A DNA stretch of 37,400 nt from a virus, in the IMG/VR virus record IMGVR_UViG_3300018481_000041, positions 1 to 37,400 of that record, one strand, 5' to 3'. Below are positions 1-37,400 of this stretch, piece after piece (within the stretch, counting starts at the first letter, position 1; each line of letters starts with the position of its first letter). A program made the position numbers and the translations under genes. Under the pieces are notes generated by a model that saw nothing but the letters and a program-made list of their open reading frames with translations, did not search any database and was not told the origin of the DNA.

Positions 1-2
1 CC

Positions 3-68
3 AGCCGTGAGGTCGCAGAGCGTCGGGCTCTGAAGCGTAATCCCGGTGCTCTCAGCGTCAAGCGATAA
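3..68 (+). CDS. C-terminal end of an upstream gene (partial)
   Basis: An open frame enters from the left edge and ends at TAA 66-68. It encodes about 21 basic residues ending in LSVKR. The other two + frames hit stops within the first 35 bases, so this is the only frame that can be the tail of an upstream gene. No function can be inferred from so little. The next gene starts 29 bases downstream on the same strand. Confidence 0.5.
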   Translation, partial: SREVAERRALKRNPGALSVKR

Positions 69-97
69 ACACATATTTCAAACAGAAAGGTTTCGCC

Positions 98-907
98 GTG
101 AACTCACTCGGTGAATTGTTCGGTAAAGCGTCATATTTCCTCAATGACAACTCCGCCAGCATCCTCACAGGTATTGGCGTGGCAGGGGTCATCACGACTT
201 CGGTTCTGACCGGCAAGGCCGTCCTCAAAGCTGATGAGCTGATCGACAATGAGCATCTCAGGCGCTCCATTGTGGCCAAGAAGGAGATGGGTGAGAAGGG
301 CTTCGGCACGATGGAGTTCTTGACCACCCAGGAGAAGCTCAAGCTCACCTGGCAGGTCTTTGCTCCGCCAATCCTCGCCGGTGCAACCACAATCCTGGCG
401 ATCATCCTGGCCAACCGTATGGCCTCGAAAGAGATCGCTGCGCTGGCCGCTGCGTACACCATATCCGACAAGGCCTTGCAGGAGTACAAGGAGAAGGTCG
501 TCGAGAAGATCGGCCCGGGCAAGGAGCAGGCTATCCGCGACGAACTCGTCGCGAAGCGACTGGCTGAGAACCCGGTCGAGTCGAGTGAGATCATCATCAT
601 CGGCAACGGTGAGGTGCTCTGTTATGACGTGTACTCAGGACGATATTTCATGAGTAGCGTTGAAGCGATCAAGCAGGCTGAGAACAAGATCAACTTCGAG
701 ATCGTCAACGCGAATTACGCGAGCCTAAGTACGTTCTACGACGAGCTGGGCCTACCGCCGAACGGCATGTCGGATGTGCTCGGGTTCAATCTCGACAACC
801 GTCTTGAGATCAAGTTCTCGTCACACCTGTCTAGCGACAACCGACCGTGTGTGGCGATGGAGTATCACTTCCCACCCGTTCCGGATTACGGAAAGCACGT
901 GTACTAG
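98..907 (+). CDS. Two-helix membrane protein of unknown function (paralogue of 2866-3777)
   Basis: 269 residues from GTG 98, seven bases after the ribosome site AGAAAGG. Two hydrophobic segments are visible: about residues 20-40 (ILTGIGVAGVITTSVLTG) and 88-106 (APPILAGATTILAIILA). A helical stretch AAYTISDKALQEYKEK follows, then a soluble C-terminal half. It resembles a conserved phage membrane protein family (possibly DUF6353; number from memory). The protein at 2866-3777 has the same plan: glycine-rich helix, charged linker, second helix, then an AAYT-x-xD-x-AxxEY element. It heads an operon of unknown early genes. Role unknown; a membrane-anchored early function is inference only. Confidence 0.8.
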   Translation: MNSLGELFGKASYFLNDNSASILTGIGVAGVITTSVLTGKAVLKADELIDNEHLRRSIVAKKEMGEKGFGTMEFLTTQEKLKLTWQVFAPPILAGATTILAIILANRMASKEIAALAAAYTISDKALQEYKEKVVEKIGPGKEQAIRDELVAKRLAENPVESSEIIIIGNGEVLCYDVYSGRYFMSSVEAIKQAENKINFEIVNANYASLSTFYDELGLPPNGMSDVLGFNLDNRLEIKFSSHLSSDNRPCVAMEYHFPPVPDYGKHVY

Positions 908-1032
908 TGGAACCGCAGAGTAGGGATATTAAGGAGCTGACTCAGGCTGTGCGAAAGCTCGGCCTGACTCTGGCTCAAACAAACGATCAGCTCGCGGCGC
1001 TCGTGGCGCGTCTCGAGAAGGAGGACAAGTAG
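907..1032 (+). CDS. Small coiled-coil protein
   Basis: 41 residues from a GTG that overlaps the previous stop (TAGTG). The sequence is almost entirely a predicted coiled coil, with heptad-spaced leucines (KLGLTLAQTNDQLAALVARL) and charged flanks. Upstream in the same frame the ORF is open, but those codons lie inside the previous gene. The overlap and the strong GGAGG at its end feeding the next gene argue that it is translated. Function unknown; a small oligomerising partner of the neighbouring membrane proteins is possible. Confidence 0.6.
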   Translation: MEPQSRDIKELTQAVRKLGLTLAQTNDQLAALVARLEKEDK

Positions 1033-1136
1033 TGGTGACGCAAGTTGTGATTCATATTCCCACATCGACTGTCGTTCGAGTCGTTGCGGGGTTCATCATC
1101 GCGAAGTATTTCCTCAAGGACATGCCGAGTGCTTAA
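1032..1136 (+). CDS. Very small single-helix membrane protein
   Basis: 34 residues from GTG 1032, which overlaps the preceding TAG by one base. GGAGG at 1019-1024 lies eight bases upstream. One hydrophobic helix (STVVRVVAGFIIAKYFL) is followed by a short charged tail. It ends at 1136, overlapping the next gene (GTG 1129) by eight bases. The tight overlaps on both sides are the main support. Function unknown. Confidence 0.55.
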   Translation: MVTQVVIHIPTSTVVRVVAGFIIAKYFLKDMPSA

Positions 1137-1665
1137 GATCCCGGTCAAGTACAAGGACTTCAACGACCAGGAGCAGGAGGAGGATCTATATTTCCACCTC
1201 TCCAAGGTTGACATCATCCGCCTCGAGGTCGCACATCCGGGTGGATTGAAGCAGTCCCTTGAGAACATCATCGCTGCCGAAGACGGCAAGGTGATCATGA
1301 ACGAACTCGAGGGGATCTTCAAGGCGTCCTACGGGAAGAAGTCCCCCGACGGACGACGGCACATCAAGAATGACGAGATCTGGGAGGACTTTGCAAGCTC
1401 GAATGCGTACGAAGCGTTCTTCATGACCATGGTGCTGGATGCGGAGTTGGCAGCGAACTTCATCCAGCAAGTGGTACCTGCGGATCTCGTCGAGGAAGCG
1501 TCAAATCTGGCAAAGCAGGAGGTGCTGAAAGTTGACGTTCCGGAAGTCAAGAAGGATGTGCGTATTTACACGCAGGCGGAAATCAAGGAAATGCCTGCGG
1601 ATCAGTTCCTTCTCCTGGCCCCGAAGCTGGCGTCGGGAGAAGCGGTGGTGGAAGACGTGAAGTAG
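1129..1665 (+). CDS. Conserved phage protein of unknown function
   Basis: 178 residues from GTG 1129 (LKIPVKYKDF...), with AAGGA at 1116-1120 as ribosome site. I prefer this start because the frame upstream reads through the previous gene and has no ribosome site. It is a soluble, acidic protein with the element SYGKKSPDGRRHIKNDE followed by a helix SSNAYEAFFMTM. This pattern is familiar from siphophages of Gram-positive bacteria, where its role is unsettled. Some resemblance to tail assembly chaperones is possible, but here it sits far from the tail genes. It is the last gene before the promoter at 1686. Confidence 0.75.
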   Translation: MLKIPVKYKDFNDQEQEEDLYFHLSKVDIIRLEVAHPGGLKQSLENIIAAEDGKVIMNELEGIFKASYGKKSPDGRRHIKNDEIWEDFASSNAYEAFFMTMVLDAELAANFIQQVVPADLVEEASNLAKQEVLKVDVPEVKKDVRIYTQAEIKEMPADQFLLLAPKLASGEAVVEDVK

Positions 1666-1685
1666 GCGTATACGTGGTGGTATCT

Positions 1686-1709
1686 CGCGTGAAAAACACG
1701 CCCTAAGAT
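1686..1709 (+). promoter_or_regulatory. Promoter with inverted-repeat element (P1)
   Basis: The -10-like hexamer TAAGAT (1704-1709) lies 18 bases after the start of CGCGTGAAAAACACG. GCGTG (1687-1691) and CACGC (1697-1701) form a perfect 5-bp inverted repeat. No TTGACA-like -35 box is present at the usual spacing. The same arrangement, with the same 18-base offset, occurs at 13034-13057. It lies 32 bases upstream of the start codon at 1741, which has its own GGAG. Confidence 0.6.
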
Positions 1710-1740
1710 AAGAGAACCCCACTACACCCCGGAGATCATT

Positions 1741-2007
1741 ATGACCAAGAAGTTCGTCGCCAAGACCGTCCTTCGTCAGTCGGTCGCCATTTCCACCGCG
1801 AAAGCCACAGAAGCCGCACTCTCCGAATACACCGAAATCGATACGGACGCCACCAGCGTTCAGATCGGTACGATGGCATTCGGCCAGTACGTCGCCTACA
1901 AGCTTTCCCCGGTTACAAATGCGATCGTCGACAGGACCGCCTCGCGCATCGAAGCCATCAAGGCCCGTAAGACCACCACCGTTGTTGTTGAAACTCCCGC
2001 TGCCTAA
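1741..2007 (+). CDS. Small protein in its own transcription unit, function unknown
   Basis: 88 residues from ATG 1741, with GGAG at 1731-1734. The protein begins with a basic patch (MTKKFVAKTVLRQS), has an acidic middle (SEYTEIDTDATS) and ends in KARKTTTVVVETPAA. Codons are strongly G/C-ending, as in the capsid gene, which suggests high expression. A promoter (1686-1709) precedes it and a strong terminator (2015-2056) follows eight bases after the stop. It is the only gene in the window isolated this way. I do not recognise the family; there is no membrane segment and no known motif. Confidence 0.75.
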   Translation: MTKKFVAKTVLRQSVAISTAKATEAALSEYTEIDTDATSVQIGTMAFGQYVAYKLSPVTNAIVDRTASRIEAIKARKTTTVVVETPAA

Positions 2008-2014
2008 CAAGCAC

Positions 2015-2056
2015 AAGCCTACGCCCGCTAACCACGGGCTTAGGTTTTCGTTTTTT
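2015..2056 (+). terminator. Rho-independent terminator
   Basis: The stem AAGCCTA-c-GCCCG (2015-2027) pairs with CGGGC-t-TAGGTTT (2035-2047), with one C/T mismatch and one G-T wobble. The loop is seven bases. The T-rich run TTTTCGTTTTTT (2045-2056) follows. It lies directly behind the 88-residue gene, and the next gene starts at 2074. Confidence 0.85.
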
Positions 2057-2073
2057 CTAAACAGAGGATATTT

Positions 2074-2718
2074 ATGAGTGACTTTCCAGGTAACAGCTTC
2101 ACGGGAAAGGGTGAGCCGGACCCGGCTGAGAACACCCCCGAGGAGAAGAAGATCAAGCAGGTAACTGCGGAGGCAGCCAGGACGCGTAAGCCCAGCCTCG
2201 GCAAGAAGTTCAAAGGTGTGTTCTTCGGGGGCGACGCCAAGACGGCGGGCAACTACGTCATATTTGACGTGCTCATTCCCGCTGCAAAGGACACGATGGT
2301 CGAGGGTGTCTCGCAGTTGATGGAGCGCGTGGTGTTCGGAGAGTCCCGTCGGAGCCGTAGGGGCTATGGCGCTCCGCCGCCGCCGTCGAGTCCGACCGGT
2401 TACGTGAGCTACAACCGTTACGCCATGCAGCAGCAGGATCAGCCTCGCAGCATGACGCGTCGGGCAAAGGCCAATCACGACTTCGACGAGATCATCCTGA
2501 ACTCACGTCAGGAAGCGGAAGACGTCATCGAGAAGATGTTCGACATCGTCAGCCGTTACGAGTCCGTGTCGGTTGCGGATCTGTACGAACTGGTCGGGCT
2601 CCCGAGCGCTCACACCGATCAGAAGTGGGGCTGGCTGGATATCCGAGGGTCACGCGCGTCAAGGCTTCGCGGTGGCGGTTACCTCCTCGATCTGCCGGAG
2701 CCTCGCCCACTGAGTTAA
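2074..2718 (+). CDS. Conserved phage protein of unknown function
   Basis: 214 residues from ATG 2074. The first 45 residues are charged and probably disordered. A compact segment follows (KGVFFGGDAKTAGNYVIFDV), then a Pro/Ser/Tyr-rich linker around residues 90-120. The C-terminal domain carries FDEIILNSRQEAEDVIEKM and ends in YLLDLPEPRPLS. The layout matches a protein common next to replication genes in siphophages of Gram-positive bacteria. No catalytic motif is visible. The start directly follows the terminator, so it needs either read-through or an unseen promoter. Confidence 0.75.
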   Translation: MSDFPGNSFTGKGEPDPAENTPEEKKIKQVTAEAARTRKPSLGKKFKGVFFGGDAKTAGNYVIFDVLIPAAKDTMVEGVSQLMERVVFGESRRSRRGYGAPPPPSSPTGYVSYNRYAMQQQDQPRSMTRRAKANHDFDEIILNSRQEAEDVIEKMFDIVSRYESVSVADLYELVGLPSAHTDQKWGWLDIRGSRASRLRGGGYLLDLPEPRPLS

Positions 2719-2719
2719 C

Positions 2720-2866
2720 ATGAATGCACAGCAGCTGAGGAACTACGTGGCGAGTCTGTACAAGGGCCCTCGTTGGGCTCGCCGCGTGAGTTTGATGTCT
2801 GATGCGCAAGTGTATGCGATCTACAAAGCAAAACAAAAACTAGACGAAGAGAAGAAGGAGAAGTAA
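2720..2866 (+). CDS. Small basic protein of unknown function
   Basis: 48 residues from ATG 2720, one base after the previous stop. It ends in a TAATG overlap with the next gene. The sequence MNAQQLRNYVASLYKGPRW is followed by an element MSDAQVYAIYKA and a Lys/Glu-rich tail. Similar short proteins (LR-x-[FY]V at the start, MSD-x-QV-x-A-[IV]Y in the middle) occur in related phages as far as I recall. No function is known to me. The ribosome site is weak, so translational coupling is likely. Confidence 0.65.
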   Translation: MNAQQLRNYVASLYKGPRWARRVSLMSDAQVYAIYKAKQKLDEEKKEK

Positions 2867-3777
2867 TGTTCCTAGCCGAAGGTATCAAGGGAGTGATGGG
2901 CGCTAAAGGCCTGTTCCTCCAGGAGAACGCACCAAAGATCCTGTTCGGGACTGGTGTGGTCTCCATGCTTGGCAGCACCGTCATGGCCTGCCGCGCCACG
3001 CTGAAGATCGACGAGATCCTCGAAGAGACTCAGGCCCAGTTCGACAAGATCGAAGCAGCTGACGCCATCGTGGAGTACACCGAGGAAGACGCTCGGAAGG
3101 ACAAGTTCATCGTCTACGTGCAGACGGGCTTGAAGATCACCAAGGAGTACGCTCCCGCCATCATTCTGGGCGGTATCGGCATTGCCTGCCTGACGCAGTC
3201 ACACCATATCCTGATGGAGCGGAACTTCGCATTGACCGCTGCGTACACAGCGATCGATACGGCGTTCAAGGAGTATCGCAGCCGTGTGCGAGATGCGTTC
3301 GGCGAAGAGACCGACCGCGAGATGCGCTACGGCGTGAAGTCGGTCGAGATCATCAACCCGGAGACGGGTCGCAAGAAGACAGTCAAGCGCGCAAACGCTG
3401 GTGACCCCTCGGGTTACGCTCGGTTCTTCGACAACCAGTCGTGCCTATATTCGAAGGACTGGGAAGTCAACCAGGTCACTGTGCGCTCTCAGCAGCGCCA
3501 CGCGAACGATCTGCTGACGCTCCGAGGACACGTGTTCCTCAACGAAGTCTACGACATGTTCGATATTCCGCGTACCGAAGCGGGAGCTGTCGTGGGCTGG
3601 CTGCGTGACGGAGATGGTGACGGCTTCATCGACTTCGGTCTGTTCCGCGATGACCAGACGGTGCGTGACTTCATGAACGGCTATGAAGGTGCGATCCTCC
3701 TCGACTTCAACGTCGACGGTCCGATCCACAACCGCATCGAGATGGGCAAGGAGCCACTGAGATGGCAGAATCCGTAA
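2866..3777 (+). CDS. Two-helix membrane protein of unknown function (paralogue of 98-907)
   Basis: 303 residues from ATG 2866, overlapping the previous stop (TAATG) with AAGGAG upstream. Hydrophobic segments lie near residues 24-44 (PKILFGTGVVSMLGSTVMA) and 99-118 (PAIILGGIGIACL). They are followed by FALTAAYTAIDTAFKEYRSR, matching AAYTISDKALQEYKEK in the protein at 98-907. The C-terminal part is longer than in that protein, with an element DGDGDGFIDFGLF. The two are diverged paralogues of one phage family (possibly DUF6353). Cellular role unknown; membrane location is inferred from the helices. Confidence 0.8.
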   Translation: MFLAEGIKGVMGAKGLFLQENAPKILFGTGVVSMLGSTVMACRATLKIDEILEETQAQFDKIEAADAIVEYTEEDARKDKFIVYVQTGLKITKEYAPAIILGGIGIACLTQSHHILMERNFALTAAYTAIDTAFKEYRSRVRDAFGEETDREMRYGVKSVEIINPETGRKKTVKRANAGDPSGYARFFDNQSCLYSKDWEVNQVTVRSQQRHANDLLTLRGHVFLNEVYDMFDIPRTEAGAVVGWLRDGDGDGFIDFGLFRDDQTVRDFMNGYEGAILLDFNVDGPIHNRIEMGKEPLRWQNP

Positions 3778-4586
3778 CCGAACAGGTCGCCGAAACTCTG
3801 GTCGACACGCTGGTCCCGGTCGAGAACTATATTCGAATCGGGCATCAGTGGATCGCGATGGGATTCGTCGGTGGCTTGGGTCTGGGTCTGGTCGGAGGAT
3901 ATTTCTTCGCCAAGAAGCGCCTTGAGACCAAGTACGACAAGATCGCTCAGGAAGAGATCGACGAAGCTCGGGATTACTACCGGGCCGCGAAGGCTGCGAC
4001 TGAGGCACGCCTGAAGCAACCACTCGAAGAAGTGGTGGAGTACCTCGGGTACGAGAAGACCGAGAACACGATCGGTGGCAAAGAGGATCCGCCTGAGACT
4101 GAGCCGGTCAAGTACCACAAGATGCCCGAACCGGGCGAAGAAGCAACCGAGACGGTCTTCGAATCGCATCCCCCGTCTGATCATGAGTGGAACATGCCTG
4201 CTGAGCTTATGGCTCGGCAACAGAATCCGGACGTGCCGTTCGTCATTCACGTTGACGAGTTCGGAGAGTTGCACGAAGAGGACTACACCACTGTCTGTTA
4301 CACCTGGTATTACGAGGACGAGATTCTCGCTGACGAGCGAGATGAACCAGTCGACAACATCGATGAGACGGTGGGGATCGACAACCTGCAGAGGTTCGGA
4401 CACGGCTCAGGCAGCGCGCATGTAGTGCTGGTGCGCAACCCCGAGACGAAGACGGACATCGAGATCTCCAGGTCAGATGGGAAGTACGTCGACAACGTCA
4501 CTCCATTCCTGCAGCATCAGTATTACCAGGTGGAGAAGATGCGCAAACGCGCAGAGCGGTTTGACGATGCAGACATTGCTGAATGA
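3762..4586 (+). CDS. Single-helix membrane protein with acidic C-terminal domain
   Basis: 274 residues from ATG 3762, overlapping the previous gene by 16 bases, with AAGGAG at 3749. One transmembrane helix lies around residues 32-52 (AMGFVGGLGLGLVGGYFFA), then a basic stretch and a predicted coiled coil. A long acidic region follows, then a domain with PFVIHVDEFGE, TVCYTWYYEDEILADE and HGSGSAHVVLVRNPE. The same ordered blocks are known in unassigned proteins of siphophages of Gram-positive bacteria. It lies in the cluster with the two-helix paralogues, so the three may form one membrane complex (inference). Confidence 0.75.
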   Translation: MAESVTEQVAETLVDTLVPVENYIRIGHQWIAMGFVGGLGLGLVGGYFFAKKRLETKYDKIAQEEIDEARDYYRAAKAATEARLKQPLEEVVEYLGYEKTENTIGGKEDPPETEPVKYHKMPEPGEEATETVFESHPPSDHEWNMPAELMARQQNPDVPFVIHVDEFGELHEEDYTTVCYTWYYEDEILADERDEPVDNIDETVGIDNLQRFGHGSGSAHVVLVRNPETKTDIEISRSDGKYVDNVTPFLQHQYYQVEKMRKRAERFDDADIAE

Positions 4587-5142
4587 GCTATATTTCGATT
4601 GGCTGACTGCTCAGATCCACCGCAACTACAAACACAACAGCACTAGCAGTTATGATGGCCTGATGCACGCACTTCACGCAAAGGAGTTCGTGTGGATGGT
4701 GCCGAACGATGACAACCGTCTTGCAGATGGACTGGAGCTTCGCTACCACTTCCTGCAGGATGAACGTCTGCAGGAGTACGCGCCGTTCAGGGAAGTCACT
4801 CCTGAAGCAATCGCGCATTTTCGTGATCCTCAGCGTCAACCCTGCTCGATGCTCGAAGTGATCGTCGCGCTGTCCCGGCGTCTGGCCTTCCAGGCACAGG
4901 GCGAACCCGGTTGGTGGGCATGGAAGCTCATCGCAAACCTTGAGCTGGACAAGATGAAGGATCCGTTTGGTCGTAGGAAGGCTGAGCGGACCGAAGAGAT
5001 TCTCCACCAGCTCATCTGGAGGACATATCCATGGGATGGAGTAGGAGGCTTCTTCCCACTTGCGTTTCCTCAGGAGGATCAAACTAAGGTTGAGATCTGG
5101 TATCAGATGGCAGCTTATCTACAAGAACAATACCCGGTATAA
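4567..5142 (+). CDS. Conserved phage protein of unknown function
   Basis: 191 residues from ATG 4567 (MQTLLNELYFDWL), overlapping the previous gene by 20 bases. Thirty more codons are open upstream, but they lie in the body of the previous gene and lack a ribosome site. Recognisable blocks are SSYDGLMHALHAKEFVWMVP, DNRLADGLELRYHF, PCSMLEVIVALSRR, WKLIANL and KVEIWYQMAAYLQE. This is a widespread siphophage protein that often precedes the replication polyprotein, as here. It is predicted helical, with no membrane segment and no catalytic motif I can identify. Confidence 0.75.
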   Translation: MQTLLNELYFDWLTAQIHRNYKHNSTSSYDGLMHALHAKEFVWMVPNDDNRLADGLELRYHFLQDERLQEYAPFREVTPEAIAHFRDPQRQPCSMLEVIVALSRRLAFQAQGEPGWWAWKLIANLELDKMKDPFGRRKAERTEEILHQLIWRTYPWDGVGGFFPLAFPQEDQTKVEIWYQMAAYLQEQYPV

Positions 5143-5156
5143 AGGAAGGAGGTGTA

Positions 5157-8100
5157 GTGGACTTCTATCAGATCCGGACTAAGGAAACGAAGGACGGCAA
5201 GACCATGCTGTATCCTGACTTCAAGATCGGGCGCTCGAAGGATCTGATGGTCCAAGGACGCACCTTCTATGCCATCTGGGATGAAGAACAGGGCCTGTGG
5301 TCTCGGGATGAGTATGATGTACAGCGCCTAGTGGATGACGATCTGCAGCGTGAAGCGGACAGACTCAAGGCGGAGACTGGGGTGCAGTATTTCCCCATGT
5401 TCATGAGTTCGTTCGGTAGTCAGATGTGGACCCAGTTCAGGAAGTTCATCGGGCAGATCAGCGACAACAGTCGGCCGCTGGATTCCAAGGTCATATTCGC
5501 GAACACGGCTATGAAGAAGTCGGACTATGCGAGTCATACACTCAGTTACTCCCTTGGAGAAGGAGATATTTCAGCTTGGGACGAGCTGGTTGGTACATTG
5601 TATTCGGAGGAAGAGCGGGCCAAGATCGAGTGGGCTATCGGCTCTATCGTCTCCGGAGATTCGAAGAAGATCCAGAAGTTCTTGGTCTTCTATGGCCCGG
5701 CTGGGTCTGGCAAGAGCACGATACTCAACATCCTCGAGAGACTGTTCGAGGGATACACGACGACATTCGACGGGAAAGCGCTGGGGAGCAGTAGTGGCAC
5801 GTTCGCCACTGAAGCCTTCAAGCACAATCCACTGGTTGCCATTCAACATGACGGTGACCTGTCGAGGCTGGAAGACAATACTCGGCTGAATTCGATCATC
5901 TCACACGAGCAGATGACGATGAATGAGAAGTACAAGCCGAGCTATACCGCAAGAGTGGAAGCCTTGCTGTTCGTGGGTTCCAATCAACCGGTGAAGATCT
6001 CGGATGCGAAGTCCGGACTAATTCGACGATTGATTGACATCCATCCTAGTGGGGTGAAAATCCCGATTAGGCATTACAACGCCTTGGTTCAGCAGATCGA
6101 CTTTGAACTGGGCGCTATCGCTCACCATTGCCTTGAGACATATCTGTCGATGGGTAAGAACTACTACAACAGTTACCGCCCGATGGAGATGATGTTGCAG
6201 ACTGACATCTTCTTCAACTTCATCGAGGCATATTACGACGTCTTCAAGGGGCAGGACAAGATTACCTTGAAGCAAGCATATTCGATGTACAAGGAATACT
6301 GCGCTGAGAGTGGGATCGAGCGACCCATGCCTCAGTACAAGATGCGAGAAGAACTCAGGAACTACTTCGAGGACTTCAAGGATCGTGGTGAGTTGGACGG
6401 CGTCAGTGTCCGGAGCCTATATACCGGATTCAACGCCGAGAAGTTCAAGACCCCCGTGGTCAAAGAGGAAGGCCGTTCATTTTCTCTGGTCATGGAAGAG
6501 ACCGTGTCACTGATGGATGAGACGTTCGGGGATCAGCCAGCACAGCTGGCGAACAAGGACGGGATTCCTGGTAAGAAGTGGACGAACGTCAAGACAACCC
6601 TACAGGATATTGACACTTCGGAGCTGCACTTCCTCAAGGTGCCGAAAAATCTCGTGGTCATCGACTTCGACTTGAAGGAGTTGAATGGACACACAGCACT
6701 CGAGCGAAATCTGGAAGCAGCTAGCAGTTGGCCTCCAACCTACGCAGAGATCTCTCAGTCCGGTGACGGAGTACATCTTCATTACACCTATGACGGAGAT
6801 GTTTCAACTCTGGCTCAAAACTATGCCGCTGGAATTGAGGTCAAGGTATTCAGTGGAGATGCGAGCCTCAGACGACGGCTTACATTCTGCAATCGTATTC
6901 CGATTGAAGTCATCAATTCCGGACTTCCTCTGAAGAAGCAGAAGGAGAAGATGCTCAAGGCTAAGACAATCACGAGCGAGAGAGGTCTACGAGAGCTGAT
7001 CCAGCGGAATCTGAGGAAGGAGATCCACCCAGGTACGAAACCGTCAGTGGATTTCATCGCTCAGATCCTTGAAGATGCTTACGAGTCCGGCATGAAGTAC
7101 GACGTCTCAGATCTAAGGCCCAAGATCATGGCGTTTGCGAACAACAGCACCAATCAGGCGATGACCAGCATCAAGGTCGTTCTGAAGATGAAGTTCGCCT
7201 CGAAGGAAGAGGTTGAGCCGGACGCAGTCGTTGAGGTTGAGGACGATAGAATTGTCCTCTTTGACGTCGAGGTCTACAAGAACCTCTTCATCGTCTGCTG
7301 GAAGTTCAGAGGAGACCCGGTCGTCGTCAAGATGATCAATCCCTCAGCGCATGAAGTCGAAGCTCTGTTCAAGTTGAAGCTCACCGGGTTCTACAACCGG
7401 CGCTACGACAACCATATCCTCTACGCGGCTTCGATGGGGTACAGCGTCGAGCAACTGTTCGACCTGAGTCAGAAACTGATCGTCGATAAGAACGCGAACG
7501 CACCGTTCGCAGCAGCATACAACATATCTTACGCGGACATCTGGGACTTCAGTACCAAGAAGCAAGGTCTCAAGAAGTTCGAGATTGATCTCGGCATATC
7601 TCACATGGAGTTGGATCTACCTTGGGACGAGCCTGTTGATGAGAAGGATTGGCTCCGCGTTGTGGAATACTGTGTCAATGATGTCATCGCGACAGAGGCT
7701 GTGTTGGAGGACCGTTGGCAGGACTTTGTCGCTCGGCAGATTCTTGCTGAGCTTAGTGGGCTGACAGTCAACGACACGACGCAGCGTCACACTGCACAGA
7801 TTGTCTTTGGGAACGACAAGAACCCACAGCGTCAGTTTGTCTACACCAATCTGTCCGAGCAGTTCCCCGGCTACAAGTTCGAGTTGGGTAAGAGTTCATA
7901 TCGTGGTGAGGATCCTGGAGAAGGTGGGTACGTCTACGCCGAGCCAGGTATCTACGAGAACGTGCTGCTCATGGATGTGGTCAGTATGCATCCCAGAACC
8001 ATTCAGATCTTGAATCTGTTTGGGCCTTACACCCAGAATTACGTGGATCTCATCGATGCACGAGTAGCGATCAAGCACCAGGAGTACGAGAAAGCCAGGA

Positions 8101-8945
8101 CTCTGCTTGATGGGAAGCTTGCCCCCTTCCTAGAAGGGGCAGAGGATCATGAAGTGAATGAGCATGGCAGTCAGTTGGCCTTCGCTCTTCGAATCGCACT
8201 CAACATCGTCTACGGACTAACGTCCGCCAAGTTCTCAAATCCGTTCAAGGACAATCGGAACGTAGACAACATCGTGGCAAAACGCGGCGCCCTGTTCATG
8301 ATCGAGTTGAAGCACGCCTTGCAGTCTAAGGGCTGGCAGGTTATCCACATTAAGACCGATTCGATCAAGATCGCAAACGTAATACCCGATACACCTGAAG
8401 CTGAAGAAGTCATCAGCTATATCGAGACATTTGGATATCTGCATGGCTATGACTTCGATCTCGAAGCTCAGTACGACAAGTTCTGTCTGGTGAACGACGC
8501 AGTGTATATCACACGTACCAACATGCTACCCGGTGAAGTGAAGTGGACTGTAGTGGGTTCGCAATACCAGCATCCGTACGTGTACAAGATGCTCTTCTCA
8601 CACGAAGAGCTGACATTCGACGACTTCTGTGAGACTAAGAACGTCACGCAGGGGACAATGTACCTCGACAAGGAGCACCATGAAGATCTGGATTATCGCA
8701 ACATGCGTCACCTCGGGCGCACTGGGCGCTTTGTACCTGTGGCAACGGGGGGCGGAACTCTCTATCGATACAAAGATGAAAGATACTACGCCGTAACAGG
8801 CACGAAGGGCCATCTCTGGATCGAAGCTGAGGTGGCGAAGGCACGACCTGATCTTGAGATAGACATGTCGTACTTCGAGAAGCTGAAAGATGATGCAATC
8901 AAATCAATTGAACGCTTCGGATCATTCGAGGAGTTCGTAAACTAA
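5157..8945 (+). CDS. SF3 helicase - AEP primase - family B DNA polymerase fusion
   Basis: 1262 residues from GTG 5157, with a very strong AAGGAAGGAGGTG just upstream. An N-terminal D5-like SF3 helicase has Walker A YGPAGSGKST (K186), AIQHDGDLS and GSNQPVKISDAKSGLIRR. The middle region carries the three motifs of an archaeo-eukaryotic primase: VIDFD (D503, D505), SGDGVHLHY (H540) and GIEVKV (E561). The C-terminal half is a family B polymerase with a proofreading exonuclease: FDVE (D703), YNRRYD, YCVND (D842). Polymerase motif A is DVVSMHP (D940), motif B RIALNIVYG, motif C KTDS (D1068). Motif C has Lys in place of the first Asp of DTDS. It would unwind, prime and copy phage DNA from one polypeptide. 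The same fusion occurs, to my recollection, in related siphophages. Confidence 0.92.
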   Translation: MDFYQIRTKETKDGKTMLYPDFKIGRSKDLMVQGRTFYAIWDEEQGLWSRDEYDVQRLVDDDLQREADRLKAETGVQYFPMFMSSFGSQMWTQFRKFIGQISDNSRPLDSKVIFANTAMKKSDYASHTLSYSLGEGDISAWDELVGTLYSEEERAKIEWAIGSIVSGDSKKIQKFLVFYGPAGSGKSTILNILERLFEGYTTTFDGKALGSSSGTFATEAFKHNPLVAIQHDGDLSRLEDNTRLNSIISHEQMTMNEKYKPSYTARVEALLFVGSNQPVKISDAKSGLIRRLIDIHPSGVKIPIRHYNALVQQIDFELGAIAHHCLETYLSMGKNYYNSYRPMEMMLQTDIFFNFIEAYYDVFKGQDKITLKQAYSMYKEYCAESGIERPMPQYKMREELRNYFEDFKDRGELDGVSVRSLYTGFNAEKFKTPVVKEEGRSFSLVMEETVSLMDETFGDQPAQLANKDGIPGKKWTNVKTTLQDIDTSELHFLKVPKNLVVIDFDLKELNGHTALERNLEAASSWPPTYAEISQSGDGVHLHYTYDGDVSTLAQNYAAGIEVKVFSGDASLRRRLTFCNRIPIEVINSGLPLKKQKEKMLKAKTITSERGLRELIQRNLRKEIHPGTKPSVDFIAQILEDAYESGMKYDVSDLRPKIMAFANNSTNQAMTSIKVVLKMKFASKEEVEPDAVVEVEDDRIVLFDVEVYKNLFIVCWKFRGDPVVVKMINPSAHEVEALFKLKLTGFYNRRYDNHILYAASMGYSVEQLFDLSQKLIVDKNANAPFAAAYNISYADIWDFSTKKQGLKKFEIDLGISHMELDLPWDEPVDEKDWLRVVEYCVNDVIATEAVLEDRWQDFVARQILAELSGLTVNDTTQRHTAQIVFGNDKNPQRQFVYTNLSEQFPGYKFELGKSSYRGEDPGEGGYVYAEPGIYENVLLMDVVSMHPRTIQILNLFGPYTQNYVDLIDARVAIKHQEYEKARTLLDGKLAPFLEGAEDHEVNEHGSQLAFALRIALNIVYGLTSAKFSNPFKDNRNVDNIVAKRGALFMIELKHALQSKGWQVIHIKTDSIKIANVIPDTPEAEEVISYIETFGYLHGYDFDLEAQYDKFCLVNDAVYITRTNMLPGEVKWTVVGSQYQHPYVYKMLFSHEELTFDDFCETKNVTQGTMYLDKEHHEDLDYRNMRHLGRTGRFVPVATGGGTLYRYKDERYYAVTGTKGHLWIEAEVAKARPDLEIDMSYFEKLKDDAIKSIERFGSFEEFVN

Positions 8946-8955
8946 GGAGCATCTG

Positions 8956-9339
8956 TTGTTGGAATCAATTGAAGACTGCGACGTGGAGCTGGTCAGGCTC
9001 GACAAAGAACTGGCCCGTTTGAACTTGGAGAGGGATCACGTTGTCGCAGTGCGTGATCTCTACGAGATGCAGAGTGCCTTGGAGACAATCTCGGAAGAGA
9101 TGTCAAACCAGCCCCTGCCCCTTTCAACGTACCCGCTGTACTCTGAGATCATCACCATCATCCGAGACAATCCCGGACTCAATGGGGTGGGTGTGCGGGA
9201 GAACTTGGTGACGGACATGGAGCCGCGCAAACTCAGCTACACCTTGCGTGCCATGCGCGAGAAGGGCTACATCGAGAATCGCGGTGGGCAGGGACGAAGC
9301 GGAAGCTGGTACGTCAAAATGATCGAAGAGGGTGAGTAA
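8956..9339 (+). CDS. Coiled-coil plus winged-helix DNA-binding protein
   Basis: 127 residues from TTG 8956 (TTG 8959 is equally possible), with AAGGAG at 8944-8949. The first half is a coiled coil (LVRLDKELARLNLERDHVV). The second half looks like a winged helix-turn-helix: IITIIRDNPGLNGVGVRENL, then PRKLSYTLRAMREKGYIENR and a short beta wing GRSGSWYV. It sits between the replication polyprotein and the ssDNA-binding candidate with a one-base overlap to the latter. It could be a replication accessory protein or a regulator of this operon. Confidence 0.7.
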   Translation: MLESIEDCDVELVRLDKELARLNLERDHVVAVRDLYEMQSALETISEEMSNQPLPLSTYPLYSEIITIIRDNPGLNGVGVRENLVTDMEPRKLSYTLRAMREKGYIENRGGQGRSGSWYVKMIEEGE

Positions 9340-9821
9340 TGCCGCCAGATAATTCAGTAGTGATGGAAGGTGTCAAGATCATCTTCCGCAATTTCGTGGG
9401 CAGGCCAACCGGGTTCAATCAGGAAGGTGACCGGAACTTCGGGGTCCTTCTGAGCGATGAAGTCGCCGAGATGATGAACGCTGACGGTTGGAACGTCAAG
9501 ATGCTTGAGCCGCGTCCCGATCACGAAGAGGAAGAGGTCGCCAAGCCGTTCTTGCCGTGCTTCCTGAAGTACCACGGTCGGAACGGACCGGTGCGTCCCC
9601 CATTGGTGGTGCTGATCACCAGCCGTGGTCGTACCAATCTGGGCGAGGATGACATCGAACTCCTCGACTTCGCAGACATTGTCAACGTGGACCTGATCGT
9701 CCGACCCTTCGCTTGGGAGCACAACAACAAGACGGGCATCAAGGCGATGGTCAAGTCGATGTTCGTCACGATCGAGGAGGACTATCTCGAGCGGAAGTAC
9801 GCAGAGATGGATGTCCAGTGA
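9339..9821 (+). CDS. Probable single-stranded DNA-binding protein (OB-fold type)
   Basis: 160 residues from ATG 9339, ATGA-type overlap with the previous gene, GAGG in front. The sequence is beta-rich (VVMEGVKIIFRNFVG, RNFGVLLSDEVAEMM, PLVVLITSRGRTNL) and ends in a strongly acidic stretch (IEEDYLERKYAEMD). An acidic C-terminal tail is typical of phage ssDNA-binding proteins of the T7 gp2.5 kind. Related siphophages carry a similar protein beside the replication polyprotein. No sequence motif proves the fold; the assignment rests on position, tail and size. Confidence 0.6.
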   Translation: MPPDNSVVMEGVKIIFRNFVGRPTGFNQEGDRNFGVLLSDEVAEMMNADGWNVKMLEPRPDHEEEEVAKPFLPCFLKYHGRNGPVRPPLVVLITSRGRTNLGEDDIELLDFADIVNVDLIVRPFAWEHNNKTGIKAMVKSMFVTIEEDYLERKYAEMDVQ

Positions 9822-9913
9822 TCGGTGGCATGGCTCTTGGAGCATTGATTCTATTGATTGGGATCCTGATTGGGTATGGCCTAGGCAGTATCAAAGTTCC
9901 GGAGGAAGACTAA
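9818..9913 (+). CDS. Very small membrane protein
   Basis: 31 residues from GTG 9818, overlapping the previous stop by four bases. ATG 9830 in the same frame is an alternative start. Apart from the acidic C-terminus (KVPEED), it is one hydrophobic glycine-rich helix, GALILLIGILIGYGLGSI. It ends in TAATG with the next gene, whose ribosome site GGAGGA lies inside its last codons. Function unknown. Confidence 0.55.
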   Translation: MIGGMALGALILLIGILIGYGLGSIKVPEED

Positions 9914-10212
9914 TGGCAGCTGTCAAGGCACTGCGGTATGTGCGCAAGCCCTTGTATGTGGATGCGGTGCAAGTCACCGAGAAGAATTTCAAAGCCCTGG
10001 CGACGTGGTGTCAGGGTGAGATTCGCAGCGACGGCACCAACGAGTACATCCATGTCAGGGTGCACACGCCGAAGAACGCCAGGCAGACCCAGGCTTTCGT
10101 TGGGGACTGGCTGCTCTACACCGACATGGGGTACAAGGTGTATTCCAACAAGGCGTTTCAGGAGAACTTCAGCCTGTACGCAGATATGGGAGGTGACTCA
10201 AATAATCAGTAA
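9913..10212 (+). CDS. Conserved small phage protein of unknown function
   Basis: 99 residues from ATG 9913 with GGAGGA seven bases upstream. Longer starts in the frame lie in the previous genes. The protein reads RKPLYVDAVQVTEKNFKALA, then a block RQTQAFVGDWLLYTDMGYKV, then VYSNKAFQENF. This combination of Val-x-Ala-hydrophobic and GDW blocks is common in small phage proteins of unknown role. No membrane segment. It lies in the run of short genes between replication proteins and the Rpf domain. Confidence 0.7.
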   Translation: MAAVKALRYVRKPLYVDAVQVTEKNFKALATWCQGEIRSDGTNEYIHVRVHTPKNARQTQAFVGDWLLYTDMGYKVYSNKAFQENFSLYADMGGDSNNQ

Positions 10213-10318
10213 CGAGGAACTGAAGAAGGTCGCACCGCAGTTGGCGGCCGGTTGGTGGACGTCGAAGACGCCTGCCGAGAAGGAGTGGTACATCAAGTTC
10301 TGGCGGAGCTGCCGCTGA
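10193..10318 (+). CDS. Small protein of unknown function
   Basis: 41 residues if GTG 10193 is the start, overlapping the previous gene by 20 bases. The strong site GGGAGG (10188-10193) abuts that GTG directly, which is too close for normal initiation. The frame has no ATG, GTG or TTG a few codons further on, only ATA (10202) and ATC (10205). The end of the protein (KTPAEKEWYIKFWRSCR) is rich in aromatic and basic residues. Its stop overlaps the next gene's ATG. Start uncertain, function unknown. Confidence 0.45.
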   Translation: MTQIISNEELKKVAPQLAAGWWTSKTPAEKEWYIKFWRSCR

Positions 10319-10629
10319 TGGTCATCGGCTTGCTGATCCTTGCTTTGCTTACACCATCAGTGAGTGAGGCAAGGGTCAACCGCTGGAAGATCGTCAAGCC
10401 ATATAACGCGAAGCTCGAGCGTATGGCTAACTGTGAGAGCACCAAGCGCTGGTTCATCAACACGGGTAACGGCTATTTTGGTGGGCTTCAGTTCAACTTG
10501 AAAACTTGGCGATCAGTGGGAGGTAGGGGATACCCACACCAGAACAGCATCATCGAACAGAAATACCGAGCAGTGAAGCTGATCAAGCGGCGGGGTTACC
10601 AGCCATGGCCTCGCTGTGGGTATGCTTGA
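10318..10629 (+). CDS. Secreted Rpf-type peptidoglycan hydrolase
   Basis: 103 residues from ATG 10318 (ATGA overlap), GGAG at 10303-10306. A signal peptide is evident (MVIGLLILALLTPSVSEA). A single resuscitation-promoting-factor domain follows, related to lysozyme and lytic transglycosylases. It shows LERMANCES, INTGNGYFGGLQFNLKTW, GGRGYPHQ, EQKYRAVKLIKRRGYQPWP and a final Cys. The catalytic glutamate is E40, next to C39, which probably bridges to the Cys near the end. Rpf proteins cleave cell-wall glycan and belong to Actinobacteria, which fixes the host phylum. It is a free-standing secreted domain in the replication region, far from the endolysin at 17877. Role in lysis, spread or waking dormant hosts is open. 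Confidence 0.85.
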   Translation: MVIGLLILALLTPSVSEARVNRWKIVKPYNAKLERMANCESTKRWFINTGNGYFGGLQFNLKTWRSVGGRGYPHQNSIIEQKYRAVKLIKRRGYQPWPRCGYA

Positions 10630-10709
10630 GCGGACTTGCAGTGTTGGTTCTGTGCATATCGTGTCTCACGGTGCTTGCTGTAGTGGTTTTCATAATACTG
10701 TTATTCTGA
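10605..10709 (+). CDS. Very small hydrophobic protein (holin-like?)
   Basis: 34 residues from ATG 10605, overlapping the Rpf gene's last 25 bases in another frame. After MASLWVC the rest is almost entirely hydrophobic (LAVLVLCISCLTVLAVVVF, then IILLF). It would span the membrane once. The ribosome site is weak (GCGGGG), so the gene is tentative. Its place directly behind a secreted cell-wall hydrolase makes a membrane partner plausible. Confidence 0.4.
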   Translation: MASLWVCLSGLAVLVLCISCLTVLAVVVFIILLF

Positions 10710-10914
10710 GTGGGGCCCCGGGCTAGTACGGCCTGCGACCGTTAACTCGTGGACGGGAGTGTCTTAATAGACAGCTCAGAAAAGGACTCACCTGGGAGCG
10801 TATGTCCGGGTGATAGGGTGGGCGTCTCTTTGCAATAAAAAGCTCCGTCAATGTGCGGATGTCTGGGCAAAGGGGCGTCCACCTGCGCGTCTTCAACATG
10901 GACTGGAATTTTTT
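10710..10914 (+). other. Structured non-coding stretch
   Basis: About 205 bases without a convincing gene. It opens with the palindrome GGGGCCCC (10712-10719). A hairpin follows at 10757-10777: GAG-TGTCT, loop TAAT, AGACA-g-CTC. Another lies at 10789-10812: CACCTGG, ten-base loop, CCGGGTG with one U-G pair. GTCCA (10877-10881) pairs with TGGAC (10899-10903) and is followed by AATTTTTT, a weak terminator-like end. No tRNA T-arm or known riboswitch pattern is recognisable. A GTG at 10810 opens the frame of the next small gene, but without a good ribosome site. Confidence 0.5.
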
Positions 10915-11013
10915 ATGACCGATCTACGTTGGTTTGTACTTGGATTCATCTGTGGGGTTATCTGCCTCACGGTATTACTCATCCTCATCGAGAAGTGGAA
11001 GCAGAGAAGATAG
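10915..11013 (+). CDS. Very small single-helix membrane protein
   Basis: 32 residues from ATG 10915: MTDLRW, a hydrophobic helix FVLGFICGVICLTVLLILI, and a basic tail EKWKQRR. The topology would put the tail inside by the positive-inside rule. A longer version from GTG 10810 is open, but its extra residues look like non-coding sequence. There is no clear ribosome site, only GGA before a T-run. It ends in TAGTG with the next frame. Function unknown. Confidence 0.5.
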   Translation: MTDLRWFVLGFICGVICLTVLLILIEKWKQRR

Positions 11014-11288
11014 TGCCTCGTATCAAATTCCTCAAACCCAAAGGACTCAAGAAGTGCCCCCGCTGTGAAATGCCCGGGGGTCTAATTTACTGTCGACGCT
11101 GTCATGGAGAAAGGAGGACAATTGAGGGAGCTAGGCGAACACCAGAAGAAAGCACTGGCGGAACTCCACAACGGATCGATCTTGTGGGGAGCAGTCGGTA
11201 CGGGAAAGTCTCGAGTCGCGCTCGCGTACTACAAGCAGAACGAGTCACCGCGCAACATCTACGTGATCACAACCGCGAAAAAACGTGA
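11013..11288 (+). CDS. Zinc-ribbon-like small protein overlapping the helicase gene
   Basis: The frame from GTG 11013, which overlaps the previous stop, encodes [20 protein letters not shown] and then [11 protein letters not shown]. The CPRC and CRRC pairs look like a zinc-binding ribbon. The frame then runs on to 11288 inside the helicase gene, where its composition is only that expected from an out-of-frame reading. Either the protein really ends with a long overlap, or a +1 shift near 11100-11122 joins the ribbon to the helicase. The first 30 codons are the supported part. Confidence 0.45.
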
Positions 11289-12276
11289 CACGCTCGACTG
11301 GATCACTGAAGCCGCATATCTGAATGTCAACGCAGATCAGCTGACAATCGACTCGTGGAACAACATCCAGAAGTACGACAAGATAGTCGGAGCCTTCTTC
11401 GTCTTCGATGAGCAGCGATTGGTGGGTAGAGGTAAATGGGTGAAGGCGTTCCTCCGGATAGCCAAGAAGAACCGCTGGATCATGCTGAGCGCCACTCCCG
11501 GCGATACATGGATGGATTATGTGCCCGTCTTTGTCGCCAACGGCTTCTACAGGAATCGGACCGAATTCATAGCCGAACACGTGATCCAAGCGCCGTACGT
11601 GAATTACTTCAAGGTACAGCGGTATGTAAACGTGAACAAGCTGGTGAAGCAGCGCAACGAGCTGCTTGTCCGTATGCGCTATGCCCGGGAGACTGTTAGA
11701 CACACCAAAATCGTCTGGACCGATTACAACGTCGAGATGTGGGAGACGGTGGTCAAGCAGAGATGGAATCCGTGGCTGAACAAGCCCATCAGAGATGCCG
11801 GAGAGCTGTTCGCGTTGATGCGGAGGGTGGTCAACGGTGATCCATCGCGTGTGAGGGCCGTAGAGGGGCTTCTAACGGCACACAATAGGCTGATAGTGTT
11901 CTACAACTTCAACTACGAGTTGGAGGCTCTACGGGGCTTATATGGGCTCACAGAGCTGAGAGAGTGGAACGGTCACAAGCATGAGGAGATCCCAGACACA
12001 GAGAAGTGGCTATATCTGGTACAGTACACAGCAGGCTCTGAGGGCTGGAATTGCATCTCAACGGATGCTATGTGCTTCTATTCGCTCACTTCGAGCTATA
12101 AGAAGTGGGAGCAGGCGCATGGGAGGATTGACCGGATAAATACGCCATTTTTGAATCTGTTTTATCACACATTGCGATCGAAGACCCAAATCGACACTGC
12201 AATCTGGCGTAGTTTGAGTGCGAAAAAGGACTTCAATTTCAACGAATTTGACCTCAAAATGTTGGATTGGAATTAG
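11122..12276 (+). CDS. SF2 (SNF2-like) DNA helicase
   Basis: 384 residues from TTG 11122. AAAGGAGG at 11110-11117 sits at the right distance from this TTG and too far for other starts; ATG 11104 lies before the ribosome site. Motifs in order: Walker [10 protein letters not shown] (K29), DEQR at 96-99 (motif II), SATPGD from S123 (motif III), [11 protein letters not shown] (motif V) and HGRIDR from G334 (motif VI). It is short for the family, with no accessory domains. In related phages the same compact helicase accompanies the SF3-primase-polymerase fusion. It probably remodels replication or recombination intermediates. Confidence 0.88.
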
Positions 12277-12414
12277 ATGTTGGCAGATTTGACAAGAGGC
12301 GTTCAGAACTTTTTGGCTCTAGAATGGGAAAAACGTCGATTTTGGGGGAAAACCCTTTCTGCCATATCTGTTCCTAAAACTCTATCCTACGCAGGAGATC
12401 TCAATATCCAGTAG
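12277..12414 (+). CDS. Possible small ORF after the helicase
   Basis: A 45-codon frame begins with ATG directly after the helicase stop (TAGATG) and ends at TAG 12412-12414. It would encode MLADLTRGVQNFLALEWEKR and then a mixed basic/hydrophobic stretch. Codon use is A/T-rich compared with neighbours and the ribosome site is weak. Its end lies inside a hairpin (12402-12426). It may be chance; I list it because it fills half of an otherwise empty gap. Confidence 0.25.
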   Translation: MLADLTRGVQNFLALEWEKRRFWGKTLSAISVPKTLSYAGDLNIQ

Positions 12415-12426
12415 TGGTAGATATTG
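12402..12426. repeat. Inverted repeat with flanking direct repeats
   Basis: CAATATC (12402-12408) and GATATTG (12420-12426) are perfect 7-bp arms around an 11-base loop. GAT and ATC outside the arms could extend the stem past a mismatch. On either side lie the similar words GTTCCTAAAACT (12370-12381) and GTTCCTGTAAAACT (12433-12446). The region is A/T-rich and precedes the gene at 12530. It could be an operator or an RNA element. Confidence 0.45.
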
Positions 12427-12529
12427 GGTATCGTTCCTGTAAAACTTCTTGAGCCGATATTTCTTGGCAAAATTTTTCTCTACCTACAAGGCCGTGTTTC
12501 ATACAAGTGCCGTTTAGAAAAGGAGTGAT

Positions 12530-13024
12530 ATGGAAACATGGAGGCCTATACCTGAGTTTCCAAATTATGAAGTGAGCAATTATGGGCAAGTAGCAAACAT
12601 CGTCTCAGGACGAATCATGGCCCTAAACATGAATCAGTATGACGTGGTCTTCGTTGGAGTATGGGATGGTGGAATGCAGTTCAAGCGGTCTGTTCCCCTA
12701 CTTGTAGCTAAGGCATTCATTCCCCAACCATATTCCGCGTATGACACCCCTATCAATTTGGATGGTGATCGTTGGAACAATACTGTTGAGAATCTAGAAT
12801 GGCGACCTAGGTGGTTCGCTGTCAAATACAACCGGCAGTTCAGGTATCGGTATCGTCATCATATTCGGTTTCAGATTGAGGACATGGCAACTGGAGAGAT
12901 CAGTGCCAATTCTCTCGAGTGCGCTAAGAGGTACGGATTGTTAGAAGAGGATCTGGTTGACTCTATTAGTAACCGTACCTACGTGTGGCCTACCTATCAG
13001 CAGTTCAGAGCACTAGGAAACTAG
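12530..13024 (+). CDS. NUMOD4/HNH-like protein with altered catalytic site
   Basis: 164 residues from ATG 12530 with AAAGGAG eight bases upstream. The N-terminus is NUMOD4-like (ETWRPIPEFPNYEVSNYGQV). The middle matches the HNH_3 pattern, where VHRLVA-x-AFIP and NH-x-DGD-x-x-NN-x-x-NLEW are usual. Here it reads VPLLVAKAFIP and PINLDGDRWNNTVENLEW, so both histidines of the active site are gone. The C-terminal half is basic (KYNRQFRYRYRHHIRF) and ends with a short helical module. It may bind DNA without cutting. Codon use is more A/T-rich than its neighbours, suggesting recent acquisition. Confidence 0.7.
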   Translation: METWRPIPEFPNYEVSNYGQVANIVSGRIMALNMNQYDVVFVGVWDGGMQFKRSVPLLVAKAFIPQPYSAYDTPINLDGDRWNNTVENLEWRPRWFAVKYNRQFRYRYRHHIRFQIEDMATGEISANSLECAKRYGLLEEDLVDSISNRTYVWPTYQQFRALGN

Positions 13025-13033
13025 CTATTAGCC

Positions 13034-13057
13034 CGCGTGTAAAACGCGGATTATGAT
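13034..13057 (+). promoter_or_regulatory. Promoter with inverted-repeat element (P2)
   Basis: CGCGTGTAAAACGCG (13034-13048) is followed by the -10-like hexamer TATGAT (13052-13057) at the same 18-base offset as in the promoter at 1686-1709. CCGCG (13033-13037) and CGCGG (13045-13049) form a 5-bp inverted repeat. The downstream sequence AGAAGAGA resembles the AAGAGA behind the first promoter. It would drive the nuclease genes and the RNA-polymerase-like gene. Confidence 0.6.
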
Positions 13058-13095
13058 AGAAGAGACAGAAAACCTCTAGAACTCGGGATAACATT

Positions 13096-13386
13096 TTGGC
13101 CGAAAACCGGTATCAAGCAAAGCTCATCAAGACCCTCTATGCCTTGTTCCCGGGTGCCATCGTTTTGAAGAACGACCCTGGTTATTTGCAAGGCATGTTG
13201 GATCTCACCATTCTCTGGGGCAAGCATTGGGCATCCCTGGAGGTGAAGGATTCTCCCAAGGCCCCGCGTCAACCGAATCAAGAATATTATGTCCGCCAAC
13301 TTGACGACATGTCGTTCGCGGCTTTCATCTACCCTGAGAATGAAGCGGAGGTTTTGAGTGCGCTTCAACAGGCATTTGCTTCGTGA
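13096..13386 (+). CDS. VRR-NUC-type PD-(D/E)XK nuclease
   Basis: 96 residues from TTG 13096, the first gene after the promoter at 13034-13057. The ribosome site is poor (CGGGATAA). The fold signature is visible: N-terminal helix NRYQAKLIKTLYALFPGA, then GYLQGMLDLTIL with D36, then ASLEVK with E49 and K51. This is the D...ExK core of VRR-NUC nucleases, which cut branched DNA. The C-terminus is a helix (EAEVLSALQQAF). It overlaps the next gene by 29 bases. Such small standalone VRR-NUC proteins usually accompany phage helicases of the type found at 11122. Confidence 0.85.
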   Translation: MAENRYQAKLIKTLYALFPGAIVLKNDPGYLQGMLDLTILWGKHWASLEVKDSPKAPRQPNQEYYVRQLDDMSFAAFIYPENEAEVLSALQQAFAS

Positions 13387-13915
13387 GAATGAACACGCAT
13401 TTCTGAGTCCCAGTTATTACCACTGGATCAACTACACGCCAGCTCGTCTAGCTGAACGCTGGACTACGATGCAGGCTGCAGCTGCTGGTACGGCTCAACA
13501 TGAGTATGCACACAACGAGATCAGGGCTGGTAGACTTTCGAGTTACGTCGGCACACTCGGAATGTACATCAATGACTGCATCGAGAACAAGATGGTCACT
13601 GAACAAGTCCTGTTCTATTCTGAAAATGCGTTTGGAACCACAGATGCAATATCATTCAGATATAGAACTCTGCGCATATTTGATTTGAAGACTGGCCGAA
13701 GCAAAGTGTCGATACATCAGCTCGAGGTGTACGTCGCTCTCTTCTGTCTCGAGTATCAAGTTGATCCACGTGGAATCAAGATCGAGCTTCGCATCTATCA
13801 AGACGATGAAGTTCAGATCTATGATGCTGACCCCGAAGATATCTTGTTCATCATGGACAAGATCATCGAGTTCGACAAGATGATCGAACAACTACGGCTA
13901 GAGGAGGAGCTATGA
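13358..13915 (+). CDS. RecB/Cas4-type PD-(D/E)XK exonuclease
   Basis: 185 residues from GTG 13358, six bases after GGAGG (13347-13351) and overlapping the preceding gene. The order of motifs fits the RecB/Cas4 nuclease superfamily: SPSYYHWINYTPARL, then AAAGTAQHEYAH with the leading His, then GTTDAISF with Asp, then IFDLKTGRSKVS with D109 and K111, then QLEVYVALF with Gln. The usual C-terminal iron-sulphur cysteines of Cas4 are absent. It probably degrades or resects double-stranded DNA in recombination, next to the other nuclease. GAGGAGG at its end serves the next gene. Confidence 0.85.
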   Translation: MRFNRHLLRENEHAFLSPSYYHWINYTPARLAERWTTMQAAAAGTAQHEYAHNEIRAGRLSSYVGTLGMYINDCIENKMVTEQVLFYSENAFGTTDAISFRYRTLRIFDLKTGRSKVSIHQLEVYVALFCLEYQVDPRGIKIELRIYQDDEVQIYDADPEDILFIMDKIIEFDKMIEQLRLEEEL

Positions 13916-16638
13916 CGTTTGTTATTACTGAAGAACAGTTTCTCAAGCATTATGGAACCCCTCGTAAGTCGGGTCGTTATCCATGGGGATCTGGTGGCAA
14001 CGTTGAACTTGAGTCCAAGCGCAATCGTGACTTCCTGGATTATGTTGCGATGCAGCGCAAAGAAGGGATGACTGATCAAGAGATCTGGAAAGGTATGGGT
14101 CTCACATCTTCATCTCAATTTCGTGCCCGTCAAGCTATCGCTACTAGTCAACAAGCGCAAGAGAAGATCAACACGGCTGTTCGCCTCAAAGATACAGGGA
14201 TGTCAAACAATGCGATTGCCAAAGAGATGGGTCTTCCGAATGAGTCTTCAGTACGATCGCTTCTTGATCCAGATCGACAGGCTCGTGCTCAAGTGCTCGC
14301 AAATACTGCAGCAGTTCTCAAGCGAGAAGTTGCAGACAAGACACTCCTCGACGTTGGCTCTGGTACCGAGTACAGCCTCGACATCTCGGAGGATAAGCTC
14401 AAGAAGTCTCTTGCAATGCTGCAGGAAGAGGGCTACGAAGTACATAAGATCGACGTCGTCCAACTTGGTACTGGTAAGCCAACCACTCGTAAAGTCCTCG
14501 CGGCTCCTGGTACTACTTGGGCGGATGTTGCTCGGAATAAGGGTGAGATCCGACTCATCGACGAATGGAGCGAGACTGGTGGGGAATCTCATAACCGTCC
14601 GAAGGCCCCACTTTCAGTAGACTCGAAGCGAGTTCAGGTCAACTTCGCTGAAGACGGTGGTGCCAAAGCAGACGGTGTGATCTATGTCCGCCCTGGTGTC
14701 GATGATATTTCAATCGGTGCCAATCAGTATGCTCAGGTTCGTATCCTTGTAGACGGCACACATTATCTCAAGGGTATGGCAACGTACAAGACTGATCTGC
14801 CTCCTGGTGTGGACCTCCAGTTCAACACCAACAAGTCTCGTAGTGTCGGCAAGATGAAGGCACTCAAACCAGTTGAGGCAGACAGCAACGGTAAAGTAGA
14901 TCCGATCAATCCGTTTGGCGCATCTATCAAGCGTCAGATTCAGGATGAACACGGTCGTGTCACCTCATCGATGAACATCATTCGTGATGAAGGTGATTGG
15001 GATGGTTGGACTCGAGCCATGTCATCTCAGATCCTTTCCAAGCAGACACCTGAGTTGGCCAAGGCACAGCTGGACATGACGTACGAGAATCATCGTAAGA
15101 ACTATGATGAGATCGTTGCGCTGACGAATCCTGCAGTGAAGCGTAAGCTGCTCGAATCATTCGCTGACAACGCAGACGCAGCAGCTGTGCATCTCAAGGC
15201 AGCAACACTTCCAGGTTCGGCATACCATGTGATCATGCCGATTCAATCCATCAAACCTACTGAAGTCTATGCGCCAAACTTCAGAGATGGTACTCGTCTT
15301 ACTCTTATTCGTTCTCCCCATGGTGGGACGTTTGAGATTCCTGAAGTCACGGTCAATAACAGGAATCGAGAAGGACGTAAATCATTTGGTACGCAGCCCA
15401 AGGATGTTGTTGGCCTTCATCCTTTGGTTGCTGAGCGTCTCTCCGGTGCAGATTTCGATGGAGACTTTGTTCTTGCAGTACCCAACGACCGTGGGTTGAT
15501 AAAAACATCCCCCGCCCTGGAAGGATTGAAGGGGTTCGATCCTAAGACATCGTTCCCTCCATATCCTGGGATGAAGAAGATCGGGAACCGCAAACAGCTC
15601 GAGATGGGTAAAGCTACCAATCTCATTGCGGACATGAGTATCAAGGGAGCAAGCAACGAGGAATTGGCTCGAGCAGTTCGCCATTCCATGGTTGTGATTG
15701 ATGCTGAGAAACATGATCTCGATTACCAAGGATCCTTCAAGCAGAACAACATTTCCCAGTTGAAGGCGAAGTATCAGGGTAGAAGTAATGCGGGTGCCTC
15801 TACTCTGATTACAAAGGCGTCATCAGAATATAGAATGCCTGAGCGTAGGCTAGCTCGGGTAAATGAAGGTGGCCCGATCAACCCGAAGACTGGTGAGAAG
15901 GTCTGGGTTCCCACTGGTAAGCAGATTCCGAAACGGGTTAAGTCTACGGATCCCGTTACTGGTAAGACCATCTATGTGGATACGGGTGAAACAAAGCCCA
16001 AGATGGTGATTACCAAGAAGCTTGTTGTAGAGAAGGATGCATTCAAGCTGTCCTCAGGTAGTGACATCGAGGCAGTGTATGCGGAATACTCCAATCAGAT
16101 GAAGGGCCTAGGTAATGCTGCAAGAAAGGCCCACCTAGAAACAAAGAGTATCCCCTATTCGCCTTCTGCAAAAGCCGCCTACTCAAATGAAGTGGCCTCT
16201 CTTAATGCGAAGTTGGATAACGCAAAAAGAAACCGCCCCCGTGAGAGGCAGGCCCAAACAATAGCGCATACTCTGGTGGCCCAGAAGAGGCAGGCCAATC
16301 CTGAGATGGATGATGATGATGTCAAGAAGGCCAAGAAGCAAGCTCTAGATGAGGCCCGTATAAGGACCGGAGCTAAGAAGGACATCATTGTAATCAGCCC
16401 TAAAGAATGGCAGGCTATTCAAGCAGGCGCTATTAGTAACCATGGGCTAGAGCAGATTCTAAACAATGCGGATCTTGATGTAGTTAAGGCCCATGCTACA
16501 CCTAAACAAGAGATCCTCATGACACCTACTAAGGCCAACCGTGCTAAGAACATGGCTGCCCTTGGTTTCACACAGGCCGAGATAGCGCAACAGTTGGGTG
16601 TCTCACTCACTACACTGAAGACGAGTCTCAATGGCTGA
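13912..16638 (+). CDS. RNA polymerase-like protein with beta-prime-type double-psi barrel
   Basis: 908 residues from ATG 13912, GAGGAGG upstream, ATGA-type overlap. The core GLHPLVAERLSGADFDGD (D514, D516, D518) closely follows the beta-prime segment LHPLV...NADFDGDQ, whose three Asp bind catalytic magnesium. Before it, RLTLIRSPHGGTFEIPEV lines up with the beta-prime LNRAPTLHRLGI segment. Farther upstream, YLKGMATYKTDLPPGVD followed by NTNKS may be the lysine-bearing barrel corresponding to beta. Two helix-turn-helix-like units lie near residues 55-125 (MTDQEIWKGMGL; MSNNAIAKEMGL) and one at the very end (TQAEIAQQLGVSLTTLK). It would be a single-chain polymerase like YonO; activity is inferred, and I know of no experimental study of this family. 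Confidence 0.75.
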   Translation: MTFVITEEQFLKHYGTPRKSGRYPWGSGGNVELESKRNRDFLDYVAMQRKEGMTDQEIWKGMGLTSSSQFRARQAIATSQQAQEKINTAVRLKDTGMSNNAIAKEMGLPNESSVRSLLDPDRQARAQVLANTAAVLKREVADKTLLDVGSGTEYSLDISEDKLKKSLAMLQEEGYEVHKIDVVQLGTGKPTTRKVLAAPGTTWADVARNKGEIRLIDEWSETGGESHNRPKAPLSVDSKRVQVNFAEDGGAKADGVIYVRPGVDDISIGANQYAQVRILVDGTHYLKGMATYKTDLPPGVDLQFNTNKSRSVGKMKALKPVEADSNGKVDPINPFGASIKRQIQDEHGRVTSSMNIIRDEGDWDGWTRAMSSQILSKQTPELAKAQLDMTYENHRKNYDEIVALTNPAVKRKLLESFADNADAAAVHLKAATLPGSAYHVIMPIQSIKPTEVYAPNFRDGTRLTLIRSPHGGTFEIPEVTVNNRNREGRKSFGTQPKDVVGLHPLVAERLSGADFDGDFVLAVPNDRGLIKTSPALEGLKGFDPKTSFPPYPGMKKIGNRKQLEMGKATNLIADMSIKGASNEELARAVRHSMVVIDAEKHDLDYQGSFKQNNISQLKAKYQGRSNAGASTLITKASSEYRMPERRLARVNEGGPINPKTGEKVWVPTGKQIPKRVKSTDPVTGKTIYVDTGETKPKMVITKKLVVEKDAFKLSSGSDIEAVYAEYSNQMKGLGNAARKAHLETKSIPYSPSAKAAYSNEVASLNAKLDNAKRNRPRERQAQTIAHTLVAQKRQANPEMDDDDVKKAKKQALDEARIRTGAKKDIIVISPKEWQAIQAGAISNHGLEQILNNADLDVVKAHATPKQEILMTPTKANRAKNMAALGFTQAEIAQQLGVSLTTLKTSLNG

Positions 16639-16924
16639 TGATACTGTACCATACACACGTAGTGATCCTGAGTTCTTGCTCACTACTGTAGACAATCCTT
16701 TCAATCCCTTCACTCGCTTTGAAGAATGGCTAGCCTACGATGCACGTATGGGTTATAACACCCCATCATTCCTCGCACGCATAGCCAAGGATAGTTATGA
16801 AATTTCAGACCCCGACATCGCACTGAGCATAGACAATGCTGTTGACGAGATCGTGCAACACAACGTCAATGGTTTGTACAGAAAAGTTTCAGAAATTTCT
16901 GCAAAAGAATTAGGACTTCTTTAG
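16631..16924 (+). CDS. Conserved small protein next to the RNA polymerase-like gene
   Basis: 97 residues from ATG 16631, overlapping the preceding gene by eight bases. Blocks visible are EFLLTTVDNPFNPFTRFEEW, YDARMGYNTPSFLARIAKDS and IDEIVQHN-like DEIVQHNVNGLYRKV. To my recollection, related phages keep a protein of this kind directly after the DFDGD protein, so the two may work together. It is acidic and helical, without a known motif. It ends 31 bases before a strong G/C hairpin. Confidence 0.7.
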   Translation: MADDTVPYTRSDPEFLLTTVDNPFNPFTRFEEWLAYDARMGYNTPSFLARIAKDSYEISDPDIALSIDNAVDEIVQHNVNGLYRKVSEISAKELGLL

Positions 16925-16955
16925 TCTTTTCTGAAGAGTGAAGGGAAAGTTTGAT

Positions 16956-16992
16956 AGAGGGGGGGAGGGGTCGCATAGAAAACCCCCCCTCT
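16956..16992 (+). terminator. Strong G/C hairpin, probable transcript end
   Basis: AGAGGGGGGG (16956-16965) pairs perfectly with CCCCCCCTCT (16983-16992) around a 17-base loop. No T-run follows, so it is not a classical rho-independent terminator, but such stems end transcripts in actinobacterial systems. The G-run GGGGGGGAGGGG could also fold as a quadruplex. A second small inverted repeat follows at 17049-17066, TTTTAG and CTAAAA around a G-rich loop. It divides early from late genes. Confidence 0.5.
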
Positions 16993-17112
16993 GCATCGCC
17001 TGGCTTATAAAAATAGCTCCGGCGGGATATTTGCCTCAATGTCTTTGGTTTTAGGGGGGTCTAAAACTCCTGGTAAGGGAGGGTCAACTCTCTCAAAGTG
17101 AAAGGAGAGTCT

Positions 17113-17460
17113 GTGCCCGCGAGGAAAAGGGGTGAAGAAGACAAGAGAACTAAGAGCAAACCGGCCACAACTCCTGAAGCTCGTGAGAATCAGTTGGTTT
17201 CTTATGCACATGACCTGGCTGAGAAGCAGATTCTCGAAGGAACAGCGTCGTCTCAAGTCATCACACATTTTCTCAAGCTCGGTTCAACTCGCGAACGACT
17301 CGAACAGGAGCGTTTGGAGCACGAGAATCAGTTGACGCAAGTCAAGATCCAAGCTTTGGAGTCGCAGGCGCGCATCGAAGAGCTTTACGTCAATGCTATC
17401 AACGCAATGCGTAACTATGCGGGTGAAGCGCCTCCTCCGGAGGAAGATGCCGAAGCTTAG
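17113..17460 (+). CDS. Small coiled-coil protein, candidate small terminase subunit
   Basis: 115 residues from GTG 17113, with AAAGGAG at 17101-17107. An upstream GTG at 17098 lies before the ribosome site. The N-terminus is basic (PARKRGEEDKRTKSKPATTP). The middle is helical: NQLVSYAHDLAEKQILEG, ASSQVITHFLKLGSTRERLE. A long coiled coil follows and the tail is acidic (APPPEEDAEA). The ATTPEAREN...TASSQVITHFLKLGS pattern is common in phages at the head of the packaging module. Its position before the HNH endonuclease and the large terminase favours a packaging role, though it is not proven by any motif. Confidence 0.6.
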   Translation: MPARKRGEEDKRTKSKPATTPEARENQLVSYAHDLAEKQILEGTASSQVITHFLKLGSTRERLEQERLEHENQLTQVKIQALESQARIEELYVNAINAMRNYAGEAPPPEEDAEA

Positions 17461-17860
17461 GACATATTCTGAACTCAAACAGTATGAAACCTTCGAAGAG
17501 CGTTATTACTACCTTCGATTGGGTGGGGTTGTCGGAGAAAGCACGTTTGGGTTTGATAGGTGGATCAACCAAGGTTTTTACACATCCAGAGAGTGGAAAC
17601 AGGCCAGATCGGTCGTTATTCTGCGTGATCATGGGTGTGATCTAGGCGTTTTCGGGTACGAGATCTTCGAGGGATTGCTGGTTCATCACATGAATCCGCT
17701 TTCTTTAGATGACATACAAGAAGGTAAAGAGCTGCTTATCGACCCGGAATTCCTCATCACCACAACACGTCAGACCCACAACGCGATCCATTACGGAGAT
17801 AGTAGTCAACTTCCTCGGGTGTATGTAGAACGAAAAGCGGGTGACACAAAGCTTTGGTAA
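17447..17860 (+). CDS. HNH endonuclease of the packaging module
   Basis: 137 residues from ATG 17447, which has GGAGGA upstream and overlaps the previous gene by 14 bases. The body reads FYTSREWKQARSVVILRDHG, then CDLG, then LLVHHMNPLSLDD (the HH of the motif), FLITTTRQTHNAIHYGD (N and H) and RKAGDTKLW at the end. HNH proteins beside terminases assist DNA cutting during packaging in several phages. This version lacks the usual two CxxC zinc knuckles; only one Cys is visible. The similarity to phage packaging HNH proteins is strong over the whole length. Confidence 0.85.
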   Translation: MPKLRTYSELKQYETFEERYYYLRLGGVVGESTFGFDRWINQGFYTSREWKQARSVVILRDHGCDLGVFGYEIFEGLLVHHMNPLSLDDIQEGKELLIDPEFLITTTRQTHNAIHYGDSSQLPRVYVERKAGDTKLW

Positions 17861-17876
17861 CCAAGAAGGGAGAGCG

Positions 17877-18962
17877 ATGAGTTACGAGGCGCCCTCTAAG
17901 TATAAAGGCAAGGGTACATACGGCGATCTCACCGAGGGTGAGCAGGCTACCTTCGATGAGTACACGAATCTCAGAGCTATCTCCGATTGGCCTGGCTTTG
18001 ATGACCAGCAGGATCAGCGTCGAGAGGATAGCCGCCTGTGGCTGACCGATCGTATGGAGTATATCGTCGAGTTGGCGAATGGTGAGATCGAAGGCGAGCC
18101 TTCTGGTTGGGATACTTCCAATCGAGGTGAGCGGTATGACTATATTTCGACTCTCAACAGTGGTGCACCCAAGCATGAGGTTCGTCTACCTTGTTCGGGC
18201 ACCGCAACCGATGCTGAGAAGGTCTACATCGAGGAACGAGAGGTCTATCTCTCCTTCGGATCTCAGTACGATGCCCAGAAGGCTCGTAAGCAGGCCAATG
18301 TTGACTGGCTAGTCAACCAGCGCAAGAAGCTTTGGCACCTGATGGAGGATGATCCTGAAGGGAACAAGACGAACGACCGCCAGACGCGGTACGACAATCT
18401 TTGCATCGCCACGCACCACGGTTCCGCCTACGAGAAGTGGGACAAGGAGCACAACAAGTGGGGCGATCCATATTCTCCGAAGGATTCCAAGAGGGAAGAG
18501 ATTGCCAAGTGGCTGGACAAGTACGTTGGCGTTTCTGAGAACCCGAAGGGATCGAACACCGGCAATCCCCAGCCCAGCGGATGGCAGAACCGTGTCTACG
18601 GTGATGACGGCGTTCCGTGGTGCGCGTGCTTCTCGGTCTGCTCGGCGTGGGATGCGGGCATCTCGGGATCAGGAACAGCCGGGGTCTGGAACAACACCGA
18701 GCTAGCTAAGCAGGGCAAGGGTATCTACAAGGGTTACACCACAGATCCGTCCAAGGTCCGGATCGGCGATCACATGTTTATCAGCGATGATCATACGGGT
18801 GTTGCGCGCGGGACTCTCCAGTCCAATGGCAACCTTCTCGGTGTTGAGGGCAACACTTCGGGAGAATCCAGTGGCGGCTCGCAGTGGAACGGCGATGTCG
18901 TTGCCAAGAAGACCCGGCATCACAGCTACTGGACCGGCTATGGTCTTATTCGGGCTGATTGA
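17877..18962 (+). CDS. Endolysin with CHAP catalytic domain
   Basis: 361 residues from ATG 17877 (GGGAGAG upstream); a longer reading from 17841 starts inside the HNH gene. The C-terminal third is a CHAP domain: KWLDKYVGVSENPKGSN, DDGVPWCACFSVCSAW with catalytic C249, IGDHMFISDDHTGV with H306, and GVEGNTSGESS with the third polar residue. CHAP enzymes hydrolyse peptidoglycan peptide bonds. The first 230 residues are not a wall-binding domain I know. They contain loosely repeated units (WLTDRMEYIVELANGEIEG; WLVNQRKKLWHLMEDDPEG) and two RYD elements (ERYDYISTLNSG; TRYDNLCIATHHG). Small membrane proteins follow immediately. Confidence 0.85.
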   Translation: MSYEAPSKYKGKGTYGDLTEGEQATFDEYTNLRAISDWPGFDDQQDQRREDSRLWLTDRMEYIVELANGEIEGEPSGWDTSNRGERYDYISTLNSGAPKHEVRLPCSGTATDAEKVYIEEREVYLSFGSQYDAQKARKQANVDWLVNQRKKLWHLMEDDPEGNKTNDRQTRYDNLCIATHHGSAYEKWDKEHNKWGDPYSPKDSKREEIAKWLDKYVGVSENPKGSNTGNPQPSGWQNRVYGDDGVPWCACFSVCSAWDAGISGSGTAGVWNNTELAKQGKGIYKGYTTDPSKVRIGDHMFISDDHTGVARGTLQSNGNLLGVEGNTSGESSGGSQWNGDVVAKKTRHHSYWTGYGLIRAD

Positions 18963-18972
18963 TGCGGAAACC

Positions 18973-19137
18973 ATGGACAAAGTCTGGAACATCATCATCG
19001 CGGCGCCGCAATCTTTCATTATTGGCGCAATTGGTGGTTGGTATCTTAGTAGTCGTTATCGAATCATACGTCGCCGGAAGGAGAAAGCGAATGGCAACGG
19101 AGAATCGAGAACTGGGGAACGACGAGATGCTTCCTAA
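18973..19137 (+). CDS. Small membrane protein, holin candidate
   Basis: 54 residues from ATG 18973: MDKVWNIIIAAPQSFIIGAI, then GGWYLSSRYRIIRRRKEKAN. One helix is followed by a strongly basic cytoplasmic tail, as in small phage holins or accessory lysis proteins. The ribosome site is weak (GCGGAAA). An alternative frame from ATG 18962 also yields a helix (LAQLVVGILVVVIESYVAG), but reads through a Ser/Arg-rich N-terminus that looks accidental. It overlaps the next gene by 47 bases. Confidence 0.55.
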   Translation: MDKVWNIIIAAPQSFIIGAIGGWYLSSRYRIIRRRKEKANGNGESRTGERRDAS

Positions 19138-19255
19138 AGGCTACGATCCTTGGCCGCAGATCGAGCTGGATGACCGACTGCGTCAGGATGAGCAGCGACG
19201 AGTCGAAGCAATGGAACCTGCCGTCAATGAACCTAACCTTCGTCGGGAGGAATGA
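19091..19255 (+). CDS. Small acidic protein of unknown function
   Basis: 54 residues from ATG 19091 with AAGGAG nine bases upstream. Sequence MATENRELGNDEMLPKGYDP, then WPQIELDDRLRQDEQRRVEA, ends in NLRREE. It is hydrophilic and helical, with no membrane segment. The frame is open further upstream to ATG 18962, which would add a hydrophobic segment; the good ribosome site supports the short form. Its stop overlaps the next start (ATGA) with GGGAGGA just before. Confidence 0.55.
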   Translation: MATENRELGNDEMLPKGYDPWPQIELDDRLRQDEQRRVEAMEPAVNEPNLRREE

Positions 19256-19344
19256 TGGATCCACGTCTCGCCAGCGTGCTGGCAGTTCTACGTGACGTTG
19301 CACTGATCCTAGCTGTGATCGTGTACGTTCTGGACACGCTCTAA
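19252..19344 (+). CDS. Very small membrane protein in the lysis region
   Basis: 30 residues from ATG 19252, an ATGA overlap with the previous gene and GGGAGGA seven bases upstream, which is convincing for so short a frame. The sequence MMDPRLASVLAVLRDVALIL continues AVIVYVLDTL, a single hydrophobic helix with almost no tail. It could be a holin, antiholin or other accessory of the endolysin at 17877. Confidence 0.55.
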   Translation: MMDPRLASVLAVLRDVALILAVIVYVLDTL

Positions 19345-19380
19345 CCACACGCATATTACCTCAAGAAAGGGGGTGAGTAA

Positions 19381-19770
19381 ATGGAAACGAGTATTCTAAA
19401 CAGCACTAAGAAGATCCTGGGCCTAGCACCTGACTATACGGTGTTCGACCATGATGTTATTACTCACATCAATACCGCGTTCTCCATTCTCACCCAGTTG
19501 GGAGTGGGACCTCCCATGGGGTTTATGATCGAGGATGAGACTGCGGAATGGACAGACTATGTTTCTGATAATGATTTTCAGTACAATTCTGTCAAGACCT
19601 ATGTCTATCTTAAGGTTCGTCAACTATTCGATCCGCCCCAGACGTCATATTTGATCTCTGCGATGGAACGACAGATTGAGGAGCTTGAGTGGCGACTCAA
19701 TGTTCATCGTGAGGAAACCGAATGGATCGATCCGGATCCGCCCGAGTTGCCTGAGGTAAGGTATGGCTGA
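19381..19770 (+). CDS. Probable head-tail connector (gp6-like)
   Basis: 129 residues from ATG 19381, preceded by AAAGGGGGTGAG. Helical blocks: ILNSTKKILGLAPDYTVFDH, DVITHINTAFSILTQLGVGP, VKTYVYLKVRQLFDPP and ISAMERQIEELEWRLNVHRE, ending in an acidic, proline-rich tail. This is the layout of the HK97 gp6-type connector proteins that add to the portal ring. Unusually it lies before the terminase rather than after the capsid gene. It overlaps the next gene by eight bases. Confidence 0.65.
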   Translation: METSILNSTKKILGLAPDYTVFDHDVITHINTAFSILTQLGVGPPMGFMIEDETAEWTDYVSDNDFQYNSVKTYVYLKVRQLFDPPQTSYLISAMERQIEELEWRLNVHREETEWIDPDPPELPEVRYG

Positions 19771-20743
19771 AAACGTCGTCATCGTTGCCATCCCGTCTCA
19801 GGACGACTACGTCTGGAAGGTCTCCAGCGAAAAAGTCCCGCACATGACGATCCTGTTCCTCGGTGAAGCCAAGTCTGTTGAGAATCTACCCGATATTATC
19901 GGGTTCGTTGAGCACGCGGCGGACGTTACGCTCAAGCGGTTCTACATGGATGTGGATCGCCGAGGAACACTTGGTGAAGATGAGGCAGATGTGCTCTTCT
20001 TCAACAAGACATGGTCAAAGGACATCGAGAACTTCCGTTCATATTTGCTCAAGGATGACAACATCCGCACAGCGTATGATTCGGTCGAGCAGTTCCCTGA
20101 ATGGCACCCACATCTTACACTCGGCTATCCCGAGACACCGGCCAAGGAAGATGAGCGCGACTACCCTCAGTTCTACGGGGTCAATTTTGATAAGATCGCT
20201 GTCTGGTTCGGTGACTACGAGGGTATCGAGATTCCCCTGAAGTCCTATGACTGGGACATGGAGGTGAGTATGAGCGTGATGGAAGACGGTAAGACTGCCG
20301 TCGAGAAGGCCCTTGCTCACTATGGTGTCAAGGGGATGCAGTGGGGTGTCCGCAAGAGCGATAGCTCGGGCAAAGACTCTCAGGCGCATGTCAGAAAGAT
20401 CAAGCAGCGTCAGCACGGAAAGACAAAGGTTGCTACTCGTGGTGGACGGGCGCAGCCTGCCGTCAAAGAAGCTATCGACGTTCGAGTTCTTCAGCAGACA
20501 CTCAAGAAGAGTGGGCCGAACGCTCTTACCAATGCTCAGCTCAAGGTGATGCAAGAGCGGCTGAATCTTGAGCAAAACGTCGGCCGTTTGGCCAAGACCA
20601 AGCAGAACAAGGTTGCCAAGGAGTGGGTCCAGGGCGAACTGAAGAAGGAAGGCAGTCGTCGGATTCAGGGTCTGGTGGCCAAGGACATGGCTAAGATGGC
20701 AGCAAAGAAGGCGGCTGCTGCAGCTGCTATCGCAGCAGTTTAG
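19763..20743 (+). CDS. 2H phosphoesterase domain fused to a tagged basic C-terminal region
   Basis: 326 residues from ATG 19763, GAGGTAAGG upstream. Residues 1-165 look like a 2H (LigT-like) phosphoesterase: HMT at 27-29 in PHMTILFLG and HLT at 117-119 in HPHLTLGYP, ninety residues apart as in that family. 2H enzymes cleave 2',3'-cyclic or 2'-5'-linked nucleotides. At 186-198 lies HYGVKGMQWGVRK, a motif that recurs in the protein at 22499. A basic, helical region follows (NALTNAQLKVMQERLNLEQN) and the end is alanine-rich (KMAAKKAAAAAAIAAV). The location among head genes suggests it is packaged in the virion; that is inference. It could act on host signal nucleotides, as the phage enzyme Acb1 does. 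Confidence 0.7.
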   Translation: MAENVVIVAIPSQDDYVWKVSSEKVPHMTILFLGEAKSVENLPDIIGFVEHAADVTLKRFYMDVDRRGTLGEDEADVLFFNKTWSKDIENFRSYLLKDDNIRTAYDSVEQFPEWHPHLTLGYPETPAKEDERDYPQFYGVNFDKIAVWFGDYEGIEIPLKSYDWDMEVSMSVMEDGKTAVEKALAHYGVKGMQWGVRKSDSSGKDSQAHVRKIKQRQHGKTKVATRGGRAQPAVKEAIDVRVLQQTLKKSGPNALTNAQLKVMQERLNLEQNVGRLAKTKQNKVAKEWVQGELKKEGSRRIQGLVAKDMAKMAAKKAAAAAAIAAV

Positions 20744-20756
20744 AAGGGAGGGTTAG

Positions 20757-22502
20757 TTGAGTCTATCGAATACTGCGACGCCTAAATACTATGGGCTGTT
20801 TCGTGATGCAGTCCTGCGAGGCGCGATTCCGGTAAACCGTGAAATCTCTCAGGAGATGAATCGGATTGATGCACTCATTGCTAACCCGAACATCTATTAC
20901 GACGATGATGCTGTCGAAGGGTTCATTCTCTACTGTGAGAACGAACTCACGCTGACTGACGGCTCTGATCTGCATCTGCTCGACTCATTCAAGTTGTGGT
21001 CTGAGCAGATCTTCGGATGGTACTACTTTGTCGAGCGTAGCGTCTACGTACCCAAGCCTCACGACAGAGGTGGACGCTATGTCAAGAAGACCATCAAGAA
21101 GAGGCTGATCCTCAAGCAGTATCTGATCGTCGCCAGAGGCGCGGCGAAGTCGATGTATGCGTCTCTCATTCAGAGCTACTTCTTGAATGTCGACACGACA
21201 ACGACTCACCAGATCACCACTGCACCGACAATGAAGCAGGCCGACGAGGTCATGTCCCCGTTCCGCACAGCCATCACGCGCGCGCGAGGACCACTATTCA
21301 AGTTCCTGACCGAAGGCTCTCTCCAGAACACTACTGGATCAAGAGCTAATCGGGTGAAGTTGGCAGCTACTAAGAAGGGTATTGAGAACTTTCTCACCGG
21401 CTCCCTTCTTGAAGTTCGTCCTATGGCTATCAACAAACTTCAGGGGCTCCGTCCCAAGATCTCCACAATTGATGAGTGGCTGTCCGGAGATCTTAGAGAG
21501 GACGTTGTTGGTGCAGTTGAGCAGGGAGCTTCCAAGTTGGAGGACTTTCTGATCATCGCAATCAGCTCTGAAGGTACGGTCCGCAACGGTTCCGGTGACA
21601 CCATCAAAATGGAACTAGCGGACATCCTTAAGGGTGAGTACCTAGCACCACATGTTTCGATCTGGCATTACAAGTTGGACGAAATCGAAGAAGTGGCCAA
21701 TCCATCAATGTGGGTGAAAGCTAATCCGAATCTGGGAGCTACAGTTTCGTATGAAACTTATCATCTTGATGTGGAGCGAGCCGAGAAAGCGCCAGCTGCA
21801 CGTAATGACATCCTGGCAAAGCGGTTCGGGATTCCAATGGAAGGCTACACGTACTTTTTCACGTACGAGGAGACCATTCCACATCGTCAGCGAGAATTCT
21901 GGCAGATGCCGTGTGCACTTGGTGCAGATCTTTCGCAAGGTGATGACTTCTGTGCGTTCACGTTCCTGTTCCCGATCGGTGAAGATAGATACGGAGTAAA
22001 GACTCGTAGCTACATAACAACTTTGACGTTGATGAAGCTTCAAGCGTCTATTCGTATGAAGTATGAAGAATTCATCAACGAGGGAAGCCTTCATGTCATG
22101 GATGGCAAGGTTCTGGACATGATGGAAGTGTACGATGATCTCGATGCTTTCATTCTTGCATCAGACTTCGACATTCGTGCGTTTGGGTACGACCCATACA
22201 ACGCCAAAGAGTTCGTGACACGCTGGGAAGGCGAGAACGGACCATTCGGAATCGAAAAGGTTCTTCAGGGCGCACGAACTGAGTCGGTTCCTCTTGGCGA
22301 ATTGAAGATTTTAGCTGAAGAACGTCTGCTCATATTTGACCAGGCGCTCATGTCATTCGCTATGGGTAATGCGATTACGTTGGAGGACACTAACGGTAAT
22401 CGAAAGCTTCTGAAGAAGCGACAGGACGAGAAGATCGACAATGTCGCAGCTTTGATGGACGCTTATATTGCGTACAAGGCCAATAAGGAGGCCTTTGAGT
22501 GA
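20757..22502 (+). CDS. Terminase large subunit
   Basis: 581 residues from TTG 20757, with AAGGGAGGG upstream. It is the packaging ATPase and nuclease. An atypical Walker A appears as VARGAAKSM (K131), Walker B as ISTIDEW (D239, E240), and the coupling segment as FLIIAISSEGT. The nuclease domain has ALGADLSQGDDF (D391) and, later, FDIRAFGYDPYNAKEF. Length and order fit phage large terminases of the TerL Terminase_1 type. It is flanked by the two genes carrying the GxKGMxWGVRK motif and overlaps the second by four bases. Confidence 0.92.
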   Translation: MSLSNTATPKYYGLFRDAVLRGAIPVNREISQEMNRIDALIANPNIYYDDDAVEGFILYCENELTLTDGSDLHLLDSFKLWSEQIFGWYYFVERSVYVPKPHDRGGRYVKKTIKKRLILKQYLIVARGAAKSMYASLIQSYFLNVDTTTTHQITTAPTMKQADEVMSPFRTAITRARGPLFKFLTEGSLQNTTGSRANRVKLAATKKGIENFLTGSLLEVRPMAINKLQGLRPKISTIDEWLSGDLREDVVGAVEQGASKLEDFLIIAISSEGTVRNGSGDTIKMELADILKGEYLAPHVSIWHYKLDEIEEVANPSMWVKANPNLGATVSYETYHLDVERAEKAPAARNDILAKRFGIPMEGYTYFFTYEETIPHRQREFWQMPCALGADLSQGDDFCAFTFLFPIGEDRYGVKTRSYITTLTLMKLQASIRMKYEEFINEGSLHVMDGKVLDMMEVYDDLDAFILASDFDIRAFGYDPYNAKEFVTRWEGENGPFGIEKVLQGARTESVPLGELKILAEERLLIFDQALMSFAMGNAITLEDTNGNRKLLKKRQDEKIDNVAALMDAYIAYKANKEAFE

Positions 22503-22894
22503 TCGATACAGAAAAGCCTGGGACTCCTTCTGAACTTGTACACTTCGGTACGAAGGGGATGAAGTGGGGGGTGCGTAAGACCCAGGGTACTCGTGATTTC
22601 TACGCGAAGAACCCCACATCGAAGCAGCGCACAGCAGAAATCGTCAAAGCTCGTGAAAGTGCGCAAAAGACGAAGAAGGCATACAAGAAGGAAAAGCGTG
22701 GTAGCGAGAAGCGTGCTGATCTGAAGAAAGTCCATCTGAGCAACCCGGATAGACCGACTTCGTTGCGCCTTACTCGGGGTGAGAAGGTTGTTGTTGGTCT
22801 TCTTAACGTTACTCCGGGCTTGAATGTTGCCACATCAGCTGCGACAGTCATTGCCATTGGCGCTCAAGGTAAGCGTCGGGCCGTCGAGAAGTAG
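22499..22894 (+). CDS. Small basic protein with GxKGMxWGVRK motif
   Basis: 131 residues from GTG 22499, overlapping the terminase stop, with AAGGAGG upstream. HFGTKGMKWGVRK occupies residues 15-27, almost at the N-terminus. A lysine-rich helical stretch follows (KARESAQKTKKAYKKEKRGS), then a hydrophobic segment KVVVGLLNVTPGLNVATSAA near the end. The motif equals that at residues 186-198 of the 2H phosphoesterase protein, while the rest is unrelated. Such motif-bearing proteins are frequent around head genes of phages of Gram-positive bacteria. It may be an internal head or ejected protein; function unknown. Confidence 0.7.
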   Translation: MIDTEKPGTPSELVHFGTKGMKWGVRKTQGTRDFYAKNPTSKQRTAEIVKARESAQKTKKAYKKEKRGSEKRADLKKVHLSNPDRPTSLRLTRGEKVVVGLLNVTPGLNVATSAATVIAIGAQGKRRAVEK

Positions 22895-22926
22895 CGATTC
22901 ATGATAATTGAGGAAGGAGGTGAAAT

Positions 22927-24198
22927 ATGGCGCGATTTGGTGCGAAACTGAAACATGCCTGGAATGTCTTTACAAACCAGGATGAACAGCGTCGTCTACG
23001 TACTTATACAGGCGATTATGGCTCAGCATACAGTTCAAGGCCGGATCGTACGCGAATTGTGTTCTCGAATGAGCGCTCAATCATCTCCTCGATCTACACA
23101 CGACTCAGTATTGATGTTGCCGCGATTGACATGCGGCATGTTCGTACTGATGAGCAGAATCGCTATCTCGAGGACATTAACAGCGGTTTGAATCAATGTC
23201 TAGTGCTTGAAGCCAACATTGATCAGGCTGCTAGGCAGTTCAGGCAGGACATTGCTATGACGTTGTGCGATAGAGGCGTCGCTGCGATTGTTCCAGTGGA
23301 TACAAGCATCAGTCCCGAGAAGAGTGGGGGCTTTGACATCAAGACGATGCGGGTCGGTGAGATTACGGCCTGGTATCCGCAACACATTCGAGTCAGCCTG
23401 TACAATGAACTCAATGGTATGCGCGAGGAGATCACTCTTCCCAAGAAGGCGTGCGCGATCATCGAGAATCCGTTGTATTCAGTGATGAATGAGCCGAACT
23501 CAACTCTTCAGAGGCTGATTCGGAAGCTCAACTTGTTGGATACGTCTGACGATCTGGTTGCATCGGGTAAGTTGGACATCATCATCCAGCTTCCTTATGT
23601 GATCAAGAGTGAGGCCAAGCGACAGCAGGCTGAGCAACGCAGGCAAGACATCGAGTTCCAGTTGAAGGGGAGCCAGTACGGCATCGCTTACACTGATGGA
23701 ACCGAGAAGATCACTCAGCTGAACCGTCCGGCTGAGAACAACCTACTGACTCAGATCGAGTATCTAGTCAAGATGCTCTATGGTCAACTCGGGCTTACCG
23801 AAGAGATCATGAACGGCACGGCTGATGAAAAGGCCATGTTGAACTACTACAATCGCACGATCGAGCCCTTTCTCACTGCCATAGTTGAAGCCTATCGGCG
23901 TTCCTTTCTTACACAAACTGCTCGGTCACAGAAGCAGACAGTTATGTACTTCAGGGATCCGTTCCGCTTGGTTCCCATTGAGAACATCGCTGAGATTGCA
24001 GACAAGTTCGCTCGTAACGAGATCATGTCGTCCAACGAGATGCGCCAAGTCATCGGCATTGCTCCATCCAAGGATCCAAAGGCTGACGAACTGCGCAACG
24101 CGAACATGCCGCAGCCACTCGAGGAAACAGCAGACTCTGCGATTGTGACTCCACTTCGCAGACCAGCTGTACCGTCAAGTCTGGCTAAAGAAGCCTAA
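22927..24198 (+). CDS. Portal protein
   Basis: 423 residues from ATG 22927, with AAGGAGG (22914-22920) upstream. It would form the dodecameric ring at the DNA entry vertex. Typical features: the N-terminal basic arm MARFGAKLKHAWNVF, the wing/crown segment RIVFSNERSIISSIYTRLSI, the stem region QYGIAYTDGTEKITQLNRP followed by IEYLVKMLYGQLGLTEEIMN, and a helical clip with YYNRTIEPFLTAIVEAYRR. The C-terminus has the pattern NEIMSSNEMRQVIGIAPSKD, which is common in phage portals. It sits between terminase and capsid, as usual. Confidence 0.9.
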   Translation: MARFGAKLKHAWNVFTNQDEQRRLRTYTGDYGSAYSSRPDRTRIVFSNERSIISSIYTRLSIDVAAIDMRHVRTDEQNRYLEDINSGLNQCLVLEANIDQAARQFRQDIAMTLCDRGVAAIVPVDTSISPEKSGGFDIKTMRVGEITAWYPQHIRVSLYNELNGMREEITLPKKACAIIENPLYSVMNEPNSTLQRLIRKLNLLDTSDDLVASGKLDIIIQLPYVIKSEAKRQQAEQRRQDIEFQLKGSQYGIAYTDGTEKITQLNRPAENNLLTQIEYLVKMLYGQLGLTEEIMNGTADEKAMLNYYNRTIEPFLTAIVEAYRRSFLTQTARSQKQTVMYFRDPFRLVPIENIAEIADKFARNEIMSSNEMRQVIGIAPSKDPKADELRNANMPQPLEETADSAIVTPLRRPAVPSSLAKEA

Positions 24199-24224
24199 GA
24201 CTCAACTGAAAGAGAGCAGTCAAA

Positions 24225-26228
24225 ATGGGAGCGAAGGCTAAGCCCGACTTGAGCGTTACGCTCGGTGGCAGCCTCATGCACGATCGCGAGCCCGATTTCA
24301 GTGGCTATGCCACTAAGGCTGGCCTGAAGTGCTCCGATGGTCGAACGATCATGAAGGATGCGTTCAAGCATCAGGACAAGCTGAACGTCCCGCTCGTCTG
24401 GGCTCACGGTCATAGCGAACCGTCGAACGTCCTCGGTCACACGACGCTCGAGAATCGCGACGACGGTGTCTACTGCTACGGTTTCTTCAACGAGACCGAG
24501 CAGGGTAAGAACGCCAAGACGCTGGTGCAGCACGAGGACATCAAGCACCTCTCGATCTACGCCAACCAGCTGGTCGAGAAGGCTGCGAACGTCCTTCACG
24601 GGATGATCCGCGAGGTCAGCCTGGTCATGGCGGGCGCCAATCCGGGCGCCTTCATCGACAACGTCTCTGTCGCACACAGCGATGGCGAAGTCGTCACGCT
24701 GTCCGATGAGGTCATCGTCTACACCGACGAGGTGCTCCAGCACGCGGATGAGCCGGGTGCCAAGAAGGACGAGAAGGAAGAGGACGGTCCGACCGTCCAG
24801 GAAGTTTACGATGGCATGTCCGAAGAGGAGCAGGCTGTCGTGCATTACATGGTCGGCGCCGCGCTCGAAGAGGCGGGTACCGCAGAGCATTCCGACAAGT
24901 CTGAGAAGAAGGAAGGAATCTGGATGTCTCGCAACGTCTTCGAGCAGCAGAAAGAAGGCAAGAAGGACGGTCCCGGCAGCCGCGTGCTTTCGCATGACGA
25001 GATCGCGGGAATCGTCGAGGACGCCAAGAAGAACGGCTCGCTCAAGGGCGCAGTCGAGGCTTTCGCGCTGAAGCACGGCATCGAGAACATCGAGGTCCTG
25101 TTTCCCGACGCCCGCGCTGTCGACGCCACCCCGGAGTTCGACAAGCGCCGGACCGAGTGGGTCGCCGGAGTCATCAACGGGACCAAGCACTCCCCGTTCT
25201 CCCGGATCAAGTCCCTCGTCGCCGACATCACCTTCGACGAAGCCCGTGCCAAGGGCTACATCAAGGGCAACTTCAAGAAGGAGGAGTGGTTCGGAGTCTC
25301 CAAGAGGGTGACGACGCCGAGCACCGTCTACAAGAAGCAGAAGCTGGACCGTGACGACATCATCGACATCACGGACTTCGACGTCGTCGCCTGGCTCAAG
25401 GGCGAGATGCGGATCATGCTCGACGAGGAACTCGCGCGCGCGGTCCTGATCGGTGACGGTCGCGAAGTGGACGACGAGGACAAGATCAAGGATCCGATCG
25501 GTGCCGTGGAAGGCGCAGGCATCCGCTCGATCGCCAACGATCACGACCTGTACGCCGGTTCGGTGTTCGTCAACATCGATGACGTGGATTCCACGCCCGA
25601 GGAGATCGTCGAGGCGATCATCCGCTCGATGGGCCTCTACAAGGGCTCCGGTTCGCCGACGTTCTACACGACGCTGGCGGTCTACACCGAACTCATCCTC
25701 GCGAAGGATGGGATGGGTCGGCGCCTGTGGAACAACAAGGCCGAACTCGCTTCCGCGATGGGCGTCGCAGGCATCGTCGAGGTCGAGGTCATGGAGTCCG
25801 AGCCCGAGATCGTCGGGATCATCGTCAACCTGAGGGACTACACCCTCGGCGCGGACAAGGGTGGCGACGTCGCGTTCTTCGATGACTTCGACATCGACTA
25901 CAACCAGTACAAGTACCTGCTGGAGACCCGCCTCTCCGGCGCGCTCACGAAGATCCGTTCCGCTCTCGTGGTTCGCAAGGTCGACGTCGCTTCGGTGCTC
26001 GTCAAGCCGACCAAGCCGACCTTCTCGGGTGGCAACACGGTCACGGTTCCGACCATCACGGGTGTCACGTACAGGCAGAGTGACGGAACCCTCATGATCG
26101 CGGCTACGCCGATCGTGCTGGCAGCCGGTCAGGATCTGACGGTCGAAGCCACGCCCTCGACGCCTGCGTACTACTTCGCAGACAACGTCAACGACCAGTG
26201 GACGTTCAAGAACACCGCTGAGTCCTAG
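24225..26228 (+). CDS. Prohead protease fused to major capsid protein
   Basis: 667 residues from ATG 24225. Residues 1-165 are an HK97-type prohead protease: VWAHGHSEP with H61/H63 and KHLSIYANQL with S110, spacing as in that family, then REVSLVMAGANPGA. An acidic delta-like region (residues 165-230) follows. The HK97-fold capsid protein occupies about residues 235-590 (VINGTKHSPFSRIKSL, WLKGEMRIMLDEELARAVLI, AVYTELILAKDGM). An extra beta-rich C-terminal domain (VTVPTITGVTYR ... DQWTF) is related to the end of the tail-tube protein at 26862. AAGGAAGGA before ATG 24924 may allow capsid protein alone to be made. Codons are very strongly G/C-ending, indicating high expression. Confidence 0.9.
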   Translation: MGAKAKPDLSVTLGGSLMHDREPDFSGYATKAGLKCSDGRTIMKDAFKHQDKLNVPLVWAHGHSEPSNVLGHTTLENRDDGVYCYGFFNETEQGKNAKTLVQHEDIKHLSIYANQLVEKAANVLHGMIREVSLVMAGANPGAFIDNVSVAHSDGEVVTLSDEVIVYTDEVLQHADEPGAKKDEKEEDGPTVQEVYDGMSEEEQAVVHYMVGAALEEAGTAEHSDKSEKKEGIWMSRNVFEQQKEGKKDGPGSRVLSHDEIAGIVEDAKKNGSLKGAVEAFALKHGIENIEVLFPDARAVDATPEFDKRRTEWVAGVINGTKHSPFSRIKSLVADITFDEARAKGYIKGNFKKEEWFGVSKRVTTPSTVYKKQKLDRDDIIDITDFDVVAWLKGEMRIMLDEELARAVLIGDGREVDDEDKIKDPIGAVEGAGIRSIANDHDLYAGSVFVNIDDVDSTPEEIVEAIIRSMGLYKGSGSPTFYTTLAVYTELILAKDGMGRRLWNNKAELASAMGVAGIVEVEVMESEPEIVGIIVNLRDYTLGADKGGDVAFFDDFDIDYNQYKYLLETRLSGALTKIRSALVVRKVDVASVLVKPTKPTFSGGNTVTVPTITGVTYRQSDGTLMIAATPIVLAAGQDLTVEATPSTPAYYFADNVNDQWTFKNTAES

Positions 26229-26240
26229 CCGGAGGTCTAG

Positions 26241-26582
26241 ATGGCAAGGTTCTTTGGTCGCGTCGGGTATGGTGAGCAGGTAGAGACTGCACCCGGCGTG
26301 TGGGTTGATGAGATCGTTGAACATTCATATTTCGGCGACGTCGTCCGAAACATGAGGCGTTCTAACGAGGGTGAAAACCTCAATAACGATCTCAGCGTGA
26401 GTAATTCGATCAGTATCGTGGCTGACGCTTACGCCAATGACCATTTCTTTGCCATTAAATACGTTGAGTGGGCGGGGGCTCTGTGGACGGTTTCTAACGT
26501 CGAAGTGCAGACTCCCCGCCTTCTCTTGCGGCTTGGGGAGGTGTATAATGGCCCCCAGGCTGCAGCTCCAGTCACTCCTTGA
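26241..26582 (+). CDS. Head closure / connector protein
   Basis: 113 residues from ATG 26241, GGAGG upstream. The beta-rich sequence (FFGRVGYGEQVETAPGVWVD, IVEHSYFGDVVRNMRRSNEG, NDHFFAIKYVEWAGALWTVS, VQTPRLLLRLGEVYNGP) fits the small head-closure proteins (SPP1 gp16-like) that plug the portal and bind the tail. The position directly after the capsid gene agrees. It overlaps the next gene by 35 bases. Confidence 0.75.
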   Translation: MARFFGRVGYGEQVETAPGVWVDEIVEHSYFGDVVRNMRRSNEGENLNNDLSVSNSISIVADAYANDHFFAIKYVEWAGALWTVSNVEVQTPRLLLRLGEVYNGPQAAAPVTP

Positions 26583-26847
26583 GACAATCTCGGAGCACGT
26601 ATATTTTCAGCCTCCAGAAAATCTGAAAATGCAGTATCCCTGCATTACGTATCACAGGGATTTCGCGGAGACTGTTCACGCAGACAATGGTCCATATCGT
26701 CATACTTTGCGGTATATGGTGACGGTTATTGATCGAAATCCGGATAGTGACCTTCCAGGTAAGGTAGCTAAGTTGCCGATGTGTACTTACAATCGGTTCT
26801 TTACAGCTGACAACCTGAACCACGACGTCTACACCATATTCTTCTGA
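26548..26847 (+). CDS. Tail terminator / tail completion protein
   Basis: 99 residues from ATG 26548, GGGGAGG upstream; a longer open frame from 26437 reads inside the previous gene. Blocks: LQSLLETISEHVYFQPPENL, YPCITYHRDFAETVHADNGP, RYMVTVIDRNPDSDLPGKVA and FFTADNLNHDVYTIFF. This alpha/beta pattern, with a variable interior and a final paired strand, matches the small joining proteins between head closure and tail tube. The exact joining role cannot be fixed from sequence. Confidence 0.7.
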   Translation: MAPRLQLQSLLETISEHVYFQPPENLKMQYPCITYHRDFAETVHADNGPYRHTLRYMVTVIDRNPDSDLPGKVAKLPMCTYNRFFTADNLNHDVYTIFF

Positions 26848-26861
26848 GCGGAAGGAAAAGA

Positions 26862-27740
26862 ATGACAGTCCTGCAATGGGACCAGGTCGGTGAACGCCTG
26901 TACGAGACCGGCGTCGATCATGGCGTCCTGTATATCCCCGATCAGTCGGGTGCATACAGCGAAGGGTACGCCTGGAACGGTCTGACGACCGTCACCGAGT
27001 CGCCTACGGGTGCAGAGTCCTCCCCGCAGTACGCAGACAACATCAAGTACCTCAATCTGGTCTCCGCCGAGGAGTTCGGCGCGACCATCGAGGCGTTCAC
27101 CTACCCGGACGAGTTCGCCCAGTGTGACGGTACGGCCGTTCCGGTCCCGGGTGTCGCTGTGGGTCAGCAGTCCCGCAAGAGCTTCGGTCTCGCCTATCGT
27201 TCAAGGATCGGCAACGATCTCGACGGTACGGATCACGGCTACAAGCTGCATCTGATCTACGGCGCCCTCGCGGCTCCGTCGGAGAAGGCGTACGCCACGA
27301 TCAACGACTCGCCCGAGGCGATCGCGTTCAGCTGGGAGGTCACCACCTCTCCGGTCCAGGTCACGGACCTCAAGCCGACGGCGCTCCTCACGGTCGACTC
27401 CACCAAGGTCGACTCGGCGGCGCTCCAGGCACTCGAGGACATCCTCTACGGGACGTCCGGGGTCGACGCCCGTATGCCCCTCCCCGACGAGGTCTTCGGT
27501 CTCTTCGAGGGCACCAGTACCTCGGTCCGTCTGACCGGCGCTAATGCCCCGTCATACGACTCGGCGACGCACGTCGTCACGATTCCGACCGTCGCCGGTG
27601 TGACGTTCGAGATCAACGGTGTCGAGGCCGCTCCGGGTCCGCAGCCTGCGCTTACCGTTGGGCAGACGGCAGATGTCGAGGCCACGCCTCAGTCCGGTTA
27701 CACCATCGACGGTGACGACGACTGGACGTTCGACTACTAA
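26862..27740 (+). CDS. Major tail tube protein with extra C-terminal domain
   Basis: 292 residues from ATG 26862, with AAGGAAAAG upstream. It forms the tail tube. Signature blocks: LQWDQVGERLYETGVDHGVL, EAFTYPDEFAQCDG, KSFGLAYRSRIGNDLDGTDH, YKLHLIYGALAAPS and LLTVDSTKVDSAALQALED. After about residue 215 comes a beta-rich domain (VVTIPTVAGVTFEINGVEAA, VEATPQSGYTIDGDDDWTF), related to the capsid protein's C-terminus. Codon use is as biased as in the capsid gene. A paralogue without this extra domain lies at 28329. Confidence 0.88.
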   Translation: MTVLQWDQVGERLYETGVDHGVLYIPDQSGAYSEGYAWNGLTTVTESPTGAESSPQYADNIKYLNLVSAEEFGATIEAFTYPDEFAQCDGTAVPVPGVAVGQQSRKSFGLAYRSRIGNDLDGTDHGYKLHLIYGALAAPSEKAYATINDSPEAIAFSWEVTTSPVQVTDLKPTALLTVDSTKVDSAALQALEDILYGTSGVDARMPLPDEVFGLFEGTSTSVRLTGANAPSYDSATHVVTIPTVAGVTFEINGVEAAPGPQPALTVGQTADVEATPQSGYTIDGDDDWTFDY

Positions 27741-27773
27741 ACTCAGTGGGGTCCGGCAGAAGGAGACCAGGGA

Positions 27774-28316
27774 ATGCTCAAACTTACAGTTCCAGGAGTC
27801 GAACATTTCGACGAAGCTACTGAAGAGTTCGTCGATGTCGGCGAGGTCGTCTTGGAGCTTGAGCACTCCCTGGTCTCTCTGTCAAAATGGGAGTCAATTT
27901 ACGAGAAGCCTTTCCTCGGTAATACCGAGAAGTCCACGGAAGAAATTCTGGGGTACATAAGGGCCATGTTGTTGACCCCCGAAGTTCCAGAGGAAGTTTT
28001 TTCTAGACTCTCTGAAGCGAATTTCCACGAGATCAATGCATACATCGACGCAAAGATGACTGCAACTTGGTTTCATGAGGCGCCAGGTGCACCTCAGACC
28101 AGAGAAGTGGTCACTGCCGAGTTGGTCTACTACTGGATGGTCACTTTCAGCATCGATTGGGAAGCGCAATACTGGCATCTCAATCGTTTGTTCACTTTGA
28201 TTCGAGTGTGCAACATCAAGAACGCGAAACCGAAGAAGATGAGCCGAGCTGAAGTCGCTGCTCGCAATCGAGAGCTTAACGCTCAGCGTAAAGCTCAACT
28301 GGGAACCAAAGGGTAG
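27774..28316 (+). CDS. Tail assembly chaperone
   Basis: 180 residues from ATG 27774, AAGGAGACC upstream. Typical blocks: [92 protein letters not shown] and a basic Arg/Lys end. The helical protein helps the tape measure and tail tube assemble. Position between tail tube and tape measure fits, although several genes intervene before the tape measure here. I see no slippery frameshift site; the downstream frame is a separate gene with its own GGAGG. Confidence 0.82.
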
Positions 28317-28328
28317 AAAGGAGGTGGC

Positions 28329-29135
28329 GTGACAGCTCTTAGTTGGGATCGAGTCGGTGAACGATTCTTCCAGACGGGCGTTGATCGTGGAGTTCTGTAC
28401 TTGCATGACGGTACAGCTGTGGTATGGAACGGATTGACTGCTGTCGAGGACGGTTCTCTCCAAGATAGTCAATCGTACTTCCTTGATGGGGTAAAGTATT
28501 TGGAGAAATTGACCCCGGCGGAATTTTCGGGCAAACTCCGCGCTTTCACCTACCCTTCCGAGTTTGATTCATTGCTGGGCATCGAAGCTGTCGCCGAGGG
28601 GTTGGTCTATTACGATCAGCCACCTAAAAGTTTCAACTTGTCATACACGACAAGACTCGGCAACGATGTAGATGGTGTTGATCTAGGCTATAAGATTCAC
28701 ATCCTCTACAATCTGGTCGCCAATCCCGATCCGTATGTCTTCGAGGCAATCCGAGATCCACTCAAGCCGATTGAGTTCGGGTGGAATCTGACTGGTACGC
28801 CTCCGATGATCTCAGGGTATCGTCCCACGGTTCATGTCGCCATCGATTCGACCAAGACAGACCCTGATATTCTTCAGAGTATCGAGGACATCATCTGGGG
28901 AACAGTCGATACGCATCCTCGGCTTCCTCCGATCGATGAACTCAAGAACCTCTTCAAGGCGCTTGGCGTTCTCATCATCGTTGACAATGGCGATGGCACA
29001 TGGACTGCTATTGATCAGTCGGATGACTATATTTCGATGATCAATTCCACCACATTCCAGATCGACAACGCGGACGCGACATATTTGGACGTGACCACGT
29101 ATACGATCACCACAACGTACCCCGAACCCGATTAA
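28329..29135 (+). CDS. Second tail tube-like protein (paralogue of 26862-27740)
   Basis: 268 residues from GTG 28329, AAAGGAGGTGG upstream. It follows the tail tube protein block by block: LSWDRVGERFFQTGVDRGVL, RAFTYPSEFDSLLG, KSFNLSYTTRLGNDVDGVDL, GYKIHILYNLV and VAIDSTKTDPDILQSIEDII. The C-terminal part differs (VDNGDGTWTAIDQSDDYISM). Codon use is much less biased than in the first copy, so fewer molecules are expected. It could be a minor ring or baseplate-proximal tube protein, or a decoration. The two copies flank the chaperone gene. Confidence 0.82.
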   Translation: MTALSWDRVGERFFQTGVDRGVLYLHDGTAVVWNGLTAVEDGSLQDSQSYFLDGVKYLEKLTPAEFSGKLRAFTYPSEFDSLLGIEAVAEGLVYYDQPPKSFNLSYTTRLGNDVDGVDLGYKIHILYNLVANPDPYVFEAIRDPLKPIEFGWNLTGTPPMISGYRPTVHVAIDSTKTDPDILQSIEDIIWGTVDTHPRLPPIDELKNLFKALGVLIIVDNGDGTWTAIDQSDDYISMINSTTFQIDNADATYLDVTTYTITTTYPEPD

Positions 29136-29146
29136 GGAGGTGAAAT

Positions 29147-30913
29147 ATGGCTACAGTTACAGGTATGACTGCTGATCGGATGCTGGCAATCGAAGGCGCT
29201 TCGGTTGTCGATGGTGATGTTGTTGGTAATGATCTGATTCTTACCAAGCACAATGGAACTCAGATCAATGCAGGCAATGTGAAGGGTCCTGCTGGCCCCG
29301 CAGGTCCGGTCGGGCAAGATCTTGTCATTGTTTCAGCTAAGTCAATCCTTGATGTGGGTATGGCAGGGCAGATTCGTGCTGGACGTCAACTCACTGCGGC
29401 TGATTTCACGAATATGGGCTTGAACGTGCCTATTGGTCTGTGGAATCTTTCAGATCTGAATGATGCCAGCGGTAATGGTCGTGCGTTGCTCAACAAGGGT
29501 GCGGTTCCATTCGGTGTGGGTATCAATGGTCTAGTTGCTACTGCTGCACAATTTGCAGGATCAACTGCTCAGGGATTGTATATTCCTGATAGTGGTACTG
29601 CGGATCCGTTCAGGATAAGAACCGGTTCGTGGGGATGTTGGTTCAAGACCGCCAAGCGTGGTGCCGAACAGCTGGTTATCAGTAAGTTCACTGCAGCAAC
29701 TGGTGGCGGCCGTATGTGGTATCTGTCAATTGCAGCATCAAACATTCTATATTCCCAAGTGTCATATGATCAAGGTGGATCATCGCTTAGTGTGAATGGT
29801 ATTAGTGATGTAGCTGATGATCGTTGGCATTTTGCGGTGGGTACTTCTGATGGTACTTACGCTTGTCTTTATGTGGATGGAGCGCTTGAAGCGGCAAAGA
29901 GTGTTACAGGACCATTGTGTGTCGCCTTGCCAGTAGCATTCAACATTGGGGCGTATGATGGTGATGCAGCTCGTCCAATGAGCGCTCCGCTGTATGGGCG
30001 AGTGGATGAGGCATTTGTTACTGGTGATGTCCTGACAGAGGATCAGGTTCGTAATCTATATTGCGCGTCGATTCCGCATAGTTTGGGTGCAATTCCTAAG
30101 CGTGCTTCAGTCAGTGTTCGTCGTCGTCGTAAGGGTGCAGCAGCAAGCCCAGCTGACTTTACAACACCACCTCTTCGTTTGCATAACTTGTCGGGTGGTT
30201 CGCTAGGAGACGAAGGTTCTCAGAACGTTCCTCTTGTTGCTAACGGGTATGGCTCAGGGGCTTGGCTTGTGGCAGGCGCTGATGGTTCAGCGAAGAATGC
30301 GATCGCCTTTGTTGGTGCTCATTCGTTGACTGCTGCTGATACTGGGTTGCCCGCAGGATTGACAACACGTTCTTATGGTGTCTGGGCCAAGACAACAAAT
30401 GTGGTTAACCAGGTGCTTATGTATTGGGGAGCAAGTGGCACAACTATGTGTCAGCTCTGGATAAATACATCCGGTGAAATAGTTAGCAGTAATGGCAATG
30501 ATGGTATCACTGCTGGCTATATTCGTGATGGTCAATGGCATCATGTGGTTGTTGTTGAAGATAATGCGGCTGCTGATGGTGTCCGTCGTAAGCTATATAT
30601 GGACGGGCTGCTCATCGGTGCTTCTACTGTGATGTATTCCGTTACGACATTGGGCGCGAATGGGTTTGTCGTTGGCGCTGTTAGTGTTGGTGGTAGTACC
30701 GGACTCATTGGCGAAATTGACAGCGCATTTGTGTGTGGTCATGCGCTTACTTCAGCTGATATTGTGAAGTTGTACACCAAGGGCGCTCAAGAGTTGGGTA
30801 TCAGCCCGAAGAATTCTGGCGATCATATCGAGCAAATGAACGCGACGAGTTTGCTGGCACTTTTCGATTCTCTTGAGATGCAACACGCCATTGATTTGAC
30901 GGTGGCACCATGA
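29147..30913 (+). CDS. Minor tail protein with two LamG-type lectin domains
   Basis: 588 residues from ATG 29147, AAGGAGGTGAAAT upstream. The N-terminal 50 residues include a short collagen-like GPAGPAGPVG. Two concanavalin/LamG-like domains follow, at about residues 90-300 (WGCWFKTAKRG, DRWHFAVGTSDGTYACLYVD, GRVDEAFVTGDVLT) and 355-560 (YGVWAKTTNVVN, DGQWHHVVVVED, GEIDSAFVCGHALT). Each has the DxxWH strand and the IDxAFV end. Such domains bind glycans, so it is a likely tail adhesin. It is placed before the tape measure, earlier than normal. Codon use is T-rich, unlike the capsid and tail-tube genes. Confidence 0.82.
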   Translation: MATVTGMTADRMLAIEGASVVDGDVVGNDLILTKHNGTQINAGNVKGPAGPAGPVGQDLVIVSAKSILDVGMAGQIRAGRQLTAADFTNMGLNVPIGLWNLSDLNDASGNGRALLNKGAVPFGVGINGLVATAAQFAGSTAQGLYIPDSGTADPFRIRTGSWGCWFKTAKRGAEQLVISKFTAATGGGRMWYLSIAASNILYSQVSYDQGGSSLSVNGISDVADDRWHFAVGTSDGTYACLYVDGALEAAKSVTGPLCVALPVAFNIGAYDGDAARPMSAPLYGRVDEAFVTGDVLTEDQVRNLYCASIPHSLGAIPKRASVSVRRRRKGAAASPADFTTPPLRLHNLSGGSLGDEGSQNVPLVANGYGSGAWLVAGADGSAKNAIAFVGAHSLTAADTGLPAGLTTRSYGVWAKTTNVVNQVLMYWGASGTTMCQLWINTSGEIVSSNGNDGITAGYIRDGQWHHVVVVEDNAAADGVRRKLYMDGLLIGASTVMYSVTTLGANGFVVGAVSVGGSTGLIGEIDSAFVCGHALTSADIVKLYTKGAQELGISPKNSGDHIEQMNATSLLALFDSLEMQHAIDLTVAP

Positions 30914-31233
30914 GAACTACTGAGCGAGATAAATCACGATTTATGACGGTTTATGGATTTGTTGAGAATGCCAATAGTGGTAGCGGTGTTGCTCAGCCTG
31001 GGTCTATTCCGTTTACTTATGTTTCGCCATCAGGTGGTGCGTTCGAAATTCGGTTTGGCAATCCGGGATTCAAGCTCATCTCTGTTGGCGGTAATGTGCA
31101 TAGCACAAATCCCTATATTCTTGTCGCGCAAGCTCTGGGTACTTGGTCAAGACAGTATATCTATACAACGGCTGGTGCACTAGCTGGTGCTTCGTTTGGC
31201 TTTACGATGACGATGCGGGATAACCGGCTATGA
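30910..31233 (+). CDS. Small beta-rich protein, probable tail-associated
   Basis: 107 residues from ATG 30910, ATGA overlap with the preceding adhesin gene. Sequence blocks: KSRFMTVYGFVENANSGSGV, PGSIPFTYVSPSGGAFEIRF and GALAGASFGFTMTMRDNRL. No Cys and no membrane segment. Its overlap with the LamG gene and the next acidic gene suggests an accessory of the tail adhesins. I do not recognise the family. Confidence 0.6.
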   Translation: MRTTERDKSRFMTVYGFVENANSGSGVAQPGSIPFTYVSPSGGAFEIRFGNPGFKLISVGGNVHSTNPYILVAQALGTWSRQYIYTTAGALAGASFGFTMTMRDNRL

Positions 31234-31484
31234 TCAACGACGAACATATTTGTACTGAGCAAGAAGATCAAATGCTTGCCTACATGGAAGCAGGCGAATG
31301 GGACCAGATCGAAGTGATGAAGGAAGAAGTCACCAAGATTGAGGTATCCGAAGAGGACAAACTGCAGTTCCACGAGGACTATACGAATGCCTATAGGCAT
31401 TACCAAGATAATCATGAAGCGCCAGAGGAGGAGCGGGAAGCAAACACCAAAGCCCAGGTTGAGGAGGAGAACGCAGCGGCATGA
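31230..31484 (+). CDS. Small acidic protein of unknown function
   Basis: 84 residues from ATG 31230 (ATGA overlap). Highly charged and helical, with one HEDYTNAYRHYQDNHEAP element and an acidic end. No membrane segment or known motif. Overlapping neighbours on both sides mean it is translated with the tail proteins; it may be a chaperone for the glycine-rich protein that follows (inference). Confidence 0.55.
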   Translation: MINDEHICTEQEDQMLAYMEAGEWDQIEVMKEEVTKIEVSEEDKLQFHEDYTNAYRHYQDNHEAPEEEREANTKAQVEEENAAA

Positions 31485-32356
31485 GGCTTGAACTAGCAGG
31501 TAGTCTGATCCACCCAGCTCCGCTGGTTCTGTCGCTGAAAAATGCTGTGCCCTTTGTCCCCCAGGAGTATCTGGATAAGGGGTACACCAACTTCGATTTG
31601 ATCTGTATCGGTGGCGGAGGTGGTATGGGTGGAGGAATTAACACAAATAATACGGGCACACTTGTCCGGAATTACGGTGGTACGGGTGGTGGTGGCGGAC
31701 TTCACCGCGTCCAAGGCCTTCTATCAGCGTTGCCTGAGTCATGTCCAATCGTGGTCGGTGCCGGTGGTGCCCTTGGAACCGAACACGTCTCCGATCCTGC
31801 TCAAACCACCGATGGAGGGGATGGAGGATATTCCTCCTTCAATGACACCACATGCCGAGCCTCCGGTGGCAAAGGCGGAAAGAGAGCGCAATCAAATTCT
31901 CTGACGGTCACCACTCAGGCCCATGGCGGTCAAGGCGGTGTAGGCAACAGTATCGCAGCGGGCGGAGGGGCTCTTGGCGGTATTGCGGGTACTCCAACAG
32001 CCGCTGGCCCGGGCACTGCGGGGACTGCTGGTGCCGATGGTGGCTGGGTCGAATCGATCGGTCAGGGAGGCGGCGGTGGCGCTGGTGGTGTTGGGAAATA
32101 TGGCGGAGGGATCACCTGTAATGCAGCTACCGCAGGAGGAAGAGGCTCATACAATCCTGGCGATATGTCTGTCTACGGACCTGGAAGCCCTCCAACTACT
32201 GACGGGGGTTCCGGGGCTCCTAGTGTTGTACCTGGAGGTGCATCCGGAGCCAAAGCAGCTCCTGTAAACGGTCTTCCGTACGTGTACGGAAAGTCTCTGG
32301 GTAGATTGACCCCAGGTGATCCAGGTGCGGTGTTCATTCGACTGACATCGGTCTGA
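31481..32356 (+). CDS. Glycine-rich tail protein
   Basis: 291 residues from ATG 31481, ATGA overlap. The first 45 residues end in FDLICIGGGGGMGGG. From there the chain is dominated by glycine runs separated by short polar or Ala/Thr segments (GGTGGGGGLHRV, GGQGGVGNSI, GQGGGGGAGGVGKYGGG). The end closes with GDPGAVFIRLTSV, the usual last strand of phage glycine-rich domains. Such domains may pack as polyglycine II helices, as in the T4-like Gp38-type adhesins. This makes host recognition plausible. It lies with the LamG adhesin before the tape measure. Confidence 0.78.
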   Translation: MRLELAGSLIHPAPLVLSLKNAVPFVPQEYLDKGYTNFDLICIGGGGGMGGGINTNNTGTLVRNYGGTGGGGGLHRVQGLLSALPESCPIVVGAGGALGTEHVSDPAQTTDGGDGGYSSFNDTTCRASGGKGGKRAQSNSLTVTTQAHGGQGGVGNSIAAGGGALGGIAGTPTAAGPGTAGTAGADGGWVESIGQGGGGGAGGVGKYGGGITCNAATAGGRGSYNPGDMSVYGPGSPPTTDGGSGAPSVVPGGASGAKAAPVNGLPYVYGKSLGRLTPGDPGAVFIRLTSV

Positions 32357-32357
32357 T

Positions 32358-32738
32358 ATGTCTATCACAGTCACAACTAGTGGTGATTGGCATAAAACTC
32401 AAGCATATTTGAGAAGACTCCAGAACAATGAGATCTTTGGAGTCTTGGAGAAGTATGGAGCCCAAGGAGCAGCAGCACTTGCTGCAGCTACCCCGGCGGA
32501 TACTGGTCTTACTGCTGCTTCCTGGTCCTATACGGTCAAGAAGTCGAGTGGATATTTCTCCATAGTCTGGCGTAACTCCAACAAACCGAACGGATTCCCG
32601 GTCGCTGTGATGATCCAGTATGGTCATGGCACCGGGACAGGTGGTTATATTGCAGGGAGAGATTACATCAATCCTGTGATCCGCCCTCTATTCGAGACGA
32701 TGCTCAACGAACTGATTGGGGAGGTGAACCGTGGCTAG
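32358..32738 (+). CDS. HK97 gp10-like tail completion protein
   Basis: 126 residues from ATG 32358, weak ribosome site. The order is typical: LEKYGAQGAAALAAATPADT, GLTAASWSYTVKKSSGYFSI, VMIQYGHGTGTGGYIAGRDY and INPVIRPLFETMLNELIGEV. The ATPxDTGxTAxSW and GYxxGRDYINPxIxP blocks are seen in HK97 gp10-type proteins. Normally such a gene sits among the head-tail joiners, but here it lies just before the tape measure. It overlaps the next gene by eight bases. Confidence 0.78.
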   Translation: MSITVTTSGDWHKTQAYLRRLQNNEIFGVLEKYGAQGAAALAAATPADTGLTAASWSYTVKKSSGYFSIVWRNSNKPNGFPVAVMIQYGHGTGTGGYIAGRDYINPVIRPLFETMLNELIGEVNRG

Positions 32739-35700
32739 TATTGACGACAAAGTTGTCTCAATGAGTTTCGAGACAAGCAAGTTTCAGCAAGGTGTGGCAA
32801 CAGTGTTGTCTGGTCTGGACAAGCTGAAAGCCGCGCTTCAGTTCCCCAATGCGGGCAAAGGCCTGGACGAGGTCAATGCTGCGGCAAAGAAGACCGATCT
32901 GTCGCATATCGGCAAAGCGATCGACGACATCAAGAACAAGTTCTCGGCAATGTCGATTGTTGCCCTATCAGTGCTATCCAACATCGTCAACAAAGCAGTG
33001 TCAGCAGGAGGTCGGCTACTCAAAGCACTGACTTTGGACCCCCTGATCGATGGTTTCAAGGAGTATGAACTCGGTATCAACTCGGTTCAGACTATTCTTG
33101 GTAATACCGCCGCAGCTGGCGTAAAGCTCAAGGATGTTGAACGATCCCTGAATCAGTTGAACCAGTATGCTGATAAGACGATCTACAATTTCGGCGAGAT
33201 GACAAAGAACGTCGGCACGTTCACAGCTGCCGGTGTGGATCTGAAGACCTCGGTCTCCTCCATCAAGGGTATCGCCAACATGGCGGCGCTCTCTGGAGCG
33301 AATTCAGCACAGGCTTCGACGGCGATGTACCAGTTGTCACAGGCAATCTCTTCGGGTAAGGTCGCACTACAGGACTGGAAGTCCGTCGAGAACGCCAGCA
33401 TGGGTTCAGCCACCTTCAAGCGTGCTCTGGCCGAGACGGCCGTGCACATGGGCACTCTCAAAGAGAACGCCGTGAAGATGGAAGGCCCGATGAAGAACGT
33501 CTCCATCAATGGGGAGTCCTTCAGGCAGTCCATCTCAGCCGATGCTGGGGGCAAGTCTTGGCTGACGTCAGGTGTTCTCACCCAAACGCTCAAGCAGCTC
33601 TCGGGTGACATGACGGATGCCCAGCTAAAGGCCGAGGGATACAGTGCAGCCCAGATCAAGAGCATTCAGGCCACTGCAAAGCTGGCCCTCGAATCAGCAA
33701 CGCAGGTCAAGACGCTGTCTGCACTGCTCAGTACAACCAAGGAGCAGATCGGAACCGGTTGGGCAGACACCTGGAAGATCGTTTTCGGAGATTTCACTGA
33801 AGCCAAAACCCTCTTTACTGGTATTTCTGCTGCTATTGGCGGCTTTGTCTCTAGTTCTGCTGATGCTCGCAACAAAGTTCTCGGGGACTGGAAGGCCCTA
33901 GGCGGTCGAACCGCTCTCATCGAGGCCATCAAGAACGTCTTTGAAGGACTTGCCTCGGTTGTCAAGCCGGTCAAAGAAGCATTCCGAGACATCTTCCCAG
34001 CAACGACCGGTAAGAATCTCTACGACCTGACAGTGCGTTTCAAGGAGTTCACTGAGACGCTCAAAATGGGACCTGATACAGCAGAGAACCTCAAGCGAAC
34101 TTTCCGAGGATTGTTCGCGCTGCTGGACATCGGTAAGCAAGTTGTCTCCGGTATTTTCCGTGTATTCGCTCGTATGTTCGGAGTGATCGCTGGAGGATCT
34201 GGCGACTTCTTGAACATCACTGGATCCATTGGTGACTTCCTGGTCTCGGTTGATCAGGCTTTGAAGAAGGGTACCGGTCTCACCAAGTTCTTTGATGGAC
34301 TGGGTACTGTACTTTCCATTCCGCTTCAGCTGTTCAAGTTGTTGGGGCAAGCTGTCTCGAGCCTCTTCGATGCATTTGGCGGAAAAGCCTCCGGGGGACT
34401 TTCCAAATCGCTGGGGGAAATTACTGAGTCCATGAGCCCCATGCAAAAGGCCATCAGTAAGGCTTCTGGGGCATGGAAAGAGTTCCTGCAGATGCTGGAC
34501 CGGGTCAAGACTCAGCTTCAGCCTATTGTTGACACCATCGGTAACGTCTTCGGTGGCATCATGGATGCGCTCAAGAGTGCGTTCAGTCAGGCAAACATCG
34601 ATTCGACCATGGCGGTTCTTCAGACTGGTCTGCTCGGTGGCATTGTCGTGATGATCAAGAAGTTCATCAGCGGTGGTTGGGCTGACAATCTCAGCGGCGG
34701 CATCATGTCGTCCATTGCAGGATCCTTTGATGCGATCACTGGGTCACTGCAAGCCATGCAGACAAACATCAAGGCCGACACGATCAAGAAGATCGCCATC
34801 TCGATCGGCATCCTGACGGCTTCGGTCGTTGCGTTGTCGTTCATCGATCAGGAGAACTTGACAAAGGCCCTGAGCGCCATGACCATCGGCTTCGGGCAAC
34901 TGCTCGGTGCTATGGCCATCCTCACCAACGTGAGTAAGTCTGCTGGGTTCCTCAAGGTGCCCTTCATTGCGGCTTCGCTCATATTGCTGGCTTCAGCAGT
35001 CACTGTGCTCACCCTTGCGGTGACCATCCTGTCAAGACTCAGCTGGGAAGAGCTGGCCAAGGGTCTTTCAGGCGTTGGTGTCTTGCTGATCATGATCTCC
35101 AAGGCAGTTGTACCGCTCTCAAAGGGTTCTGCGGGAATGATATCCGCAGGTATCGGTATTCTGGCCATCGCTGCGGCAATGAAGATCTTGGCCAGTGCGG
35201 TCAAGGACTTCGGGGCTATGAGTTGGTCCGAGATAGGCAAGGGGTTGGCCTCAGTGGCTGCAGCCCTTGTCGGTATCGGTCTGGCCTCAAAGATATTCCC
35301 GTCTGGGATGGTCTCCATCGGCGTTGGTCTGATCGCAGTCTCGTTGGGGCTCAAGCTCCTCGCGTCAGCAGTAGGCACATTCGGAAGTATGAACTGGGGC
35401 GGCATCGTCAAGGGCATGGTTGGGGTCGCAGGTTCACTGCTGATCATCGCTGGTGCCATGGCGATCATGCCACCGAACATGGTGGTAACCGCAGCAGGTC
35501 TGGTTCTCGTCTCGATTGCCTTGAAGGGCATCGCAGCTGCTATTGGTGACTTTGGTGGTATGTCTGTTGGCGAGTTGGCCAAGGGTATTGGCGCACTAGC
35601 AATTACGCTTACCCTCCTAGCGGCTGCACTTATATTCATGACCGGATCGCTCTCCGGTGCAGCTGCTCTCGCAGTGGCTGCGGTGGGTCTCAATCTCCTC

Positions 35701-37335
35701 TCTATTGCTATGGAGAGGTTGGGTGGTATGTCCTGGGGGAGCATTCTCAAGGGTCTTGTTGCGCTTGCCGCAGCTATGGCTCTCGTTGGCGTCGCTGCAT
35801 ATTTGCTGACACCAGCAATTCCAGCCATGTTGGGTCTGGGCGTTGCCATGCTTGCGATCGGTGCCGCATTGGCTCTCGCCGGTGCAGGTATATTCCTCGT
35901 TGGCGCTGGGCTCAGCGCAATCGCTGTCGCAGGACCCGCAGCGATATTGGTGCTCGTCAAAGCACTCGAGTCATTCGCTATGGCCATTCCCAAGTTCGTG
36001 TTGGGTGTTGTCATGGGTCTGCTGTCCATCGTGGATAGGATTGCGGAAGTTGCACCGAAGTTTGTGACAGCTTTCGTGGCTATCTTGTCCACGATATTGG
36101 AGGCTGTGATCATCGTTGCTCCGAAGTTGGAGAAGGCGATCACAGTTCTCTTGCAATCGGCATTGAACATCATTGAAGCAAACATGCCGAGAATGATCGA
36201 AGTGGGTTTCAGGCTGCTAACAGCACTCTTGACCGGTATCAGAAACAACATCGGTCAGGTTGTCACACAGGTTGCGCAGATCATCATCACGATTCTGAAC
36301 AGCTTGGCAGCACGTCTTCCCCAGATCACTCGGGCAGGCGCTGAATTGTTGGTGTCACTGCTACAAGGTATCGCCGACAACATCAGAAGTGTGGTCAGCG
36401 CGGCTACTGATGTGGTTGTCAACTTCGCACGAGGTATTGGCAACAATGTGGGTCGAGCAGCTAATGCTGCTGGCGACATGATGGCGCATCTATTGGCCGC
36501 CATTGTCGGATATTACGCCAGGATGACCACGACAGGCGCTAAGCTCATCATTGAGCTGATCGATGGTATTGCCAGCAAGTTCGGTGCTATTGCTGGTGCG
36601 GGTAAAGATGCCATCATGCGTGCCATCAATGCGGTCTCGGCTGCGGCAGTTGGCATGACTCGTGAGGGTGCCGACGCAATCATCCATTTCGTGAACGGTA
36701 TGGCGTCTGCGGTTCGGGACAAGGCTCCTGCAATGCGAGCAGCTGGTGCAAACTTGGCCAGCGCCATCATCGGTGGTGTGCTAGGTGGACTCAACGGTGG
36801 TGCGATCGTCAACAAGATGGTTAGCATTGCTGGTGGGGCACTAGCCGCTGCCAAGAGGAAGCTCAAGAGCCATTCGCCCTCGAAGGAGTTCATCAAGGTC
36901 GGTGAAGCCATCATCGATGGCTGGGTCATTGGTCTTGAGAACAACAGTGATCAAATCATCACATCCATGGAAGACATGGTTGATGGGATCATATCTACGG
37001 TTGCCACGATCCCTGATGCAGTAGGCAACATGATGGACCTGAATCCGGTCATCGCGCCGGTATTGGATCTGACAGGTGTCCAGCAAGGTGCGCAAGCCAT
37101 GGGTTCCATGCTGAATGTGGTTCCCATCACAGCAGCAGCGTCCTATGGACAAGCGTCAGCTATATCTGCAAGTCAGAACACCGTTCAGTCTGATCTGGAC
37201 GCATCGGTTGCTGCTCCGGGTTCGACTGTGGTCAATCTCGAGCAGAACAACTACTCGCCGAAGGCACTGTCTGAGGCTGAGATCTACAGGCAGACTAAGA
37301 ACCAACTGTCAACGGCTAAGGCAGCACTTGCGTAA
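32731..37335 (+). CDS. Tape measure protein
   Basis: 1534 residues from GTG 32731, GGGGAGG upstream. It sets tail length; at about 0.15 nm per residue this implies a tail near 230 nm. The N-terminal third has the usual tape measure opening (FETSKFQQGVATVLSGLDKL, DPLIDGFKEYELGINSVQTI, YNFGEMTKNVGTFTAAGVDL). The middle, residues about 690-1110, is very hydrophobic, with five units of about 57 residues marked by FGxMSWxEIxKGL. Helical glycine/alanine-rich segments and SHSPSKEFIKVGEAIIDGW follow. No peptidase motif is obvious. Its stop lies in a hairpin. Confidence 0.92.
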   Translation: MASIDDKVVSMSFETSKFQQGVATVLSGLDKLKAALQFPNAGKGLDEVNAAAKKTDLSHIGKAIDDIKNKFSAMSIVALSVLSNIVNKAVSAGGRLLKALTLDPLIDGFKEYELGINSVQTILGNTAAAGVKLKDVERSLNQLNQYADKTIYNFGEMTKNVGTFTAAGVDLKTSVSSIKGIANMAALSGANSAQASTAMYQLSQAISSGKVALQDWKSVENASMGSATFKRALAETAVHMGTLKENAVKMEGPMKNVSINGESFRQSISADAGGKSWLTSGVLTQTLKQLSGDMTDAQLKAEGYSAAQIKSIQATAKLALESATQVKTLSALLSTTKEQIGTGWADTWKIVFGDFTEAKTLFTGISAAIGGFVSSSADARNKVLGDWKALGGRTALIEAIKNVFEGLASVVKPVKEAFRDIFPATTGKNLYDLTVRFKEFTETLKMGPDTAENLKRTFRGLFALLDIGKQVVSGIFRVFARMFGVIAGGSGDFLNITGSIGDFLVSVDQALKKGTGLTKFFDGLGTVLSIPLQLFKLLGQAVSSLFDAFGGKASGGLSKSLGEITESMSPMQKAISKASGAWKEFLQMLDRVKTQLQPIVDTIGNVFGGIMDALKSAFSQANIDSTMAVLQTGLLGGIVVMIKKFISGGWADNLSGGIMSSIAGSFDAITGSLQAMQTNIKADTIKKIAISIGILTASVVALSFIDQENLTKALSAMTIGFGQLLGAMAILTNVSKSAGFLKVPFIAASLILLASAVTVLTLAVTILSRLSWEELAKGLSGVGVLLIMISKAVVPLSKGSAGMISAGIGILAIAAAMKILASAVKDFGAMSWSEIGKGLASVAAALVGIGLASKIFPSGMVSIGVGLIAVSLGLKLLASAVGTFGSMNWGGIVKGMVGVAGSLLIIAGAMAIMPPNMVVTAAGLVLVSIALKGIAAAIGDFGGMSVGELAKGIGALAITLTLLAAALIFMTGSLSGAAALAVAAVGLNLLSIAMERLGGMSWGSILKGLVALAAAMALVGVAAYLLTPAIPAMLGLGVAMLAIGAALALAGAGIFLVGAGLSAIAVAGPAAILVLVKALESFAMAIPKFVLGVVMGLLSIVDRIAEVAPKFVTAFVAILSTILEAVIIVAPKLEKAITVLLQSALNIIEANMPRMIEVGFRLLTALLTGIRNNIGQVVTQVAQIIITILNSLAARLPQITRAGAELLVSLLQGIADNIRSVVSAATDVVVNFARGIGNNVGRAANAAGDMMAHLLAAIVGYYARMTTTGAKLIIELIDGIASKFGAIAGAGKDAIMRAINAVSAAAVGMTREGADAIIHFVNGMASAVRDKAPAMRAAGANLASAIIGGVLGGLNGGAIVNKMVSIAGGALAAAKRKLKSHSPSKEFIKVGEAIIDGWVIGLENNSDQIITSMEDMVDGIISTVATIPDAVGNMMDLNPVIAPVLDLTGVQQGAQAMGSMLNVVPITAAASYGQASAISASQNTVQSDLDASVAAPGSTVVNLEQNNYSPKALSEAEIYRQTKNQLSTAKAALA

Positions 37336-37376
37336 CTCACTAGCCGGGGTCGCCTTCATGGGGCCCCGACTGAGTT
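37334..37376 (+). terminator. Hairpin at the end of the tape measure gene
   Basis: AACTCA (37334-37339) pairs with TGAGTT (37371-37376) and CGGGG (37345-37349) with CCCCG (37364-37368). The internal bulge is asymmetric and the loop is about 14 bases. The first arm begins inside the stop codon. The sequence TATATTTGAAAGGAG follows, not a pure T-run, so it may attenuate rather than end transcription before the next tail gene. Confidence 0.45.
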
Positions 37377-37383
37377 ATATTTG

Positions 37384-37390
37384 AAAGGAG
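37384..37390 (+). promoter_or_regulatory. Ribosome site of a gene beyond the right edge
   Basis: AAAGGAG at 37384-37390 is a good ribosome site. No ATG, GTG or TTG appears in the last ten bases, so the start codon lies just outside. It shows that the tail operon continues. Confidence 0.5.
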
Positions 37391-37400
37391 ATCTGATACA

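What the first reader, a model, noticed from the sequence alone, without database searches (positions are those of the whole stretch)
19763..20743. 2H phosphoesterase likely carried in the virion: possible anti-signalling defence
The N-terminal domain has two HxT motifs (27-29, 117-119) typical of 2H enzymes. Acb1 of T4-like phages is a 2H enzyme that destroys CBASS cyclic nucleotides. Here the domain is fused to HYGVKGMQWGVRK and a basic, alanine-ended region, and the gene lies among head genes. A packaged enzyme would act at injection, before immune signals build up. The anti-defence role and packaging are inference.
Basis: partly seen in the sequence, partly recalled or inferred. Interest (0 to 1): 0.7.

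Follow-up and report, generated by a model that had tools for sequence, protein, structure and literature searches.

The report
Phage enzyme with head-cargo address tag
This phage gene encodes a conserved 2H phosphoesterase joined to a short peptide tag (HYGVKGMxWGVRK) that many otherwise unrelated proteins of one family of phage heads share, so the enzyme is probably loaded into the virus particle and delivered with the DNA; its substrate, including any immune signal, is not known.

Summary
ORF 19763-20743 has a well-folded 2H phosphoesterase domain (aa 1-165; HxT at 27-29 and 117-119), then a Pfam DUF7211 peptide (H186-K198), then a basic C-terminal module. The 2H domain is strongly constrained (dN/dS 0.06-0.09), and both HxT motifs are kept across 95 tagged relatives. 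It is not Acb1: Pfam's Acb1 model does not hit it, and its nearest folds are cyclic phosphodiesterases, LigT and Usb1. Virion-carried 2H domains fused to MuF or portal were already proposed to counter nucleotide signalling (PMC5512222, PMC9503650).

The tag is the newer part. In 120 viral loci found by the tag alone, 117 carry a core gene of one head type. In 84,980 bacterial and archaeal genomes, 44 of 49 consensus tags lie beside those genes, against 0 of 25 chance matches. Tagged proteins are hypervariable (109 clusters, where TerL forms 1), basic, and some carry acetyltransferase or papain-fold toxin domains. Phages with the tag lack MuF; phages with 2H on MuF or portal lack the tag. One tagged protein, Lactococcus phage 1706 orf7, is annotated as structural.

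Virion cargo is therefore likely (about 0.7). Destruction of immune signals is only one of several possible activities.

The parts
19763..20743 (+). 2H phosphoesterase - DUF7211 tag - basic C-terminal module, 326 aa
19763..20257 (+). 2H phosphoesterase domain, aa 1-165
   Evidence: pLDDT about 96, Foldseek, dN/dS 0.06-0.09
19841..19849 (+). first HxT motif, H27-M28-T29
   Evidence: 94 of 95 tagged relatives, the other a truncated domain; A4
20111..20119 (+). second HxT motif, H117-L118-T119, in PHLTLGYP
   Evidence: 95 of 95 tagged relatives; H117 and T119 invariant in A4
20297..20365 (+). DUF7211 tag (Pfam span aa 179-201); core HYGVKGMQWGVRK at 20318-20356
   Evidence: Pfam 8.5e-12; unstructured in the model, pLDDT < 50
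20465..20605 (+). C-terminal helical module (ALTNAQL...RLNLEQNV), aa 235-281
   Evidence: A3, helices in the model
19381..19770 (+). connector (Phage_connect_2), overlaps the 2H-tag gene by 8 bases
   Evidence: Pfam 6.9e-41; phrog_4247
20757..22502 (+). terminase large subunit
   Evidence: TerL_nuclease 5.6e-36; phrog_9 1.6e-109
22499..22894 (+). second tagged protein, 131 aa, basic; tag HFGTKGMKWGVRK at 22526-22585
   Evidence: Pfam DUF7211 3.9e-9; net charge +0.137 per residue
22927..24198 (+). portal protein
   Evidence: Phage_portal 7.3e-13; phrog_12
24225..26228 (+). S78 prohead protease - major capsid protein fusion, the head type with which the tag co-occurs
   Evidence: (phrog_3270 9.7e-237)

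Best explanation
The gene encodes an active 2H phosphoesterase that is virion cargo. A short unstructured DUF7211 peptide, [LI]xH[YHF]G[VI]KGM[KR]WGV[RK][RK], marks it, and a varied set of other basic proteins encoded between connector and portal, for association with heads of the protease-capsid-fusion type. After delivery with the DNA the enzyme would cleave a 2'-linked or 2',3'-cyclic (oligo)nucleotide, either an immune signal or an RNA end, before early genes are expressed. Shown by computation: 2H fold, conserved catalytic motifs, purifying selection, tag identity, confinement of the tag to one head type, alternative MuF and portal carriers. Inferred: that the tag acts as a loading signal, that the protein is in the particle and ejected, and the substrate.
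For: 2H fold and motifs. Tag confined to one head type: genus counts of phage records with the tag and with the protease-capsid fusion nearly coincide (Arthrobacter 95/95, Gordonia 55/55, Streptomyces 54/54); 117 of 120 pattern-only loci have a core gene of this head; in bacterial and archaeal genomes 44 of 49 consensus tags versus 0 of 25 other pattern matches. Position: tagged genes co-oriented with the core genes in every comparison, mostly between connector and TerL or between TerL and portal; 70 of 77 connector-TerL slots hold one. Cargo-like: 178 tagged proteins form 109 clusters versus 1 for TerL; net charge +0.106 per residue versus negative core proteins; GNAT, papain-fold glutamine deamidase, 2H and RNase III-like domains; Secretariat gp15 is tag-GNAT-tag-deamidase. 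Tags of non-homologous proteins in one phage resemble each other (z 14), fading to none 60 residues away. The same 2H domain sits on MuF in Hyperion and on the portal in Rasputia, and tag and MuF are mutually exclusive in 31 records. Lactococcus 1706 orf7, with two tags, is annotated 'structural protein'.
Against: No mass spectrometry of any 2H-tag protein was found, and the 1706 annotation could not be traced to its paper here. Nothing shows that the tag binds a head protein. In five loci an untagged 2H gene sits in the same connector-TerL slot, so fusion to the tag is not required for the association. Phage relatedness inflates co-occurrence. The near-universal slot could mean that one tagged protein has a structural job of its own.
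Confidence: 0.66

Rival explanations
1. Injected anti-signalling enzyme: the packaged 2H domain destroys immune nucleotides (CBASS cyclic oligonucleotides, CRISPR type III cyclic oligoadenylates, Thoeris or similar signals) at entry.
For: 2H enzymes include Acb1 and the viral 2',5'-phosphodiesterases, and the viral RNase L antagonist 4ye2 is among the matches. Published prediction for MuF and portal fusions.
Against: Not in Pfam's Acb1 family; hhalign matches only the second HxT; Acb1 is rank 50, E 0.02. No substrate data.
Confidence: 0.33
2. Virion-carried RNA enzyme: it opens 2',3'-cyclic phosphate ends or trims RNA like Usb1 or LigT, to repair or attack tRNA and host RNA at the start of infection.
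For: Nearest folds are plant cyclic phosphodiesterase, E. coli LigT and human Usb1; Pfam and NCBIfam leads are 2',3'-cyclic phosphodiesterase-like. Iyer et al. favour RNase or 2'-5' activity because such versions do not associate with RNA ligases.
Against: No RNA ligase was recognised among the window proteins scanned, but not every ORF was scanned and the record may be a fragment, so repair is unsupported rather than excluded. Fold similarity does not fix the substrate.
Confidence: 0.33
3. The tagged C-terminal part is an essential structural head or packaging protein (minor head, scaffold or terminase accessory), and 2H is an optional extension, as in MuF proteins.
For: 70 of 77 connector-TerL slots hold a tagged gene; 1706 orf7 is called structural.
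Against: Tagged proteins are extremely diverse (109 clusters) and number up to nine per phage, unlike a single essential component; the shared part is about 25 residues.
Confidence: 0.3
4. The tag is a terminase, connector or DNA-binding accessory motif used only in the infected cell, and the proteins are not packaged.
For: Tagged genes flank TerL and are basic.
Against: The same 2H domain on portal and MuF carriers; structural annotation of 1706 orf7.
Confidence: 0.17

Closest known systems
Virion-borne 2H domains fused to MuF or portal (Iyer et al. 2017 PMC5512222; 2022 PMC9503650)
   Same: Same 2H type encoded with head genes; proposed to be packaged, injected and to counter nucleotide signalling
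   Different: Carrier is the 25-residue DUF7211 tag, and the genome lacks MuF; I found no mention of the tag in the literature searched
Acb1 (PF23474), T4 57B
   Same: 2H phosphoesterase with two HxT motifs in a phage
   Different: No Pfam Acb1 match, weak profile match restricted to the second HxT, more distant in fold than LigT, CPDase or Usb1; tagged and in the head operon
MuF polymorphic toxins (Jamet et al. 2017, PMC5576092)
   Same: A constant head-associated module joined to variable effector domains
   Different: MuF is a folded, portal-associated domain; DUF7211 is a short, apparently unstructured peptide, and MuF was absent from all 29 tag-bearing records tested
T4 capsid targeting sequence of internal proteins
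   Same: Short peptide proposed to send varied basic proteins into the head of a phage with a prohead protease (T4 part from my own knowledge)
   Different: No sequence relation tested; the DUF7211 tag is often near the N-terminus but internal here, and cleavage is unknown
DUF7211 (PF23847)
   Same: Same Pfam family
   Different: Pfam gives no function; the head-type association and cargo reading are proposed here

Membership tests
2H phosphoesterase superfamily | two HxT/S motifs | tested here: met
   H27/T29, H117/T119, kept in relatives
2H phosphoesterase superfamily | 2H fold | tested here: met
   pLDDT about 96; Foldseek to CPDase, LigT, Usb1
2H phosphoesterase superfamily | phosphoesterase activity | not testable with these tools
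   dN/dS 0.06-0.09 is consistent with activity
Acb1 (PF23474) | match to the Acb1 model | tested here: not met
   No hit at E <= 1; T4 57B hits at 2.7e-60
Acb1 (PF23474) | cleavage of CBASS cyclic nucleotides | not testable with these tools
   none
ThpR RNA 2',3'-cyclic phosphodiesterase (TIGR02258) | equivalog score cut-off | tested here: not met
   25.5 bits against 65.7
DUF7211 (PF23847) | score over the gathering cut-off | tested here: met
   44.7 bits against 27
MuF-carried effector | MuF domain in the protein or phage | tested here: not met
   0 of 29 tag-bearing records, the window included
Virion cargo or injected protein | present in purified particles | not testable with these tools
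   only the 'structural protein' annotation of tagged 1706 orf7
T4-type capsid targeting sequence | N-terminal peptide removed by the prohead protease | not tested
   tag position is usually aa 8-30 but internal here; cleavage unknown

The most novel reading that the evidence does not exclude
DUF7211 is a portable head-loading peptide: a short linear signal, read by one widespread head type in phages of Actinobacteria, Firmicutes and others, that recruits exchangeable effectors (2H phosphoesterases, acetyltransferases, papain-fold deamidases and many unknown proteins) into the particle, doing with 25 residues what MuF does with a folded domain.
Probability: 0.5. Interest if true: 0.8.

Novelty: new variant of a known kind. 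Interest (0 to 1): 0.62.

Why it matters
If the tag is a head-loading signal, a 25-residue sequence search would list injected effector candidates in hundreds of isolated and very many uncultured phages whose genes are now mostly 'hypothetical protein', and would make early, virion-borne counter-defence testable in laboratory actinophages. It also corrects the common database label 'RNA ligase' for this family.

Tried and rejected
Acb1 membership: rejected. Solved-structure sequence search with the family profile: no match at E <= 10. Relatives of the 2H-tag protein in 84,980 bacterial and archaeal genomes: none. Literature for DUF7211 or GMKWG: nothing relevant. Arthrobacter phage ArV2, looked up because its proteome was studied: its annotation shows separate protease, scaffold and capsid genes, a different head type. 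Composition as the cause of within-phage tag similarity: control windows fall to no effect by 60-80 residues. Tag inside core head proteins: never seen. The 1706 proteome paper (Garneau 2008) is not in the library.

Full report
What is there. It overlaps the connector gene by 8 bases and is followed by TerL, a second small tagged protein (22499-22894), portal and a protease-capsid fusion. The window is an IMG/VR virus record of 37,400 bases, possibly a fragment.

The enzyme. Pfam gives 2_5_RNA_ligase2 at 5.9e-6 (0.2 bits below the cut-off) and LigT at 2.7e-4. AlphaFold2 on a 60-sequence alignment gives pLDDT about 96 for residues 1-160, below 50 across most of the linker and tag, and about 92 at best for a C-terminal helical region. 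Foldseek puts it with Arabidopsis cyclic phosphodiesterase, E. coli LigT, Usb1 and viral 2',5'-phosphodiesterases; Acb1 is rank 50 at E 0.02. Among 95 tagged relatives the first HxT is found in 94 (the other is a truncated domain match) and the second in all (several needed reading by eye because the motif is followed by GFP or GYA rather than GYP). dN/dS is 0.06-0.09 in the 2H domain against 0.12-0.28 in the C-terminal part. The enzyme is therefore very probably active, with unknown substrate. It is not an Acb1 by Pfam, while T4 57B is.

The tag. DUF7211 is a 25-residue Pfam family of unknown function. A degenerate DNA pattern for it gave 120 viral loci (scan stopped at its limit). Consensus: [LI]xH[YHF]G[VI]KGM[KR]WGV[RK][RK], usually at aa 8-30. 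117 of the 120 loci carry at least one core gene of the window's head type (TerL 110, connector 81, portal 78, protease-capsid 65), always in the same orientation as the tagged gene, and tagged genes fall mainly between connector and TerL (68) or TerL and portal (45). 70 of 77 connector-TerL slots hold a tagged gene. The same pattern in 84,980 bacterial and archaeal genomes gave 74 stretches; 49 fit the protein consensus, and 44 of these lie within the same 8 kb as this head's genes, against 0 of the 25 that do not fit. The consensus filter was chosen after seeing the viral set but uses the tag only. Among phage records, genus counts for tag and for protease-capsid fusion nearly coincide; I compared counts, not every record. 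Lactococcus differs (4 against 13), so some relatives of this head have a diverged tag or none.

Why cargo. Tagged proteins in those loci fall into 109 clusters for 178 sequences while TerL and portal form one each, and they are basic after the tag (+0.106 per residue) while the core proteins are slightly acidic. Their recognised domains include GNAT acetyltransferases, papain-fold glutamine deamidase, 2H, RNase III-like and P-loop domains. Gordonia phage Secretariat gp15 is tag-GNAT-tag-deamidase. ReqiPepy6 has eight tagged genes and Arthrobacter phage Qui nine tag sites. Non-homologous tagged proteins of one phage share tag variants more than expected (z 14 over the tag, 0.3 at 60-80 residues away); phage relatedness is only partly controlled there. 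The same 2H domain occurs with MuF in Microbacterium phage Hyperion and on the portal protein of Rasputia. In 31 records, the 29 with the tag have no MuF and the two with MuF have no tag. Lactococcus phage 1706 orf7, in the same slot and with two tags, is annotated 'structural protein'; I could not read the paper behind that annotation.

What is known. Iyer and colleagues described 2H domains fused to MuF or portal and proposed packaging, injection and degradation of immune nucleotides or RNase action. I found no paper on DUF7211 or the GMKWG peptide in the library searched; subscription journals are missing from it.

Mechanism and limits. I favour a tag-addressed, virion-carried 2H phosphoesterase (0.66). 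Counter-signalling and RNA-end chemistry are about equally likely as activities. A structural role for the tagged module, with 2H as an extension, is compatible with packaging. The rival confidences therefore overlap and do not sum to one. Against a strict need for fusion, five loci have an untagged, distantly related 2H gene in the same slot beside a tagged gene, which may equally be an independent recruitment. No statement here about presence in particles, ejection or substrate is experimentally shown.

Noticed in passing
window 13912-16638 (+): 908-aa protein with a DFDGD motif and helix-turn-helix matches near both ends; matches phrog_4291 'RNA-dependent RNA polymerase' over its whole length. 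Possibly a phage single-chain double-psi beta-barrel RNA polymerase.
   Followed up: partly
window 17098-17460 (+): 120-aa protein that reads like a small terminase subunit (recalled similarity, not tested), upstream of an HNH gene.
   Followed up: no
L070 3406-3963; L035 5377-6060; L018 4344-4910; L101 3923-4474; L103 668-1150: Distantly related untagged 2H genes lying between a tagged gene and TerL, a possible second recruitment of the enzyme to this slot.
   Followed up: partly
L130 9739-11379 (Gordonia phage Secretariat gp15): tag-acetyltransferase-tag-papain-fold glutamine deamidase in one protein.
   Followed up: partly
L267, L240, L264, L279, L282: Consensus tags with this head type on contigs binned as a Thermoplasmata archaeon, Parachlamydiaceae, Saccharibacteria and Dependentiae; may be binning errors or unusual hosts.
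   Followed up: no
phage records H2, H4, H10, H13 and others: The 2H-tag family is widely labelled 'RNA ligase' in deposited actinophage genomes, probably a carry-over from the old Pfam name 2'-5' RNA ligase.
   Followed up: no
L126 16521-17603; L131 (phage Qui) gp018, gp019, gp022, gp024: Several tagged proteins are annotated as membrane proteins, so some cargo may act at the cell envelope.
   Followed up: no
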